Assembly: GCF_029266855.1 (NCBI RefSeq)
Contig: NZ_JAQSWB010000008.1
Coordinates: 62,001-126,000, forward strand
Source of the DNA: Fluviicola sp.
GTDB taxonomy: Bacteria; Bacteroidota; Bacteroidia; Flavobacteriales_D; Crocinitomicaceae
DNA length: 64,000 nucleotides
Direction: 5' to 3'
Shown here: positions 1 to 64,000 of the stretch, in pieces
How positions within the stretch are numbered: the first letter of the stretch is position 1
Layout: every line of letters starts with the position of its first letter
The notes under the pieces: generated by a model
What the model saw: the letters and a program-made list of their open reading frames with translations, nothing else
Told to the model about the DNA's origin: nothing
The model's database searches: none
Position numbers and translations under genes: made by a program

Positions 1-1
1 T

Positions 2-220
2 CAACAAATTCAGCAAAAAGTTGCTACTTTTGCAAACCAACGTTGTGTGGTAGTTACAACCGAAAAAGATGCGGTGCGTTTTGCAGAGTGGAAAGAAGTG
101 ATTTTAGAAAGCAATATTCCATTTTTTGTACAAAGCATTTCGTTAAAAATAGACAGAGAAGAAGATTTTAAAGAATTACTCAAAAATTATGTTGTTAGAG
201 CAAATGAAAGAAGCTGCTGA
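2..220 (+). CDS. lpxK: Tetraacyldisaccharide 4'-kinase, C-terminal fragment
   Basis: This is the last 72 codons of a gene cut by the window edge, read in frame 2 and ending in TGA. LpxK phosphorylates the 4' position of the lipid A disaccharide at the inner membrane. The visible tail contains TTEKDAVRF, the C-terminal block typical of the LpxK family (TTEKDA followed by a basic residue), and then a short helical tail ending in ANERSC. It overlaps the start of punA by about 30 bp, which suggests translational coupling. Another lipid A gene, lpxH, lies in the same run of + strand genes. The assignment rests on a short motif, so it is good but not certain. Confidence 0.75.
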   Translation, partial: QQIQQKVATFANQRCVVVTTEKDAVRFAEWKEVILESNIPFFVQSISLKIDREEDFKELLKNYVVRANERSC

Positions 221-1004
221 TTATATCAACAGCAAAACACAGGTTAAACCAAGTATCGGGATCATCCTGGGAACCGGATTAGGCGGATTGGTTAAAGAAA
301 TTGAAGTGATTGATGAGATTTCCTACCAGGATATCCCACACTTCCCTGTTTCTACTGTGGAAAGTCATTCCGGGAAATTGATTTTCGGGAATTTAGGTGG
401 AAAAAAAGTGGTTGCTATGCAGGGCCGTTTCCATTTTTACGAAGGTTACAACATGCAGCAGGTTACTTTTCCTGTTCGGGTAATGAAGTTATTGGGAATC
501 GAACGTTTGTTCGTGAGTAATGCATCCGGTGGTGTAAACCCGGATTTCGTTGTTGGTGAGATCATGATTTTGAACGATCATATCAACCTGTTCCCTGCTC
601 ATCCTCTGATCGGTAAAAACATCGATGAATTAGGTCCCCGTTTCCCGGATATGAGCGAGCCTTATGATCATCAAATGATTGAAGTAGCCAAAAACATTGC
701 TGCAGAAAACAATATTAAAGTTTCAGTAGGAACATACGCGGCTTTGACCGGACCAACATTGGAAACACCGGCTGAATATGGATACGTTCGTGCAATCGGA
801 GCTGACGCTGTTGGAATGTCTACTATTCCTGAAGTCATTGTGGCCCGTCACATGGAAATTCCATGTTTTGCGATCTCGATTATTACAGATTTGGGGGTTC
901 CCGGAAAAATTCAAAAGGTAAGTTTACAGGACGTAATCGATGTGGCAAGCAGACAAGAGCCGAAAATGACATTAATTATGCGTGAGTTGATTTCGAAAAT
1001 ATAA
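189..1004 (+). CDS. punA: Purine-nucleoside phosphorylase (trimeric, PNP family 2)
   Basis: The product (271 aa) cleaves purine (deoxy)nucleosides with phosphate to free base and ribose-1-phosphate in cytoplasmic purine salvage. Family hallmarks are the phosphate-binding ILGTGLGG at residues 26-33, GRFHFYEGY near 80, VSNASGGVNP near 110, and the base-binding block TGPTLETPAEY followed by VGMSTIPEVIVARH around 185-220. Length matches the trimeric family (about 270-290 aa). The start at 189 overlaps the end of lpxK; an internal ATG at 204 (MKEAADY) is an alternative. No terminator is seen after the gene; the repeat element in the leader of gatB follows at once. Confidence 0.95.
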   Translation: MLLEQMKEAADYINSKTQVKPSIGIILGTGLGGLVKEIEVIDEISYQDIPHFPVSTVESHSGKLIFGNLGGKKVVAMQGRFHFYEGYNMQQVTFPVRVMKLLGIERLFVSNASGGVNPDFVVGEIMILNDHINLFPAHPLIGKNIDELGPRFPDMSEPYDHQMIEVAKNIAAENNIKVSVGTYAALTGPTLETPAEYGYVRAIGADAVGMSTIPEVIVARHMEIPCFAISIITDLGVPGKIQKVSLQDVIDVASRQEPKMTLIMRELISKI

Positions 1005-1006
1005 AA

Positions 1007-1084
1007 AGACTTAAGACTATAGACGCTAGACAAAAGACTTGATAAAAGCTTTGTCTAATGTCTTTGGTCTAATGTCTCAAGTCT
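1007..1084 (+). repeat. Palindromic 7-bp-period element in the gatB leader
   Basis: Five AGAC tetramers begin at 1007, 1014, 1021, 1028 and 1035, exactly 7 bp apart. After a 14 bp loop, five GTCT tetramers begin at 1053, 1060, 1067, 1074 and 1081, again exactly 7 bp apart. The three-base spacers differ, so the two arms form a long imperfect hairpin whose conserved part is the tetramer ladder. The second arm ends 6 nt before the gatB ATG. This is the heptad version of the octad elements at 7.1, 12.1, 15.9, 42.1-42.5 and 49.9-50.1 kb. The function is unknown. Confidence 0.85.
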
Positions 1085-1090
1085 ATAAAA

Positions 1091-2551
1091 ATGGATAAAG
1101 AAATAAGAGATAAATACGAAGTTGTCATTGGATTGGAAGTCCATGTGCAGTTGTTAACCAAAACAAAGGCCTATTCTTCCGACATCAATGAATACGGCTC
1201 ACATCCGAACACCAATGTGAGTGTGATTACTTTGGGACATCCGGGAACATTGCCTGTGATGAACAAAAAAACCATTGAATTTGCAGTTAAACTTGGTTTA
1301 GCTTGCGGCAGTACCATTGCAGAACACCAGCATTTTGCACGCAAAAATTATTTCTACCCCGATCTTCCGAAAGGATACCAGATTACACAGGATACAACTC
1401 CTATCTGTACCGGTGGATCCATTGTGATTAAAACAGAAGATAACCAGGAGAAAACGATCGGTTTGACACGGATCCACATGGAAGAAGATGCAGGTAAATC
1501 GATTCACGATGTAGATTTGTATGACACATTGGTGGATTTGAACCGGGCCGGAACTCCCCTGCTGGAAATCGTTTCCGAACCGGAAATCCGTTCAAGCCAG
1601 GAAGCTTACAACTACGTGACTGAAGTCCGCAGATTGGTTCGTTACCTGGACATTTGTGATGGGAACATGGAGGAAGGCTCTATGCGCTGTGATGCGAATA
1701 TTTCCGTTTGTCTGAAAGGTGCAGCGGAATTTGGCACAAAAGTCGAGGTGAAAAACATGAACTCAATCCGCAATGTACAGCGTGCCATCGAATTCGAAGT
1801 TGAGCGCCAGATAATTGCAGTGGAAAACGGTGAACGTATTTCACAGGAAACACGCAGTTTTGATGCTTTAAAAGGAATTACAATCTCCATGCGAAGCAAA
1901 GAAGCAGCGAATGATTACCGTTACTTCCCCGAACCGGATTTACAGCCATTGGTTGTTGATGCAACATATGTGAATCAGGTAAAAGCGAAAATGCCTGCTC
2001 TTCCAAGAGAATTGTATGCAAAATATACCCGCGATTTAAAGCTTTCCGATTACGATGCCGGAATTCTAACGGATTCCAAATCGATTGCCTTGTTCTTTGA
2101 GGAAGTTATCTCGAATACAAAAAATTACAAATCGGCTGCCAACTGGGTAATGGGTGAAGTAAAATCTTACCTGAACCAAAATGGTTTAGAAATCGAAGAT
2201 TTACCTGTTTCCGCGAAGCAAATTGCCGGAATTATTAATCTGATCGAAAGCGGTAAAGTTTCCAACTCTGCTGCTGCACAGAAGCTTTTTCCTGCATTGA
2301 TCGAAAATCCGGGTGCGGCTATCGATGAATTGGCGGTTTCTTTGAACATCATTCAGGAATCCAATGCTGACTCATTAAAAGAAGTTATTTTAGGAGTTTT
2401 CGAGCAACACCCTGGTGAAGTTTCCCGTTTTAAAGCAGGAGAGAATCAGTTAACCGGATTTTTTATGGGACAGATCATGAAAGCTTCCGGTGGCAAGGCA
2501 GATCCAAAAACAACAAACGCATTATTGCGCGAATTAATACAAACAGTTTGA
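1091..2551 (+). CDS. gatB: Asp-tRNA(Asn)/Glu-tRNA(Gln) amidotransferase subunit B
   Basis: GatB (486 aa) is the tRNA-binding and kinase subunit of GatCAB, which amidates misacylated Glu-tRNA(Gln) or Asp-tRNA(Asn). The N-terminal GLEVHVQL, the LGHPGTLPV block, RKNYFYPDLPKGYQITQ and GSMRCDANIS are family signatures; residues from about 330 onward form the helical and YqeY-like tail that grips tRNA. Length is as expected. GatA and GatC are not in the window. The start codon sits 6 nt after the repeat element, so its leader RNA would contain that hairpin. The stop TGA overlaps the next gene's ATG by one base. Confidence 0.97.
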   Translation: MDKEIRDKYEVVIGLEVHVQLLTKTKAYSSDINEYGSHPNTNVSVITLGHPGTLPVMNKKTIEFAVKLGLACGSTIAEHQHFARKNYFYPDLPKGYQITQDTTPICTGGSIVIKTEDNQEKTIGLTRIHMEEDAGKSIHDVDLYDTLVDLNRAGTPLLEIVSEPEIRSSQEAYNYVTEVRRLVRYLDICDGNMEEGSMRCDANISVCLKGAAEFGTKVEVKNMNSIRNVQRAIEFEVERQIIAVENGERISQETRSFDALKGITISMRSKEAANDYRYFPEPDLQPLVVDATYVNQVKAKMPALPRELYAKYTRDLKLSDYDAGILTDSKSIALFFEEVISNTKNYKSAANWVMGEVKSYLNQNGLEIEDLPVSAKQIAGIINLIESGKVSNSAAAQKLFPALIENPGAAIDELAVSLNIIQESNADSLKEVILGVFEQHPGEVSRFKAGENQLTGFFMGQIMKASGGKADPKTTNALLRELIQTV

Positions 2552-3726
2552 TGAATCGTTTTTCTTTTTTTAGTGTGCTTTTTTCGGGAATAGTTTTACT
2601 CGCTTCCTGCGGGGACAGTTCTGTGAACGAAGAAACCGGCCTGGTTAACAACTTTCATATCGAGGGTCAGATAAAAGGTGCCCCTAACCAGAAATTAAAA
2701 ATAGAAGCACAATCCCAGCAAGGTGTTATTGAAGTTGCTCAAACTATGACGGATGCTTCCGGAAATTTTGAACTGGACGGAAATATTCCGGGAATGGGAA
2801 TTTACTCTTTGTCTTTGGGCGAAAGCGGTAAAAATGCGGTTGTCATTCCAATGGATATCGATGACAAAGTGGTCTTGAATGCAACAAAGGAAACATTTGC
2901 GATCACCCCTTCTTTCTCCGGAACTAAATGGGCGAAGCCACTCACAAAATACATGGTGTTGTTCAGTGATTTTGCCAAAAAGCAAATGGAAGAGCTGCCT
3001 AAAATTAAGGACCAGGAAAAACAGCTGGCACGGTTTGCACAATTGAAAAAACCTATTGTGCGCTTTTCGCAACAACAAATCCGCAAGGATCCGGCGAACC
3101 CGGTAAACATTATTCTTGTCAATTTGATCATGCCGTCGCAGGAAACGGGATTTGCCGATTGGGACCCGGAGAACCTGGAAGATCTGAGAAAAATAGAAAC
3201 TGCGTTTCAGCGAAATTATGCCGATTCACCCATTACCGGAATGTTATCGCAACAAGTGGCAGCAATAGATGCCCAGTATCAAAATTACCAGCAGTATAAT
3301 TCCGGTACGATGGCTGCTCCTGAAATTGCGTTAAAAAATACCGGCGGAACAGAAATGCGTTTGTCCAATCTGAAAGGAAAAGTCGTTTTGATCGATTTTT
3401 GGGCATCCTGGTGCGCTCCTTGTCGCAAAGAAAACCCGAATGTGGTTCGTTTGTATAAAAAGTATAAAGGTCAGGGATTCGAGATATTCTCCGTTTCTCT
3501 TGACCAGGACCCGACTGCATGGAAAGCTGCCATCGACAAAGACGGACTACTTTGGCCGAATCATGTTTCCGATCTGATGGGCTGGCAAACACCGCTTGTT
3601 CAATCTTACGGGATTCAGGGCATTCCTCACACGGTTCTTTTAAACAGAGAAGGAAACATTGTGGGTGTCGGACTGAGAGGTCCACAATTGGAACAGAAAT
3701 TGATAGAACAACTCGCAAAAAACTAA
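2551..3726 (+). CDS. TlpA-family thiol:disulfide oxidoreductase lipoprotein with DUF4369-like N-terminus
   Basis: A predicted outer- or inner-membrane lipoprotein of 391 aa. A signal peptide ends in the lipobox LASC (about residues 17-20). Residues about 33-140 look like a DUF4369 beta domain (FHIEGQIKGAP...), followed by a helical linker. The C-terminal thioredoxin domain carries WASWCAPC with cysteines at 288 and 291, and the cis-proline region GIPHTVLL. Such ResA/TlpA proteins reduce or isomerise cysteines in envelope proteins. I chose the ATG at 2551, overlapping the gatB stop, over a TTG one codon earlier. It is a tandem paralogue of the next gene, with CAPC in place of CGPC. Confidence 0.88.
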   Translation: MNRFSFFSVLFSGIVLLASCGDSSVNEETGLVNNFHIEGQIKGAPNQKLKIEAQSQQGVIEVAQTMTDASGNFELDGNIPGMGIYSLSLGESGKNAVVIPMDIDDKVVLNATKETFAITPSFSGTKWAKPLTKYMVLFSDFAKKQMEELPKIKDQEKQLARFAQLKKPIVRFSQQQIRKDPANPVNIILVNLIMPSQETGFADWDPENLEDLRKIETAFQRNYADSPITGMLSQQVAAIDAQYQNYQQYNSGTMAAPEIALKNTGGTEMRLSNLKGKVVLIDFWASWCAPCRKENPNVVRLYKKYKGQGFEIFSVSLDQDPTAWKAAIDKDGLLWPNHVSDLMGWQTPLVQSYGIQGIPHTVLLNREGNIVGVGLRGPQLEQKLIEQLAKN

Positions 3727-3778
3727 GAATCCGCAATAGTGGATGATCATTTATCTGCATTAACAAAAAGAATTAACT

Positions 3779-4885
3779 ATGAAACACCTTATTCTTTGTT
3801 TAACACTTTTATCCGGCATTGCTTTCGGTCAAAATCCGGCTCAGGTTGAAGTCAGCGGAAATATATTCAATACCAATGGCGACAGTATTAAAATTTCTCA
3901 ATACTACGGCTCACATTACATTGATTACATTAAAGGGAAACTCGATAAAAAAGGAAACTATACCTTAAAGGGTAAAGTTCCGGTTGCAGATTATTATGTT
4001 TTGCGTTTAGGACAGCAGCACATCAATATTATTTTGAAAGAAGGCTCTTCTATCCGTATCAATGCAGACGGTAACAACATTAACGCATTTCATACGATTA
4101 GCGGATCGGACGAAAGTATTGCCCTGAATGAATTTGTCGGTCAGATGCAGTATTTCAACCAGAAAAAAGATTCTGCAATCAATGCCATGAAAGCAACTCC
4201 TGAAAACCAGGAAGCGATCAATAAGTTTTACCAGACAGAATATTACAAGTTTTCAGCTTACAGGCAAAAATTCATTTCCGAACACGCGAATTCCGCTGCA
4301 CTTTTACCGGTTATAAGCACATTGGACACAGACAAAGAAATTACCACTTACGAAGCTATTGTGAACCAGTTATTGGCTGCTTTCCCCTCTTCACCGAGTG
4401 TTCAAAATGCGAAAAACAGTTACGACCAGTTAAAAGCACAAAAAGACAAACAAAACTTCCTGGCTTCCGGTAAACCGGCTCCGAATTTCACTCAAAACGA
4501 CGTGAACGGGAAACCCATTTCTTTAGCCGATCTGAAAGGAAAAGTTGTTCTGCTTGACTTCTGGGCTTCCTGGTGCGGACCTTGCAGAAAGGAAAATCCA
4601 AATGTGGTTGCATTATATAACAAATACAAAGATGCCGGATTTACAGTAATGAGTGTTTCTCTTGACAAAGACAAAGCTCCCTGGCTGGCAGCTATCGAAA
4701 AAGATAAACTAATCTGGCCAAATCATGTTTCCGACCTGAAATACTGGTCCAATGAAGTAGCGAAGCTTTACCAGGTTTCCTCGATTCCATTTACCGTATT
4801 AATTGATAAAGACGGAAACATTATCGACACAAAACTAAGAAGTGTAGAATTGGAGCAGGCACTTAAAACGATCTTCGGATTCTAA
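3779..4885 (+). CDS. TlpA-family thioredoxin-like protein, periplasmic or secreted
   Basis: The product (368 aa) has the same architecture as its upstream neighbour: a signal peptide (MKHLILCLTLLSGIAFGQ), a DUF4369-like N-terminal domain, a helical middle segment and a C-terminal thioredoxin fold. The active site is WASWCGPC with cysteines at residues 266 and 269, and the cis-proline loop is SIPFTVLI. No lipobox cysteine is present, so this copy is probably soluble in the periplasm while its neighbour is lipid-anchored. The ENPNVV stretch after the active site and NHVSDL further on are identical in both, which points to tandem duplication. lpxH follows after a single base. Confidence 0.88.
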   Translation: MKHLILCLTLLSGIAFGQNPAQVEVSGNIFNTNGDSIKISQYYGSHYIDYIKGKLDKKGNYTLKGKVPVADYYVLRLGQQHINIILKEGSSIRINADGNNINAFHTISGSDESIALNEFVGQMQYFNQKKDSAINAMKATPENQEAINKFYQTEYYKFSAYRQKFISEHANSAALLPVISTLDTDKEITTYEAIVNQLLAAFPSSPSVQNAKNSYDQLKAQKDKQNFLASGKPAPNFTQNDVNGKPISLADLKGKVVLLDFWASWCGPCRKENPNVVALYNKYKDAGFTVMSVSLDKDKAPWLAAIEKDKLIWPNHVSDLKYWSNEVAKLYQVSSIPFTVLIDKDGNIIDTKLRSVELEQALKTIFGF

Positions 4886-4886
4886 T

Positions 4887-5642
4887 ATGGAAGTTCCAAA
4901 CGGAAAGAAAATATACTTTGCTTCTGATTTTCATTTAGGCGTACCGGTTGGAAAATCAAGTCTTGAGCGCGAAAAACGGATCATTGACTGGTTGAATCAC
5001 ATCCGGGAAGACGCTTTTGAGATCTACCTCGTTGGAGATATCTTTGATTTTTGGTTCGAATACAAGCACGCAATCCCGAAAGGTTTTGTCCGTATCCAGG
5101 GCAAAATAGCCGAACTGGTTGATTCCGGTATTCCCGTTTATTTCTTTACCGGCAACCACGACATGTGGATGTTTGATTACTTCGAGAAGGAACTGGGAGT
5201 GAAGATCTACCGTGAACCTATTTACAGGGTGTATAACGACAAAAAATTCGTAATCGGTCATGGAGATGGTTTAGGTCCCGGGGATCGCGGCTACAAGTTT
5301 ATAAAGAAGGTTTTTGCGGCACGATGGTCACAATGGTTATTTGCGCGTTTGCATCCGAACTTTGGAATTGCTTTGGCAAATTATTTTTCTCGAAAAAGCA
5401 GAATTGCTACTGGAGATTCGGACAGTCAGTTTTTAGGAGAAGAAAAAGAATGGCTGGTTCAATACTGCAAAGAACAGGAAGCAATTGAAGCCCAGGATTA
5501 TTACATCTTCGGTCACCGTCATCTTCCTATGACTATCCAGATCAATGAACGTGCAAGCTATATCAATTTGGGTGAATGGATCAACTACAACACCTATGCA
5601 GTATTTGACGGTTTTGAAACCAAATTGTTGGAATGGAAATAA
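4887..5642 (+). CDS. lpxH: UDP-2,3-diacylglucosamine diphosphatase
   Basis: LpxH hydrolyses UDP-2,3-diacylglucosamine to lipid X at the cytoplasmic face of the inner membrane, an early lipid A step. The metallophosphoesterase metal ligands are all visible: SDFHLG (D14, H16), GDIFDFW (D51), GNHD (89-92), GHGDGLG, and FGHRH near residue 210. Length (251 aa) matches the Bacteroidota LpxH type. The start follows the previous stop by one base. With lpxK at the window start, this is part of a dispersed lipid A set on the same strand. A strong palindromic terminator follows. Confidence 0.92.
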   Translation: MEVPNGKKIYFASDFHLGVPVGKSSLEREKRIIDWLNHIREDAFEIYLVGDIFDFWFEYKHAIPKGFVRIQGKIAELVDSGIPVYFFTGNHDMWMFDYFEKELGVKIYREPIYRVYNDKKFVIGHGDGLGPGDRGYKFIKKVFAARWSQWLFARLHPNFGIALANYFSRKSRIATGDSDSQFLGEEKEWLVQYCKEQEAIEAQDYYIFGHRHLPMTIQINERASYINLGEWINYNTYAVFDGFETKLLEWK

Positions 5643-5657
5643 TAGTCCAAATTATAT

Positions 5658-5697
5658 AAAAACGTAGGGGCGGAAAATTTTCCGCCCCTACGTTTTT
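5658..5697. terminator. Perfect 40-bp palindrome, bidirectional terminator
   Basis: A 20-bp half-site (A-tract, then CGTAGGGGCGGAAAA) is followed directly by its exact reverse complement, with no spacer. It ends in T-runs on both strands. It lies between the convergent lpxH (+) and MORN-protein (-) genes, which is where a shared intrinsic terminator is expected. The GTAGGGGCG...CGCCCCTAC core resembles repeats I have seen in many Bacteroidota and cyanobacterial intergenic regions, so it may also be a dispersed repeat. Confidence 0.85.
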
Positions 5698-5705
5698 ATT
5701 CTCGA

Positions 5706-7064
5706 TCATTCTCCCTCCTTCGGCTTTGTTTCCTCCGGTTTTGTTTCTTCTTTTTTCTTAGGCTCTTTCTTTTTCTTCTCTTTTTCCTTCTTGGTTGTTG
5801 GCATAGCATCGTCTTCTTTACCTGAAGTGGCAGCTCCGCCAAATGTCCGGATCTCTCTACCCTGTTCGTCAAACACGTGTTCTTCTATCAGGATGTCTTT
5901 TTTGTAGATTGCGCGGCTTTTTACTTTCCCATCCGGGAAACGGTCCTCAAATAAACCCTCACGCACTTCCGTTTTTGTCATTGATTTCAGTTCACTTACT
6001 ACTGCGATATAATACAACTTCCCGGATTTAATGGGTTTGTTCACACCTTTTGCCAGGTTATTTCCTTTTAAAACCGCATGTTCACTAAGGGCTTCTCCTC
6101 TTAAATAGCTTACAACGATATTTGCATCCTTTAAGCTATCCAATGCCTCTGATTTCGGTTTTTTCTCATAAAGCATTTGTCCTAATGCCTCAGCTACTTC
6201 TTTGGTCGGGCAGGCATACAATTCAGCCGTTACATATTGATTTGGCTTCGGAGTAACTTTTTTGTAGTTCTCAATGGATTGCAGCGTCTGATCGTAGAAC
6301 AGTGTTTTGAACTCTCCGTTCCGGGAATCCATATCCCAATTTTCAGTACGAAGCAATTTTCCATCATCGTAATAGTAATACTGAATCCCGTGTTTTTTAC
6401 CTTCTTTATAATTCAATTCCTCAATAATATCTCCTTTTCGATTATACAGAAAAAACGGTCCTTCCAGCACACCTTTTACATAGTTTGCTTTTTTATTTCT
6501 AACTCCCTTGGAGTCGTAAGTAATTTTAGGTCCGTTTAAAACTCCCCCGGAATAATTTTCCAGTTTGACTGTATCTCCCCTCGAATTATAGGTCAACTGC
6601 GGACCTTCAAGCTGTCCCATTTCATAAGTTTTCTCCCAGGCAGGAATTTGTGTAGAATCGTTGAAATAAGTCCAGCGTCCGCTTTCAACTCCCTGAACAT
6701 GAGAACGGATTACCATGATACATCCGGATTTGTAGTAAGTGGTATCGATTCCATTTGCAAATCCATCCACAAATGTGACTCTGCGCTCCAGAATCCCATT
6801 CATGTGGCAGGTTTCACATATTCCTGAGAAAGGCATTTTCTGGGAACTGGTTACCACTCTTTTTCCATCAGCACCCATTTCAAGTTTCTGATTACAATCC
6901 ACCACCCCGGCAATCTTTCCGCATTCCCATTCGGTATAGCGTTGTTTCGAACGGTCTGCAGCTTTTTGATAACAAGGAACCGAATCTTTCCTTGAAACAC
7001 CAAACTTCGGTTGAGCGGAAACCGCTAAGGAAAAAATACAAAATATTGCAAGTAGAATTCTCAT
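5706..7064 (-). CDS. Secreted MORN-repeat (YwqK-like) protein with lysine-rich tail
   Basis: A 452-aa protein with a signal peptide (MRILLAIFCIFSLAVSAQ). From about residue 80 to 270 it holds tandem MORN/YwqK-type units of the form G-x-W-x-Y-Y-x-x-G, for example GRWTYFNDS, GPKITYDSKG, GPFFLYNRKG and HGIQYYYYDDG. The last 45 residues are almost entirely K, E and P and are probably disordered. The biochemical role of these envelope proteins is not known. The start codon is 5 nt from an octad repeat arm. A second, smaller MORN protein is found near 52 kb. Confidence 0.75.
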   Translation of the reverse strand: MRILLAIFCIFSLAVSAQPKFGVSRKDSVPCYQKAADRSKQRYTEWECGKIAGVVDCNQKLEMGADGKRVVTSSQKMPFSGICETCHMNGILERRVTFVDGFANGIDTTYYKSGCIMVIRSHVQGVESGRWTYFNDSTQIPAWEKTYEMGQLEGPQLTYNSRGDTVKLENYSGGVLNGPKITYDSKGVRNKKANYVKGVLEGPFFLYNRKGDIIEELNYKEGKKHGIQYYYYDDGKLLRTENWDMDSRNGEFKTLFYDQTLQSIENYKKVTPKPNQYVTAELYACPTKEVAEALGQMLYEKKPKSEALDSLKDANIVVSYLRGEALSEHAVLKGNNLAKGVNKPIKSGKLYYIAVVSELKSMTKTEVREGLFEDRFPDGKVKSRAIYKKDILIEEHVFDEQGREIRTFGGAATSGKEDDAMPTTKKEKEKKKKEPKKKEETKPEETKPKEGE

Positions 7065-7069
7065 TTTAT

Positions 7070-7168
7070 TGGATTTTAAGATCTTAGGACTACAGGATTT
7101 TAGGACTTCGAATCGTTAAAACATTCAATCTAATCTTAAAATCTTAATACCTAAAGTCCTGATGTCTA
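7070..7168 (-). repeat. Octad palindromic element upstream of the MORN gene
   Basis: Arm A on the + strand has RRGAY cores at 7070 (TGGAT), 7078 (AAGAT), 7086 (AGGAC), 7094 (AGGAT) and 7102 (AGGAC), each 8 bp apart. Arm B has the reverse-complement cores at 7133, 7141, 7148, 7156 and 7164 (ATCTT, ATCTT, TACCT, GTCCT, GTCTA). The arms could fold into a long imperfect hairpin with a loop of about 25 bp. On the transcript of the minus-strand MORN gene the last core ends 5 nt before the ATG. Confidence 0.8.
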
Positions 7169-7181
7169 ATTTTTCAATCAA

Positions 7182-7589
7182 TTATTGTTCCAGCTTTAGG
7201 GAAAGCTTACTCAAAGCCTCCCTCATCCTTTTGGGAATCGAAATGGAACATTGGTTAACACTATCGTAGCAAACCAACACGGAACTCCCGGTTGTTTTCA
7301 CTTCGTTAAGCACTTTCACTTCGTAAGATAAAGTAAAACTTTTTTCTCCCACATGTTTCAGGTAAATAAAAATCTCAACAGGATCTGACAGGAAAACCGG
7401 TTTGAGGTACTCCAACTCATTTTTACGAAGTATTACACCTGTTTTTTTCCAATCCCAATCAGTGCCAAGCATTTGCCTGAAGTAATGAATCCGCGCTTCT
7501 TCAAAATAATGCAAATAAACAGCATTGTTTACATGTTGCATCATATCGCAATCAGAAAAACGAACTTGTAATCTATACGAATCTAACAT
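7182..7589 (-). CDS. Acyl-CoA thioesterase, 4-hydroxybenzoyl-CoA thioesterase/YbgC family
   Basis: A single hot-dog domain of 135 aa. The N-terminal VRFSDCDMMQHVNNAVYLHY matches the family pattern, including the catalytic Asp in D-x-x-x-H-V-N-N and the start of the long helix EEARIHYF. Members hydrolyse short or medium acyl-CoA or acyl-ACP thioesters. It lies 3 nt downstream of the FlaA1-like gene and so is probably its co-transcribed distal partner, though no functional link is obvious. The substrate cannot be told from sequence. Confidence 0.85.
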   Translation of the reverse strand: MLDSYRLQVRFSDCDMMQHVNNAVYLHYFEEARIHYFRQMLGTDWDWKKTGVILRKNELEYLKPVFLSDPVEIFIYLKHVGEKSFTLSYEVKVLNEVKTTGSSVLVCYDSVNQCSISIPKRMREALSKLSLKLEQ

Positions 7590-7592
7590 GAT

Positions 7593-9467
7593 CTATTTTT
7601 TATCTAACACACTGTATTCCGAGTTGTTTGAAATAAATTCGGGAACAACATCTTTCATTAACTGAACCAGGGCAAAGTTGTCCGCTTTACCGACTGCATC
7701 CAAAAGATCTTTAATGACCTGATAGACCTTTTCATCTATTTCTCTTTCAGACGCGATTAAAATCTTCGGGTGATGTGTTTCCTGGACATTTTCAGCATCG
7801 TTCAATAATTCTTCGTAAAGTTTCTCTCCGGGTCTGAGTCCTGAGAACTTGATTTCAATGTCTTTTCCCAGTTCCAATCCTGACAACTGGATCATTTTTT
7901 TGGCCAGGTCAACTATTCGCACGGATTTCCCCATGTCAAAAACATAAATCTCACCGCCGCTTCCCATGATTCCTGCCTCCAGAACCAATTGGCAAGCTTC
8001 GGGAATGGTCATAAAATAACGCGTAATGCGTTCATCTGTTACGGTAACCGGGCCTCCCTGTTCAATTTGCCTTCTGAATAAAGGAATAACGGAACCGTTT
8101 GATCCCAAAACATTTCCAAAGCGTGTGGTGATGAATTGTGTTTGTCCGTTATTTGCTGCCTGGGCAATAATTTCAGCGATCCGTTTACTGGCTCCCATCA
8201 CATTGGTGGGATTTACAGCTTTATCCGTTGAGATCATAACAAATTTGTGAACGGCTTTTTTATTCGACAGGTCAACCAAAATCTTTGTCCCTTTTACGTT
8301 GTTCCTTACCGCTTCCGATGGATTCATCTCCATCATCGGCACATGCTTGTAAGCAGCTGCGTGAAAGATCCAGGAAGGTTTAAACGTATCGAACAGGACT
8401 TCCATTCGTTCTTCATTGCAAATGTCTCCGATCACAATTTCAAATGGCGGAATATCTTTTAGCTGCCTGAGTTCAAATTCCAAATCGTACAATGCAGATT
8501 CAGCCTGATCGAGCAACACTACCAATTTAGGACGGTATTCCAATACCTGGCGAACTATCCCTGAACCAATAGAACCCGCTGCTCCCGTAACGAGAATTAC
8601 CTGATTTGCCAAGCCATCAGCCAATTTCTCCTGATTAAGGACAATAGGTGTTCTCCCTAAGAGATCTTCAATGTTTACCTGCGCTATCTGATTCGCGGTA
8701 AATGCTCCGTTGATCCAGCTTTTGGGGCTGGGAACCTTTTTCACCTCTACCCCGCTTTCAATACATTTCTCCACGATATTGCTTCTGCGCTCAGGATCTA
8801 AATTTTGTATCGCGATAATAACCTGGTAAATTTTATTCTTCTGAAGAATTTCTGCAAGCTTAGAACTATGAAACACTTCAACCCCTTCGATCCTGTTTCC
8901 GGAGATTCGGCTATTGTCATCCACAAAGCCAAAAACCTTTAAGTTGATCCGCACATCCTTCTCAATGATCCTTTTTGCAATCAACCCGGAAACTCCGGCA
9001 CCATAAATCAGAACCAGTTTTTGTTCGCTGCTTGATTTTACGGATTCCAGGTATAACAACTTGACAACAAACCTTGAAACTGCAAGGAAAAAGAAACAAA
9101 AAACGTATTCGATCACAACAATAGAGATCGGAAAAAGATAATAGCCGTCAATCCAGTTAAAGCGAATAATACCAAGAATAACAAAAACAACGGAAGTCGT
9201 TGTAGTTGCTAAAAACAAACGCTTAAAATCAGATGTTGAGGTATGACGGACAATTCCTTTCTGAATTCCAAAGGACAGGAAAACGATCAGCCGTACAGCA
9301 AAAAAAACAATAAACGAGTACTTAACAATTTCCAACTCATTTCTCCACTCCGCATCACCTGCTTTGATATCAAAACGAATAAGATAAGCGATCACCAAAG
9401 AAAAGGCCGAAATGAATAAATCAATCAGAATTATAATCCACCGGGGAATATTTTTTTTTGGAAACAT
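7593..9467 (-). CDS. Membrane-bound nucleotide-sugar 4,6-dehydratase/epimerase (FlaA1/CapD/WbpM type)
   Basis: The product (624 aa) has four hydrophobic helices in the first 135 residues, then a CoA-binding-like Rossmann domain (YGAGVSG near 155) and a catalytic extended-SDR domain beginning VTGAAGSIG near 295. The usual SDR tyrosine is replaced by methionine in NVMGASK, as is typical of the large inverting or retaining UDP-GlcNAc 4,6-dehydratases. These enzymes make 4-keto-6-deoxy sugar nucleotides for O-antigen, capsule or glycoprotein glycans. A well-formed promoter lies directly upstream, so the gene may be transcribed separately from the SDR gene before it. Confidence 0.9.
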   Translation of the reverse strand: MFPKKNIPRWIIILIDLFISAFSLVIAYLIRFDIKAGDAEWRNELEIVKYSFIVFFAVRLIVFLSFGIQKGIVRHTSTSDFKRLFLATTTTSVVFVILGIIRFNWIDGYYLFPISIVVIEYVFCFFFLAVSRFVVKLLYLESVKSSSEQKLVLIYGAGVSGLIAKRIIEKDVRINLKVFGFVDDNSRISGNRIEGVEVFHSSKLAEILQKNKIYQVIIAIQNLDPERRSNIVEKCIESGVEVKKVPSPKSWINGAFTANQIAQVNIEDLLGRTPIVLNQEKLADGLANQVILVTGAAGSIGSGIVRQVLEYRPKLVVLLDQAESALYDLEFELRQLKDIPPFEIVIGDICNEERMEVLFDTFKPSWIFHAAAYKHVPMMEMNPSEAVRNNVKGTKILVDLSNKKAVHKFVMISTDKAVNPTNVMGASKRIAEIIAQAANNGQTQFITTRFGNVLGSNGSVIPLFRRQIEQGGPVTVTDERITRYFMTIPEACQLVLEAGIMGSGGEIYVFDMGKSVRIVDLAKKMIQLSGLELGKDIEIKFSGLRPGEKLYEELLNDAENVQETHHPKILIASEREIDEKVYQVIKDLLDAVGKADNFALVQLMKDVVPEFISNNSEYSVLDKK

Positions 9468-9498
9468 TGTTGATCGTGCTATTTGGTTTTGTTCAATA

Positions 9499-9529
9499 CA
9501 AATTTAAGGGAATAAGTCAGGTAAACAAC
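9499..9529 (-). promoter_or_regulatory. Bacteroidota-type promoter for the FlaA1-like gene
   Basis: On the minus strand the sequence reads GTTG, 19 bp, TAAATTTG, a good match to the Bacteroidota consensus TTTG-N19-TAnnTTTG. The -7 box is at 9499-9506 and the -33 box at 9526-9529. Transcription would start near 9494, about 26 nt before the ATG at 9467. It overlaps the end of the upstream SDR gene. This is a sequence match only. Confidence 0.55.
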
Positions 9530-10227
9530 CCGCCATTCAAAGAAATCGATTGCCCGGTTACATAATCCGATTCGTCTTTCAAAAGCCAGTCAATCGCTGC
9601 CAAAACCGTTTCCACACCTCCGAGTTTGTTCTTCGGGATTTGCGAAATGATCTGTTCCTGCATTTCAGCCGAAACTTCAGAAATCATTCCCTGGTCGAAG
9701 TATCCCAGTGCTAACGCATTGCATGTAATCGGCTGACTAGCAAGTTCTTTTGCAATTGTTTTGGTTAAGCCCAAAATCCCGGCTTTACTTGCAGCATAGG
9801 CTGCAGTTCCCGGAACCCCGGTTTGTGCTACAACAGATGAAATATTGATGATCCGTCCAAAATTATTGCTGCGCATAGCCGGAATTAATCCGTGACACAA
9901 TAAGAAAGGAGCAGTTAAATTTACAGCAATCACTTCGTTGAAATCTGCGGAAGAAAGCTTCCAGCTCATCCCGTTTTTCGAAATCCCTGCATTATTGATA
10001 AGCACATCTACTTTTCCGAAATTGGCAAGCACACTTGATACCAGATTTTTAACCTGGTTCTCATCCCGCAAATCAGCTTTAAACCAAGCGTGTTCGCAAT
10101 CCACATCAAACGGATCCTGCTGGAATGTATGCAACGCCAATTTCACATCCTGCTTTTCAAAATGCTTCACCATTGCAGAACCTAATCCACCGGTTGCACC
10201 GGTAATCATGACTACTTTTTTATCCAT
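9517..10227 (-). CDS. Short-chain dehydrogenase/reductase, 3-oxoacyl-ACP reductase (FabG)-like
   Basis: A classical SDR of 236 aa. The NAD(P) motif TGATGGLG is at residues 9-16, NNAG near 80, the catalytic Ser in INISSV near 132 and YAASK near 145. The C-terminal half has TCNALALGYFDQGM, where FabG proteins carry a PG motif. Although FabG-like, it sits between a FemAB-like transferase and a sugar-nucleotide dehydratase, so a role in making a modified acyl or sugar substituent for a surface polymer is as likely as fatty-acid synthesis. It overlaps the gene upstream by 16 bp. Confidence 0.85.
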   Translation of the reverse strand: MDKKVVMITGATGGLGSAMVKHFEKQDVKLALHTFQQDPFDVDCEHAWFKADLRDENQVKNLVSSVLANFGKVDVLINNAGISKNGMSWKLSSADFNEVIAVNLTAPFLLCHGLIPAMRSNNFGRIINISSVVAQTGVPGTAAYAASKAGILGLTKTIAKELASQPITCNALALGYFDQGMISEVSAEMQEQIISQIPKNKLGGVETVLAAIDWLLKDESDYVTGQSISLNGGLFT

Positions 10228-11084
10228 TTATCTCGTATCGTTTTAAGCATTCTCCACCACAAAGGAGCATTATTCCAGCTCAATTGCGAATATACAACAT
10301 CTTCCGCGCCGAAATTCAAATTAAATCTCCGGACAGATTCTACATTTGAACCTCCAAAATCAAAGACTTTTCCTTTGGAACCGGCATCTTCAATTGCAGT
10401 CAGCATCAGTTTGTACATTCCTCCTGATTTCTTTGCTTCCTCAGTTGTTGTTCCTTTCAAATAAAGCACCGTTGAATCCGATTCCAGCGTCCAAACTCCT
10501 CCAAGCCATTCATCGTTCCTATATAAATTGTATTGTTCCAGGCGCTTATCTTTATAAGCGGTAACAAGTTTCTCCAGGATCGGAAGGGTTTGCTCATTGA
10601 TTCCATGAATGCGATTCAACAATTCATTTCTCAGCAAATTCAGCATCAGGGGAATATTCTCCTCTTTCTTCACAGCAAATTCAGCCGATTTATTTAAAGA
10701 TCTTTTGGCCTGCTGATTTAACTTCAATTTCCCGGGGACCAGGTTTTGGTAAATACGTTGATCCAGACTAAACCCCTTTCCTACCTGGAGATCTGCAACC
10801 TGAAATTCACTTTTCAATGCTTTCAGAATCTGCTCTTCCGGAACAGGATCACCAATCCATTCCATAAAACGATTAAAAAACGGGGTTACCAAAATTTTCA
10901 CTCCGCCTTTCACGACATACGGACAAGCCATCCCCGATTTAAAGTTGCCGGTATACAAAACCACCCAATTTTCAGCAGTTGCATCCAGGTAAGCTGACTC
11001 TGAGAATACAGAAGCACTACTCGATGAAACCAGTTCATCCCATCGTCTCTTTTCCTCTTCAGAATTTACGCTTACAAACTGCAT
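10212..11084 (-). CDS. FemAB/GNAT-like acyltransferase
   Basis: A 290-aa cytoplasmic protein without signal peptide. The second half shows GNAT/FemAB-like features: a YNLYRNDEWLGGVWTLESD beta block followed by KGTTTEEAKKSGGMYKLML and the terminal FDFGGSNVESVRRFNLNFGA, the pattern seen in FemAB-like proteins of polysaccharide clusters, where GG-S precedes a basic helix. Such enzymes transfer an aminoacyl or acyl group to a cell-surface polymer precursor. It overlaps the deacetylase gene by 13 bp and the SDR gene by 16 bp, so the three are surely co-translated. The specific substrate is unknown. Confidence 0.6.
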   Translation of the reverse strand: MQFVSVNSEEEKRRWDELVSSSSASVFSESAYLDATAENWVVLYTGNFKSGMACPYVVKGGVKILVTPFFNRFMEWIGDPVPEEQILKALKSEFQVADLQVGKGFSLDQRIYQNLVPGKLKLNQQAKRSLNKSAEFAVKKEENIPLMLNLLRNELLNRIHGINEQTLPILEKLVTAYKDKRLEQYNLYRNDEWLGGVWTLESDSTVLYLKGTTTEEAKKSGGMYKLMLTAIEDAGSKGKVFDFGGSNVESVRRFNLNFGAEDVVYSQLSWNNAPLWWRMLKTIRDKWIKK

Positions 11085-12064
11085 GATTGATAATTAATGA
11101 ATTTATAGACCGTTTTCGTCTTTGAAATGAACGATTCCAATTCCTTTAATGAATAATTGGTCATTCCTTTCGGGTGACCGATCACTACGAAAACCGGTAC
11201 CTGCTTAGCCTGATAACACCTTGCCTGCTTTTTTAACTGTGAAGCATAATATCCGTCAGAACTTACGTGATTCCATGTTTTATGAAGTAAAACGGACTTT
11301 TTCCTTCCCGGCTGAGCCAAAAAAGAGCCATCTCCGATCATTTTATGATCACCAGGATTCAATCTTCCCAAAATGTACAAACGCCAATAGAATAAAGGAG
11401 AAAATTCCCAGGAAGAGATCGGAATTTCCAGGAAATATCCGTTTTCCTCTGCCTTCGTGACATCTGACTGGAACCTGTAAGGTTTACCAAAAGGCTGCAC
11501 ATTGGTAAAATCGAACTGATAGTGTTCGGATTCGAACTTCCCGCCAGGAAATACTGTTGAATCCTTCTCGATTTCAAGGTCCTGAAAAACCTTTTCAATT
11601 TGTTCAAAGGGCTGAATACACCAGCCTCCCGCACGATAAGTACTTGGCTTCTTTCCCGTCAGATCCGTTAAGAATCCATGGTATTTTCGCACAATCGCTT
11701 CAGCTTCTGCATCCGGAAAATCCGAAAGTTTATAGCAACCATCGGTTACCACCAGCCATTTTTTTCCATCGTAGCGGGATTTTTCCCAATGCGGATGAAT
11801 ATGCAATTGGATTTCACAGTTCAAATTTTGCATTTCCTGCAACTGAGCAACAATTTGCCTGAAATCAGTTTCCAGGTTTGGGTATTGATCTTTGTATTCC
11901 TGAAGCTTGATCAAAAATCCTACATCTACAAAAAACACCATCGGAACCTGGTGTTTCTTTGCTATTGCCAACAGTCGATCACTTGGTTCAATCATGCATT
12001 TTTGCACGCTTCCGGTGCTTGTTCCAAAAAACAATTCGTAATCAAATGTCAGAATCACCTGCAT
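11072..12064 (-). CDS. Polysaccharide deacetylase-like (NodB-superfamily) protein
   Basis: A 330-aa protein whose N-terminus LTFDYELFFG corresponds to the TFDD motif of carbohydrate-esterase 4/NodB enzymes, with Y-E following the first Asp. The metal-binding histidines appear as LHIHPHW near residue 105, the conserved Arg in TYRAGG near 160, and a late histidine in VIGHPKG near 300. No signal peptide is present, so the substrate is probably a cytoplasmic lipid-linked or nucleotide precursor. It is the first gene of the tight three-gene set. A near-consensus promoter (TTCG, 19 bp, TATCTTCG; 12069-12099) stops 4 nt before the ATG. Confidence 0.7.
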   Translation of the reverse strand: MQVILTFDYELFFGTSTGSVQKCMIEPSDRLLAIAKKHQVPMVFFVDVGFLIKLQEYKDQYPNLETDFRQIVAQLQEMQNLNCEIQLHIHPHWEKSRYDGKKWLVVTDGCYKLSDFPDAEAEAIVRKYHGFLTDLTGKKPSTYRAGGWCIQPFEQIEKVFQDLEIEKDSTVFPGGKFESEHYQFDFTNVQPFGKPYRFQSDVTKAEENGYFLEIPISSWEFSPLFYWRLYILGRLNPGDHKMIGDGSFLAQPGRKKSVLLHKTWNHVSSDGYYASQLKKQARCYQAKQVPVFVVIGHPKGMTNYSLKELESFISKTKTVYKFINYQSCSL

Positions 12065-12143
12065 ATTGCGAAGATAGCATAATCCGTTTGGTTTGCGAAT
12101 TAGCCGGCTGTTTTTCCAAAATGTGTTGTATTTTAGTCGAAAT

Positions 12144-12198
12144 TGGACAGTAAGATTCTTAAGATGTCAGGATATTAAGAATTGAATCCTGTAGTCCT
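12144..12198 (+). repeat. Octad element, asymmetric, in the CYTH gene leader
   Basis: Arm A cores are TGGAC at 12144, AAGAT at 12152, AAGAT at 12161, AGGAT at 12169 and AAGAA at 12177 (steps 8, 9, 8, 8). Arm B keeps only two clear cores, ATCCT at 12186 and GTCCT at 12194, with almost no loop. It ends 12 nt before the CYTH start codon. It looks like a partly eroded member of the family. Confidence 0.65.
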
Positions 12199-12210
12199 GA
12201 AATATATCAA

Positions 12211-12663
12211 ATGAAAGAAATCGAGCGGAAATATTTAGTTGGTGAGACAATACTTGATGTTGTCAAATACCTGCAATCGAAAAAAATAAGGCAAGGATAT
12301 ATTTCGGACTTGGATGGCAAAACAGTCCGGGTGCGTACAAAAGGTGATAAAGGATACCTGACGATCAAAGGAAAAACGATCGGTATTTCAAGAGATGAGT
12401 TTGAATATGAAATTCCTTTCGAGGATGCGAACCAGTTACTGGCAGATTTCTGTGCAAAAGTCCTGGAAAAAGAACGCTATGAACTGATCGTAGGTGAAAA
12501 GAAATGGGAAGTTGATATTTTCCACGGCAAGCTTGAAGGACTGATGATTGCTGAGATCGAACTGGAGTCAGAAGATGAAACTTTTGAACTTCCGAATTGG
12601 ATTGAGAAAGAGGTCAGTTCCGATATTCAGTATTATAATTCAAAATTGATAGAAAAAGCATAA
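12211..12663 (+). CDS. CYTH-domain protein (triphosphate tunnel metalloenzyme)
   Basis: A stand-alone 150-aa CYTH domain. The diagnostic ExExK signature opens the protein (EIERK at residues 3-7), followed by alternating basic and acidic strands such as TVRVRTKGDKGYLTIKG and EFEYEIP that line the tunnel. Bacterial single-domain members hydrolyse inorganic triphosphate or similar polyphosphates; adenylate cyclase activity is known only for some class IV members. It is monocistronic between an octad element and a strong terminator. Confidence 0.9.
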   Translation: MKEIERKYLVGETILDVVKYLQSKKIRQGYISDLDGKTVRVRTKGDKGYLTIKGKTIGISRDEFEYEIPFEDANQLLADFCAKVLEKERYELIVGEKKWEVDIFHGKLEGLMIAEIELESEDETFELPNWIEKEVSSDIQYYNSKLIEKA

Positions 12664-12698
12664 AAAAAAGGGGAGCGATGCATCGCTCCCCTTTTTTT
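12663..12698. terminator. Perfect 36-bp palindromic bidirectional terminator
   Basis: Seven A residues, then GGGGAGCGATG, are followed without spacer by the exact reverse complement, ending in seven T residues. The centre lies between 12680 and 12681. It separates the convergent CYTH gene (+) from the gene at 12700 (-). Confidence 0.9.
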
Positions 12699-12699
12699 C

Positions 12700-13347
12700 T
12701 TATTTATTCAATTCCTTCTCAATTTCACCGAAGAAGTAAATACATGTGCTTCTTCCCCACCAATATGGTTTATCTACATCCGTAGAAGTAACCAGATCGT
12801 ATTTCACTTTGGCTTTTTCAAAATATGTTTTTGCATTTTTTGCACCTCCGCCAAACATTTTAGGAGTATAAAAAGTAGAAATACCTTTCAACAAATAGAT
12901 ATGCGGATTATTCTCATTGATCGCTTTTGCCGATTTCAGATTCTCATCAAAGATCTTTCCGTATTTCTGCCAGCGGTTTTCAGGATCGGCACCAATCCGT
13001 GCGTTTGCAATCAGCGCTTTCATGATATGAACCTCATCTGTTAAGGGACACGTTTCTATTTTCGCCATTTGCTCTTCCGCATTATCAACCAGCGCATCTT
13101 TGATTGCCAAGGTCGGTTCGAAGTACGACATCTGGATACACGAGTATGCATAGTAATAAGCCGGCATCCAATTTTCAGGATATTTTCCTTTTACCAGAGC
13201 TAACTGATCTGACTTTGCCTTCCAGCCTTCCAAGGTATAAGTGGAATCAAAGGTTGCACAAATAGGCTCCAATTCTTTTTTAATCTCATCTTGAGCATTT
13301 GCTTGTAGTGTAAATGCTAAAACCACCGCGAGGATTACTTGTTTCAT
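12700..13347 (-). CDS. Periplasmic protein of unknown function paired with a TonB receptor
   Basis: A 215-aa protein with a clear signal peptide (MKQVILAVVLAFTLQANAQ). The body is helical with aromatic-rich segments (NWMPAYYYAYSCIQMSYFE, FGGGAKNAKTYFEKAK) that resemble degenerate TPR helices, but I do not recognise a named family. It starts 9 nt after the TonB receptor gene on the same strand, so the two are surely one transcript. A role as a periplasmic accessory of that receptor is inferred from position only. Confidence 0.65.
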   Translation of the reverse strand: MKQVILAVVLAFTLQANAQDEIKKELEPICATFDSTYTLEGWKAKSDQLALVKGKYPENWMPAYYYAYSCIQMSYFEPTLAIKDALVDNAEEQMAKIETCPLTDEVHIMKALIANARIGADPENRWQKYGKIFDENLKSAKAINENNPHIYLLKGISTFYTPKMFGGGAKNAKTYFEKAKVKYDLVTSTDVDKPYWWGRSTCIYFFGEIEKELNK

Positions 13348-13356
13348 AGTCTATAA

Positions 13357-15501
13357 TTAAAGTTCGTCTTTGTTAAATTCTTTCAGTGACATATTGAATC
13401 CGAAGAAGATATTGAAATAAAACGGAGGTTTTACATCATATCTCTGGGTTCCGTCGTAGCTGTATCTGTATCCCAACACATTGTGTTGGTTGGTAATATT
13501 GTCTAAGCTAATATAAAAGACCGTAAACATCTTTTTAATTGTTGTTAAATATGCTGCTGTGAAAGCCAAATTGTGGTAATCCGGTGAGCGATCTCCAAGG
13601 AAACGCGTGCTCGTCGGATTGTAATACGGTCTTCCGCTGGCATAGCTGTACGTCATTGAGAAACTGGTTTGCAGTTTCATGGAGAAGTACTTCATTACTA
13701 CATTCAAATTGTGGTCGGAAACATAATCCGGAGTGACTTTGCTGATGTAGTTCTGATACAAACGTTTAGTATCTATGTAACTGTAAGAAATCCAGTAATC
13801 AAAGTTTTTGATACTTTTCTTATCTCTCCAGAACACATCAATTCCCTGTGCATATCCTGAACCACTGTTATCCACCATTCCATAATTGAAACGGAAAGCA
13901 TTTGGTGTATAAGCAACTCCCTGCTCCCTGATCAGCTGATCGTAAGACTTATAATATCCTTCGAGTCGGAAAATACGATTCTTGGCAAGAATCTGGTAAT
14001 TTGCCATTAAGTGTAATGCCCTTTGAAAATCCGGCCGGTAGCCCTGCATCAGGTAATTTTGTGAAGCCAGCTGGTAAAAATAACCCGAGGCGAAAGAGAT
14101 TTGGCTGGTTTTACCGGTTTTGACAGCCATTGCCAGACGTGGAGAAATATTTCCTTTGGCCAGCAGTTTGGAATATTCTGCCCGAACTCCCGGCTTGATC
14201 GCAAAATTTCGGAATGGAATAATATCCGCTTCAACATATCCAGCACTGAGCATTTCCGAAAACCCACCGATTAATGTGTCAAATGTCTGACCATATTGAA
14301 AATGTTGCAACTCCGTTCCGATCACCATTTTGAAGCGGTTTCCGGCTGTGTAAACCATTTCTCCGCGTCCCTGCACCCGTTTATCGGTTCTTGTAGAAAC
14401 CAGTGTATCCCAGGTAATATCATCGTCATTGTTGCTTAATGAAAAACCTACATAATAAAGCCACTTATCGTTGATGAAGTTTTTGAAGGTCGTATTGACA
14501 TATGTATTCTGGTTCTTCAGCCCGAATTTCATGCTTGCTCCTGCCACTTCCGGATTTGGAATTTCCAGACCGGAGCTATTATACGTTTGATTGAAGGTCG
14601 TTTTGAACATTCCTCTCGTAGATGTCTTTGCCACATAACGTCCGGAAAAACCGAATCCCTGAGGGGCTTCATAAAACTTTACGTTAGCCTTAGCCAATGC
14701 CAGGAAGGGAGATAAATTTTGATAATACCCGGTAAATTCCACTGCACTGCTCTCCATTAATTTGGTACCGCCCAAAAAGATTCCTGCAAAGTTTGCACCG
14801 ATATTGATGTTGGTCTGATCCGGAAGGTCCAGGGTACTTAAATCCAAAACGGAAGACAATGCCTGTCCGTAACGAGCGGTATAACCACCTGTACTGAAAG
14901 CTGTCCCTTTGAATTGAAAGGGATTAAAGCGAGTTCGCTGAGCAACGCCGGGAACCGAACTTCCGAACGCATTTTGTGCAACCAATCCGTCTACAATGAA
15001 AGAGGTTTCACTTACATCTCCACCGCGAACCATTAAACCGGTCTGATCACCGCCATTTCTCTGAACACCGGGTAAGGTTTGAATTGCCCCGGCAATATCT
15101 CCCTGTCCGCCGGCAGTGGTCACAATATCCAAGGGATCCAGAATAGCCACCGAACGATCATTGGAAGCAGACATTGTTCCTGCTGAAATCACTACTTCTT
15201 CAATGGCTTTTGACTGACTCACTTTGATATTCTGAACAAGCGGTGTTCCATTCAGAGTCACCTCGATATTTTGCTCTTCCAATTCGTCTCCACGGATAAC
15301 AAGCGTTTGTTTCCCGGTCATCGAGGTTGTTAATTTGTAAACTCCCTTTTCATTGGATTGTCCGCCATCGGTTGTTCCTTTGACAAAAATGGTAGCCATT
15401 GGAACAGGTTTTCCATTTTGGTTTACAACCGTTCCTTCAATCGTCGTTTGCGCCATCAGACAGGCCGGAATCAGGCCCATAAGCAATAGTAAATACTTCA
15501 T
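13357..15501 (-). CDS. TonB-dependent outer-membrane receptor with carboxypeptidase-regulatory-like domain
   Basis: The product (714 aa) has a signal peptide, then a beta-sandwich CarboxypepD_reg-like domain (TTIEGTVVNQNGKPVPMATI..., residues 19-95). The plug domain follows from about 110 to 210, with GVQRNGGDQTGLMVRGGDVSE. The rest is a 22-strand barrel rich in aromatic residues. It lacks SusC-type extensions and no SusD partner is present, so import of a small ligand such as a siderophore, vitamin B12 or peptide is more likely than glycan uptake. The ligand is not identifiable. Confidence 0.88.
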   Translation of the reverse strand: MKYLLLLMGLIPACLMAQTTIEGTVVNQNGKPVPMATIFVKGTTDGGQSNEKGVYKLTTSMTGKQTLVIRGDELEEQNIEVTLNGTPLVQNIKVSQSKAIEEVVISAGTMSASNDRSVAILDPLDIVTTAGGQGDIAGAIQTLPGVQRNGGDQTGLMVRGGDVSETSFIVDGLVAQNAFGSSVPGVAQRTRFNPFQFKGTAFSTGGYTARYGQALSSVLDLSTLDLPDQTNINIGANFAGIFLGGTKLMESSAVEFTGYYQNLSPFLALAKANVKFYEAPQGFGFSGRYVAKTSTRGMFKTTFNQTYNSSGLEIPNPEVAGASMKFGLKNQNTYVNTTFKNFINDKWLYYVGFSLSNNDDDITWDTLVSTRTDKRVQGRGEMVYTAGNRFKMVIGTELQHFQYGQTFDTLIGGFSEMLSAGYVEADIIPFRNFAIKPGVRAEYSKLLAKGNISPRLAMAVKTGKTSQISFASGYFYQLASQNYLMQGYRPDFQRALHLMANYQILAKNRIFRLEGYYKSYDQLIREQGVAYTPNAFRFNYGMVDNSGSGYAQGIDVFWRDKKSIKNFDYWISYSYIDTKRLYQNYISKVTPDYVSDHNLNVVMKYFSMKLQTSFSMTYSYASGRPYYNPTSTRFLGDRSPDYHNLAFTAAYLTTIKKMFTVFYISLDNITNQHNVLGYRYSYDGTQRYDVKPPFYFNIFFGFNMSLKEFNKDEL

Positions 15502-15592
15502 AATAAAAAATTACGAGGCTAAATTAGATTGAAAAAACAGAAAACGGAGATTAAAATCGGTGAATTGATTTCACAAATCGGTCAACAGCCAT

Positions 15593-15922
15593 TTATAACT
15601 TGTCACTTTCCAGATCGGTTTTTTGGGTATCAAAAACACTTGATCCAACACGAATGGTAAACCATTCAAGAAATAAATCGAGAGTTGGCTTGGGATAATC
15701 TTCATCAGAATCTACCACAGCCAGGCATTCATTTTTCATGATCTTTTTGAAATGCGATTCGATCAATGGCTCATATTCGAAGAAATCTTCTTCTATCAAA
15801 TACAAATTGCCTTCCAAATCATCCGATTCATCGAAATCGAAATCTTCGTCGTGTTGTTTCGCCCAATCACAAAAGGCTTGTTTTGGTTCTACGTAAATGA
15901 ATCCTCTGTTTACTACTTTCAT
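15593..15922 (-). CDS. Small acidic protein of unknown function
   Basis: A 109-aa cytoplasmic protein, strongly acidic, with runs such as DEDFDFDESDDLEGN. There is no signal peptide or membrane segment, and I recognise no family. The open frame is well bounded, begins with MKVVNRGFIYVEPKQ and has codon use like its neighbours. Its ATG lies 7 nt from an octad repeat element, a position shared with several other genes in this window. Confidence 0.55.
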   Translation of the reverse strand: MKVVNRGFIYVEPKQAFCDWAKQHDEDFDFDESDDLEGNLYLIEEDFFEYEPLIESHFKKIMKNECLAVVDSDEDYPKPTLDLFLEWFTIRVGSSVFDTQKTDLESDKL

Positions 15923-15929
15923 CTTTTTA

Positions 15930-16014
15930 TTGATATTAGGACATCCAGATTTTAGGATATTAGGACTTGAATTATTAGTCTTAATATCCTGATGTCTTGA
16001 TGTCTTGAAGTCTT
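15930..16014 (-). repeat. Octad palindromic element, overlapping the 3' end of the next gene
   Basis: Arm A cores TTGAT, AGGAC, CAGAT, AGGAT and AGGAC start at 15930, 15938, 15946, 15954 and 15962, exactly 8 bp apart. Arm B cores GTCTT, ATCCT, GTCTT, GTCTT and GTCTT start at 15978, 15986, 15994, 16002 and 16010, again exactly 8 bp apart. The loop is 11 bp. Arm B runs into the coding end of the gene at 15981-16631 and supplies its last codons and stop. Confidence 0.85.
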
Positions 16015-16631
16015 TTTATTTCCCCTTCTTTAATGGTCGACCAACGTGTTTTTTTTCTTCCGGGAATTTCCACCACATAGATCCAATTCTGATCTTCCTT
16101 TTCTTCGTTTAGTATTCCAACCAGTTTCGCTGCTGCAATTGGAAATTTGGATTCGATATAGACCAGGTGATTTTCTCCGATCAAAAACAAGGAATTTCTA
16201 CTCTGCTTTCTGAATTGGGCTCTGACCTGGTAAGAAACACATTTCGGTCCGTAGCAGTCGAGCCAATTGAAAAATGCATTTTTAGTTCTCAGGCTGTCTT
16301 TAAACTCGTAATGAAGCGCAACGATGCTGTCCTTCTGATTTAAGAGGTACCATTTTTCCATTTTTGAGGGTCCGAAACGATCCGGGAAAAGCAGGCTGTC
16401 CAGCCTAAACCAGGATGCGTCTTTGTAGATTGAGTCAAAAGCTGTGAGGAAATACCCTTTCTTCGGCTTTTCATCTTTGATTTCAATTGTTCCTTTTGAA
16501 TCATCAACGTGATCAAATTTGTCGGAGGTGTGCGAGATATCTTCCAGTGAGAGGGTCTCTTTTTCATTATCCGAACAGGAAACCATCGGCACCAACATAC
16601 ATACAATAACAGCGACTGTGAATAGCTTCAT
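15981..16631 (-). CDS. Predicted lipoprotein of unknown function
   Basis: A 216-aa protein with a signal peptide and lipobox (MVSC, Cys at residue 19), then an acidic linker and a mixed alpha/beta body (GYFLTAFDSIYKDASWFRLD...). I recognise no family. The last 11 or so residues, RLQDIKTSGY and neighbours, are encoded by the octad repeat arm B, so the natural C-terminus has probably been replaced by repeat sequence. Its start overlaps the stop of the threonine aldolase gene by 4 bp, which implies co-translation. Confidence 0.6.
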   Translation of the reverse strand: MKLFTVAVIVCMLVPMVSCSDNEKETLSLEDISHTSDKFDHVDDSKGTIEIKDEKPKKGYFLTAFDSIYKDASWFRLDSLLFPDRFGPSKMEKWYLLNQKDSIVALHYEFKDSLRTKNAFFNWLDCYGPKCVSYQVRAQFRKQSRNSLFLIGENHLVYIESKFPIAAAKLVGILNEEKEDQNWIYVVEIPGRKKTRWSTIKEGEIKRLQDIKTSGY

Positions 16632-17653
16632 ATCTTATTAAGTTGTTCTATCGTGTATTTTACATCATCCTGCGAAATATCCAAATGAGTAACCAAGCGG
16701 ATCATTCCGGGACCAAATGCAGAAACTTTCACTCCTAATTCTCCGAATTTCTGAATGTAAAAGTCACGCTTTGTTTCCTCTTTCAAAATTACAACTAAAA
16801 TGTTTGTTTCAACCGGCAAAGTGTTTTCAACCCAATCACATTTTAGAAAAGCACTTTCCAGTTCTTTTGCTTTTGCATGATCTTCAGTAAGCCGGTCAAC
16901 ATTATGCTTTAAGGCGTACAAACCGGCAGCAGCTAAAAATCCTGCCTGACGCATTCCTCCGCCCATTACTTTCCGTACTCTTCTCGCCTGGTGAATAAAC
17001 TCCTTTGTTCCAATCAAAAGAGATCCAACCGGAGCGCCCAAACCTTTCGAAAGACAAATTGAAATGGAATCGAACTGTGAAGCGTATTTCTTTATTTCAA
17101 TGTCATTAACCGCCAATGCATTAAAAACACGTGCTCCATCCAAGTGAAGCGGAATGTTTCTTGACTTTGCCAAGCGGGCAATTTCTTCAATATCCTGAAA
17201 ATTATAAACAGCACCTCCACCCCGGTTTGCGGTATCTTCAAGTGAAATCAATTGTGTTACCGGGAAGTGAATGTCATCGGGCATAATCCATTTTTCAATT
17301 TCAGCCGCAGTTAAACGTCCGCGGTTTCCATGTAACAACCGAACAGAAGCACCTGAATTCTTGGCAATTCCTCCTCCTTCGTATTTATACACATGACTTT
17401 CTTCGTGGCAAATAACTTCTCCACCGGGTTTAACATGAATGTTGATCGCGATCTGATTGGTTTGTGTTCCGCTTGCGCAGAATAAAGCAGCTTCCTTACC
17501 AAAAAGTTGTGCTGCAAATATCTGTAATTCATTCACTGTCGGATCTTCCCCATAAACGTCATCTCCAACCGAAGCGTGAAACATCTTATCCAGCATTTCC
17601 GCAGACGGTTTTGTAACTGTATCAGAGCGAAAATCAACAAAATCCCGGTTCAT
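16628..17653 (-). CDS. ltaE: Low-specificity L-threonine aldolase
   Basis: A fold-type I PLP enzyme of 341 aa that cleaves threonine or allo-threonine to glycine and acetaldehyde. Signatures are DFRSDTVTKPSAEM at the N-terminus, VGDDVYGEDPTVNELQ near 30-45, LHLDGARVFNA near 170 and the PLP lysine in SICLSKGLGAPVGSLL near 205. Length matches the family. A consensus -7 box (TAAGTTTG on the minus strand, 17667-17674) lies 13 nt upstream of the ATG without a clear -33 partner. Confidence 0.95.
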   Translation of the reverse strand: MNRDFVDFRSDTVTKPSAEMLDKMFHASVGDDVYGEDPTVNELQIFAAQLFGKEAALFCASGTQTNQIAINIHVKPGGEVICHEESHVYKYEGGGIAKNSGASVRLLHGNRGRLTAAEIEKWIMPDDIHFPVTQLISLEDTANRGGGAVYNFQDIEEIARLAKSRNIPLHLDGARVFNALAVNDIEIKKYASQFDSISICLSKGLGAPVGSLLIGTKEFIHQARRVRKVMGGGMRQAGFLAAAGLYALKHNVDRLTEDHAKAKELESAFLKCDWVENTLPVETNILVVILKEETKRDFYIQKFGELGVKVSAFGPGMIRLVTHLDISQDDVKYTIEQLNKI

Positions 17654-17783
17654 ATTTTTTTTGGAGCAAACTTATGGCAATTCCTTCTAAAAACGATCCG
17701 ATTTATAGTTTTTTTCAAATTCCTCAAAAGGCATTGTGAAAAATTACTATTTTCGGGCCATAATAACTTAATAAATCTAAATT

Positions 17784-18017
17784 ATGAAAACAATCGCTTT
17801 AATCGCCTGTGTAGCGGCCTTGGGTCTGGCATCATGTAAAAAAACGTATTCTTGTAACTGTACTGAAATTTATAACGATAACGGGATAAATTACAGTTCT
17901 GATGAAACGTATCCAGTTGTTGCCAAGAAAAAAGACAAGCAATCCGAGTGTGATAAATATGAAACCGGAGCTTATCAAACTTACGAAGGAAGTACACGTA
18001 CATGTACAGTTAACTAA
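17784..18017 (+). CDS. Small cysteine-rich lipoprotein
   Basis: A 77-aa peptide with a signal peptide and lipobox LASC (Cys at residue 18). The mature part is short and contains five further cysteines (YSCNCTEIY, SECDKYE, RTCTVN) that could form disulfides. I recognise no family, but very short lipoproteins of this kind are common in Flavobacteriales. It is monocistronic with its own terminator. A TATTTTCG box at 17748 is a possible -7 element. Confidence 0.65.
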   Translation: MKTIALIACVAALGLASCKKTYSCNCTEIYNDNGINYSSDETYPVVAKKKDKQSECDKYETGAYQTYEGSTRTCTVN

Positions 18018-18042
18018 GATCTGTCAAATTTACACTAAAAAC

Positions 18043-18070
18043 AAAGGGCTGGTTTTTCCGGCCTTTTTTG
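18043..18070 (+). terminator. Intrinsic terminator after the small lipoprotein
   Basis: The stem AAAGGGCTGG pairs imperfectly with CCGGCCTTT across a TTTTT loop and ends in a T-run on the + strand. Confidence 0.7.
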
Positions 18071-18104
18071 TTATCTGATTTTACCTCAGGACAAATATTT
18101 GGAC

Positions 18105-18141
18105 ACAAAAAAACCATCTCTCCGTAAAAACGAAAAGATGG
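18105..18141 (-). terminator. Intrinsic terminator of rpmH
   Basis: On the minus strand ACCATCTTTTCG pairs with CGGAGAGATGGT (GU pairs allowed) and is followed by seven T residues. It lies 31 nt past the rpmH stop. Confidence 0.8.
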
Positions 18142-18171
18142 TCGATATCTTAAATAAAGATTTACAGGCTA

Positions 18172-18330
18172 TTAACGCTTGTGGAAACCTTCGTCAGAAA
18201 CTGTCAATTTTTTACGGCCTTTACGACGACGTGCAGCTAAAACTTTACGTCCGTTCTTAGTTGCCATTCGGCTACGGAATCCGTGCTTGTTTCTTCTCTT
18301 TCTTACAGATGGTTGAAACGTTCTTTTCAT
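18172..18330 (-). CDS. rpmH: 50S ribosomal protein L34
   Basis: A 52-codon gene that size filters easily miss. The protein begins [20 protein letters not shown] and ends EGFHKR; the family core (K-R-T-F-Q-P-S, HGFRSRM, NGRKVL, RRRKGR) is intact. L34 is a basic component of the large ribosomal subunit. The usual neighbours rnpA and yidC are absent here; it stands alone, divergent from the MsbA-like gene, with its own promoter and terminator. Confidence 0.97.
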
Positions 18331-18376
18331 GATCTATACTTTATTCGAATGTTCTTATTGCTTTCTAAAATTCCTG

Positions 18377-18391
18377 AAATGTCAGACATTT
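18377..18391 (-). promoter_or_regulatory. 15-bp palindrome in the rpmH leader
   Basis: AAATGTC and GACATTT flank a single A. The adjacent TGTCAGA is repeated 10 bp further on. It would fall about 10-20 nt downstream of the predicted rpmH transcription start, so it could be a leader hairpin or a protein-binding site. Evidence is symmetry only. Confidence 0.35.
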
Positions 18392-18405
18392 GTCAGAATG
18401 GGGTG

Positions 18406-18436
18406 CAAAGATAGGTAGATTTTCTAATTTTTCAAG
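18406..18436 (-). promoter_or_regulatory. Promoter of rpmH
   Basis: The minus strand reads CTTG (18433-18436), exactly 19 bp, then TATCTTTG (18406-18413). The -7 box is a perfect match to TAnnTTTG. A start near 18400 leaves a leader of about 70 nt. Confidence 0.75.
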
Positions 18437-18464
18437 TTTTAATAGAAAATAATCGAAAAAAAAG

Positions 18465-18494
18465 TTTGTTTAAGTCAATCACCGATTACTTTTG
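18465..18494 (+). promoter_or_regulatory. Promoter of the MsbA-like transporter gene
   Basis: TTTG (18465-18468), 18 bp, TACTTTTG (18487-18494). Both boxes match the Bacteroidota consensus. Transcription would start near 18500, which places the upstream TTG-initiated reading frame inside the promoter and supports the ATG at 18517. Confidence 0.7.
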
Positions 18495-18516
18495 TGTTAC
18501 AAAAATCGGGAAAAAG

Positions 18517-20334
18517 ATGTTGCGACCAAAACAAGCTAAAAAAGAAAAGATCCATTTAACACGCGACAGTTACAAAAAGGCACGTAAACTTTTCCATTAT
18601 TTGAAGCCTTACCGCTTTGAATATGGGATTGGCTGGATCTTCCTAGTCCTCTCTACCTCCGTAGGGTTGATCTTCCCCATTTTACTCGGGCAATTACTCG
18701 GATTAAGCAGCGGCTCCCAAACAAGTATGGCCGAAGCAATTCACGCCATTGATCTGTCAAACATAACCACTGTAGCAGTTACTTTATTCGCACTATTCGG
18801 CGGACAAGCTATATTCAGTTACTTCCGGGTTGTCTTGTTTACAAACGTTACCGAAAAGGCACTACGTGATTTGCGTTACGACGTTTTCCAGAAAATGCTG
18901 CACCTCCCGATGGATTTCTTTAACCGGAACACTGTGGGTGAATTAACCAGCAGACTTTCTGCCGACATTACACAAATTCAGGAGACACTCCGAACCACTG
19001 TAGCGGAATTCTTCAGACAAATTATAATGGTTATCGGAGGAATTGCTTATTTGACCTTTGTATCCTGGAAGCTTTCATTGATCATGCTGTCTACCGTTCC
19101 GGTGATTATGATCGTAGCTGTTTTATTCGGACGCTTTATTAAGCGCTTATCCAAAGAAGCACAGGATCAAACTGCAACTTCCAATGCAATTGCGGAAGAA
19201 TCGCTTACCGGAATTGGAAATATCAAAGCATTTACAAATGAGAACTACCTCATCACGAAGTTTAAATCTTCCATTGAGGAAATTCGCAGGCTCAATATCA
19301 AAAGCGGAATGTGGAGAGGATTATTTATCTCTTTCATGGTATTCTGCATGTTCGGATCGATTGTCTTTATTGTTTGGCAAGGTTTGTTAATGACGCAGGG
19401 AACCAACCCCGAACTGAGTGACGGTGATTTGTATTCCTTCCTGATGGTGACTCTATTAATGGCAGCCAGTATCGGTTCCTTGCCGGATTTTTACAGCGGA
19501 ATTCAAAAAACGATCGGGGGAACGGAAAAATTGATGGATATCATCAATGAAACAAGTGAATCTGATTTATTCAAGGGAAGTGACAAACCTGAAATCGACG
19601 GTTCCATCCGTTTTGAGAATGTTCACTTCTCCTATCCGCAACGCTCAGAAATTGAAGTTCTAAAGGGCATTTCATTTGAATTAAACAGGAATGAAACGCT
19701 CGCCCTGGTAGGAACTTCCGGTGGCGGAAAAACCACCATTTCTTCCCTGGTTTTAAACTACTACAAGGTCAACAAGGGAGCCATTTATTTTGGAGAAGCC
19801 AATGCTGATTCCATTGATATCAAATACTTAAGAGAGCACATCGCAATCGTTCCGCAGGATGTTTTGCTCTTTGCAGGAACTATTTTAGAGAACATTGCTT
19901 TTGGAAGCCCCAAGGCAAGTGAAGATGAGATTATAAGTGCTGCAAAACAGGCAAATGCTTATGATTTTATCATGAGTTTCCCGGATGGTTTCAAAACACA
20001 GGTCGGAGATCGCGGAATCCAGCTTTCCGGGGGGCAAAAACAGCGTATTGCCATTGCACGGGCGATTCTTAAAAACCCAACGATCCTGATTTTAGATGAG
20101 GCCACTTCCGCCTTGGATTCCGAATCAGAACGCGTGGTTCAGGACGCTTTGGAAAAACTAATGCATGGAAGAACTTGTATCGTTATCGCCCACCGATTAA
20201 GCACCATCCGCAATGCGGATAAGATCTTAGTTCTGCAACATGGAATGATCGTTGAAAGCGGGAATCATACTGACCTGATGGCTACCAGCGGAGCGTATTC
20301 GGATTTGGTGAAGATCCAGGTTAATTTGGGTTAA
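18517..20334 (+). CDS. ABC transporter, fused permease/ATPase (MsbA-like)
   Basis: The product (605 aa from the ATG at 18517) is a half-size exporter. Six transmembrane helices occupy about residues 30-320, and the nucleotide-binding domain follows with Walker A GTSGGGKTT near 412, Q-loop VPQDVLLFAG, signature LSGGQKQR near 512, Walker B ILILDEATSALD and the H-loop IVIAHRLST. It forms a homodimer in the inner membrane. Lipid A flipping is a reasonable guess but drug or peptide export is equally possible. I reject the 17-codon-longer TTG frame because a good promoter lies inside it. Confidence 0.92.
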   Translation: MLRPKQAKKEKIHLTRDSYKKARKLFHYLKPYRFEYGIGWIFLVLSTSVGLIFPILLGQLLGLSSGSQTSMAEAIHAIDLSNITTVAVTLFALFGGQAIFSYFRVVLFTNVTEKALRDLRYDVFQKMLHLPMDFFNRNTVGELTSRLSADITQIQETLRTTVAEFFRQIIMVIGGIAYLTFVSWKLSLIMLSTVPVIMIVAVLFGRFIKRLSKEAQDQTATSNAIAEESLTGIGNIKAFTNENYLITKFKSSIEEIRRLNIKSGMWRGLFISFMVFCMFGSIVFIVWQGLLMTQGTNPELSDGDLYSFLMVTLLMAASIGSLPDFYSGIQKTIGGTEKLMDIINETSESDLFKGSDKPEIDGSIRFENVHFSYPQRSEIEVLKGISFELNRNETLALVGTSGGGKTTISSLVLNYYKVNKGAIYFGEANADSIDIKYLREHIAIVPQDVLLFAGTILENIAFGSPKASEDEIISAAKQANAYDFIMSFPDGFKTQVGDRGIQLSGGQKQRIAIARAILKNPTILILDEATSALDSESERVVQDALEKLMHGRTCIVIAHRLSTIRNADKILVLQHGMIVESGNHTDLMATSGAYSDLVKIQVNLG

Positions 20335-20866
20335 AACTCAGGTACGAGTGAGACATTCGCGCCTGCTTATGGGTAATTCCGAATTTACACTTTTGAGAAA
20401 AACAATTAGGTATTGAGATTTTAGAAGTCTATGATTTTAAGACTGATTTTTCTTCAAACAGATAGTAGATTAAGGCGAAAATGCAGTAAAATCACGTGTT
20501 AATTCCTTAACGAAAGTCACTTTATACTCGCTCTAAAGTCGCTCTACCTATGCTCTATCGTCACGCTATCTATTCTTCACCTATTTTTGAGCAGAAAAAC
20601 AGGTCCATTTTCAGCTTATGAAATTTACACTTGTGGGAAATCTGTTCTGAAATTTAAAATTATTTATTTCCCACGGAATGCTTTCGCGTTAGCTCCAACG
20701 TTGGCGCAGGAACACAGGTGAACACAGAAGTTCACTAATTATTGACCGGACAAAAGACTTAAGATGCAGACTTATGGGGAGATTGTAAAAACCCCGAACT
20801 TACTAAACCTGGGTTAATCCTCTTACCTCAAATCACAATAGAACCAAACAGCATTTTTCATTTAAT
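20335..20866. other. Non-coding stretch with degenerate direct repeats
   Basis: No gene is supported here. Two diverged copies of a 20-bp block (GAATTTACACTTTTGAGAAA at 20381 and a relative at 20621), each preceded by GCTTATG, lie 240 bp apart. GCTCTA recurs at 20530, 20541 and 20552, 11 bp apart, with GCTATC at 20565. Fragments resembling octad cores (GATTTTAAGACTG near 20435, AGACTTAAGATGCAGACTTA near 20755) are also present. It looks like a graveyard of old intergenic repeats. Confidence 0.5.
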
Positions 20867-20912
20867 AAAAAGGCCCGTCCCGCTCCGACTGTTGTCAGAA
20901 ACGAGACGAGCC
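20867..20912 (-). terminator. Terminator of the MauG/MbnP operon
   Basis: On the minus strand GGCTCGTCTCG pairs with CGGGACGGGCC using two GU pairs, followed by a T-run. It lies 35 nt past the last gene. A second hairpin, CCTATCT/AGATAGG at 20916-20941, precedes it. Confidence 0.85.
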
Positions 20913-20947
20913 TATCCTATCTTACGCAAATTTTAGATAGGCAACAA

Positions 20948-22240
20948 TTATTGCAATGCGATTTTTGAATAACTCACTTTTCCGTTATTGGTAACTTTCA
21001 ATGTGAAAACACCTGCAGATTCTTTAGAAAGATCAATTAATTGTTCGTTTCCATTAAATGCAACGGCAAATACTTTTTGACCTGTTGCGTTGTAAATTTC
21101 CAATTCCACCAAACCGGAAGCATCCGGAAGTTTCAAATTAAAAATACCATTTGACGGATTCGGCGCGATTTGAGCATCCATTTTCTCCTGTTCTTTTACG
21201 GATAATGGATCTGTGAAACAGGTAACACCTGAACTCGGGATCGTGATCGTCACCCCCATTGTAATATCATCCATTTCAGGAGCTCCGTAATAAGATGTTC
21301 CCAGGATGTAAGGAAATTCAGGAACACCGTTCCCGTCAATTGTAATGAAATAAGCGTATGTTCCTGACGGATAATCAGGAGTTATGCAAAAACGTCCGTT
21401 GTATTCATCCAAATCGCCGCCGTTTGATACAGACCAGGCATAATCTTCCACATAAGTACCAAGCGGGTAAGTTCCGCTAACAGCAGGGCCATACTGTCCG
21501 GAACTTAAAACTGTTCCATCGGGAAGCGTAGTTCTTGTGGTCATATTTCGCAAAGCATACCCGGTTTTCATTCGTGTAATGCCGCTACCTGTATCCATTG
21601 GAGTAGAATACCCGTAAGGTCCGTAAATCGGATAACCATCAAATGCATAACCAATGATCGGAGAATGTTCGTTTGACGGTATTCCCTCATACAAGCGCAG
21701 TGGATTCGCATGGCTGTGATAAGCTCCTTGTTGCTGCGGATGAGCTCCCAGGGTTGTATCCAGGACAAATCCTTCCGACAAGTAAACTTCCACGTTCCAG
21801 GTTCCTACCCCCATTCCGTTGTTGTTTGTTCCATTGTAATAATGTGCATTCGACAATCCATAAGCCGGGACACCATTATTCAATAAACCGATTGATCCTA
21901 CCATCGGAACACCCGTTTTTGTGGCCGGAACGGAAGGAACCCGCGGGAAACGGTAAACATAATTTTGTGCTGTTGGAGCTCCCGGATTCAGGAATCTTCC
22001 CATCCCGGTTGTCATACCATCCGACTCAGTCCAGACATACGTATTGTTATAACAAACTTTCGTAACGTTTGCCAATACTGTTGAAGTGTAAAAAACATAA
22101 GTCGGCGGATTTCCCTGGGAAGCTGTATTTTCCCAGTAGCTGGCATATTCTCCCTGGTTCATAATCCAATTATCCAATCCGGATTGTGCCTGTGCTTTAA
22201 GACAGATTAAAGCCAAAACAAGTAAGGTTACTTTTTTCAT
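20948..22240 (-). CDS. Secreted YHYH-domain protein with T9SS sorting domain
   Basis: The product (430 aa) has a signal peptide (MKKVTLLVLALICLKAQAQ), a central YHYH-type domain with YHSHANPLRL and the GYAFDGYPIYGPYGY block near 200, and a C-terminal type A T9SS signal beginning APNPSNGIFNLKL near 360. YHYH proteins are uncharacterised; the conserved His and Tyr residues suggest metal binding. It is the last gene of the ECF sigma operon, 9 nt after the MauG-like gene, so its role is probably linked to a metal or redox stress response at the cell surface. Confidence 0.85.
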   Translation of the reverse strand: MKKVTLLVLALICLKAQAQSGLDNWIMNQGEYASYWENTASQGNPPTYVFYTSTVLANVTKVCYNNTYVWTESDGMTTGMGRFLNPGAPTAQNYVYRFPRVPSVPATKTGVPMVGSIGLLNNGVPAYGLSNAHYYNGTNNNGMGVGTWNVEVYLSEGFVLDTTLGAHPQQQGAYHSHANPLRLYEGIPSNEHSPIIGYAFDGYPIYGPYGYSTPMDTGSGITRMKTGYALRNMTTRTTLPDGTVLSSGQYGPAVSGTYPLGTYVEDYAWSVSNGGDLDEYNGRFCITPDYPSGTYAYFITIDGNGVPEFPYILGTSYYGAPEMDDITMGVTITIPSSGVTCFTDPLSVKEQEKMDAQIAPNPSNGIFNLKLPDASGLVELEIYNATGQKVFAVAFNGNEQLIDLSKESAGVFTLKVTNNGKVSYSKIALQ

Positions 22241-22249
22241 GTATTTGTA

Positions 22250-23266
22250 TTAAAATGTTCGTGGGTATTGAAATTGTTTATTGTTTAAAAAGGTATTATC
22301 TGTAAGTGTTTTAAGAAAAGCAATAAGGTTCCGTTTATCAGCTTCGGTTAAATTAATTCCACCCCGAAGTTCCGGAGCCAGAGTTACTGACGAATGAACG
22401 TCTGAAGAATAATGAAAAAGTACCATTTGAAGACTCCGGTATCTTCCGTCATGCATATAGGGAGCAGAACGTTCAATATTCCGAAGTGTCGGCACCTTAA
22501 ATTTCAATGAATCCGAACTTTTCCGGGTTATATTCATTCTTCCTGCATCTTTCAAAAGCGAATCCGGAGCCAAACCGTTATTTTGAAATGTTTGATTCGT
22601 AAACAAGGGTTCAGTATGACATGAAGCACAATGTTCCTTAAACAGCAGGTAACCATTGCTTTCCTGTTCTGTGAAACTTATTCCCTTTTCACCGCGAATC
22701 ACCTGATCGTATTTTGAATCGGCACTTACCAGTGTCAGCATAAACTGGGAAATAGCTTTAAGAAAACGCTCTCCGGTAATTGTTTCCGTACGAAACGCAG
22801 CTTTAAAAAGTCGTTTATATTTCGCTTGCAACTTGATTTTCTGAAGTACATGAGGAAGCGTTTCATCCATTTCCAGATGATTCTCCAATGGAGCGAGTGC
22901 CTGCATATCCAGGTGATTTACCGCACCGTCCCACATAAAACTTTTTCCCCAGGCCAAATTCACTAAAACCGGAGAATTGCGCGTTCCGATCCGGTCTTTG
23001 ATTCCATGGCTCAGGGCATGGTCTACATGTGTAAATGCATTGTATGGAGAATGACAGGAAGCACAGGAAACAGTGCTGTCTGCAGACAAAACAGGGTCAT
23101 AAAAAAGGACTCTTCCTAATTGAACAGTTGCAGAATCCAGAGGATTTTTCTTGAAGTTGTAAACCGGTTCCGGCCAATCTGATGGAGTTTTCCATAACTC
23201 CTCCGAGTATCGAAAAGAAACCATCAACAAAATCAAGGTCAAACAAAGTACTTCAAGTCGCTTCAT
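22250..23266 (-). CDS. Di-heme cytochrome c peroxidase, MauG/MbnH type
   Basis: A periplasmic 338-aa protein with an N-terminal hydrophobic segment and two CXXCH heme c sites: CASCH near residue 80 and CASCH near 217. The ending APYMHDGRYRSLQMVLFHY and LIAFLKTL is typical of the bacterial CcpA/MauG superfamily. In methanobactin operons MbnH oxidises a tryptophan of the partner MbnP to kynurenine. The gene immediately upstream here encodes an MbnP-like protein and overlaps by 4 bp, so the MbnH-type role is the preferred inference over simple peroxide removal. Confidence 0.88.
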   Translation of the reverse strand: MKRLEVLCLTLILLMVSFRYSEELWKTPSDWPEPVYNFKKNPLDSATVQLGRVLFYDPVLSADSTVSCASCHSPYNAFTHVDHALSHGIKDRIGTRNSPVLVNLAWGKSFMWDGAVNHLDMQALAPLENHLEMDETLPHVLQKIKLQAKYKRLFKAAFRTETITGERFLKAISQFMLTLVSADSKYDQVIRGEKGISFTEQESNGYLLFKEHCASCHTEPLFTNQTFQNNGLAPDSLLKDAGRMNITRKSSDSLKFKVPTLRNIERSAPYMHDGRYRSLQMVLFHYSSDVHSSVTLAPELRGGINLTEADKRNLIAFLKTLTDNTFLNNKQFQYPRTF

Positions 23267-23931
23267 GGTTTCAGATCAACAGATTTTACAAGTAATTGAG
23301 CATATTCAACCGCCCTGATGCAAGGTGACATTACATGCAGGTTCGCTTGCGGCCGGATTATTTCCTGCATCAACAAATCCAAATCAATTGTCACTTTTAG
23401 TTCACCGTCTGCGTTATTAGTTTTCAAACTAATTTGCTGTGCTCCTGAAAAAGGGAAAGCATATCCGCCCAAATGTAATTGGAATGCTTCGCGTTTTGGT
23501 TTGATGAAAGTTCCTTCCAGTTTACAATTGATATAACCACTTTGCCAGCTCCAATACATTCCATGCATCGGATCAAGAGCTCCGGACATTGCTCCGGAAG
23601 TATTTGTAATACTGTCAATCCCAAATAAAAAACGGATTCCATCAACTTTCTTCGGATCAATGTTCTGAAAAATCAATTTCCGGGTAGAATCAAGTTCCAA
23701 ATCGACCAAATAAGCATTTACAGGATCAGCAGCAACTAAATGACCATTTTGATAAAATTCAAATTTTGACAAATAAAAACGAGCCTGTTCCAGCTGAAAT
23801 GAACAATCCTTTAATTCAACCGGCTGATTCAAAATAAGCACCCGTTCACCAACAGCCAGGTTCACATCCAACGTAAGCTGACCCCAGCCCAAAAACGGAA
23901 TCAAAAACAAACAATATTTAAGTTTATTCAT
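23263..23931 (-). CDS. MbnP-like copper-binding periplasmic protein
   Basis: A 222-aa exported protein (signal MNKLKYCLFLIPFLGWGQ). The body matches the MbnP pattern: a first strand LTLDVNLAVGERVLILN, LEQARFYLSKFEFYQNG, then HGMYWSWQSGYINCKLEG with the Trp pair characteristic of the family, and a closing MSPCIRAVEYAQLLVKS region. In the known MbnP a Trp oxidised to kynurenine contributes to a copper site. I start at the ATG at 23931, which overlaps the previous stop as TGATG; the frame is open one TTG codon further. The family call is from remembered motifs and should be treated as probable. Confidence 0.75.
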   Translation of the reverse strand: MNKLKYCLFLIPFLGWGQLTLDVNLAVGERVLILNQPVELKDCSFQLEQARFYLSKFEFYQNGHLVAADPVNAYLVDLELDSTRKLIFQNIDPKKVDGIRFLFGIDSITNTSGAMSGALDPMHGMYWSWQSGYINCKLEGTFIKPKREAFQLHLGGYAFPFSGAQQISLKTNNADGELKVTIDLDLLMQEIIRPQANLHVMSPCIRAVEYAQLLVKSVDLKP

Positions 23932-24365
23932 CAATGTTTAGGTCCTTTTTTAGGTGAAAACAAGTGTGCAATTTCCCGGTTCAACTGCCTGAAATAGCCT
24001 TTTTGTTCTGGCTTACACAGTTTTTCAATATCTTTAAAATGATTGAAATGGATCCGTTCAATTCCCGCTTCGACTTTTAAAATTTCCTGCAGCAGGCTAT
24101 CTGAAAGCGGTTCATTCAAATTCGAATACAATTTTTGTTTCTGCTGCTGAAGCTGCTGTTCGGCACTTTCAATTGCTTTCCGATGTCCGCGGATCAATTT
24201 ATCATATTCAGCAACCTGTTTTTCATCGAAATGTAATTTCTCAATAATCTCATTTCTGGGTCCGTGATGTCTGCGCTCCGGCGCCATCCACCATTTGTAG
24301 ATGAATAATGCATTGCTTAAGAGCAGCACTACGAGAAAACCGTTTCTTATCAGTGACTTTTTCAT
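23931..24365 (-). CDS. CpxP/Spy-like periplasmic heavy-metal sensor
   Basis: A 144-aa protein with an N-terminal membrane anchor (GFLVVLLLSNALFIYKWW) and a periplasmic all-helical domain. The first helix carries LHFDEKQVAEYDKLIRGHRKAI, the pattern of the LTxxQ-type CpxP/Spy/CnrX family, preceded by the metal-ligand-like RRHHGPRN. The C-terminus KKGPKH is basic. Such proteins sense metals or chaperone misfolded envelope proteins, and members sit beside ECF sigma and anti-sigma genes. It overlaps both neighbours by 1-4 bp. Confidence 0.75.
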   Translation of the reverse strand: MKKSLIRNGFLVVLLLSNALFIYKWWMAPERRHHGPRNEIIEKLHFDEKQVAEYDKLIRGHRKAIESAEQQLQQQKQKLYSNLNEPLSDSLLQEILKVEAGIERIHFNHFKDIEKLCKPEQKGYFRQLNREIAHLFSPKKGPKH

Positions 24366-24622
24366 CGGTACAACTGATTGGTTGGTGCAAGATCCATTTC
24401 AGAAACAAGGTTCGAATCCTTTCCTGGTGAATTACCTGTTCTTAATACGATCAAGTTTAGGGCAATGATCAATGCCAATCCCGTGAGGTAAACAACTGTT
24501 TTTCCAGCCGACAAGCGATCAAGCAGCTGTTCCTGCACTTTCGCCTGAATGCGCGTAAAAAGAAATGGGGAAACTTCCACTGTTTCAATTTTTTCCAAAG
24601 CTTGTAACGGATCTCTTTTCAT
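24362..24622 (-). CDS. Small single-pass membrane protein, probable anti-sigma factor
   Basis: An 86-aa protein with one transmembrane helix (about 40-61, TVVYLTGLALIIALNLIVL) and a cytoplasmic N-terminal helix SPFLFTRIQAKVQEQL. It begins 33 nt after the ECF sigma gene and overlaps the CpxP-like gene by 4 bp. Position and topology match the minimal anti-sigma or CnrY-like subunits that pair with a CnrX-type sensor. There is no recognisable ASD/zinc motif, so this is inference from context. Confidence 0.55.
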   Translation of the reverse strand: MKRDPLQALEKIETVEVSPFLFTRIQAKVQEQLLDRLSAGKTVVYLTGLALIIALNLIVLRTGNSPGKDSNLVSEMDLAPTNQLYR

Positions 24623-24655
24623 GTTGTTCTTTTGTTTTAGACGACACTTTTTAGT

Positions 24656-25159
24656 CTATCCTTCGCTGTCCTCTATTTTTTTTGAAAGATTTATTTTGGC
24701 CCGTTGGATCAGCGACTCTACTGCTTTCGCTGAAAGACCCATTATTCCAGCAATTTCCATAACCGGAAGCTGTTCGATTTTATTTAAAATCAATGCAGTT
24801 TTTTGATTATCGGGCAGTTGATCCATACAAGAAAAAATAAACGCTGTTTCCTCCTTGTTCTCGATCAAAACTCCCGGATGATTGAATTCAACGGAATCAT
24901 TTTCCGTAAGTTCATTGGTAAACCAGAAGAAGCGTTTCTTTCGCCTTTTTGCTTTTAGAAAATCCAGTGATTTATTGATCGCAATCCGGTAAAGCCAGGT
25001 ACTGTGATTGGATTCATTTCGGAATTTGTCCAATGATTTATAGGCCGCCAGGAAAACATCTTGTGTGATTTCTTCCGCATCATTCACATTTTGAACGTAC
25101 TGCAATACCAGGTTATATACCTGTTTAGCATGTTTTTCATACAGTAGTTCAAGAGTCAT
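24656..25159 (-). CDS. RNA polymerase sigma factor, ECF family
   Basis: A 167-aa two-domain sigma-70-family protein. Region 2 spans about 5-75 (LYEKHAKQVYNLVLQYV, DAEEITQDVFLAAYKSL, TWLYRIAINKSLDFLKAKRRKKR) and region 4 about 110-160 (KIEQLPVMEIAGIMGLSAKAVESLIQRAK, the helix-turn-helix that reads the -35 box). It is the first gene of the operon ending in the YHYH gene and most likely controls it, with the next gene as its membrane anti-sigma partner. Confidence 0.93.
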   Translation of the reverse strand: MTLELLYEKHAKQVYNLVLQYVQNVNDAEEITQDVFLAAYKSLDKFRNESNHSTWLYRIAINKSLDFLKAKRRKKRFFWFTNELTENDSVEFNHPGVLIENKEETAFIFSCMDQLPDNQKTALILNKIEQLPVMEIAGIMGLSAKAVESLIQRAKINLSKKIEDSEG

Positions 25160-25355
25160 TTAAGTTCTTCGGTAACCTTAAGAGCTCGCAATGATACCAA
25201 AAGTTTAACTTAAATCTTAGTATATTTTCACCTTAATACTAACATCTTTTGATAAGTAAAACTTCCTGTTCAAATTGAAACAATTCCATCTTAATACATA
25301 CAACTTAATAATCATTTGATAACATCTTTTACTCAATGATTTAACTATTTAGGTC

Positions 25356-25363
25356 TATCTTTG
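25356..25363 (+). promoter_or_regulatory. Possible -7 box of the SprB-repeat T9SS gene
   Basis: TATCTTTG matches TAnnTTTG exactly, 83 nt before the ATG. No good -33 TTTG is found at 18-21 bp. Confidence 0.4.
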
Positions 25364-25446
25364 CCGTGAAAATTGAATTTGTAATCCTTGAAGCACCAAC
25401 TGTTGCCGAAACCAAATTCAATTAAGAGTTTATTTTTATTAAAACA

Positions 25447-27513
25447 ATGCGTTCTCTTCACGTAATTGCCAGTTTAATAGTACTTATTTCATTCCGGTCT
25501 TATTCTCAACAATTAATCATCAATGAAGTTTCCCAGGGAAGCGGAACCGAAGAATATGTTGAATTACTTGTGATTGGAAATTCAAGCTGTCAAACCCCTG
25601 TTCCATGTTTGGATCTCAGAGGCTATGTTTTGGACGATAACAACGGTTATTTTGCTTCGGGAAGCGGAACCGGAATTGCCGCCGGAGCCATCCGTTTCGC
25701 CAATAATCCGTTCTGGAGTTGTATTCCACAAGGAACGTTGATCGTTGTTTACAGCAATACAGACCGTAACCCCGCTATTCCACCCGATGATCTAAGCATG
25801 AATGACGGAAACTGCCGTTTAATTATTCCAATAAATTCTAATTTAATTGAGGGACAAAGTACTAGCCCGACCAGTGCAAACACGAGTTATCCTGCCAATG
25901 GGAGCTGGATTGCTGGAGCCGGCAACTGGAGTCAGGTAGCTATGTCCAATACAAACGATTCTTTTCTTGTGCTACCGGGCATTTCTGCTACAAGCCCCTC
26001 TCATGCAGTAAGCTGGGGAAATAATTCAACAAACAGCATCATTTATTTCTCCGGATCAGCCGGAAGCAAGGTGTTTTCGATGACCAATAATACCAGTAAC
26101 AATCATGCACTCCAGGCAAACTGGACTTCCGGGAATGTTGGTACCGATGAAACTCCCGGTGCTGCTAATAATGCTGCTAATGACAGCTGGATCGGTTCTA
26201 TGAATCCACAATGCGGTATTACAACAGGTATCCAGGTTACTGCCAGTGCTACTCCAACAGGATGTGGTCCGTGCAGCGGAACAGCATCTGCAACCGTTTC
26301 CGGAGGAGCTGCTCCATACACGTATTCCTGGTCGAACGGTGCAACAACAGCAAGCCTTGCTAATTTATGTGCCGGAACATACACTGTTACAGTTACAGAC
26401 AACGGAGGTTGTTCAATGACCGCCCAGGCAACGGTAACAGGTAATGGAAATACTATTGCAGTTCAAGCTAATTCAACAAATGAAACATGTCAAAATTTGT
26501 GTGACGGAACTGCATCAGCTACAATCTCAGGCGGAACCGCACCTTACACGATTCTTTGGTCAAACGGAGCATCCAATGCAACTATTTCAGGTCTTTGTCC
26601 GGCAATTTATACAGTGACCGTTACCGATAACGGAGGATGCTCTTCCAATACTTCCGTAACAATTTCAGCGGGAGCTCAAATACAGGATGCAACGATACAA
26701 ACAACAGGTCCATTCTCCACTTCGGATTCACCGGTTCAATTTACAGCCAATTCTGCGGGAGGAAGCTGGTCGTCGAATTGCGGAAGCTGCATTTCCTCAT
26801 CCGGATTATTTAACCCGCAAAATGCAGGAGCGGGAAATTATCAAATCTGTTATTCGGTGGGATCCGGAACATGTGCTTCCCAGGATTGTCAGGATATTCT
26901 TGTTACAGGATGTACTCCGCAGGAAACCAACGAATCCCACAGTATTTGTCCCGGAGACACCTATACATTTAACGGTCAGATATTTTCCGATGCGGGTTCA
27001 TATCCTTTCGTATTTACAGGTCAAAACGGTTGTGACAGTACACATACATTGAACCTTTCCGTTTTCACAGTGAATCCCACAAGTCAATCTTTCACGGAAT
27101 GTGCAGGTGATTCTCTTTTATTCCAGGGAACCTGGTATTATCAATCGGATAACGTGGTGACAAATATCCTGGATGGAAACGGCTGTCCTACCACGCATAC
27201 GGCTCAAATTGTATTCGAAGATTGCAGCATCGAAGATTATGCGGTTTTTATTCCGAATGTATTCACTCCGAATAATGACAAGGTCAATGATTTCTTTTCG
27301 ATCAGTATTATGGGTGGATTCCTTGCAGAAGGCTTTATTGTAAACCGTTGGGGAAATACCATCAAAGAATTCCACATGGATGATTTAAGCTGGGACGGAA
27401 CAACAGGCAGTGGAATGCTCGTTCCGGACGGAGTTTACACCTATGTTTTTGTGGTGACCAGTAATTCTGGGGTGAATACCAAATACAATGGTTTTGTGAC
27501 AATTATCCGGTAA
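25447..27513 (+). CDS. Secreted lamin-tail/SprB-repeat protein with gliding-motility C-terminal domain (T9SS type B)
   Basis: The product (688 aa) has a signal peptide, then a lamin-tail-like domain (IINEVSQGSGTEEYVELLV at 25-43). Two SprB-type repeats follow near 255-400, each with a GTASATVSGG-type opening, P-Y-T-x-x-W-S-N-G-A and Y-T-V-T-V-T-D-N-G-G-C. The C-terminus (about 595-688, IPNVFTPNNDKVNDFF ... VPDGVYTYVF ... GFVTIIR) is the gliding-motility-associated type B T9SS signal. It is most likely exported and surface-attached as an adhesin or gliding-track component. Its partner, often a PorP/SprF protein, is not adjacent. Confidence 0.9.
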   Translation: MRSLHVIASLIVLISFRSYSQQLIINEVSQGSGTEEYVELLVIGNSSCQTPVPCLDLRGYVLDDNNGYFASGSGTGIAAGAIRFANNPFWSCIPQGTLIVVYSNTDRNPAIPPDDLSMNDGNCRLIIPINSNLIEGQSTSPTSANTSYPANGSWIAGAGNWSQVAMSNTNDSFLVLPGISATSPSHAVSWGNNSTNSIIYFSGSAGSKVFSMTNNTSNNHALQANWTSGNVGTDETPGAANNAANDSWIGSMNPQCGITTGIQVTASATPTGCGPCSGTASATVSGGAAPYTYSWSNGATTASLANLCAGTYTVTVTDNGGCSMTAQATVTGNGNTIAVQANSTNETCQNLCDGTASATISGGTAPYTILWSNGASNATISGLCPAIYTVTVTDNGGCSSNTSVTISAGAQIQDATIQTTGPFSTSDSPVQFTANSAGGSWSSNCGSCISSSGLFNPQNAGAGNYQICYSVGSGTCASQDCQDILVTGCTPQETNESHSICPGDTYTFNGQIFSDAGSYPFVFTGQNGCDSTHTLNLSVFTVNPTSQSFTECAGDSLLFQGTWYYQSDNVVTNILDGNGCPTTHTAQIVFEDCSIEDYAVFIPNVFTPNNDKVNDFFSISIMGGFLAEGFIVNRWGNTIKEFHMDDLSWDGTTGSGMLVPDGVYTYVFVVTSNSGVNTKYNGFVTIIR

Positions 27514-27522
27514 ATCAAAAAC

Positions 27523-27548
27523 GGACGTAATTCCGCAATATTACGTCC
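27523..27548. terminator. Hairpin between convergent genes
   Basis: GGACGTAAT and ATTACGTCC form a perfect 9-bp stem around an 8-nt loop between the gene ending at 27513 (+) and the one ending at 27586 (-). T-runs are weak, so it may be a partial terminator. Confidence 0.55.
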
Positions 27549-27585
27549 AACTTTGAAATAAAGAAAATACGACTATTTATCAGAT

Positions 27586-28461
27586 TTAGTTCTTCACCCT
27601 GATTCCAATCACATTCGGCAGGCGCCAGAACGTTTCATTTGTATCCTTTGCATAGGTTCCTGAAACATAACTTCCCACTTTCTGCAAACAAAAATCACCG
27701 ATGTTCACATACAAACTGGTTTCCGGTCCTCCTTCCATGTAAATAGCATTGTGAAGCGGAGTTGGGAACTGCTTCATAAAATCGATCATCTGGTTCTGGG
27801 AGTAAGGTGAGCGATTGAAAATGATAATCAGGTTATTCTTGTCGTCGTGCGCACAAACCAGCATACTGCAAGATTGGTTTTTCTTCCAATTCATCGGGTT
27901 ACCGGAGCAATCCAGCATACGTAATCCCTGGGCGAAACTGGCATATTGATCTTTGATTTGGGCAAATGGTGTACACTGCATATCATAAACAGCCGCATCC
28001 ATTTCATTCAGTGAATCGAGCGGGTTTAAGGCGAACATGACGTTCCATCCTTCTTTAAATGTAAATTGGTTCTGATGGCTGCCGTTTTTTAATAGGCCCC
28101 TGCTGATCAATGGTTTTCCCAAATCATACATTCCCGCATTGAAAACGATATCCAGGTTCATCGTGTCGGCCCACACATTTACAGGTTTGGACAAACTATC
28201 CATTGCAGAAGCCGTAAACAAATCAAACTCTACCTGTTTCGGATCAATTTTCAGGAGTGTTAGTTTAGAATCTCCAATAAGAGATTTTAAAGGCGCATCT
28301 GTCTCACAAAACTGAACACCTTTACCGATTTGTTTCCACGACACAACCAAGTCCATCGTGTCTTTCGGACGCTTATAAAGTGTATCGGTACGATCCTGGG
28401 AAAAAGCACACCTGGTCCCGAACAAAACAAGAATACAGATTACAGCATTAAGCTTTCTCAT
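27586..28461 (-). CDS. Exported phosphodiester glycosidase-like (NAGPA-domain) protein
   Basis: A 291-aa protein when started at the ATG at 28461, which gives a clean signal peptide (MRKLNAVICILVLFGTRCAFSQ). The body matches the NAGPA/phosphodiester-glycosidase fold: VVFNAGMYD-like NAGMYD near 110, SRGLLKNG, and the terminal YMEGGPETSLYV (in this family a GG-Asp/Glu-S-type motif) near 240. Related proteins act on exopolysaccharide or teichoic-type phosphodiesters. The start overlaps the end of the upstream gene by 14 bp, so the pair is co-translated. The longer open frame (40 more residues) is not preferred. Confidence 0.75.
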   Translation of the reverse strand: MRKLNAVICILVLFGTRCAFSQDRTDTLYKRPKDTMDLVVSWKQIGKGVQFCETDAPLKSLIGDSKLTLLKIDPKQVEFDLFTASAMDSLSKPVNVWADTMNLDIVFNAGMYDLGKPLISRGLLKNGSHQNQFTFKEGWNVMFALNPLDSLNEMDAAVYDMQCTPFAQIKDQYASFAQGLRMLDCSGNPMNWKKNQSCSMLVCAHDDKNNLIIIFNRSPYSQNQMIDFMKQFPTPLHNAIYMEGGPETSLYVNIGDFCLQKVGSYVSGTYAKDTNETFWRLPNVIGIRVKN

Positions 28462-29575
28462 TCCAGTCGAACTTCTTTTTTTCAAAAGGAAATAAGTCAA
28501 AAAGTTCACCGGAATAATAGAACTGATAAGCAATTGCGCCAAAGGAATACGGTTTTTCATAAATTTTGATCGTTGAACCACCTACTCTCGGATTCCGTTT
28601 GGGTTTCGACTGCGGATATCCAACATTGAACAAGGTAGCCAAAATTTCCGGTCGTTTATCTATCGGGAAGCCCTCTTTTTCCCATTGTACTTTCACTTGT
28701 TTCAAAAACAAAGCCGCATACATATAGGAATAATAGTGGTTATGAAAATCCGTCAGCCGATCAATGCGTTCTTTGTTGATCGTAGCTGTATCCTGGCCCA
28801 CAAAATCCAATAGGCCTTCGTATTTCGATCCCAGGTAATAGATACTTTCCGGGTCCTTCAGGTTGTGCTCGATATTCATCGCGGTATGTTCCTTGATACC
28901 GGTAACACCAAATGAAAATTGGGATTCCACTGAAAGTACTTTAAGGGGTCCGATCCATTTTTTATAAGCCTCACGCGAGGAATTGAACAAACGAATCTGT
29001 TCACCAACCAAACAGGAAACAATCAATCGTCCTTCCACACCGGTTTGTTTCGCAACAGAGTCGATTATTTTTTTATCCTTCGAAACAGCCTCCTTGAACG
29101 TTTTCCATTCAGCGATATTCATCCATTCAAAAGCACTCAGGTTACTTACTTTTTTTGTTCGTCCGGCATTAAACTTAATTTTTGAAAGTGCCTTCCGATA
29201 ACGCTTATTATCTATTAACTGCAAATCAACCGCATCCAGCATACGTAGCACTTCATACTCATCCGCTCCTCTCTGGAGAACCGAAAGAATATACTGTGCA
29301 TTTTGAGGATAATATTCGTTCAACACAATGATCCGCTCCATTGCTTCATAGCGTTTTTGCACCATGGTTGCGCTGTCCACCTTAAAATCCTGATTGTATT
29401 TGTCCTGCATTTCCTGGAAATAGCGGTTGTTCGAATCAACAATGCCTCCTTCTTTTGTCCAGCCCATTTGGATGGCCATATAAGAAACTGTTAAAAAGAA
29501 TCCAATTGCAGCAAATGCAAAGGTCAGGGTATAGAATGGAATTTTAAACCATTTACTTTTAAAGAATCGTTTCAC
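28448..29575 (-). CDS. Membrane-anchored protein, possible lysozyme-like (DUF1402-type) enzyme
   Basis: An N-terminal transmembrane helix (FYTLTFAFAAIGFFLTVSYMAI) precedes a large periplasmic helical domain. Near the middle, VSCLVGEQIRLFN is followed some 30 residues later by SFGVTGIKEHTA, an order of motifs like the catalytic Glu and the GLMQ-type strand of lytic transglycosylases; this is a weak resemblance. The frame is open to 29653 with a TTG, but a TACTTTTG -7 box at 29594-29601 lies inside it, so I prefer the GTG at 29575 (VKRFFKSKWF). It is coupled to the phosphodiester-glycosidase gene. Confidence 0.5.
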   Translation of the reverse strand: MKRFFKSKWFKIPFYTLTFAFAAIGFFLTVSYMAIQMGWTKEGGIVDSNNRYFQEMQDKYNQDFKVDSATMVQKRYEAMERIIVLNEYYPQNAQYILSVLQRGADEYEVLRMLDAVDLQLIDNKRYRKALSKIKFNAGRTKKVSNLSAFEWMNIAEWKTFKEAVSKDKKIIDSVAKQTGVEGRLIVSCLVGEQIRLFNSSREAYKKWIGPLKVLSVESQFSFGVTGIKEHTAMNIEHNLKDPESIYYLGSKYEGLLDFVGQDTATINKERIDRLTDFHNHYYSYMYAALFLKQVKVQWEKEGFPIDKRPEILATLFNVGYPQSKPKRNPRVGGSTIKIYEKPYSFGAIAYQFYYSGELFDLFPFEKKKFDWNEKA

Positions 29576-29813
29576 GCAGCGTTTAATTTTCTGCAAAAGT
29601 ACATCGTATTCAACTAAGTTCGTTCGAATTAGCAAATAATATCTTACTTTCAAATACAGAAAATCAATTTCTTAGATATTTACTCTTTCAGACGTACAAA
29701 ATGACAATAATCCGGCATGTGGAAAGGTTGGATGCCATAACCTCCCGTGCTTGGATAAGAAGAATGCAACCACAATGTCAAATGAGATAGTTTAAATTTG
29801 GTAACTTTGTTGC

Positions 29814-30281
29814 ATGGATAACAATTACATCTTTTACAAGCTGCGCAAAATCTATCAATGGGATGAAGAGAAAATCGGGAATCTCTTTAAATCAGTTGAA
29901 TTCCTGGTATCGCCATTGGATATTTTTGCCTGGATGAAACAAGAACAATACGAGGGTTTCAAGGAAATGCCGGATCAGGCTTTAGCAGCTCTTCTAAACG
30001 GTTTCATTGTTGATAAAAGAGGATTGAAAGATGGACAAATTCCTGTAGCGGAAGAAAAACTGACCAACAATATCATTTTCAGAAAGCTGCGCATTGCATT
30101 GAATTTCAAGGATGATGATATTATTGAAACCTTAAAGACTGCAGATATTCGCATCGGAAAACCCGAACTGAATGCCTTTTTCAGGGATCCGAAACATGCA
30201 CATTACCGCGTTTGCGGAGACCAGTTTTTACGCAATTTTTTAAGAGGATTGCAATTGGAGAGTTATAAGCATCAGAAGTAG
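29814..30281 (+). CDS. DUF1456 (YehS-like) protein
   Basis: A 155-aa cytoplasmic protein with two tandem DUF1456 units: residues about 3-65 (NNYIFYKLRKIYQWDEEKI...ALLNGFIVDKRG) and about 85-150 (NNIIFRKLRIALNFKDDDI...FLRNFLRGLQL). Each opens with N-N-x-I-F-x-K-L-R. The function of the family is unknown. TAACTTTG, a perfect -7 box, ends 4 nt before the ATG, so the mRNA may be leaderless. Confidence 0.88.
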   Translation: MDNNYIFYKLRKIYQWDEEKIGNLFKSVEFLVSPLDIFAWMKQEQYEGFKEMPDQALAALLNGFIVDKRGLKDGQIPVAEEKLTNNIIFRKLRIALNFKDDDIIETLKTADIRIGKPELNAFFRDPKHAHYRVCGDQFLRNFLRGLQLESYKHQK

Positions 30282-30435
30282 TTAATACCTCGTCTTTCTG
30301 CACTAATAGTTGATTTTCAAAAGCAGTTCTTCACTTTTCAAGAAGTATACTGGCAACTAGCTTTACAAGTTTGCAGGGAACTTGTCCGAAAAACATTCAA
30401 AAAAGTTGATAGTTTTACACTTGTTTCTGCTACCT

Positions 30436-32073
30436 GTGAAAAATTTTTCAGTTACAAGCTTCTTATTTTTATTCCTTCCTGCTTTGGTACTTGCCTCAGG
30501 AGGAGAAATGCATTTGCAATCAGCCAAGAAGGTTTATGAACTAACATTGGCTAAGAATAAAGGCGATAAAACAAAAACCAGCCTAACACTTGTTTCAAAG
30601 TGGGGAAAAAAAGAGTTTTTTGCCGATCGGGAATGGATCGCATTCCTTGATTTTTGCGAGCAGCAAGCCAAAGCGGAAAAGCAGAACGGATACGCAGAAG
30701 TATGTTTCAGGATCGGAGAAAACCTGGATCTCAACGGTTTTCCCCACGAAGCTTTTGTTTACCTCATTAAGTCCGAAGACCTTTTAAAAAACAAATCGGC
30801 AAAACAGGTCCCTTTTTTCTATGAATTTCACAACCGGATCGGAATGGTTTATTTCAGTTTTCAGCGTTATTCAATGGCTGAAAAACATTTTCGTATCCTA
30901 ATCGATGGCTCCTCACCGTATCCAATCGAGATTGGCGCCTGTAATTCAATCGGACTGATCTACCGGGAGAAGAACGACGCTCTTAGTAAACATTATTTTG
31001 AGCGAGCGATGAAACTTGCACGAAAGCACAACCGACAGGATTGGATTGGCATACTTTCCGGTAACCTGGGCAACTATTATTACAATAGGAATAACTTTAA
31101 ACGAGCAAGGGAACTAGTCGGAATAGACTTTAAGATCAGCAGTGAAACAGGTCAGTGGGAAAGTGCCATCAATGCACTTGCACTATTGGCAGAATTGGAT
31201 GTTCGTGCACATCTTAGGGATAGCGCCATACTAAAACTGAAGCAAACAAAAGAGCTCATGAAAGCACACTTTCATACCATGCACTCTGAGCTGAACTTTT
31301 ACAAAGCAAAGACGATGCTCGGTGAAACAACGAATGATTACCGGATGGCCTATGACAATCAAAAGCTGTACCTCGCCTACCAGGATAGTATCAATGAGCA
31401 ACAGAACCTTGAAAACTTTCACAATGCAGAATTCCAGATCCAGTTTCAGAAAAAGCAGGCACAGCTGAAACTACTGGATGCACAAAAAAAACGTGTAGAA
31501 CAGCGATTTCTCCTGCTCGCAGTTATCGGATGCTTCGTCATTGTCGGATTAATTATCGTTCTGAGACAGATCGTACTCAGAAGAAGAAAAGAAAAAGAAG
31601 TGCTGGTGCTTCAAAAACTGAGAGCGGAAGACGAGCTAACAAACATTGAAAAACAAATGCACCAAGTGCTTTCGAATCTGAGCGAAAAAAACAAGCTTGT
31701 GTATGAACTACAGTCTGAAATCGAACAGTTCAACAAAGATTCAGGCAACCAGCTTACTGCAGCTGAGAGGGAAGCTTTATCCGATCGGCTACAAACCTTC
31801 AAACTACTTACGGAGGATGACTGGGATGTATTCCGGAAACTTTTTGAGAAATTGAACCCTGGTTTTTTCGACAATTTTCAGAAGTTGGCAGACACCTTGT
31901 CCAAAGCGGATCTACGCTTAGCTGCCCTCATACGCATGGACCTTTCCACCTTTGAGATAGCCAGATTACTTGGGATTTCTACCGATTCGGTCAAACGAAC
32001 GGACCTACGGCTTCGCAAAAAACTTTCCATCGAACAATCCAAAGAACTGATCGCGCTTGTTAAATCAATCTGA
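30436..32073 (+). CDS. TPR sensor with transmembrane helix and C-terminal HTH (Bacteroidota-type regulator)
   Basis: A periplasmic TPR domain (about 60-350 of 545 aa), a transmembrane helix (FLLLAVIGCFVIVGLIIVL near 375-395), a coiled coil (about 400-460) and a C-terminal helix-turn-helix (LRLAALIRMDLSTFEIARLLGISTDSVKRTDLRLRKKL). This layout is common in Bacteroidota one-component regulators that read an envelope signal and bind DNA. I start at GTG 30436 because it gives a clean signal peptide (VKNFSVTSFLFLFLPALVLA); a TTG at 30382 is the longer alternative. It lies upstream of the large T9SS gene, which it may regulate. Confidence 0.8.
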   Translation: MKNFSVTSFLFLFLPALVLASGGEMHLQSAKKVYELTLAKNKGDKTKTSLTLVSKWGKKEFFADREWIAFLDFCEQQAKAEKQNGYAEVCFRIGENLDLNGFPHEAFVYLIKSEDLLKNKSAKQVPFFYEFHNRIGMVYFSFQRYSMAEKHFRILIDGSSPYPIEIGACNSIGLIYREKNDALSKHYFERAMKLARKHNRQDWIGILSGNLGNYYYNRNNFKRARELVGIDFKISSETGQWESAINALALLAELDVRAHLRDSAILKLKQTKELMKAHFHTMHSELNFYKAKTMLGETTNDYRMAYDNQKLYLAYQDSINEQQNLENFHNAEFQIQFQKKQAQLKLLDAQKKRVEQRFLLLAVIGCFVIVGLIIVLRQIVLRRRKEKEVLVLQKLRAEDELTNIEKQMHQVLSNLSEKNKLVYELQSEIEQFNKDSGNQLTAAEREALSDRLQTFKLLTEDDWDVFRKLFEKLNPGFFDNFQKLADTLSKADLRLAALIRMDLSTFEIARLLGISTDSVKRTDLRLRKKLSIEQSKELIALVKSI

Positions 32074-32220
32074 CAGTTTTTGATTCTGTAAGAATAAGTG
32101 TTGTAATCGTCAACGAAAATGCCTTTGTATCTTTTTCTTCTTCCTGTTAATTTGCCTTTAAAACGGTATTTCCAGTTCTTTAAACCAAGTGTAAATTAAT
32201 CCTGTAAGCCTTATTAACAG

Positions 32221-32270
32221 AAGGTTCTTGTTATTTGTCGGGGTTTTGTCGGACTAAATAAGTAGGTTCT
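32221..32270 (+). promoter_or_regulatory. Nested direct repeats upstream of the 995-aa T9SS gene
   Basis: AGGTTCTT occurs at 32221 and 32263. Between them TTTGTCGG occurs at 32233 and 32244, 11 bp apart (one helical turn). The ATG is 44 nt downstream of the last repeat. The arrangement is like an operator for a dimeric regulator, and the neighbouring HTH gene is a natural candidate; that link is inference. Confidence 0.4.
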
Positions 32271-32313
32271 TTTCACCATTTGACTTTGTTTTGCCGGAAA
32301 CTACAATTAACTC

Positions 32314-35301
32314 ATGAAATTACAAGTCATTACTCTTGCGTTGGTTTCCCTTTTGGGGTTACCGGTTTTCGGACAGGTAAGTTCGAATACCTTTACTCAA
32401 TCCAGTGGAACCTATACGAGTATAACAGGTGGTACCGTTCTTTGGAGCTCTACTTTTGATGAAAACATTTCAAGTGCGATTACTATTCCTGCCTTTTCCT
32501 TTAATTGCACCAGTTACACACAACTATATGTATCTGCCAACGGGTATATCAGCTTTGGATCAGCTCCGACAACAAATTACACTCCCATAACCGGTACGGA
32601 TGGATCAGGTATCATTGCCGCTTTTGCTATTGATCTTGCGCAGTCAGGAGCAGGAGGCGCAAGCCCTGAAGTCCGTTATCAGAATATTCCAGCTTCCAAC
32701 GAATTTGTAATTCAGTGGAAAGATGTGGGACGTTTTAATATTTCCGGAGATCGGATCAGTTTCCAGATTCGGTTAAATTATGCAACAAATGTTATCAAAA
32801 TCATTTATGGCGGGACAATCAATGCAAACAATGCAACATCACCTACAGCACAGGTAGGTTTGCGTGGATTAACGAATACCGATTTCAATAACAGATCAAC
32901 TACAACGAACTGGGCTGCCACAACTGCCGGCGGAGCAAATACCGCATCCTGCCAATTCTCAAACACTATCAAACCGGCAAGCGGACTGACATTTACCTAT
33001 ACACCGATTGCAATGACCTATGTTTCGTGTACGACCGCACAACCGAATACAGCAGGTGTCGAAAAATGCGTAACCGGCCAGGAAGTTATCCGGGTAGAAG
33101 TCGTGACTACAGGCTGCACCGGGCCACTATCATTAACACAGATCATATTCAATATGACCGGATCAACAATTCCGGGAACCAATACCAATGATGTTTCCCT
33201 TCTTCATGTTTACTTTACTGGAAATTCCAGCACCTTTTCCTCAAGTTCTCCATTTGATGGTGCTGGAACTACAGTAGCTTCCGGGGCAATAACGGTAAAC
33301 GGAAGCCAGGTATTGAGTTCCGGGACCAATTATTTCTGGATTGCTTACGACATGAATAATGCCACTTCCACTATTGGCAACATCGTGGATGCCCAATGCA
33401 CCGCTTTGACTGTTGGGATTTCAAGAACTCCAACCGTTACGAATCCTGCCGGTTCAAGATCTATCATTGCCTGTGCCGGTTCGCCAGGCGGCGTATCAGC
33501 CGGATTGAGCGTTTGGTATAAGTCGGACAACACGTCCACCATTACCATGGGAACAGGAGTTGCATCTTGGAACAGTTCTGCGGGTTCTGCGGGAACATGG
33601 CCGGTCACACAAGCCACAACAACACAACAACCGGGAGTCATTTCCGGTGCAACAAGCCCACGTTTATTCAATTATAATCCTAGAATAGATTTCATAGCAA
33701 CATCCAATACTATGCTTGGAAATACTTCCACAGCAACCGACCTGATGACCTCTTCAGGTAGCTATTTTATTATCAGTGATAATAGTACAGACGATTTCAC
33801 GGGTATGACCTACACTTCCAACTTGTCTGCTTACCGACATCAATTTAAGCCAGGTTTTCGGGCACAATCGTCTGACGCAAGTGTAAATGGCTGGACATTT
33901 GACTGGGTAGCACCTACTGAATACTCTGGTTCAAGTGCCTGTATGACTACTGTAACAGGTAGTGGAGCAACAATGATCACACGAAAAAATTCAATCCCAT
34001 TAACAGCATCCAATTCCAATGATATTACTTATTCGCCGAGTATCAGTAATGGTCTTTACATGGGTCGTAACAACTCCGGAGGAGAGGATACAGACGCAAA
34101 TATCGGAGAAGTGATTCTATATTCGTCAACACCTACAGCAGCAAACCTGAATAAAATAGAAAGTTACCTGGCTATCAAGTACGGGCTTACCCGAGGTGGT
34201 AATACAGGCACAGCCGCAACATACAACTACCTTTCCTCCAATGCTACCACTGTTTGGAACAAAACAACCAACACAGGGTTTAACAACGACATTGCAGGAA
34301 TCGGAAGGGATGATGCTTCGGCATTGGTTCAAAAACAATCCATCAGTGTAAACAACAATGAACCGGTAACCGTTGGCCTCACTTCCATTGCAACAAGCAA
34401 TGCACTGAACGCAAATGTATTCAGCTCAGACCAATCGTTTCTTATCTGGGGAAACAACGGTCTATTGAATCAAATTACAACAAATCCTGTCTGTTTTGCA
34501 AATTTACCGGCAGGTATTTACGGTCACATTGAACGCGTTTGGAAAGGACAGCTCACGAATTTTGCACAAAGCGTTACGGTAGGTTATGAAACAAGTATGC
34601 TCGTTGCCTATACTCCCGTTTCGAACCTTCGATTACTTGTTGACAATGATGGAGTTGACTGGACAAATGCGACCATTTATTCAGGCGCTGTAATCAATGG
34701 AAGCAGAGTGGAATTTTCAGGGGTGACGATCAGCAGTGCAACACCATTCTTCACGCTGGCTTCTATCACGGCGTTGACTCCTCTACCGGTTGAAATAGCA
34801 GAATTCAAAGCCGAACTGAATACGTCGCGTGCTGTAGATCTTACATGGGTAACGGAATCAGAATTCAACTGTGATTATTATACTATTGAAAAAAGCCAGA
34901 ACGCATCTTCCTGGGTTTCCCTGGGATCAATGGATGGTGCAGGAACAACTACAGAAACAAATACCTATGAGCTGACTGATTTTTCTCCTTTTAACGGAGT
35001 TAATTATTACAGGCTGATACAAACAGATAATAACGGGGCGGTTAATTCTCTGGGAATCCGCTCCGTTAATCTGGACCAGGAAGATGATTTCGTAGCTTAT
35101 CCCAATCCGGTAAACGGGGAACTTTACCTTTCGTTTGACAAAAAAGGTATGCACGTCATTGAATTTTTTGATATAGCAGGAAGAATGATACTTCACAAAG
35201 AAATAGGCCAGTTCTCAACCATTCAGATGGGTGATTTTGCAAAAGGTGTTTATACGATCAGAACAGAGCAAGGTAAAGAGATCAGAATCATTGTTCAATA
35301 A
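32314..35301 (+). CDS. Large secreted protein with BNR-associated domain and type A T9SS sorting domain
   Basis: A 995-aa exported protein (signal MKLQVITLALVSLLGLPVFG). Residues about 20-230 form a beta-rich domain; about 240-380 resembles the sialidase/BNR-associated N-terminal domain (SLTQIIFNMTGSTIPGTNTNDVSLLHVYF-like layout). About 390-620 looks like a concanavalin/LamG-like region ending in NLNKIESYLAIKYGLT, and AGIGRDDASALVQKQS near 655 marks a further cell-surface module. The end has a fibronectin-like segment and YPNPVNGELYLSF, the type A T9SS signal. No catalytic site is evident; an adhesin is likely. Confidence 0.85.
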   Translation: MKLQVITLALVSLLGLPVFGQVSSNTFTQSSGTYTSITGGTVLWSSTFDENISSAITIPAFSFNCTSYTQLYVSANGYISFGSAPTTNYTPITGTDGSGIIAAFAIDLAQSGAGGASPEVRYQNIPASNEFVIQWKDVGRFNISGDRISFQIRLNYATNVIKIIYGGTINANNATSPTAQVGLRGLTNTDFNNRSTTTNWAATTAGGANTASCQFSNTIKPASGLTFTYTPIAMTYVSCTTAQPNTAGVEKCVTGQEVIRVEVVTTGCTGPLSLTQIIFNMTGSTIPGTNTNDVSLLHVYFTGNSSTFSSSSPFDGAGTTVASGAITVNGSQVLSSGTNYFWIAYDMNNATSTIGNIVDAQCTALTVGISRTPTVTNPAGSRSIIACAGSPGGVSAGLSVWYKSDNTSTITMGTGVASWNSSAGSAGTWPVTQATTTQQPGVISGATSPRLFNYNPRIDFIATSNTMLGNTSTATDLMTSSGSYFIISDNSTDDFTGMTYTSNLSAYRHQFKPGFRAQSSDASVNGWTFDWVAPTEYSGSSACMTTVTGSGATMITRKNSIPLTASNSNDITYSPSISNGLYMGRNNSGGEDTDANIGEVILYSSTPTAANLNKIESYLAIKYGLTRGGNTGTAATYNYLSSNATTVWNKTTNTGFNNDIAGIGRDDASALVQKQSISVNNNEPVTVGLTSIATSNALNANVFSSDQSFLIWGNNGLLNQITTNPVCFANLPAGIYGHIERVWKGQLTNFAQSVTVGYETSMLVAYTPVSNLRLLVDNDGVDWTNATIYSGAVINGSRVEFSGVTISSATPFFTLASITALTPLPVEIAEFKAELNTSRAVDLTWVTESEFNCDYYTIEKSQNASSWVSLGSMDGAGTTTETNTYELTDFSPFNGVNYYRLIQTDNNGAVNSLGIRSVNLDQEDDFVAYPNPVNGELYLSFDKKGMHVIEFFDIAGRMILHKEIGQFSTIQMGDFAKGVYTIRTEQGKEIRIIVQ

Positions 35302-35503
35302 ATTAATAGGTATAGTAAGAGCAATGAATCGATTAATTCTGAGAAGTTAAACGTAAGGGGGAGAAGAAGAAAATTTAGCTACAGACAAAGGTGTGCATGA
35401 AAAATCACTACCTCTGAATCTCCCCCCATTTTACTCTTTATTTGTTTTAAAAAACATGAATATCCTGGAAGATCCATCAGTCTTCACCCACCGCTGATTA
35501 GAC

Positions 35504-36214
35504 TTAAAACCTCAACTTCGTCATTTCCAAACTCAGCAAATCGAAAATATGAAAGGTATTGAGGTTGATTTCGAGTTCGAGAATACATTTCAAAGCCTCA
35601 TTCGCCATTAAGGTACCGATTACCCCGGGAACAACTCCCAAAACTCCGTTGTCGGAACAATTGGGAACATCCTCTGCGTTAGGTGGCTCCGGAAAAAGAT
35701 CCCTCAGGTTTTTACTTCCCTGGTGGTTAAAAACAGCCAATTGACCCTGGAATCCTAAAATACTTCCATAAATCAAGGGTTTTTCAAGTTCCACACAAGC
35801 GTCGTTTACGATGTAGCGTGTTAAAAAATTATCACAACCATCGATCACCAAATCGAATTGAGATAAAATAAACTCCGCATTATCTTCATTTAAAGCACAA
35901 TCAAAAATATCAATGATTACATCCGGATTTTGGGCCAATGCTCTCTCTTTGGCAATTTCCGCTTTCTTCTTTCCTACGTCCTGTGGCATATACAGAACCT
36001 GTCGGTGTAAATTAGAGTGCTCAATCACATCAAAATCCACGATACCGATTGTTCCTACTCCGCAAGCCGCCAGGTATTGAATCACCGGACAACCCAAGCC
36101 ACCTGCTCCAATCACAACAATCCGGGAATTTTTAAGTTTCACTTGGCCAATGAGGCCAACCTCATCCAGGATGGTTTGTTTGGAATAGCGTTTTGCTTCG
36201 TTGGGATTAAACAT
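35504..36214 (-). CDS. thiF: ThiF/MoeB-family sulfur-carrier adenylyltransferase
   Basis: ThiF adenylates the C-terminal GG of ThiS so that it can receive sulfur. The nucleotide motif GAGGLGCPV is near residue 34, and DFDVIEHSNLHRQVL and DGCDNFLTRY follow, all hallmarks of the E1-like superfamily. The 236-aa length is the short form without a rhodanese domain. The ATG at 36214 (MFNPNEAKRYS) overlaps thiH by 8 bp; the frame is open to a TTG at 36229. It is the last gene of the thiamine operon. A MoeB role for molybdopterin is not excluded, but context favours ThiF. Confidence 0.9.
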   Translation of the reverse strand: MFNPNEAKRYSKQTILDEVGLIGQVKLKNSRIVVIGAGGLGCPVIQYLAACGVGTIGIVDFDVIEHSNLHRQVLYMPQDVGKKKAEIAKERALAQNPDVIIDIFDCALNEDNAEFILSQFDLVIDGCDNFLTRYIVNDACVELEKPLIYGSILGFQGQLAVFNHQGSKNLRDLFPEPPNAEDVPNCSDNGVLGVVPGVIGTLMANEALKCILELEINLNTFHIFDLLSLEMTKLRF

Positions 36215-37382
36215 GCTTGTCAGTTTCAATTGTCAAATCATCTATCCTCTGCTCCCCTCCAAAAGGGGAAGAAGAAATAAAGCTGCGGTCCCAATCTTTC
36301 CAAACCGCTTCGTAGCCCTGATCCTTAATTAATTTCGCTATTTCCTCTACAGAACGCTCATCAGAGATCTCGAACTGCTCTAATGATTCCGGTTCCACCA
36401 CATATCCTCCAGGATTGGTCTTAGAACCGGCACTCATGGTTGTTACTCCTAACGGAATTACATGATTCCTGAAATACTCCGACTCACGTGTAGACACAGA
36501 TAATTCCACGTCCTCATTAAACAAGCGATAGGCACAGATCAATTGCACCAATTCGCGGTCGCCCACAATGACATTGGGTTCAATGATTCCTTCTGCCGGC
36601 CGCATTCTGGGAAAAGAGATGGAATATTTTGTCTGCCAATACTTTTTTTGCAGGTAATCCAAATGTAAAGCGCAGAAAAACGAATCGGTTCTCCAATCTT
36701 CCAAGCCGAGCAAAACACCAAGACCAATTTTATGAATCCCTGCTTTTCCACAACGATCCGGAGTATCCAGACGGTATTCAAAATTAGATTTTTTTCCCTT
36801 CGGATGATAAGCCTTGTAAACGTCTTTGTGATAGGTCTCCTGGTAAACCAATACCGAATAAACTCCAGCTTCGTGCAATTCCCTGTATTCATCTTCGTCC
36901 AAGGGCTGTACTTCAATCGAAATATTTGCAAATTCATTCCGGATCAGATCCATCACCCGCTTAAAATAAGGAACGTGAACGGTCTGGTTTGCTTCTCCCG
37001 TAACCAATAAAATATGATTGAAGCCGCGTTCTTTCAAATAAGCGACCTCCTGCAGGATCTCTTCATCTGTCAATGTTTTCCGACGGATCTTATTATCGAA
37101 GCTAAATCCGCAATAAGTACAAATATTGTTGCATTCATTGCTCAAATACATCGGAGTATAAAGCTGAATGGTTTTTCCAAAACGTTTTTTGGTCAGTGCG
37201 TGACTTTCCTGGGCCATGCGCTCAATAAATGGTTCAGCAGCAGGTGAAATAAGTGCCTTGAAATCTTCCAGGGTTCTCTTCTTAGAAGACAAAGCACGTT
37301 CCACATCTTCAGCTGTTTTGCTGTAGATGGAAGATTTTATTTCATCCCAGTTGGTGTTGTGAAAAAGTGTTGTGAAACTCAT
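36207..37382 (-). CDS. thiH: 2-iminoacetate synthase (tyrosine lyase)
   Basis: ThiH is a radical-SAM enzyme that cleaves tyrosine to dehydroglycine (2-iminoacetate) for thiazole synthesis under anaerobic-type chemistry. The [4Fe-4S] motif CNNICTYC is near residue 85, followed by SFDNKIRRKTLTDEEI and EVQPLDEDEY. Length (391 aa) is slightly longer than usual: the last 20 or so residues (SSSPFGGEQ and onward) are encoded by a CTCCCCTCC repeat and look like an in-frame extension past the natural end WKDWDRSF. It acts with ThiG, ThiS and ThiF in the same operon. Confidence 0.95.
   Translation of the reverse strand: MSFTTLFHNTNWDEIKSSIYSKTAEDVERALSSKKRTLEDFKALISPAAEPFIERMAQESHALTKKRFGKTIQLYTPMYLSNECNNICTYCGFSFDNKIRRKTLTDEEILQEVAYLKERGFNHILLVTGEANQTVHVPYFKRVMDLIRNEFANISIEVQPLDEDEYRELHEAGVYSVLVYQETYHKDVYKAYHPKGKKSNFEYRLDTPDRCGKAGIHKIGLGVLLGLEDWRTDSFFCALHLDYLQKKYWQTKYSISFPRMRPAEGIIEPNVIVGDRELVQLICAYRLFNEDVELSVSTRESEYFRNHVIPLGVTTMSAGSKTNPGGYVVEPESLEQFEISDERSVEEIAKLIKDQGYEAVWKDWDRSFISSSPFGGEQRIDDLTIETDKHV
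36251..36270 (-). repeat. CTCCCC-type inverted repeat, copy 1
   Basis: GCTCCCCTCCAAAAGGGGAA, a short CCCCT...AGGGG hairpin. It lies inside the 3' end of thiH and is translated as part of its C-terminal extension. Related copies are at 37388 and 39594. Confidence 0.65.
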
Positions 37383-37387
37383 CTTGT

Positions 37388-37418
37388 CCTCCCCCTTTCT
37401 CCCCCTCCAAAGGGGGAA
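37388..37418 (-). repeat. CTCCCC-type inverted repeat, copy 2
   Basis: The thiG-thiH gap (43 bp) consists almost entirely of this copy: CCTCCCCCTTT then CTCCCCCTCCAAAGGGGGA. The CCCCCT...AGGGGG pair could form a hairpin between the two cistrons. Confidence 0.65.
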
Positions 37419-37425
37419 TCAAATT

Positions 37426-38190
37426 TCATATATTCAAAAATCCTGTTAGCGGACTTGAAGCATTTGCTGATCGTGAAATTGCTCCCAAACCTGCTTCATA
37501 AGCCATTCTTCCCGCTTCTACTGCCATTTTAAAGGCCAAAGCCATTTCTGCAGGATTCTGTGCCACTGCAATTGCAGTATTCACCAAAACAGCATCTGCA
37601 CCCAGTTCCATTGCATGGGCTGCATGCGATGGTGATCCGATCCCGGCATCAACGATCACAGGTACGCGGCTTTGCTCAATAATAATTTCAAGGAAATCCA
37701 GTGTTTTCAAGCCTTTATTCGTTCCGATCGGCGCTCCCAATGGCATTACTGCAGCGGTTCCTACATCTTCCAGGCGTTTACACAAAACCGGATCAGCGTG
37801 GATGTACGGAAGAATAATAAAACCCAATTTGGCCAATTCTTCTGTTGCTTTTAAGGTTTCTATCGGATCGGGTAATAAATACTTTGGGTCGGGATGAATT
37901 TCCAGCTTCAGCCAATTCGTTTCCATTGCTTCACGTGCCAATTGAGCAGCAAACACTGCTTCTTTAGCGTTCCTTGCACCGGAAGTATTGGGTAACAGAT
38001 TGATGTGTCCATGTTTTAAATGGGACAGTAAATCGTCGGTTTCCGTTTCCAGATCCACACGCTTAAGTGCCACCGTTACCAATTCTGATCCTGAAGCCAA
38101 AACTGCTTCCTCCATTTGTTTAGAAGAACCAAACTTTCCGGTCCCTAAAAACAAACGCGATTTAAATTCTTTATCTGCTATTTTAAGCAT
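37426..38190 (-). CDS. thiG: Thiazole synthase
   Basis: ThiG condenses 1-deoxy-D-xylulose 5-phosphate, 2-iminoacetate and ThiS thiocarboxylate into the thiazole phosphate. The N-terminal [10 protein letters not shown], the Schiff-base lysine in [11 protein letters not shown] near 42, [15 protein letters not shown] near 65, and [31 protein letters not shown] near 180-210 are signature blocks. Length (254 aa) is standard. It overlaps thiE by 8 bp. Confidence 0.97.
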
Positions 38191-38812
38191 AACTCAATGT
38201 TTGTTCTATTTCACTTATTAAAGTTGTTTTGTCTGCCGAATTGGAGATCATTCCCGAAACAGCAATTCCATAAACACCTGTTTTTTTCAGTAATTCCACG
38301 TCATTCCGGACAATTCCGCCTATTGCGTAGATCGGAATGGAAAGTCCGGCCATCTCGAGTTCCTTGGCAACTCTCTGATATCCTTCAAATCCTAAAAGCG
38401 GACTCAGTTTTTCTTTTGTTGATGTGAAACGCAGCGGTCCAAGTCCCACGTAATCACATTTTTCACGGATACGTTGCAGTACATCTTCCAGGGTGTTGGC
38501 CGTTCCACCTATTATTTTCGCGGAACCTAAAATCTTTCGTGCCTCCACCACAGAAGAATCCGTTAACCCAAGGTGAACACCATCTGCATCCACTTCTTTG
38601 GCAATTTCTATCGAATCATTAATAATTAACTTTGCATTTCCGTAAGTACACCAAACACGTGCCTGTCTGGCCACGTCCAAAACAGCTTCCTTTGAACCAT
38701 TCTTGAAACGAAGCTGGATCATTTTACATCCGGCTTCCAAAGCATTCAAAATGTTTTGTTTCTGCTCTTCAACTGTTTCTCCATGAGATATGTACTGGAT
38801 TCTACTCAACAT
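38183..38812 (-). CDS. thiE: Thiamine-phosphate synthase
   Basis: ThiE joins HMP pyrophosphate and thiazole phosphate to thiamine phosphate. The TIM-barrel motifs are intact: [10 protein letters not shown] near 32 (Q-x-R-x-K), [21 protein letters not shown] near 75-95, [13 protein letters not shown] near 135 and YAIGGI near 172. Length (209 aa) is normal. This is the full-function copy; a divergent relative (39557-40210) lies two genes upstream. It overlaps thiD by 11 bp and thiG by 8 bp. Confidence 0.95.
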
Positions 38813-39560
38813 GATATGCTAATAAATATTCGTTACTTGAAAGTCTTTTTTCTATGTACTGTTTTGCTTCCCGGCATGCTTCAAACAAAGCTTCTCCCAA
38901 GGCCAAATTAGAGGCGATCGCGGCAGAAAGGATACATCCTGAGCCATGTTTTGGATAACAAGCTTCCGGATCCAATTTTGAAGGAAGTTCCCTGGGAACT
39001 CCACCTTCGAACAAAAGATCAAGGCCCAGACGTTCCGAACTATGTCCGCCTTTCAGCAATACACCTGTCACCTTTGCCAAATGAAAAGCCGCTTCAATTT
39101 CGTCTTCCATCTGAGTTATTTTTTTTATTTCAGGGACATTCGGAGTAATCAGATCGATCTGTTCCAATATGGAATTTAAAGACTCTTCGTTCCAGCTTGC
39201 ATGCAATTCAAATCCGGATGATGCCGAGAGTACAGGATCCCAAACAACCGGAACGGATGGGAATTTCTTTTTTATCAGCTTTAACAACTCCGACAAAACT
39301 TCCAGATTCTCGATGATCCCGATCTTAACTGCTGCAACTTCGTACGTATCTAAAATTGGTTGCAATTGATCTATAATCGCCTGTTTGTCAAACCAATTAA
39401 CCGAAATAAAGTTTGTTTCAGTTTGAATTGTGTTTGCTGTCAATACTCCCATACCCAAACATGCGTGCTGCTCACATGTTTTCACATCTGCCAGTACACC
39501 TGCTCCACCGCTTGGGTCGAAACCTGCAATGCTAAGAACTATGGGATGTTTGTATTTCAT
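38802..39560 (-). CDS. thiD: Hydroxymethylpyrimidine/phosphomethylpyrimidine kinase
   Basis: ThiD phosphorylates HMP and HMP phosphate. The ribokinase-fold signature SIAGFDPSGGAGVLADVKT is at residues 10-28, followed by VWDPVLSASSG near 125 and the anion-hole region HGSGCILSAAIASNLALG near 205-220, where GSGC holds the catalytic cysteine. Length (252 aa) is typical of stand-alone ThiD. It overlaps both neighbours (4 bp and 11 bp), so the whole block is translationally coupled. Confidence 0.95.
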   Translation of the reverse strand: MKYKHPIVLSIAGFDPSGGAGVLADVKTCEQHACLGMGVLTANTIQTETNFISVNWFDKQAIIDQLQPILDTYEVAAVKIGIIENLEVLSELLKLIKKKFPSVPVVWDPVLSASSGFELHASWNEESLNSILEQIDLITPNVPEIKKITQMEDEIEAAFHLAKVTGVLLKGGHSSERLGLDLLFEGGVPRELPSKLDPEACYPKHGSGCILSAAIASNLALGEALFEACREAKQYIEKRLSSNEYLLAYHVE

Positions 39561-40209
39561 TGTTTTTCCTCCAAGTCTTTACTTTTGGAAAGTCCTCCCC
39601 ATTGCTCCCCCTCCAAAGGAGGAAAAACGGAAATCGCGTCCCTACACTTATTCCATTCATTTATCGGATCTGAATTATTCCAAATTGCCCCGAGTAATGC
39701 AGCACCGTCGAAACCCATTTGGATCAACTGATTCACATTAGCTGCCTGGATTCCCCCTAAACCAATTAATTCCGTTTGGTTATTATCACGTTTCGACAGA
39801 TCAAATTTCACCGCTTTGTAATCCGCTTTCGAAATACTATCAAAAACAGGACTTAAAAAGGCGTATGAAAAGTACTTCGGCAGTTCGTTGTATTCTTCCA
39901 GGCTATGTACTGAGGTCGAATAAACAAACTCCTTATTTATTCCTGTCCAGCCTGCCGTTTCCCATATTTTTCGATCCCTTTCAGAATAATGAAAGCGCTT
40001 CAATCCAATTTCCTTGCCCCATTCATGGTCATGATGTAAAACCAGCCTGGAATGGTTTTCGGGATGGATTTGGGCGATCAACTTCCACAACAATTCTTCG
40101 CTTGCACCATATTTTCGAATATGAAACAAGTCGAGACCGGAGAGAAACAATTCATTTATAATTCTTGCTTCACCGGGTTTAAAATCGCTGTCGGAAATGA
40201 CGATAAGCA

Positions 40210-40210
<1 letters not shown>
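39557..40210 (-). CDS. Divergent ThiE/TenI-like protein
   Basis: A 217-aa thiamine-phosphate-synthase-fold protein. Compared with true ThiE the pyrophosphate-binding Q-x-R-x-K appears as FHIRKYG and the I-N-D motif as VLHHDHEW, while SPVFDSISKADYK and GLGGI are kept. This pattern fits TenI, the thiazole tautomerase that aromatises the ThiG product, better than a second ThiE. The last 25 residues (FPPLEGEQWGGLS onward) derive from a CTCCCC repeat and are probably not functional. It overlaps thiC by 1 bp and thiD by 4 bp. Confidence 0.75.
39594..39626 (-). repeat. CTCCCC-type inverted repeat, copy 3
   Basis: CCTCCCCATTGCTCCCCCTC followed by CAAAGGAGGAAAAA. It lies inside the 3' end of the TenI-like gene and is translated as PPLEGEQWGGL. 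It is clearly related to the copies at 36251 and 37388. Confidence 0.6.
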
Positions 40211-42057
<1,847 letters not shown>

Positions 42058-42061
42058 TTAA

Positions 42062-42539
42062 AAGATTTTAGGACTACAGGATTTCAGGATTTTAAGACTG
42101 AAATGCATCGTAATCAATTTAATTTGTATTTAATGTTCGTTTGAATGCACCTATTTTCTTTTGAAGGATAGTAAGTTGATCTATTATTGGTTCTGTTGAG
42201 ATGTCATAAATTTCGCAAACAAGTATTAATTGGGTTTCTAATTCATAAGATGATGAAATTGCAATATCAAGAAATCGGATAAATTCTTTTTCTGACGAAC
42301 GTCCCGAACCTTCCGCAATATTTGAAGGAATGGAAACTGCACAACGATTCATCTGAGAAGTCAAACCAAATTTTTCAGATGAATCCATAGATGATGTTAA
42401 TTCGTAAATTGATTTAACAAAAGCTATTGACTCTTTCCAAATTTGCAATTCTCTAAAATTATGAGTCTTTACCATTATTTTATACTCCTTTAAAATTTTG
42501 AATTCCTGAAATCCTAATATCTGAACATCCTGAAGTCAA
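42062..42539 (-). mobile_element. Putative cassette: four-helix-bundle gene between two octad arms
   Basis: The left arm (42062-42098) has cores AAGAT, AGGAC, AGGAT, AGGAT and AAGAC starting at 42062, 42070, 42078, 42086 and 42094. The right arm (42503-42539) has cores TTCCT, ATCCT, ATCTG, ATCCT and GTCAA starting at 42503, 42511, 42519, 42527 and 42535. Both ladders are exactly 8 bp and inverted to one another. The unit fills the thiS-thiC gap to within 1 bp of the thiS stop and 4 bp of the thiC start. No target-site duplication is obvious. Mobility is inferred, not shown. Confidence 0.55.
42119..42475 (-). CDS. Four-helix-bundle protein (23S rRNA intervening-sequence/S23 family)
   Basis: A 118-aa basic protein matching the family: the N-terminal F-R-E-L-Q-I-W-K (residues 7-14), AFVKSIYELTSS, the conserved GLTSQMNRCAVSIPSNIAEG near 38-57 and SGRSSEKEFIRFLDIAISSSYELETQLIL near 58-85. 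Family members are encoded within the intervening sequences of some 23S rRNAs and as stray genes in many genomes; the function is unclear, though the fold resembles the Avd accessory protein of diversity-generating retroelements. It interrupts an otherwise seamless thiamine operon and is flanked by octad arms. Confidence 0.9.
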   Translation of the reverse strand: MVKTHNFRELQIWKESIAFVKSIYELTSSMDSSEKFGLTSQMNRCAVSIPSNIAEGSGRSSEKEFIRFLDIAISSSYELETQLILVCEIYDISTEPIIDQLTILQKKIGAFKRTLNTN

Positions 42540-42540
42540 A

Positions 42541-42744
42541 CTATCCGCCTTGTGTTGCTTTGATTATTAGTAATTCATCATTTTCATTCACAGGTGTTTC
42601 CATCCAGGAATCTTTCGGGATTACTTGTCCGTTTATGGCCACAGCAATTCCTTTGGAGTTTTCACCAATCTGCTGAAAAACCAGGTTTGAAAGCTTCGTC
42701 TGAGCTTCCACTTCAATTGTTTGATTGTTTAATGATATTGTCAT
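42541..42744 (-). CDS. thiS: Sulfur carrier protein ThiS
   Basis: A 67-aa ubiquitin-fold sulfur carrier ending in the obligatory GG (KATQGG) that ThiF adenylates and which then carries sulfur to ThiG. AVAINGQVIPKDSW near 34-47 is the family signature. It is the first gene after the TPP riboswitch. Confidence 0.95.
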   Translation of the reverse strand: MTISLNNQTIEVEAQTKLSNLVFQQIGENSKGIAVAINGQVIPKDSWMETPVNENDELLIIKATQGG

Positions 42745-42800
42745 TCCAACTGTAATTTACGCACTTTAGGAATGACTACAAAGAAAGTATCCATTTCACT

Positions 42801-42880
42801 TTTCCCTCCGTCAGTACCAACTGAATCAGGTTCAAAGGGTATTTCTCAGTCAGTCATAGCCGACACCCCTAAAGCAGGGT
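42801..42880 (-). ncRNA. TPP riboswitch (THI element)
   Basis: The minus-strand leader of thiS contains the full TPP aptamer consensus: GGGGTGTC, then ACTGAGAAATACCC, TTGAACCTGAT, a short P3-type helix and GGAGGGAAAA. This aptamer binds thiamine pyrophosphate and lowers expression of the downstream genes. It controls the thiS-to-thiF operon. The expression platform would lie in the 56 nt before the thiS ATG; I see no classical terminator there, so control of translation initiation is more likely. Confidence 0.95.
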
Positions 42881-42912
42881 AAAGATACAAGAGTTAATTG
42901 AAAAAGTGAAAA
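42881..42912 (-). promoter_or_regulatory. Probable promoter of the thiamine operon
   Basis: The minus strand reads TTTC, 20 bp, TATCTTTA. Both boxes differ from consensus in one base. The start point would be right at the 5' edge of the riboswitch. Confidence 0.4.
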
Positions 42913-43010
42913 ATGAAAAGTTAAAATTGTCTCTTTGTTTCAACAATACATTTAGTTCCAGTAAATTAGCTGCAACTCAACTTTTTTTGTACATTCATCA
43001 AAAAATCACC

Positions 43011-43487
43011 ATGAAAATCATATTCCTAAGCATACTTTTATTAGTTGCCTTATTTTCTGCTACTTCCTGCAAGAAGAAAGAAAGTCCAACAAAAAGTACC
43101 AATTCAAACAGTTTCACATTAAAGAAGGATGGCGTTCTTTATTCTCCCAATTACATTTTAGTGTCTCAGGTTGATGAAGATGCTCTGTCTGTTGAAACCC
43201 ATATCGTTAATCAGTATCCATGGGATAATTCGTATGTGATATTCATCAAAAGATCAATAAGTCCCGGAACGTATCTTGGAGAAGATGGCGAATCAGACTA
43301 TTTTTCGCTTATTCATAATCAGGATTCCACTAATATGTTTGGCTGGGAAACGAGTTCATTAACCGTACTCTCAAACGATACTCTTACCGGAGTTTTACAC
43401 TGCACTTTTGAAGTGCTCCTTTACAATGATGACTGTGAAGGAAGTTGTCCGCAAATTACGGATGGTGAAATGACTATTCATTACTAA
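43011..43487 (+). CDS. Small lipoprotein, family member 1
   Basis: A 158-aa lipoprotein from the ATG at 43011 (MKIIFLSILLLVALFSATSC, Cys at 20); the frame is open 35 codons further upstream but that part is not signal-like. The mature protein has KKKESPTKS, a beta-rich core with TSSLTVLSNDTL near 115, and ends ITDGEMTIHY. The same SLTVLSNDT and IT-(D/E)-G endings occur in the next gene and, less exactly, in the gene at 47215, so the three are paralogues. I do not recognise a named family. Confidence 0.75.
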   Translation: MKIIFLSILLLVALFSATSCKKKESPTKSTNSNSFTLKKDGVLYSPNYILVSQVDEDALSVETHIVNQYPWDNSYVIFIKRSISPGTYLGEDGESDYFSLIHNQDSTNMFGWETSSLTVLSNDTLTGVLHCTFEVLLYNDDCEGSCPQITDGEMTIHY

Positions 43488-43496
43488 ATCAGTTAA

Positions 43497-43967
43497 ATGA
43501 AAAGCAAATTAATCCTGCTATTTGGTCTTACTCTTTTCTCGCTTTCAGCCTGTAAAAAAGATAATACCACCCCAGAAACAAGCACACCTGCTACCAGTAA
43601 TCCTTTTAGTTTAAAACACGATGATATTCTTTTCACCACTTATAATCCTAACGTAACTCTCAATGAATTCATGATTGGCATAACAGCAGGTACCATAGGT
43701 GAAACAGGCAATTTCTATCAACTTGGAATTAAGAGAAATATTCAGCCCGGGACGTATGAATATACGGGAAGTACAGATGATCCCATTGTTTTCCTTATTA
43801 TCTCCGATCAGTTGGTTTTTACGGAAGAGCACGGGAGTTTAACCGTTTTATCGAATGACACTATTTTAAAGAAGATCGTCTTCAATTTTGAATTTGAAAT
43901 GTTGGAAAATAATTCCCATTCTGACACGATTCAAATCACAGAAGGTTTTGGCAATATTGATTATTAA
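43497..43967 (+). CDS. Small lipoprotein, family member 2
   Basis: A 156-aa lipoprotein (signal MKSKLILLFGLTLFSLSAC, Cys at 19) 9 nt downstream of its paralogue. The mature protein starts KKDNTTPETS; it has GSLTVLSNDTILKKIVFNFEFEM and the terminal ITEGFGNIDY. The core is predicted beta-sandwich. Its stop codon overlaps the stop of the convergent gene at 43964 by 4 bp. Confidence 0.75.
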   Translation: MKSKLILLFGLTLFSLSACKKDNTTPETSTPATSNPFSLKHDDILFTTYNPNVTLNEFMIGITAGTIGETGNFYQLGIKRNIQPGTYEYTGSTDDPIVFLIISDQLVFTEEHGSLTVLSNDTILKKIVFNFEFEMLENNSHSDTIQITEGFGNIDY

Positions 43968-44506
43968 CTCACCCACATTCCGTAAGAATCAACGTAAATC
44001 CATTTTCCTTTTTCCAATTTATAGATGTTCGTTGAACCTTGACCCGATAAACCTCCACATTGAACGGACTGATAAAAAATACAGTAAGTTTTATTTGCGT
44101 TGAAAATTGGCATTGTAGCAGACCGATAACACCTTTTGGGATATTTTTTACAAAAGCGTTTCCAGCCCTTTTGGTAATTTCTAAAAATCCATTTCAATTT
44201 CAATCTTGAGATAGTTTTTACGTTTTGCAGTCGATTTTGATTCCATTTAAAATGATTCATTTCCTTCAATTGAACTCGAAAAAAGGCCAAATCATCATTC
44301 GAAAAGTAAGTTGTGTCGTGCAAAAAAACGCTCGTGTCTTTATAAAATCCCCATTGATCTGAGTTCTTTAACAGAAGTAATTCTACAGAGTCTGTTCCAA
44401 AAATAAATTGTTTAGAAAAATCATACATTTCCTCTCTTGATGGCAATGTTTGGGACAATACATCGAAGGAAGCTGCGAAAACCAAAACAAAAATTAAGGA
44501 CTTCAT
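43964..44506 (-). CDS. Exported protein of unknown function
   Basis: A 180-aa protein with a signal peptide (MKSLIFVLVFAASFDVLSQ). The middle is basic and aromatic (SRLKLKWIFRNYQKGWKRF, KKYPKRCYRSATMPIF), and the C-terminal half has CIFYQSVQCGGLSGQGSTNIYKLEKGKWIYVDSYGMWVS, a small beta unit with two cysteines that could be a disulfide pair. I recognise no family. It follows the DUF1361 gene with a 6-bp gap. Confidence 0.6.
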   Translation of the reverse strand: MKSLIFVLVFAASFDVLSQTLPSREEMYDFSKQFIFGTDSVELLLLKNSDQWGFYKDTSVFLHDTTYFSNDDLAFFRVQLKEMNHFKWNQNRLQNVKTISRLKLKWIFRNYQKGWKRFCKKYPKRCYRSATMPIFNANKTYCIFYQSVQCGGLSGQGSTNIYKLEKGKWIYVDSYGMWVS

Positions 44507-44512
44507 TTGGTG

Positions 44513-45181
44513 TTAATTTAAGCGATTCTTTCTCAAAAACCTGAACGTAAAATACAGCATTGTCAGGAACAATCCCATGAAAACGGTTACGCCCCAGGTT
44601 CGGGTGTGATCAAAAGGATTGATGATCCGGTCTCCGATATCACCCATTAATTTGGTTGGATGATGCAGAATATCCCAGCTGTTCCAGCGAAGGTATCTCC
44701 CGATGTAAATTCCGAAACTGCTTATAAACAACAACACAACAGAAAGCAGTGTGATTGCCCGTCTGGATAAAAATTGTTCCATCAATTCTTCCAAGTTCCA
44801 CAAACTCAGGAAACCATACAGTAAACCCGTCCAGGCAAAGGATAAGATCAATACCAGGTCGAACCAAATAGGCATAGATGAGCTGTGACTCAGATGAAAC
44901 AGATCGGTTAGAATATACGATGCGTTCGGAAAGAACAAAAGCCAAACTCCCAGCATTCCAAAAACTGCCAGGCGGCTTTTCTGCAAATTCGGGCTCATTG
45001 CCAGAATAACAGTGAACGTCCATGGAACAAATGCCAGGAAGAGGTTCCAGTTTAAAAAGAGAAAATGCCGTGTTCCCGAAATTTCTACCCTAAAAAGGGA
45101 TAAAGCAAAGCAGAAGAAGGATAAAACCCCCATAAACAGGGAGATTTGAAATTGGTTGGTTTTGACTAATTGTTTGAGCAT
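44513..45181 (-). CDS. DUF1361 integral membrane protein
   Basis: A 222-aa protein with about six transmembrane helices. The central signature LLFFPNASYILTDLFHLS near 82-99 and the later WNSWDILHHP near 166-175 are the DUF1361 marks. The function is unknown. It overlaps the dgkA start by 16 bp, suggesting a linked envelope-lipid role. Confidence 0.88.
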   Translation of the reverse strand: MLKQLVKTNQFQISLFMGVLSFFCFALSLFRVEISGTRHFLFLNWNLFLAFVPWTFTVILAMSPNLQKSRLAVFGMLGVWLLFFPNASYILTDLFHLSHSSSMPIWFDLVLILSFAWTGLLYGFLSLWNLEELMEQFLSRRAITLLSVVLLFISSFGIYIGRYLRWNSWDILHHPTKLMGDIGDRIINPFDHTRTWGVTVFMGLFLTMLYFTFRFLRKNRLN

Positions 45182-45555
45182 AACGCAATAATTCTGGGTC
45201 CGAAAATGATGATTCCAACTAATAACGCAGAAACAGCACTAATTAGTACCGAAGCAGCTGCCAAATCTTTCACTTTTTTGATTTGGGGATGTTTTTCAGG
45301 CGATGCATAATCTGCCATTGCTTCCAACGAGGTATTGATCAGTTCACAAATAAAGACCAAAGCCATCACAACTATCAAAGAAATCCATTCGTTCAGAGTG
45401 ATCTTAAATACAAAACCCAATACAATTACAATCACTGCTGCAAGCAAATGAATCCGGGCATTGTGTTCCTCAACGAAAAGTGTTTTCAAACCTGCAAAAG
45501 CGTACTTGAAACTTTTGAGGCGATCTGAGATAGAGAAGGGTTTTTGTTTGGACAT
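45166..45555 (-). CDS. dgkA: Diacylglycerol/undecaprenol kinase, DgkA family
   Basis: A 129-aa membrane kinase with three transmembrane helices. EEHNARIHLLAAVIV near 29-43 and the catalytic stretch VFICELINTSLEAMADYAS near 67-85 (E-x-x-N-T) are diagnostic, as is the KVKDLAAASVL segment near 94. Soluble-end acidic residues match the Gram-positive-type undecaprenol kinases as well as DAG kinases, so the lipid substrate is open. Confidence 0.9.
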   Translation of the reverse strand: MSKQKPFSISDRLKSFKYAFAGLKTLFVEEHNARIHLLAAVIVIVLGFVFKITLNEWISLIVVMALVFICELINTSLEAMADYASPEKHPQIKKVKDLAAASVLISAVSALLVGIIIFGPRIIALCSNN

Positions 45556-45685
45556 TCAGTTTTATAAATAATTTCCTTAATCATAACGTAAGAAATGGAA
45601 GAATATTAGAATTAAAAGGGAAAACAACTAATTTCCAACCTTTTGGTTTTGTATACGTCAATGTCGCATATCAAAAAGGTCCACT

Positions 45686-47155
45686 ATGAAAAAACTACTT
45701 TTATCATTTCTTCTTATTTCCAATTTGTTATTTGGGCAGGAAGCTGCTTATCGTCTAAATGGAATTTCTACTTCCAATTATGATTGTTTTCTTCCGGTAA
45801 ACGAGGGTGTTTATATTACAAATCTGGTTTTAGACCAGGCTGATTTCTCTCCCATATATTCAATCAACTATTTTCCAAAGAATGGTGAATCAGGATGGAG
45901 TAAAAAAATAAGTGTCCCTAGCGGTTTCAATTCCGGTAAGTCGGCCATTGCAGCTTGCAATCTATCCAATCAATTTATCGTCTCAATACAAAACCTGGAA
46001 TGCGATCTATGTTTGGTGATGAAAATCGATACAAACGGAACCATTATTTGGTCAAGGTTGCTGACGTATCCCGTTAACATGGGTGACTACGGATCGAATG
46101 CAACGCCTATATCCTTGAACGAGCAGGATGAAATTACACTTTCTTTGACTTCAGTAAATAATTTGACCTTATCGAAACTAGATACAGATGGTAACCTTAT
46201 TTTTTCAAAACGATTCAATACCCCTGGACTTGAAGATTCAAAAAACCCAGGATTTTCTATTGTGTGCACCAATGACGGAGGCTATTTAGCTACTATGAAG
46301 GCAGGAGATAATCCAACCATCACCAAATTGAATTCAAATTTGCAGGTTACCTGGTCCAAAAAATGGAGTATTGATTCATACAGTCATCCAAAACTCGCTG
46401 TAACGCTTCCAAATGGTAATTACTGTATTATTGGAGAAGGTGATAATGGGACATATTTTGCCCGGGTAGATCCCAATGGAAATTTATTATCATATATCTA
46501 CGGCGTTCCACTCAATCCTCCTTACCGATGCAAGGTAATTGATTCCGACTCAATTGCATTAGTCGATATGTCCGGGACCAGTTTCAAAATAAATTTATCA
46601 AACAATACCATGTCGTCAACTAGTACAAACGAATGGATATATGGTTTACCCAACTATACGAATCAAAAAATGAGCTTACTTGATTACAGCAACTCTATGA
46701 TCTATCTTGATTTGGAGAGTACCCAGATGGGATGTTTCAGTTTTTCTATTTTAAATACTACCCTCTCTGACCAGGTTGTTTATCCGAGCAGCGTTGTGGA
46801 CGAAACAATCGTTGTCGAAAATAGTGGTTCCATTACTGGTTATACTCCAACAATCAGCACCACTAACGATGTTTCCATGACACTAACCTGCGGTAGTCTT
46901 GGAGTAAATGAAACAGAAAAAACACAGTTGACGCTTTATCCCAATCCTGCTATACAAGGACAGAAGATTACTTTGGCAATAGAAAAATCATCCGGAAATA
47001 AGCTCCGAATTTTGACGCTTTCCGGGCAATTAATCGAAGTATTTGACCTGAACGGATCAGTTTTCACTGCTCCACAAGAATCAGGAATGTATTTTGTACA
47101 AATCCTGGATCAAAGCGGAAATATTATTTCTGTTGAGAAATTGGTAGTTGAGTAA
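45686..47155 (+). CDS. Secreted protein with type A T9SS sorting domain
   Basis: A 489-aa exported protein (signal MKKLLLSFLLISNLLFGQ). Residues about 20-390 form repeated blades with N-G-G-Y and K-x-D-x-x-G-N-x-x-W-S/F-S-K-R-type strands (MKIDTNGTIIWSRLL, SKLDTDGNLIFSKRF, TKLNSNLQVTWSKKW), a beta-propeller-like arrangement. The end, about 415-489, has LYPNPAIQGQKITLAI and SGMYFVQILDQSGNIISVEKLVV, a type A T9SS signal. It is likely a cell-surface or released protein; no enzyme motif is visible. Confidence 0.85.
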   Translation: MKKLLLSFLLISNLLFGQEAAYRLNGISTSNYDCFLPVNEGVYITNLVLDQADFSPIYSINYFPKNGESGWSKKISVPSGFNSGKSAIAACNLSNQFIVSIQNLECDLCLVMKIDTNGTIIWSRLLTYPVNMGDYGSNATPISLNEQDEITLSLTSVNNLTLSKLDTDGNLIFSKRFNTPGLEDSKNPGFSIVCTNDGGYLATMKAGDNPTITKLNSNLQVTWSKKWSIDSYSHPKLAVTLPNGNYCIIGEGDNGTYFARVDPNGNLLSYIYGVPLNPPYRCKVIDSDSIALVDMSGTSFKINLSNNTMSSTSTNEWIYGLPNYTNQKMSLLDYSNSMIYLDLESTQMGCFSFSILNTTLSDQVVYPSSVVDETIVVENSGSITGYTPTISTTNDVSMTLTCGSLGVNETEKTQLTLYPNPAIQGQKITLAIEKSSGNKLRILTLSGQLIEVFDLNGSVFTAPQESGMYFVQILDQSGNIISVEKLVVE

Positions 47156-47168
47156 ATAGTTCCTCCAT

Positions 47169-47200
47169 TTTGAACGCAACAAAAAATTAATCTATTTTTA
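47169..47200 (+). promoter_or_regulatory. Promoter of lipoprotein 3
   Basis: TTTG (47169-47172), 20 bp, TATTTTTA (47193-47200). A start near 47205 leaves a leader of about 10 nt before the ATG. Confidence 0.55.
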
Positions 47201-47214
47201 CGAAAACCTTTTCA

Positions 47215-47685
47215 ATGAAAAAACTCCTATATCTCCCTTTTCTAATTCTTTTGCTTTTATCCGCTTGTCAAAAGAAAGAAGACAAAACTCCTGAATCAAC
47301 TCCTGAAAATCAACTTTCAATGAAAGTTGACGGTAAACTTCAAGTACTCCCCGTATCGACTTCATGGCTCACACCACCGGATGAAACGATATTAATCATT
47401 GAAGCAGGATCCTCCACCTTAAATAGCGGACTATACCAAATGTATATTCAATCGGATATCTCTCCTGGATTTCACGAATACGGAGCCAGTGTGCAGCCTG
47501 TTATATCATTCGATTTTTACAAGGATAATAAAACCTACGATGCCTACGATGGAACTTTCCATATTTTATCCAATGATCCGGTTGCAAGACGTATCGAATT
47601 CCAATTTCAAATTAAATTATACAATGTCAATTTCCCTTCAGATCACTACGAAATCACGGAAGGGCATGTGATTGCTAACTATTAA
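47215..47685 (+). CDS. Small lipoprotein, family member 3
   Basis: A 156-aa lipoprotein (signal MKKLLYLPFLILLLLSAC, Cys at 18) paralogous to the genes at 43011 and 43497. Shared features are QKKEDKTPES after the cysteine, FHILSNDPVARRIEFQFQIKL aligned with SLTVLSNDT..., and the ending ITEGHVIANY. The core is beta-rich. It is monocistronic with its own promoter and a strong terminator. The function is unknown. Confidence 0.75.
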   Translation: MKKLLYLPFLILLLLSACQKKEDKTPESTPENQLSMKVDGKLQVLPVSTSWLTPPDETILIIEAGSSTLNSGLYQMYIQSDISPGFHEYGASVQPVISFDFYKDNKTYDAYDGTFHILSNDPVARRIEFQFQIKLYNVNFPSDHYEITEGHVIANY

Positions 47686-47691
47686 AAAACA

Positions 47692-47722
47692 AAAAGCCCC
47701 GATACTAACTATCGGGGCTTTT
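47692..47722. terminator. Bidirectional terminator between lipoprotein 3 and pnp
   Basis: AAAAGCCCCGATA and TATCGGGGCTTTT form a perfect 13-bp stem around a CTAAC loop, with A/T runs on either side. Confidence 0.95.
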
Positions 47723-47738
47723 CTATCCTGTTTTTAAA

Positions 47739-49898
47739 TTACTCTGCTTTTGAAGCTTCAGATGATTCTGCAGCTGGCTTCTCCGGTCTTGGCAATAAAA
47801 CTCTGCGAGATAATTTCCATTTTTTAGTTTTCGGATCTTTTCCAACAACTTTAAACTTCAATACGTCTCCTTCTTTTACTACGTCTTCCATTTTAGCCAC
47901 TTTTTCCCAAGAGAACTCAGAAATGTGGATCAATCCGTCAGTTCCGGGAAGAATCTCAACAAATACCCCGAAATCTTTGATTGCTTTCACTTTTCCTTCG
48001 TATTCTCCGCCTTCATCAACTGTCGGAGGGAATGCGATCATTCTGATACGCGAATTAGCAGCATTCATATCCTCTGCATTGTTCGACATAATCTGAACAC
48101 GACCTTCACCTGTTTCCAATTCTTCAATTGTAATGGTTGTATTCGTGTCTTTTTGGATTCCCTGGATGATTTTTCCTCCAGGTCCGATGATCGCTCCGAT
48201 CATATCGTTAGGCACATTGAATGCTTCGATACGTGGAGTTTGAGGTTTGAAATCCGGATTCGGAATTGCAATTGTTTCAATGATCTTGTTCAGGATGTGT
48301 AAACGACCTGCACGTGCCTGATCCAAAGCCTGGATCAATACTTCGTATGGTAAACCATCTACTTTGATATCCATCTGACAAGCAGTGATTCCCTTAGAAG
48401 TTCCCGTTACTTTAAAGTCCATATCTCCTAAGTGATCTTCATCTCCTAAGATATCAGACAATACAGCAAATTTACCTTCGTCAGCAACCAATCCCATAGC
48501 AATACCGGAAACCGGTGCTTTTATTTGAACACCACCGTCCATCAATGCCAATGTACCTGCACAAACCGTTGCCATGGAAGACGAACCGTTTGATTCCAGG
48601 ATATCCGACACCAAACGGATTGTGTATGCGTTATCTTCCGGAAGAACCGGTTTCAATGCACGCAATGCCAGGTTTCCATGTCCGATCTCACGACGGGAAG
48701 TTCCACGCAATGGTTTTGCTTCACCTGTTGAGAATGGAGGGAAATTATAATGCAATAAGAACTTCTCTGTTCCGTGGAAAGTAACTCCATCGATCAATTG
48801 CTCATCCATTTTACCACCAAGGGTTAATGTTGTCAACGATTGAGTTTCCCCACGTGTAAATACAGCAGATCCGTGAACCATTGGTAAATAGTCTACTTCA
48901 GCCCAAATCGGACGAATCTCATCAAACTGGCGACCATCCAAACGTTTTTTCTCGTTCAACATCACCCAACGAACCGCTTTCTTCTTCACTTCAGAGAAGT
49001 AAGTAGAAATAAAGCCACCTACCAATAACAATTCGTCTTCAGTAAATGCTGCTTTCACTTCCGTTTTAATCGCATCGAATAACTCTGTGCGTTTCGCTTT
49101 ATTTGCAAGACCCTGACGAGCAACTTCCTTACATTTATCCATCGCCAATTCGTACACTTTCGCTTTCACAGCCTCATCATGAGTTTCGTGAGAGTAAACG
49201 CGTTTCGGGTTAGCTGTTGGAATTAATGCTGCAAGATCTAACTGGAACTGACACTGTTCTTTAATTGCAGCGTGAGCAATTTTAATTGCTTCAACCATTT
49301 CCAATTCGGAGATTTCTTTGAATTCTCCTTCGATCATATTCACATCCTTCATCGTACCGGCAACCATCATATCGATATCTGCCGATTTCATTTGTTCCAT
49401 TGTTGGATTCAGAACCCATTCACCGTTAATACGACCTACGCGTACTTCAGACATCGGTCCGTTGAATGGAATATCAGAGACTGCAATTGCTGCAGAAGCT
49501 GCCAAACCACATAATGCATCCGGATTATTTACGCCGTCGTAAGCCAACAATTGAATCATCAATTGAACTTCCGCATGGTAATCATCCGGGAATAATGGAC
49601 GCAATGCACGATCCACTAAACGCATCACTAAAATTTCACTTTCAGACGGGCGAGCTTCTCTTCGGAAGAATCCTCCTGGGAAACGACCTGCTGCCGCATA
49701 TTTTTCACGGTAATCTACCGTTAACGGAAGGAAATCCACTCCGTCTTTTGCCTCTGGTGCCGCAACTACTGTTGCCAATAACACCGTGTTGCCCATTTGT
49801 AACACTACTGACCCGTCGGCTTGTTTTGCCAATTTTCCGGTCTCGATGGAAATTTCTTTCCCGCCAGTAACGATGGACTTTTTGATTCCTATATTCAT
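47739..49898 (-). CDS. pnp: Polyribonucleotide nucleotidyltransferase (PNPase)
   Basis: The product (719 aa) is the phosphorolytic 3'-5' exoribonuclease of the RNA degradosome. Two RNase PH domains carry [18 protein letters not shown] near 420 and the metal-binding [18 protein letters not shown] near 485. A KH domain ([14 protein letters not shown] near 575) and an S1 domain ([20 protein letters not shown] near 635) follow. It is 364 nt downstream of rpsO, as in many bacteria, and the octad element lies in the gap, just ahead of the pnp start. Confidence 0.97.
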
Positions 49899-49918
49899 AT
49901 TTATACTTTACTTTTTTA

Positions 49919-50078
49919 AAGACTTCAAGATATTAGGACTTTAAGACATTAGGACTTGATTCGTCTTTACTGCTTAAATTCCTCATCTAAAAATCGTTTT
50001 ATTATGGACTTTGAATTTTAAACCTTTGCAGGCAGGACTAAGTCCTGATATCTTAAAATCCCATAATCCTAATATCTT
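49919..50078 (-). repeat. Octad palindromic element in the pnp leader
   Basis: Arm A cores AAGAC, AAGAT, AGGAC, AAGAC and AGGAC start at 49919, 49927, 49935, 49943 and 49951. Arm B cores GTCCT, ATCTT, ATCCC, ATCCT and ATCTT start at 50042, 50050, 50058, 50066 and 50074. Both ladders are exactly 8 bp. The loop of about 85 bp is A/T-rich and has no gene. Arm A lies 20 nt before the pnp ATG on the minus strand. Confidence 0.85.
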
Positions 50079-50082
50079 TTGC

Positions 50083-50141
50083 TGTCAGTTCGAGTATTCT
50101 GCCATATTCTCGATACGCTACGCACTCGAATTGACTTGGCA
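50083..50141. repeat. Flavobacterial-type intergenic repeat with interleaved inverted repeats
   Basis: GTCAGTTCGAGT pairs with ACTCGAATTGAC, and ATTCTGCCA pairs with TGGCAGAAT; the order is a-b-a'-b', a pseudoknot-like topology. The TTCTCGATACGCTACGCACTCGAA part resembles a dispersed intergenic repeat I know from flavobacterial genomes (TATCGAGAAC...GTTCGAGT type). Confidence 0.5.
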
Positions 50142-50161
50142 GAATTACCGGAAACTAAAGC

Positions 50162-50204
50162 AAAAAAGGGGACACCGGAATAATCCGACAAGCCCCCCTT
50201 TTTT
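50162..50204 (-). terminator. Terminator of rpsO
   Basis: AAAAAAGGGG and CCCCTTTTTT close a 23-nt interior containing a second CGGA/TCCG stem. It lies 60 nt past the rpsO stop on the minus strand. Confidence 0.8.
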
Positions 50205-50263
50205 AATAATTTATTTACAAAACAGGTACATCGACTTCTCTCAGCAACCTGTTTCTTTTCGAA

Positions 50264-50533
50264 TTAACGACGTAAACCTAATTCTTTGATCAACGCACGG
50301 TATTTCTCGATATCCTTTTTCTTAAGGTAATCTAACATACTACGACGTTTACCAACCAACAACTGCAAAGATCTTTGTGTTCCGTAATCTTTACGGTTCT
50401 TTTTCAAATGCTCCGTTAAGTGAGCGATACGAAATGTGAACAAAGCAACTTGTGCTTCTGTTGAACCTGTGTTTGTTTCTGAACCTCCGTGTTTAGCGAA
50501 GATTTCTTTCTTTTTTGCTGAATCTAAATACAT
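50264..50533 (-). CDS. rpsO: 30S ribosomal protein S15
   Basis: An 89-aa 16S rRNA-binding protein. GGSETNTGSTEAQVALFTFRI near 15-35, HLKKNRKDYGTQRSLQLLVGKRR near 43-65 and the terminal YRALIKELGLRR are all family signatures. It is the gene upstream of pnp on the same strand and is separated from it by the octad element and a flavobacterial repeat. Confidence 0.98.
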   Translation of the reverse strand: MYLDSAKKKEIFAKHGGSETNTGSTEAQVALFTFRIAHLTEHLKKNRKDYGTQRSLQLLVGKRRSMLDYLKKKDIEKYRALIKELGLRR

Positions 50534-50685
50534 GCCAATATTACTTGAATGATTATTATGTAGAATCCCAACTCTTGGAATTACGGTGCAAATATAACAA
50601 CTAATTGCGAATCTCGAATACCGAATTACGAATTATTCGATAATTATCAAGTTATTGGCAGATCTTATTACGCATTGGGCTATTA

Positions 50686-51198
50686 TCATTTTTCGAAGTA
50701 GACTTCCAGGACTTCCTGGTACTTTTTCAACCGCTGGGGGAAATTGATCCATGCATAGTGGCTTGCCCAATAGCTTGTCAATTCTTTATCCTGGGTGTAG
50801 GAAGTAAACAAGACCGGCTTTTCAAAATCCACAAAAATATCCGAATCTTTCAAGCGATAACGAACAGTTTCCACTTCTTTGTTACTGGTTGTAATTCGGG
50901 AATTTAAAGTCGGGTCAAGAACCAAATCGACTTCAAGGGAGTCACTTATTTTCCAATCTGTCAAAATCTCTATTATCACATGAATTTCCCGGTTGGTGGA
51001 ATCTTTTGGCATTACGCGTATATCGGAAACAATACGTTTACCATCCAAATTTCCCACTCCGACGTAATGGACCCATCCTCCATACGGAAATAAATGTTCT
51101 GCATTCTGAGAATAAGATTCAAAAGTGAAAATGAAAGAAATCGAAAGGAGTATGTTCCACACAACCGAATGAACAGCTGTTCTGTTACAACCCTCCAT
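50686..51198 (-). CDS. Exported protein of unknown function
   Basis: A protein of about 170 aa with an N-terminal signal (SVVWNILLSISFIFTFESYSQ). The ATG at 51198 (MEGCNRT) overlaps the preceding gene by 14 bp; an ATG at 51216 is also open. The body has a beta-strand pattern with YVGVGNLDGKRIVSDIRVMPKD and DSLEVDLVLDPTLNSRI. I recognise no family. It is translationally coupled to the MORN-type gene upstream and may share its envelope location. Confidence 0.55.
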   Translation of the reverse strand: MEGCNRTAVHSVVWNILLSISFIFTFESYSQNAEHLFPYGGWVHYVGVGNLDGKRIVSDIRVMPKDSTNREIHVIIEILTDWKISDSLEVDLVLDPTLNSRITTSNKEVETVRYRLKDSDIFVDFEKPVLFTSYTQDKELTSYWASHYAWINFPQRLKKYQEVLEVYFEK

Positions 51199-52105
51199 CG
51201 GAAACGTAAAGCCCATCTTTGAAGATACGAACTTTCAGCAAGACACCGTCACGGTCATAGACAAATACTTTCCCATCTTTCAACTGACCATTTTTAAACT
51301 GTCCGTCGATCCAGATTTCATCTGAGACGGTATACAATTTATTAAATCCATTCGGTTGGAAGGTAACACCTTTTGCAACCCGAGGAGTGTGAATAAACGG
51401 TGCATTCATCATTGAGTTCCGCACTTGAGAACTTGTATTTGAATCCTGAATCTTCTCAATTTTACTCACTACATTTTGAATCTCCGGATTTTCAACAGTT
51501 ACTTTACGTGGTGTTCTGACACTCAAATAAGTTGAATACAATTGAGGGTAATTTTGTGATAACCAGGCAAAATTCACACGTGCATTCTTTGATTTATTTT
51601 GATTCAAGGATTCTTCTACCCAAAACTGGTAGGAGAATGGAACACTAAATGCGCGTTTTGCAAAGAAAACCTGACCTGCTACCATTTCACGGTTGTGAAA
51701 CAACATGCGGCAATCAAACAATCCGTTGTGTACTTCTAAATTCTGAGATTGGGTAACTTTTCTGGGAACCGTGCTTGCCTGAAGTAATGCTCCCTTTCGA
51801 TCAAAGCGGAAATAAGCTCCTCCGGGTCTGTTATCTAAATATTCACCTATCAGACGAGGAGTCTTTCCATCGGGATAATAACAAATCCAGGCTCCGAATT
51901 TACGCCCTTTGATATACCTTCCTTCTTTTCTTTTTGATTTACTTTCGAGTGATGTAGCATCATTTTCCTCATCGACAACCCAATACCCTGTTCTTTTCCC
52001 GTAAGCATCCAGTTTATTCAACGTATCTGCTTCGCTAAGTTTTGCAGTCCAACCATTACTGGTGAGCAAAAATAAAAAAGTGAATATGCCAATTAATTTG
52101 TTCAA
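51185..52105 (-). CDS. Exported MORN-type repeat protein
   Basis: A 306-aa protein with a signal peptide (MNKLIGIFTFLFLLTSNGWTA), started from TTG because no ATG gives the signal. MORN-like units occur near 30-105 (KRTGYWVVDEEND, RKFGAWICYYPDGKTPRLIGEY, NRPGGAYFRFDRKG) and again near the C-terminus (GQFKNGQLKDGKVFVYDRDG). The middle is unrecognised. The layout is like a shortened version of the 5.7 kb MORN protein. Confidence 0.65.
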   Translation of the reverse strand: MNKLIGIFTFLFLLTSNGWTAKLSEADTLNKLDAYGKRTGYWVVDEENDATSLESKSKRKEGRYIKGRKFGAWICYYPDGKTPRLIGEYLDNRPGGAYFRFDRKGALLQASTVPRKVTQSQNLEVHNGLFDCRMLFHNREMVAGQVFFAKRAFSVPFSYQFWVEESLNQNKSKNARVNFAWLSQNYPQLYSTYLSVRTPRKVTVENPEIQNVVSKIEKIQDSNTSSQVRNSMMNAPFIHTPRVAKGVTFQPNGFNKLYTVSDEIWIDGQFKNGQLKDGKVFVYDRDGVLLKVRIFKDGLYVSDGGL

Positions 52106-52300
52106 GGTAATGCGCTTTAGTTCCTCTATTAGTTTTCAGTAGAACGAATATATACTTTTCAGGCATATCCGGAAGCTCCTGATGAAAATATTTTCCAGAC
52201 AAATGAATATTCAAGCTATTTCAACGAATAATGAATTCAAGACGGAATTTCGCTTAAACTATGGCTTTATCAAGAAGTATTTCCAGGATTATTCTGTTAA

Positions 52301-52861
52301 TCAGCCTACTAAACTCATTTCAACCAAAATCACCCGGGATTCCGCGAAATAAATAATTTCCGCTTCTTGGTGCTCACAATTAAATACTAAGGCCGGCGAA
52401 TGAATGTGTTGATTATTTATCATTAGGGAACCGGATATCAGAAATAAGACGGATGTCATTTCTTCCAAATCCATTCGTGTTTTCTCCATATAATAAGAGA
52501 TCTGAACTTTTGGATGGTAGCTGGATTTAAAGATCAGGTTAAAGTCCGTGAGCTTTCCTTTTCCTTTCGTTGGCCAGGAACCACTGAACCGAGCCAGTTC
52601 AAATTGATTCACATTCTGCTGAATGATTCCGTTAGGAGTTTGGTGTTCCATTTCCAGCTTTCCTTCCAATGGAATTAAAATCCGTTCGTAACCTTCAAAG
52701 GATGTGAAATCTGATTCTTCTGTTTCGATTACGGCTGAACTGATTCTCCAATCGAAATCGCGGCCGGATAAGGTTGTTCCTTCCGGGAAAATAAATAACT
52801 GTGTGGTTTTACCCCCACTCCAGTTTGAAACAAGAAAATCAGCTTCTGTTACTATTTTCAT
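52301..52861 (-). CDS. HutD/Ves-family cupin-like protein
   Basis: A 186-aa cytoplasmic protein. NWSGGKTTQLFIFPEG near 13-28, DFDWRISSAVIETEESDFTSFEGYERILIPLEGKLEM near 35-71 and a later VLFLISGSLMINNQ are the HutD/Ves pattern. These double-stranded beta-helix proteins are linked in some bacteria to histidine utilisation or cold response, but no hut genes are nearby, so the role is open. It follows the terminator of accD and is probably transcribed on its own. Confidence 0.85.
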   Translation of the reverse strand: MKIVTEADFLVSNWSGGKTTQLFIFPEGTTLSGRDFDWRISSAVIETEESDFTSFEGYERILIPLEGKLEMEHQTPNGIIQQNVNQFELARFSGSWPTKGKGKLTDFNLIFKSSYHPKVQISYYMEKTRMDLEEMTSVLFLISGSLMINNQHIHSPALVFNCEHQEAEIIYFAESRVILVEMSLVG

Positions 52862-52864
52862 ATC

Positions 52865-52899
52865 AAAAAAAATCCCGATTCGCTTTAGCGGACCGGGAT
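52865..52899 (-). terminator. Terminator of accD
   Basis: On the minus strand ATCCCG and CGGGAT close a loop with a short inner hairpin and are followed by a T-run of 7-8. It lies between accD and the HutD-like gene. Confidence 0.8.
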
Positions 52900-52906
52900 A
52901 GTATAA

Positions 52907-53752
52907 TTAAGATCTGAAAAGTTTCAAGGAATGTCCTAACTTTTCTTTCAATTCTGTTCGATTAACAATATAATCAAGGAAGCCATGCTCCAAAACGAAT
53001 TCGGAAGTTTGAAATCCATCCGGAAGATCGCGGCCAATCGTTTCCTTTACCACCCGAGGTCCTGCAAATGCGATCAATGCTTCAGGTTCTGCAATATTGA
53101 TATCACCCAACATCGCAAATGAAGCTGTGACTCCTCCTGTTGTAGGATCTGTCAAATAGGAAATATAAGGCAATTTATGTTTTGACAATTGTCCTAATTT
53201 GCCCGAAACTTTTGCCATTTGCATCAATGAGAAACCTGCTTCCATCATACGGGCACCACCGGATTTGGAGATAATCATAAAAGGTGCGTTTAATTCAATT
53301 GCTTTATCAATTGCACGGGCAATTTTCTCCCCCATTACTGATCCCATTGAGCCACCGATGAAAGAAAAGTCCATTGCAGCAACCACAAATGGCTGTCCCT
53401 GCATGTCTCCGTAAGCAGTTCTGATCGCATCTTTCAATCCTGTAGATTTCTGAGTAGCTTTGATCCGGTCTGTATATTTCTTTGTATCGGCGAATTCCAA
53501 TGGATCACCGGAAGTTACTTTTTCATTGATCTCGGTATATTTCCCTTCATCAAAAATGATATGGAAGTATTGTTCGGAACCAATTCTTTCGTGGTGTGAA
53601 CAACGGTCACAAACCCACATATTCTTTTCCAAATCTCCGGCTGTAAATACTGTTTTACATCTGGAACATTTACTCCAGAGTCCTTCCGGAGTTTCTTTTT
53701 TGTCTTTAGTTGAGGTAGTAATACCTTCTTTGGAACGTTTAAACCAACTCAT
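52907..53752 (-). CDS. accD: Acetyl-CoA carboxylase carboxyltransferase subunit beta
   Basis: AccD transfers the carboxyl group from carboxybiotin to acetyl-CoA in the first step of fatty-acid synthesis. The zinc finger CSRC...CDRC is near residues 29-51, followed by the crotonase-fold region with SKSGGARMMEAGFSLMQMAK near 165-184 and PTTGGVTASFAMLGDI near 207-222. Length (281 aa) matches the bacterial subunit. accA is not in the window. It starts 9 nt after fbaA. Confidence 0.96.
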   Translation of the reverse strand: MSWFKRSKEGITTSTKDKKETPEGLWSKCSRCKTVFTAGDLEKNMWVCDRCSHHERIGSEQYFHIIFDEGKYTEINEKVTSGDPLEFADTKKYTDRIKATQKSTGLKDAIRTAYGDMQGQPFVVAAMDFSFIGGSMGSVMGEKIARAIDKAIELNAPFMIISKSGGARMMEAGFSLMQMAKVSGKLGQLSKHKLPYISYLTDPTTGGVTASFAMLGDINIAEPEALIAFAGPRVVKETIGRDLPDGFQTSEFVLEHGFLDYIVNRTELKEKLGHSLKLFRS

Positions 53753-53761
53753 ATCACTATC

Positions 53762-54844
53762 TTATTTATTCAATGTGTTTATATTATTCAAATCTGAAAA
53801 AGACTGCTCAAGACGTTTCACAAATGTCAATTCACCTTCGCGAAGCCATTTTCTTGGATCGTAGTACTTCTTATTCGGAGAATCTTCTCCTTCCGGATTA
53901 CCGATCTGAGTTTTCAGGTAATCAATTTTCGAAGTAACATAATCGCGAACACCTTCGGTAAATGCAAACTGAAGATCCGTATCGATATTCATTTTGATTA
54001 CTCCATAGCCGATTGCTTCTCGAATTTCTTCTACTGTGGAACCTGAACCTCCGTGGAATACAAAATCAACCGGATTATGTCCCGTATTGAATTTTTGCTG
54101 AACGTAATTTTGAGAGTTCAACAAGATTTTCGGCGTTAATTTCACATTTCCCGGTTTGTAAACTCCATGAACATTTCCAAATGCTGCTGCAATTGTAAAA
54201 CGCGGACTCACTTTCATCAATTCTTCATATGCGTAAGCAACCTCTTCAGGCTGGGTATACAATTTGGAAGAATCCACGTCACTGTTATCCACTCCATCTT
54301 CTTCACCACCGGTAATTCCCAATTCAATTTCCAAGGTCATCCCGATCTTGCTCATACGAGCCAAATACTCTTTGCAAATTTCAATGTTCTCTTCGATCGG
54401 TTCTTCTGACAGATCCAACATATGAGAAGAATACAGGGGCTTGCCGGTTTCCTTGTAGAATTGTTCTCCTGCCGTAAGCAAACCATCTATCCAGGGTAAT
54501 AGGTTCTTGGCACAATGATCCGTATGCAAAATAACCGTTACTCCATATGCCTCAGCTAAAGCGTGTACATGTTTTGCACCGGAAATACCACCTAAAATAG
54601 CAGCCTGCTCATCTTTATTGGACAAAGCCTTTCCTGCAAAGAAATGCGCTCCTCCATTTGAGAACTGAATGATCACAGGTGCATTCAACTTTGCAGCTGT
54701 TTCCATCACTGCATTCACTGTAGATGTACTGGTAACATTCACAGCCGGAAGTGCAAATCCTTTTTCTTTCGCAAAGCGGAAAATTTCTTGAACCTCATCT
54801 CCGGAGGCAACTCCAGGTTTAATTGAATAAGCCATTTTAGTCAT
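53762..54844 (-). CDS. fbaA: Class II fructose-bisphosphate aldolase
   Basis: A zinc aldolase of glycolysis and gluconeogenesis (360 aa from the ATG at 54844). Markers are VNVTSTSTVNAVME near 37-50, the metal ligands in HTDHCAKNLL near 107-116, FGNVHGVYKPGNVKL near 223-237 and HGGSGS near 265. Length and layout match the class IIA (E. coli FbaA) type. The frame is open 15 codons further to 54889, but that stretch is not conserved-looking and I take MTKMAYSIKPGV as the start. Confidence 0.95.
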   Translation of the reverse strand: MTKMAYSIKPGVASGDEVQEIFRFAKEKGFALPAVNVTSTSTVNAVMETAAKLNAPVIIQFSNGGAHFFAGKALSNKDEQAAILGGISGAKHVHALAEAYGVTVILHTDHCAKNLLPWIDGLLTAGEQFYKETGKPLYSSHMLDLSEEPIEENIEICKEYLARMSKIGMTLEIELGITGGEEDGVDNSDVDSSKLYTQPEEVAYAYEELMKVSPRFTIAAAFGNVHGVYKPGNVKLTPKILLNSQNYVQQKFNTGHNPVDFVFHGGSGSTVEEIREAIGYGVIKMNIDTDLQFAFTEGVRDYVTSKIDYLKTQIGNPEGEDSPNKKYYDPRKWLREGELTFVKRLEQSFSDLNNINTLNK

Positions 54845-54914
54845 TATTTGGGGTGTAAAAGTAATGAAAAGCGCCAAATAATAAAGCACAAAGAATAAAA
54901 TTCACGAAGCGGTA

Positions 54915-57782
54915 TCAGAATGGGAAACCAATTCCAAAGTTGAGACGCATAGGATACAAGAATTTGGGGATATCATCCCGGTAATCCGACCCATAAACTT
55001 CCTCGGCTTTTTTATTGAATTCCGGTTTCGGTGTGAAGATCCAACGCTCGCCTTCCGGAAACCCAGGATCGTGAATCGGAACTCCCAAATCAAAACGCAG
55101 CACAAAGTAGTTGAAATCGAAACGAATTCCATAACCTACAGACACAGCTAATTCTCTTAGAAAACGTCCCGAAATTTGTCCGCCGGGACGATTCACATCA
55201 TCGTTTCTTGTCCAGATGTTTCCTGCATCAATAAAAAAAGCATGATTTAAAATCCCTCCTGTTCCAAAACGGTATTCCAGGGAAGCATTGAAACGCAGAT
55301 CTCCAATTTGAGTGGCGATCAGGTTGGAATCCAGGAACCTCTGGTATGCTCCGGGTCCTAAACTCCGCGCAGCCCATCCCCTGTTATCATTTGATCCTCC
55401 TGCAAAGAATGAATAGTCGTAAGGAAGTGAGGTCGGTGAGTTCTTCATCGGGAAACCAATTCCTGCCATGGTTCTGAAAGCAATAAGACTGTGTTTCCCT
55501 GTTTTATAGTACGTTACAATCTTATTGTCAATCACCGAAAACTGAGAGTATGGAACACCCACGAATAATTTGTGTCCTAAAGTGTCGTACTTCGGATTTA
55601 CGGAAGTTATCGCATTCAGGATATTTCCGGCAATTGAAAAGCTTCCGGAATAAGTAAAACGCAGCTTAGGCATTTTTCTCTTGGTCTTTTTATCGTTATC
55701 AAAATCAAAAGTAATTTTGAAATCTTCCCAGATAAATTGGTCGCGATAAGCATTTTTCAAAAACAGATCATTCAGCTGATTGATCTTGGCTTCGAAATCC
55801 GGTTGGGGATCAATGGATACATATTTAATCACAGAAGCGCCCGGAAGACCGAAAGAAACTGTTTGCGTTTTTCCATCTCCCACCAAAAATTTATAGATGT
55901 AATTGAACTGCAACACACTTCTGTCAAAGTCGGGGCGTCGCTGAAAATTGTAGGCGCTTGAAAGTTCTGTCCTGGGGCGTTGTCTTTTTCCCAAAACGGT
56001 CACCCCAAAAGGAAACAAACCAGGAATATCCAGTTTTGCGGAAGGGCCAAATTCTAATGTATTGAAAGTACGTCCCTGGGTTTTGATCTTTTCCCCGGCA
56101 TCATTGGTAGAGAACACACTCGGGTTTGATTCGAAACCACCTGAAATCGAGAAGATGAAATTGGTTCCTGTTCTGAAAATATTCTTATTAATGTAATTCA
56201 GGGATGCACTCAAACCCAGGAATCCGTTCGAGTTCTTAGCCCGCGGTTCAAAACTGAAACTTTGTTTGGTTGAAGGAACCAAATAATAGTGAACGCGAAC
56301 TATTCCACTTCCCGGATAAGTTTCAATAATTTCCGGTTTAATGACAGAAAACAATCCCAATTGAACCAAACTGGTAAATGAGCGCTCCAGGTAATATTCC
56401 TTGTAGTAATTATCATTCTCGAGGTAGTTTTGTGCTTCGATCAGCTTAGGACTTACAAATGGCTTGGCATTGTAATAAAAAGTTGCAATTCTGTGCGGAT
56501 CATAATTAATACTATCCTTCATTTTTCCAAAAGCTGTTTTGTTCACCTGACTTTTCAGAATCACTTTTTTCTTCAATCCCAATTTGGCAGCTTCAGGATC
56601 TTCCACCTTCCTCCTGACCTTTTTGTACAGCAGTTCATCAAGCGTAATTATAAAACCGTTTTCTTTTAATTCGAGCCCTTTTTGAGCAACATCTTCTTTA
56701 AAATTCCCATCATAAAGACTGGTATCTGAGAAATGGAAAAATACGCCATCTACTTTTGTGGAGACATGCGGAATATATTTCACTGAATTCGGGTCATCCT
56801 CATCCTGAATTAAGCGATCACCAATTAAGATCGTCAGGGTCATCTTCAATTCCTTTTGATGATTATTGGAAAGCCTTGAAGTGTCCGCTTTATAGCTGAT
56901 ATTTGTTTGGACAAAACCATAATAAGTACGATCCCGGAAATACCTTGCCAATTCTCCCCTGTAACTGCTGAATTTATCTGCATCAAAAGGAAGATTGACC
57001 GGTTTGTTATCAATAATACTTGCTTTAAAATCAGAGTTTAGCCCGTTTTTATCAGATTCTTTTTGAATATACCGTTTGAATTCCTCTGTGATAACCGGAT
57101 TTTTGCAAACCAATTTAACGGTATCGATATAATACCGGATTCCGGTTGTTATTTCATAATTAGCGATTACTTTTTTCTTCGTCTTCTGTTTATTCAACAT
57201 CCGGTGAATCGTATCAAAACGACTTGTGACTTCAGAGTAGAAATAACCTTTTGAATGCATGTATGCCTGAAGCTGGGTACGCGATCTTGACATTGCCCCG
57301 GTATCAGCAATTACCGGAGCCTCGCCAAATTTGTATTTCATCAACTGCCTGAAAGTGGAATTCGGGTCCAGGGTATCTCTGAGCTTAATGGTTTTGTAGA
57401 TGTAATCCGGATCACCTTTGCGGATAGCACGTTGGCGGCGTCTTTCATTGATACGGATTTCGCGCTTCGTTTTTTTGAGATTTTGTTTATTCAAACGGCC
57501 CAATTTCCGGAGCCGTCCTTTTTCCGTTTTAGCACTATCGATCGAATTGTAAATCTTTAACCGGATCGGGATCCCGATTACTCTCAGGTTGGGTTTCTGT
57601 TTCAGCACGTCCTCGGCTTCTGAAGTACTGATCCGATCACCTTTTACTTCAATCTTATTTTTTTTCAGCAAGTGTTTGTTCTCCGGAACCAGCTTTGTGG
57701 ACAAACAACCCTGAACTGCAAAAGCTACCGTAAAAAATACGAATAAGTGCTTAAATTTAAGTTGTTCAAATACTCCCAACAT
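54915..57782 (-). CDS. tamL: TamL-type Omp85 outer-membrane lipoprotein
   Basis: A 955-aa Omp85-superfamily protein with a lipobox (FAVQGC, Cys at 26), which distinguishes the Bacteroidota TamL from TamA. POTRA-like domains occupy about 35-460, interrupted by a basic segment (TKREIRINERRRQRAIRKGD near 105). The C-terminal 16-stranded barrel runs from about 470 to the end, with FAGGSNDNRGWAARSLGPGAY near 815-835 and the conserved last strand ending in FGIGFPF. It inserts or exports outer-membrane proteins with TamB; tamB is not in the window. A TATTTTTG -7 box ends 4 nt before the ATG. Confidence 0.9.
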   Translation of the reverse strand: MLGVFEQLKFKHLFVFFTVAFAVQGCLSTKLVPENKHLLKKNKIEVKGDRISTSEAEDVLKQKPNLRVIGIPIRLKIYNSIDSAKTEKGRLRKLGRLNKQNLKKTKREIRINERRRQRAIRKGDPDYIYKTIKLRDTLDPNSTFRQLMKYKFGEAPVIADTGAMSRSRTQLQAYMHSKGYFYSEVTSRFDTIHRMLNKQKTKKKVIANYEITTGIRYYIDTVKLVCKNPVITEEFKRYIQKESDKNGLNSDFKASIIDNKPVNLPFDADKFSSYRGELARYFRDRTYYGFVQTNISYKADTSRLSNNHQKELKMTLTILIGDRLIQDEDDPNSVKYIPHVSTKVDGVFFHFSDTSLYDGNFKEDVAQKGLELKENGFIITLDELLYKKVRRKVEDPEAAKLGLKKKVILKSQVNKTAFGKMKDSINYDPHRIATFYYNAKPFVSPKLIEAQNYLENDNYYKEYYLERSFTSLVQLGLFSVIKPEIIETYPGSGIVRVHYYLVPSTKQSFSFEPRAKNSNGFLGLSASLNYINKNIFRTGTNFIFSISGGFESNPSVFSTNDAGEKIKTQGRTFNTLEFGPSAKLDIPGLFPFGVTVLGKRQRPRTELSSAYNFQRRPDFDRSVLQFNYIYKFLVGDGKTQTVSFGLPGASVIKYVSIDPQPDFEAKINQLNDLFLKNAYRDQFIWEDFKITFDFDNDKKTKRKMPKLRFTYSGSFSIAGNILNAITSVNPKYDTLGHKLFVGVPYSQFSVIDNKIVTYYKTGKHSLIAFRTMAGIGFPMKNSPTSLPYDYSFFAGGSNDNRGWAARSLGPGAYQRFLDSNLIATQIGDLRFNASLEYRFGTGGILNHAFFIDAGNIWTRNDDVNRPGGQISGRFLRELAVSVGYGIRFDFNYFVLRFDLGVPIHDPGFPEGERWIFTPKPEFNKKAEEVYGSDYRDDIPKFLYPMRLNFGIGFPF

Positions 57783-57786
57783 AAGA

Positions 57787-57794
57787 CAAAAATA
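57787..57794 (-). promoter_or_regulatory. -7 box of tamL
   Basis: TATTTTTG on the minus strand matches the consensus exactly and ends 4 nt before the ATG, implying a leaderless or nearly leaderless mRNA. The -33 region is poor. Confidence 0.5.
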
Positions 57795-57836
57795 AGAAAC
57801 GAAAACAAAAATTCATTTTAAACGAAGCTAATTTGG

Positions 57837-57844
57837 TATGTTTG
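57837..57844 (+). promoter_or_regulatory. -7 box of the SpoU methyltransferase gene
   Basis: TATGTTTG matches the consensus exactly and ends 10 nt before the GTG start. It is back to back with the tamL box at 57787. Confidence 0.5.
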
Positions 57845-57854
57845 GCAAAAAAAA

Positions 57855-58583
57855 GTGGAAGCTCTTTCTAAAGCTAAACAAAAATGGGTTCGATCTCTCC
57901 AGTTAAAAAAAAACAGGGATCAAGCATTGCTTTTCGTCGTAGAAGGCGAAAAATCAGTACTTGAGGGACTTTCAGCCTTTGCTTCACACCTGGAGCTTTT
58001 GGTTTCAATTGATTCATTTGCTTCTCAAATACCGGACCAATTTCATTCTAAAACTTTTCTGGTGACAAACAAGGAATTAGAGCAAATTTCCGAATTAAAG
58101 ACTCCAAACAAGTGTATTGCTATTTTCAGACGTCCGGATACGGTGCTTTTATCAGATCAATTTACGATCGTTTTGGATGGAATCCAGGATCCGGGAAATC
58201 TGGGAACTATTCTCCGTTTAGCAGATTGGTTTGGTGTAAAACAACTGGTTTGTTCCAAAGACACTGTGGATTGTTACAATCCGAAAGTTATTCAATCTTC
58301 GATGGGTGCTATTTACCGTGTAATAGTTCATTATACCGATCTGGCAAGCTATTTGAGAAACTCACCTCAACAGAAATACGGAGCTATGCTGAACGGGAAA
58401 AATTATAAGGAAACTGACTATGCGGAAAACGCCATTTTAATCATGGGCAACGAAGGAAAAGGCGTTCGCCCGGAAATCGAAGCTTTGATCGATTTCCCTG
58501 TCACTATCCCACGTTTCGGAGAAGCAGAATCCCTGAATGTAGCAACCGCAACCGCCATTTTACTGGCAGAAATAATCCGGTGA
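57855..58583 (+). CDS. SpoU/TrmH-family 2'-O-ribose RNA methyltransferase
   Basis: A 242-aa SPOUT methyltransferase. The N-terminal L30e-like substrate domain (about 10-90, VEGEKSVLEGL) is followed by the knotted SAM domain: LDGIQDPGNLGTILRLADWFGV near 107-128 (motif 1), ILIMGNEGKGVRPE near 192 (motif 2) and IPRFGEAESLNVATATAILLAEI near 218-240 (motif 3). It modifies 23S rRNA or tRNA, target unknown. The start is a GTG at 57855. The next gene follows 1 nt after the stop. Confidence 0.92.
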   Translation: MEALSKAKQKWVRSLQLKKNRDQALLFVVEGEKSVLEGLSAFASHLELLVSIDSFASQIPDQFHSKTFLVTNKELEQISELKTPNKCIAIFRRPDTVLLSDQFTIVLDGIQDPGNLGTILRLADWFGVKQLVCSKDTVDCYNPKVIQSSMGAIYRVIVHYTDLASYLRNSPQQKYGAMLNGKNYKETDYAENAILIMGNEGKGVRPEIEALIDFPVTIPRFGEAESLNVATATAILLAEIIR

Positions 58584-58584
58584 T

Positions 58585-59544
58585 ATGAAATTCTTAAGCA
58601 CACTATTTTTTCTTTGTGTTTCCTGCACCTTGTTTTCACAGTTCGGAGAAGCAATTGATACCAGCCAATACGCTTCCTACCGTTTATCCGTCCGTATTGC
58701 GAATAACCGGATCAAAACAGACAGCAACAATGCGGAAGCTTACATACAGAGAGGCTATTATCGGAACCTGTTAAGAGATTTTGACGGAGCACTCCGGGAT
58801 ATTGATAAGTATATTTCCCTCAGACCAAATGAAGCGACTGCATATAAATCCCGCGCAAAAGTAAATTATGAAAAGGGAGAGTTTCAGCAGGCAATCGTGG
58901 ACATTAATAAAGCTATTGAGCTCAAACCGGAATTTTACGAAGCAATCAATGACCGCTCGACCTTGTATTACAAAACGGGAAATTACGAAGCTTGTAAAGC
59001 AGACTTACTTATCTTACTGAAAAACAATCCTAACGATCTTTCACAGCTTCTGTACCTGGGTTATTGTGAAACAAAACTTGAGAATTTTGAGAAAGCCATC
59101 AGTTATTTCAAGACCATTCTGTCAAAAGATTCACTTTACAAGGAAGCCTGGAACAATATCGGTTATTGCTATTTCCGATTGGAAGATGAAACAAAAGCGT
59201 TACAGGCAATAAATAAAGCTATTCAAATTGATCCCCGCTATCCTGAAGCCTATGAAAAGCGGGCACAAATTAAAATTTCAAAAGGTGATGGCACCGGAGC
59301 GCTGGAAGATCTAAGCAAGGCTCTTTCCTACAATCCATTTCTAACCACTTCATTGAATAACCGGACTTTGGTTTATATAGCAGCAAAACGATATAATGAA
59401 GCTCTCGGTGATATCAACTTACTGCTTCAATTGGTTTTGCCCACACCTGAATTACTTAGAACGCGCGCCGGTATTTACAAGGAACTGGGGGAAACAAAAC
59501 TAATGGAAGAGGATTTGAAGTTTGCAGAGGAAATTGAAAAGTAA
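58585..59544 (+). CDS. Exported TPR protein
   Basis: A 319-aa protein with a signal peptide (MKFLSTLFFLCVSCTLFSQ) and about seven tandem TPR units, for example AEAYIQRGYYRNLLRDFDGALRDIDKYI, EAWNNIGYCYFRLEDETKALQAINKAI and PEAYEKRAQIKISKGDGTGALEDLSKAL. Such proteins are scaffolds in the periplasm or outer membrane. The partner is unknown. It is co-transcribed with the SpoU methyltransferase gene. Confidence 0.88.
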   Translation: MKFLSTLFFLCVSCTLFSQFGEAIDTSQYASYRLSVRIANNRIKTDSNNAEAYIQRGYYRNLLRDFDGALRDIDKYISLRPNEATAYKSRAKVNYEKGEFQQAIVDINKAIELKPEFYEAINDRSTLYYKTGNYEACKADLLILLKNNPNDLSQLLYLGYCETKLENFEKAISYFKTILSKDSLYKEAWNNIGYCYFRLEDETKALQAINKAIQIDPRYPEAYEKRAQIKISKGDGTGALEDLSKALSYNPFLTTSLNNRTLVYIAAKRYNEALGDINLLLQLVLPTPELLRTRAGIYKELGETKLMEEDLKFAEEIEK

Positions 59545-59555
59545 TTATAGATGAT

Positions 59556-61115
59556 TTAATTATCAGATTGATAATATTTCAAAACTGCGTCCACACACTT
59601 CATTCCATCAATTGCAGCTGAGATGATTCCGCCTGCATAACCTGCACCTTCTCCGCAAGGGAATAAGCCTTTGGTATTCACACTCATACACGTTTCATTA
59701 TCTCTTGGTACTGAAACCGGACTCGAGGTACGCGATTCGGGAGCATGCAAAACGGCATCATTGGTTAGGAATCCCCGCATTTTCTTGTCAAAATCAAGAA
59801 AAGCCTGTCTTAATCTTTTGGTAATGAAATCAGGCAAAACTGTATTCAGATCTACTGAAACAATTCCAGGCTGATAAGAAGTTCTTGGGAAATCCTTCGA
59901 TTTTCTTCCCTCGACAAAATCTTTCAAGCGCTGAGCCGGAACGGCTTGTGTACCTCCTGCTGATCTCCAGCAGCGCTGCTCTACTTCCTGCTGAAACTCC
60001 AGACTTACCAGCGGGTTTCCGGGCGAATAATTAGGCAGTTCTTCAGGCTCCACACTCACTACGATACCTGAATTAGAAGTGGGATTGTTTCGTTTGGACG
60101 GAGACCAGCCATTTGTTACTACTTCTCCGTTTTCAGTAGCACAGGGAGCAATGATTCCACCCGGACACATACAGAAAGAATAAACACCCTTATCTGCAAC
60201 CTGTGTAACCAGGGAATAAGATGCCGGCGGGAGAAACTCATCGTTGTGTCGGCCGTGATATTGGATTTCATCAATCATAGCCTGAGTATGTTCTACTCTC
60301 ACTCCCAGAGCAAAAGCTTTCGCCTGAATACTTACTTTTTTGTCTTTCAATAAATAGAAAATATCTCTTGCAGAATGTCCGGTTGCCAAAACGAGTGCTT
60401 TACACGGAATGAGTTCTTTCTCATTGATCTCAATTGCCTGAACCGCTCCATTTACAATCTGTAAATCAGTCAGTTTCGATTCAAAATGCACTTCACCTCC
60501 AAATTCGATAATACAATCACGCATTGCGACAATAATTTGCGGTAATTTATTGGTCCCGATATGCGGATGTGCGTCGACAATGATATCTTCATGTGCTCCG
60601 AAATGAACAAACCATTTAAGTGCTTTCATAACATCTCCGCGCTTTTTGGAGCGCGTGTATAATTTTCCATCGGAATAAGTTCCCGCTCCGCCCTCACCGA
60701 AACAATAGTTGGATTCGGAATTTACGATGTGCTCTTTGTTTAAGATTGCCAGATCACGTCTTCTTGAACGGACATCTTTCCCTCTTTCGAAAACAACAGG
60801 TTTCAAGCCCAGCTCCAAGGCTCTTAACCCAGCGTATAAACCGGCAGGACCTGCACCAATAATATGAACGACCTTCGAATCCGGTGTTACTTTCCGGGGG
60901 GTGAATTCAGCTTCAAAAGGAGGCAGAATCCCATCCAAAAACACCTCAAAACTTGCGTTGACCTTAATATCTCTTTTCCGTGCATCAATGGAGCGCTTGT
61001 GCCATTTATAAGCAAAGGGATGATCCTTCGGAAGTTTTAATTCGCGGGAAATAGCTGAACGGATGAATGAATCATCTTTTGCTTCTTCAGGAGAAAATTG
61101 AAATTGTAGCTGCAT
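59556..61115 (-). CDS. FAD-dependent oxidoreductase, COG2509 type
   Basis: A 519-aa flavoprotein. Residues about 1-80 form an N-terminal domain typical of this family (DHPFAYKWHKRSIDARKRDIKVN). The FAD-binding GAGPAGLYAGLRALELG is near 89-105, CFGEGGAGTYSDGKLYTRSKKR near 140 and ATGHSARDIFYLL near 250. The C-terminal CGEGAGYAGGIISAAIDG near 495 closes the FAD site. The substrate of these 'uncharacterised FAD-dependent dehydrogenases' is unknown. It is divergent from no close neighbour; porT lies upstream on the same strand. Confidence 0.9.
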   Translation of the reverse strand: MQLQFQFSPEEAKDDSFIRSAISRELKLPKDHPFAYKWHKRSIDARKRDIKVNASFEVFLDGILPPFEAEFTPRKVTPDSKVVHIIGAGPAGLYAGLRALELGLKPVVFERGKDVRSRRRDLAILNKEHIVNSESNYCFGEGGAGTYSDGKLYTRSKKRGDVMKALKWFVHFGAHEDIIVDAHPHIGTNKLPQIIVAMRDCIIEFGGEVHFESKLTDLQIVNGAVQAIEINEKELIPCKALVLATGHSARDIFYLLKDKKVSIQAKAFALGVRVEHTQAMIDEIQYHGRHNDEFLPPASYSLVTQVADKGVYSFCMCPGGIIAPCATENGEVVTNGWSPSKRNNPTSNSGIVVSVEPEELPNYSPGNPLVSLEFQQEVEQRCWRSAGGTQAVPAQRLKDFVEGRKSKDFPRTSYQPGIVSVDLNTVLPDFITKRLRQAFLDFDKKMRGFLTNDAVLHAPESRTSSPVSVPRDNETCMSVNTKGLFPCGEGAGYAGGIISAAIDGMKCVDAVLKYYQSDN

Positions 61116-61127
61116 TAAAAACGGATT

Positions 61128-61850
61128 CTAGCCTTCAAAGATAAGGGAAATCCAAAGCACCTTGTTGTAAAGACGATCGATTGGTTTGGAAACAGGTGAA
61201 TTATCCTGGATCAGTGAATTGGAAAAACTTTGAGAGAACTTCACTTCAAAACCAAACTTAAAGTAGGGAGCAAACCATTCCAATCCTCCACCCACTTGTC
61301 CCTGAAAATCATTTGCTTTGATCTTTATGAAAGGATCGATGAAATTTTGAGAGGCATCTTCCTGCGATTGCAAATCATAAGAATATTGTCCGCCCACCAA
61401 TACATAAGCCGCAAAGTTATTGATCCGCAAGGTCCTGAATTGAAGCATCAAAGGAAAATCGAGGTTGGTAGAGTTTACGCGTTCCTCCACGAAAACATCT
61501 TTGTTTACCGCAGGGTCCGGATCCTGGTAATAATACTGAACAGCCCGTTCCTGGAAAGATAAAGTCGGAATAAAGCGCAAACGAACAATCGGATGTCCTA
61601 ACTTAACAGTTGTAACAATTCCAACCTGGCCACCCGGCTGACGTTTGGTTTCCAGGGACTTCAGATTATAGCTGGAATAGGCGTCGTTGACAGGAATCGC
61701 TTTAAAGTTGGCAGTATTGACTCCCAGCATAAATCCAAAGTGAATCCAGCGCTCATCAAAGCGCTTATAGTTCTTTGTTTTTTCCGGTTGTGCAAAAAGA
61801 ATGCCTGTAAGAAAAACCAATAAACATGTTGCAAGCCAATTCTTCATCAT
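61128..61850 (-). CDS. porT: Type IX secretion protein PorT (SprT family)
   Basis: A 240-aa outer-membrane beta-barrel protein with a signal peptide (MMKNWLATCLLVFLTGILFAQ). The mature part opens FDERWIHFGFMLGVNTANFKA and closes with LYNKVLWISLIFEG, the PorT pattern; internal strands such as PIVRLRFIPTLSFQERAVQYYY are typical. PorT is needed for T9SS export and gliding in Flavobacteria, where it is often next to ubiE as here. I reject the longer frame to 61898 because a near-perfect promoter lies inside it. Confidence 0.88.
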   Translation of the reverse strand: MMKNWLATCLLVFLTGILFAQPEKTKNYKRFDERWIHFGFMLGVNTANFKAIPVNDAYSSYNLKSLETKRQPGGQVGIVTTVKLGHPIVRLRFIPTLSFQERAVQYYYQDPDPAVNKDVFVEERVNSTNLDFPLMLQFRTLRINNFAAYVLVGGQYSYDLQSQEDASQNFIDPFIKIKANDFQGQVGGGLEWFAPYFKFGFEVKFSQSFSNSLIQDNSPVSKPIDRLYNKVLWISLIFEG

Positions 61851-61856
61851 ATCATT

Positions 61857-61889
61857 CAAACGTACATTCACATTTTTTATTCTAACAAA
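61857..61889 (-). promoter_or_regulatory. Promoter of porT
   Basis: The minus strand reads TTTG (61886-61889), 21 bp, TACGTTTG (61857-61864). Both boxes match the consensus fully. The -7 box ends 6 nt before the ATG at 61850, so the mRNA is predicted to be leaderless or nearly so. Confidence 0.75.
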
Positions 61890-61970
61890 TGAGTTCAAAA
61901 AGGTTTAAAAAGTTAAAGAATTCAAAACAAATACGCTTGTGTCTTTGAACTTTTTAACGATCGAACGCTT

Positions 61971-62702
61971 CTATTTTATCCCGGAATAAATTGTTGCTAT
62001 TCCACCTGAAACCAGCCTGGCCTTTACCTGCTGATACCCCAGTTTTTCAAGGATATCCGTAAATGCTTTCCCTTCGGGAAAGGCAGCTACCGATTCGGGC
62101 AAATATGCATAAGCCTTATCGTCTTTCGAGATACGTTTTCCAAAAAACGGGATAATGTATTTCGAATGAAAGGCATAATATTGTTTTACGGGAAACTTCT
62201 TCGGTTTCGAAAATTCAAGAATGATCAGCTTTCCACCCGGCCGAACTACACGCAGCATTTCGGACAAACCTTTTTCCAGGTTCTCGTAATTGCGAACGCC
62301 AAAACCAACCGTTAAGGCATCAAAATAATTATCTTCAAAAGGCAGGTTTTCCGAGTCTCCCAAACGCATTGAAATGATCGGATCAAATCCTCTTTTCTTC
62401 ATTTTCTGGCGGCCAACATCCAACATTCCTTCCGAGATGTCCATTCCAATGATCTCCACGGGTTTCAAGCGCAAGGAGGCGATTGCGAAATCCCCGGTTC
62501 CTGTTGCCAGATCCAAAATGCGTTTCGGCTGGATTTCTTTGAGCATATTGACTGCTTTCCTTCTCCAGATACGATCTATTCCGACCGATAAAAAGTGATT
62601 CAAAAAGTCGTAGCGTTTTGAAATCTTATTGAACATCTCAGCAACTTCCTCTTTCTTCGATTTATCGTCTGTGCCGTATGGTTTTACAACTTTTCTTTCC
62701 AT
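61971..62702 (-). CDS. ubiE: Demethylmenaquinone methyltransferase
   Basis: UbiE/MenG (243 aa) methylates demethylmenaquinone to menaquinone, the respiratory quinone of Bacteroidota. [21 protein letters not shown] near 20-40, the SAM motif [14 protein letters not shown] near 62-75, [26 protein letters not shown] near 130-155 and the terminal [11 protein letters not shown] are signatures. Ubiquinone genes are not expected here. It lies 120 nt upstream of porT on the same strand. Confidence 0.96.
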
Positions 62703-62725
62703 CTTATTAATTGAGAATAGAAAAT

Positions 62726-62826
62726 GGAACTTCGACTACCATTGACGCTTCGGTCAAGGTTTTCAACGCTCAGTCACCCTTTTCACTTCTACATTTTAAA
62801 TTTTCATCCCGATAACTATCAGGATT
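62726..62826. repeat. Intergenic region with a split flavobacterial repeat and a hairpin
   Basis: CTTCGACT at 62733 and CGCTCAGTCACC at 62766 look like the two halves of the common flavobacterial repeat CTTCGACTNCGCTCAGTCACC, interrupted by a 25-30 bp unit with its own TTGAC...GTCAA inverted repeat. Further right, ATCCCGATA and TATCAGGAT form a hairpin that abuts the end of the hldE gene. This is remembered-motif evidence only. Confidence 0.35.
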
Positions 62827-63815
62827 TAGTTAAATTGTTTTCCTTCGCATTCCTGGATCAACTGATCTGGTTCGATACTTACCACTCCGCTTTTTTCACA
62901 GACCAAGCCTCCTGCGAGATTCGATAGTTCCGCGATGCTTTCAATGGAAAGTTCGGTTGTCAAACACAAAGTTGCGACAGAAATCACCGTGTCACCCGCA
63001 CCACTCACATCTGCTATATTGCGCACGTGTGCCGGAGTGTGATAATTCCTTTCCTGATCTTTAATATAAACCCCATGTTCGGAAAGTGTTACGAAGGTGA
63101 TTTCATTTCCAAGGTTTTTTTCTAAACTGGCTATTGCCTGATCAAATAAATCCCTATTCTGGAAACTACAATCAATTCCTACACCCTCTTTTAACTCCTT
63201 TAGATTCGGTTTAAAAAGCGTTACTCCTTTAAACGCGAGGAAATTATCTTTCTTAGGATCCACTGTTGTCGGAATCTTGTACTCCTTAGCGAGAGCAATG
63301 ATCCCTCCTATAACTGTTGGCGTTAATAAGCCCTTGTTATAATCTTCAAAAATGATTGCATCGATTTTTTCCGTCTCAATTGTTCTCTTTACAGAAGCCA
63401 GGAAAAGTTGTTCCTCCCCTTCATTCAAAGGATGAGTATCCTCCGCATCAATCCGAAGCAATTGCTGGTTATTTCCAATCACTCGGGTTTTCACTGTTGT
63501 GACACGGTTCTCACTTGCAACAATACCGGATGAAAGCATGTTTTGTTTTTCCAGTAACTCTTTAAGTATGCGACCTTCTTTATCCGCGCCAACTATGGCA
63601 CATAAAATTGGTGTCGCTCCCATAGACTGGAGGTTTAAAGCCACATTCGCAGCTCCACCCAATCGCTGTTCCTGGCTTTCGAGGCTCACAATCGGAACAG
63701 GTGCTTCAGGACTTACACGGTGAACTTTTCCCAACATGTAAGCATCGATCATTACATCCCCAATTACTAAAATGCGTTTGGTTTTGAATGCAGCAAGTAT
63801 CTCGTGTATTGTCAT
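62826..63815 (-). CDS. hldE: D-glycero-beta-D-manno-heptose-7-phosphate kinase (HldE kinase domain)
   Basis: A 329-aa PfkB-family kinase, the stand-alone kinase half of HldE (RfaE domain I) that phosphorylates heptose 7-phosphate in the ADP-heptose route to the LPS core. ILVIGDVMIDAYMLGKVHRVSPEAPVPIV near 15-43, GGAANVALNLQSMGA near 53-67 and the catalytic SGAGDTVISVATLCL near 270-285 are signatures. The nucleotidyltransferase half is not fused. The start overlaps nothing; the aminotransferase gene ends 1 bp upstream. Confidence 0.93.
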   Translation of the reverse strand: MTIHEILAAFKTKRILVIGDVMIDAYMLGKVHRVSPEAPVPIVSLESQEQRLGGAANVALNLQSMGATPILCAIVGADKEGRILKELLEKQNMLSSGIVASENRVTTVKTRVIGNNQQLLRIDAEDTHPLNEGEEQLFLASVKRTIETEKIDAIIFEDYNKGLLTPTVIGGIIALAKEYKIPTTVDPKKDNFLAFKGVTLFKPNLKELKEGVGIDCSFQNRDLFDQAIASLEKNLGNEITFVTLSEHGVYIKDQERNYHTPAHVRNIADVSGAGDTVISVATLCLTTELSIESIAELSNLAGGLVCEKSGVVSIEPDQLIQECEGKQFN

Positions 63816-64000
63816 CTAGTTCAATTCTGCTAATGCGTTTGCAACGCGTTTCATTGCTTCCGTCAAAGTTTCTTCGGAAGCCGCGTAAGAGATACGCATA
63901 CAATTGGCATCACCGAATGCCTCTCCGGAAACCAAAGCGACGCCTTTATCCAAAAGGTACATACACAGATCTTCCGCGGTTTGGATTGTTTTATCTCCAT
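63816..64000 (-). CDS. Aspartate-type aminotransferase, C-terminal fragment
   Basis: The last 61 codons of a minus-strand gene cut by the window edge. GVALVSGEAFGDANCMRISYAASEETLTEAMKRVANALAELN is the C-terminal small-domain block of class I PLP aminotransferases (AspC type), with the substrate-carboxylate arginine in MRISYA. The stop codon is adjacent to the hldE ATG. The exact substrate cannot be told from this fragment. Confidence 0.8.
   Translation of the reverse strand, partial: GDKTIQTAEDLCMYLLDKGVALVSGEAFGDANCMRISYAASEETLTEAMKRVANALAELN

Follow-up and report, generated by a model that had tools for sequence, protein, structure and literature searches.

What is a gene for a four-helix-bundle protein doing between thiS and thiC, with a row of short, evenly spaced motifs on either side, and do gene and rows belong together? 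The question is raised by the DNA shown above, which lies in G000:C8:62001-126000, a 64-kb stretch (the window) of a 4.30-Mb assembly of 14 contigs. Genomes are denoted by G numbers (G000, host genome) and loci by L numbers (L001, thi-site gene). The features of the site are listed below.

40210..42057, minus strand: thiC, downstream neighbour (NCBIfam match; ThiC orthologues).
42064..42103, plus strand: downstream (3') arm of five octads, inverted relative to the upstream arm; GA-cores (GAY) at 42064, 42072, 42080, 42088, and 42096.
42119..42475, minus strand: four-helix-bundle gene of 118 aa, PF05635 (23S_rRNA_IVP) / TIGR02436 (profile matches, AF2 model).
42498..42537, minus strand: upstream (5') arm of five octads, G-rich strand pointing inward; GA-cores at 42537, 42529, 42521, 42513, and 42505.
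42541..42744, minus strand: thiS, upstream neighbour (NCBIfam match; homologous junctions).
42786..42880, minus strand: TPP riboswitch upstream of thiS (Rfam 68.8 bits, gathering 54.3).

The geometry of the original prediction was recovered from the core coordinates: each arm holds five cores at a spacing of exactly 8 bp, and the two rows are mutually inverted. The last core of the upstream arm (42505) reads GAA, and a sixth in-register GAT (42545) falls within the end of thiS. The enclosed gene had been assigned to the S23/IVP family, which is confirmed by PF05635 (E 1.9e-32; 112.1 bits, cut-off 33.8) and TIGR02436 (E 3.6e-31; 107.6 bits, cut-off 24). The thi operon, with the TPP riboswitch at its head, is otherwise tightly packed, and the overlap of its joints that had been described was found at the four joints next downstream of thiC (1, 4, 11, and 8 bases, respectively). 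NCBIfam cut-offs were passed by ThiS, ThiC, ThiH, and one ThiE; a second ThiE-like protein and an HMP-P-kinase-like protein matched below cut-off, and a gene without model match is presumably thiG. An Rfam scan of window positions 36000-51000 matched only the TPP riboswitch and an S15 leader, with no rRNA and hence no insertion in a 23S helix. The thi arms are absent from the output of a TRF run on the window, a strict match-at-offset scan gave a single array at period 7 and another at period 8, and column-majority scoring was needed to detect the ladders.

The same architecture recurs across the protein family. We collected 206 family loci (6 from the host genome, 30 and 20 from the host family, 30 and 40 from the host phylum, and 80 from named genomes), chosen as best-scoring matches, so that divergent subfamilies are under-sampled; family matches were present in 298 of 395 sampled genomes of the host phylum. 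The named-genome loci are the best 80 of 549 and mostly from Bacteroidota, with 14 from other phyla; many are MAG contigs (one titled Bordetella parapertussis), and their phylum labels may be wrong. Four-unit ladders of periods 5-13 were scored in 150-nt flanks of the 203 loci that have 100 nt or more on each side, at 1% thresholds from order-1 Markov shuffles, with a strict filter (used also for the two-arm counts and the different-site pairs) that overlooks some visible G-rich ladders. Upstream flanks held period 7 in 97 cases and period 8 in 36, downstream flanks in 92 and 30, respectively; any other period occurred at most twice on either side. Control flanks 350, 600, and 900 bp away (n = 400, 399, and 394) gave period 7 in 5, 14, and 11 and period 8 in 1, 0, and 1. 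A ladder of period 7 or 8 was present in at least one flank at 161 of the 203 loci and in both flanks at 93; 42 had none at threshold, and in the 20 of these tested with Rfam no rRNA was found, the only match being a tRNA beside L004. Among the 14 named loci of other phyla a strict-threshold ladder was found at 10 (absent at L215, L220, L221, and L251).

Ladders also occur away from the family in the host genus. Same-genus intergenic gaps of 60-400 nt carried a 7/8 ladder in 21 of 135 cases and a ladder of any other period from 5 to 13 in 4, so gene-less ladders are common in the genus too; two-sided matched flanking is not. One period on both sides was seen at 2 of 321 ordinary same-genus genes (400 kb) and a ladder on any side at 41 of 321, a conservative control because a copy of the family gene in the G088 stretch may be among the 321. 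In the host genome itself, three of the six family genes (L001, L002, and L005) have a ladder above threshold, L006 has octads by eye only, and the divergent L003 and L004 have no ladder; the expectation that every family gene of the genome is ladder-flanked thus fails literally and holds as a rule in the wide survey. L006 (G000:C1:902771-903085) is a broken relative of the thi gene with in-frame stops, its octad-like ladder lying on one side (by eye).

The two arms of a locus obey common rules. Where both were found (n = 93), the periods were (7,7) at 71 loci, (8,8) at 22, and mixed at none, against about 34 mixed loci expected from the arm counts if the arms were independent; 77 pairs were inverted, 13 direct, and 3 tied. 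Cores vary strongly among loci and agree within a locus, with 5.77 of 7 positions matching at period 7 (4.04 of 7 with shuffled partners) and 6.95 of 8 at period 8 (4.90 of 8). Polarity and unit counts were taken with a relaxed filter, which sometimes takes AT-rich runs: a G-rich upstream arm went with a C-rich downstream arm at 67 of 94 loci and the reverse at none (same sign, 15; zero skew, 12), so that G reads inward 67 to 0 where the arm skews are opposite. Taken singly, 104 of 136 upstream arms were G-rich (19 C-rich) and 112 of 123 downstream arms C-rich (6 G-rich); 222 of 259 arms had 4 or 5 units, in a scan that needs four to start. Placement is mostly operon-internal: both neighbours lie on the family gene's own strand at 163 of the 181 loci whose neighbours could be called (a further 9 were unclear and 16 too short). 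The median gaps are 63 and 46 bp, and the co-directional baseline is 127 of 288 gene triples; it comes from one genus, the host's, whereas the loci come from many.

Period and core track the protein lineage, not the site. On the 203-row tree the nearest neighbour had the same period in 144 of 160 cases (chance, 0.61), and the period labels 7 and 8 changed fewer times than in 500 of 500 shuffles; near relatives and near-copies are included in the tree and permutation tests and contribute to these values. Among the 140 pairs (86 loci; not independent of one another) that come from different sites and whose proteins are at least 60% identical, the period was shared in a fraction of 0.886 (0.605 permuted) and core similarity was 0.702 (0.595 permuted), and for neither value did any of 500 permutations reach the observed one. 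The clearest single case is a fad-like junction (by eye, a fadB-like protein and a thiolase), which holds heptad cassettes with core WAGAC in L002, L160, L156, and L162 and octad cassettes in L157, L172, and L173. The L157 and L172 proteins share 68-69% identity with L001, the protein of the thi site, and 51-55% with their junction-mates L002 and L160, and the arms of L157 and L172 share a common octad core with those of L001. The view that gene and arms are one unit therefore gains support, both from the recurrence of the pattern across the family and from the association of protein type with ladder type rather than with site; the fad-like junction, with its alternating heptad and octad cassettes, offers a ready natural experiment.

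A second junction, read by eye as sdhA-sdhB, holds a family gene in many host-family genomes (L037, L039, L042, L043, L045, L047, and L048). Still other neighbourhoods were seen on cyanobacterial plasmids, where 14 of the 25 plasmid records encoding a relative were examined, giving 13 annotated loci. A period of 7 or 8 was found in at least one flank at 12 of the 13 (L273 doubtful by eye) and in both flanks at 5; no other period from 5 to 11 exceeded threshold in these flanks. By eye, the arms are inverted and G points inward at 11 of the 14 loci of the plasmid set, which includes Gemmatirosa, and the arms of L276 and L277 are direct. Both neighbours are co-directional at 9 of the annotated loci, antisense at 3 (L273-L275), and mixed at 1 (L277). 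In L276 and L284 (plasmids of Pseudanabaena and Anabaena) the family gene lies between cas6 and cas4, in L278 between cas10 and a Cmr3-family gene, and in L274 it is flanked by nrd genes on the opposite strand; on three of these plasmids (L276, L284, and L278) the gene thus sits within a CRISPR operon.

Ladders without a gene are present in the window as well (no strand assigned).

1050..1085: heptad arm, core WAGACNN as at L002; by eye, an inverted partner directly precedes it from about 1006.
7069..7108: octad arm without a gene, followed directly downstream (by eye) by an octad-like partner in inverted orientation.
15931..16022: gene-less octad element with two inverted arms; heptad hairpin in the same slot of G080.
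49915..50076: gene-less octad element; G080 has a heptad hairpin in the same slot, and G010, G096, and G088 have different inverted repeats there.
50603..50636: heptad ladder, core CGAATTA (window ladder scan).

The heptad ladder at 50603-50636 adjoins an S15-Flavobacteria leader RNA (50531-50596). At a looser cut, five-unit ladders in the window numbered 5 at period 7 (control mean 0.0 in 10 order-2 Markov sequences), 6 at period 8 (0.4), 4 at period 6 (1.5), and 1 at period 11 (0.0); the other periods from 5 to 15 were not above control. Many gene-less octad copies are dispersed in the genome, and their pattern sometimes matches its own reversed control (118 versus 44 matches in G000 with two mismatches, 53 versus 10 with one; 27 versus 18 in G088). 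They share a core, and at 5 of 15 sampled sites, the paired ones, the polarity too; by eye, the octad core TAGGAY and the heptad core TAGAC are about one base apart. The two gene-less octad slots of the window that correspond to heptad hairpins in G080 have flanks 79-94% identical: fixed slots exchange their ladder contents. That the gene-less octads derive from one gene-bearing element, as had been proposed, is supported by the shared core, by the polarity in paired sites, and by decayed intermediates (L069 in G080; L006).

Ladders and gene also go together at the level of genomes. Of 44 genomes that carry the gene type (at least 120 bits), 31 had either ladder (at least 3 hits), as did 18 of 76 that lack it, an odds ratio of 7.7 uncorrected for kinship; heptads alone (at least 1 hit, stricter gene cut) were not significantly associated with gene presence (p 0.21, likewise uncorrected). 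The stricter rule that a gene-less ladder needs a cognate gene fails, as G059, G096, and G104 have octads and heptads and no close L001-type gene was found in them.

The original prediction had the gene recently dropped into the thi operon, and this was not borne out. In eight same-genus relatives ThiC is 93-98% identical. Not all relatives keep the gene at the thiS-thiC junction: gene and arms are kept in G010 and G088; in G080 (L069) a single arm survives together with the gene's final codons; G-rich inserts take their place in G096, G104, and G059 and, as far as the masked sequence shows, in G120; and G030 has a different repeat. The inserts of G096, G104, and G059 (L068, L070, and L073) are G-rich, inverted, and GAGGGAG-like, possibly heptads. 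Between species, dS of the family gene (0.83-1.42) is like that of thiC in the same pairs (1.05-1.13), and the gene's dN/dS is low (0.056-0.10, three species), so that the gene is an old functional resident of the thi site under purifying selection, not a recent arrival. The arms are conserved in register: the two thi arms are 87% and 91% identical, falling to 62% and 64% when shifted by whole units (for a gene-less octad element of the window, 73% in register and 65% shifted), while the synonymous identity of thiC is about 0.42-0.52, that is, about half of the positions differ. Since the arm left in G080 after loss of the gene is still 0.83-0.93 identical to the others, arm conservation need not depend on the gene. 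These relatives are too diverged (thiC dS about 0.8-1.1), and no clean empty site or target duplication that would mark a fresh insertion was found among them. Occupancy varies or contents swap at the thi site, at the two gene-less slots, and at the fad-like junction.

The AF2 model of the thi-site protein has four helices (mean pLDDT 94.9), and its best PDB fold matches are 2gsc (TM 0.83-0.88), 2rld, and then Avd 4dwl (TM 0.77, E 0.08). The entries 2gsc and 2rld are five-chain entries, and Avd is also present in DGR ribonucleoprotein entries; we take all three to be pentameric rings. PF05635 is the only Pfam match of the protein at E <= 1, so no mobility enzyme was recognised in it. Two candidate partners were considered and set aside: a retro route via a reverse transcriptase has no support, with 0 matches to PF00078 in the host genome, and the single Y1_Tnp-domain match (L287, G000:C13:47383-47520, a 192-aa ORF), presumably of the REP-associated type, has no 7/8-bp ladder in its 3.1-kb surroundings.

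We consider it fairly probable that gene and ladders form one intercistronic cassette, and that the encoded protein or a partner recognises its directional units. Each arm would then line up directional units, usually 4-5 of them at a spacing of 7 or 8 bp, with the units of both arms pointing into the cassette; the arms would mark the cassette ends and would be read unit by unit. We favour recognition by the protein because the fixed polarity suggests a reader of directed units and because the fold matches five-chain entries and Avd; the binding form would most likely be a pentameric ring that takes up a single strand, each subunit reading one unit. We infer that the cassette may move as one unit, with the gene-less inverted ladders as its gene-free derivatives; a factor in trans would be needed for movement and is proposed because the protein matches no mobility enzyme. 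A bolder version, which we offer tentatively and would not ourselves expect to hold in full, is that the pentameric ring reads about five 7- or 8-nt units in this way and carries the cassette and its gene-less copies to new operon junctions, so that much of the unexplained heptad content of bacterial genomes would be its footprint.

Three other readings were weighed against the cassette. The original prediction transferred the plan of the 23S rRNA intervening sequences (IVS) to an mRNA: the arms would pair in the message, the stem would be cut, and the unit would survive because its removal or isolation does the host message no harm. The arms can indeed pair, with a co-folding energy of -28.9 kcal/mol at the thi site, and at 116 of 203 loci inverted arms exceeded every one of 40 shuffles; sense orientation between co-directional genes (163 of 181) would suit such an element, and the Coxiella IVS is excised by RNase III according to PMC4990558. 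A stem in the mRNA would predict tolerance of G.U on the sense strand, and mismatches at the 116 loci were G.U in 140 cases, A.C in 191, and other in 419, with no G.U bias and slightly the reverse; this strand-specific test thus counts against the stem model. The 483-nt thi element folds no better than its shuffles (z -0.54; 29 of 100 as good), either polarity would serve a stem, yet G points inward 67 to 0, direct arms occur at 13 of 93 loci, both neighbours are antisense at 3 of the 13 annotated plasmid loci, and rRNA is absent from the 20 ladder-less loci tested. We regard the IVS plan as unlikely here.

A little less likely still, in our view, are arms that act as cis-regulatory sites, for self-regulation or for tuning of the host operon, in a domesticated regulator inherited mostly vertically. 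Conservation of the thi gene and its arms for about dS 1 is in keeping with such a role, as is the occupation of the fad-like junction in several genera and of sdhA-sdhB (by eye) in several genomes; but neighbourhoods are very different (on plasmids, cas and nrd genes are among them), some sister species have lost the gene or hold a replacement, gene-less copies are many and dispersed, and one junction holds two cassette types. Coincidence, with 7-/8-bp ladders as common intergenic repeats and the gene merely intergenic, draws on the 21 of 135 same-genus gaps with such a ladder (4 for other periods); it is strongly disfavoured and very improbable against a two-sided same-period flanking of 93 of 203 family loci and 2 of 321 ordinary genes, together with the matched cores, the unmixed periods, and the tracking of protein lineage.

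The cassette, as we read it, resembles several known systems in part. In rRNA IVS the IVP/S23 ORF lies between inverted ends and belongs by name to the same protein family (PF05635); the thi element differs in sitting in an mRNA operon, between thiS and thiC, and in having arms that are ladders of the 7/8-bp type with fixed polarity and no sign of selected sense-RNA pairing. The likeness to DGR Avd is one of fold, whereas the NCBIfam Avd model scores 15.3 bits (cut-off 80) and the genome has no reverse transcriptase match. REP sequences with their RAYT transposases and MITEs are known dispersed elements, and by analogy they too show gene-less inverted elements beside a gene-bearing form; here the gene codes for a four-helix bundle rather than for a transposase, and the only Y1_Tnp match has no ladder nearby. 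The STRR of cyanobacteria are heptad repeats; the thi locus has units of 8 nt and so falls outside a class of 7, to which most of its kin would conform. Mostly intergenic 7-nt tandem units are described for Xanthomonas (GGGAATC) and Nostoc (GGGGA(C/T)T) in the main text of PMC4692102, with 70 and 75 cases of paired opposite repeats in Xanthomonas, and for Beggiatoaceae (TAACTGA) in that of PMC4679880; the terms 'helix bundle' and 'S23' are absent from both main texts. The family ladders differ from these in having 8-nt as well as 7-nt units and in being tied to a gene.

Each of the three components, the protein family, the IVS elements of rRNA, and the heptad repeats, is already known; in the open-access literature we found no report that joins them, or that connects the protein family with heptad or octad repeats. 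An orphan protein family is hereby tied to a class of repeats that are orphans themselves and are on record from cyanobacteria, Xanthomonas, and sulfur bacteria of marine habitats. Both become testable, as the repeats obtain a candidate partner protein and the protein a candidate ligand, with period (7 or 8), core, and polarity predicted for each lineage. A four helix bundle gene of Flavobacterium columnare, with guanylate kinase and nicotinic acid mononucleotide adenylyltransferase neighbours, is listed as a phage element in Table 5 of PMC5524665; it may instead be such a cassette.
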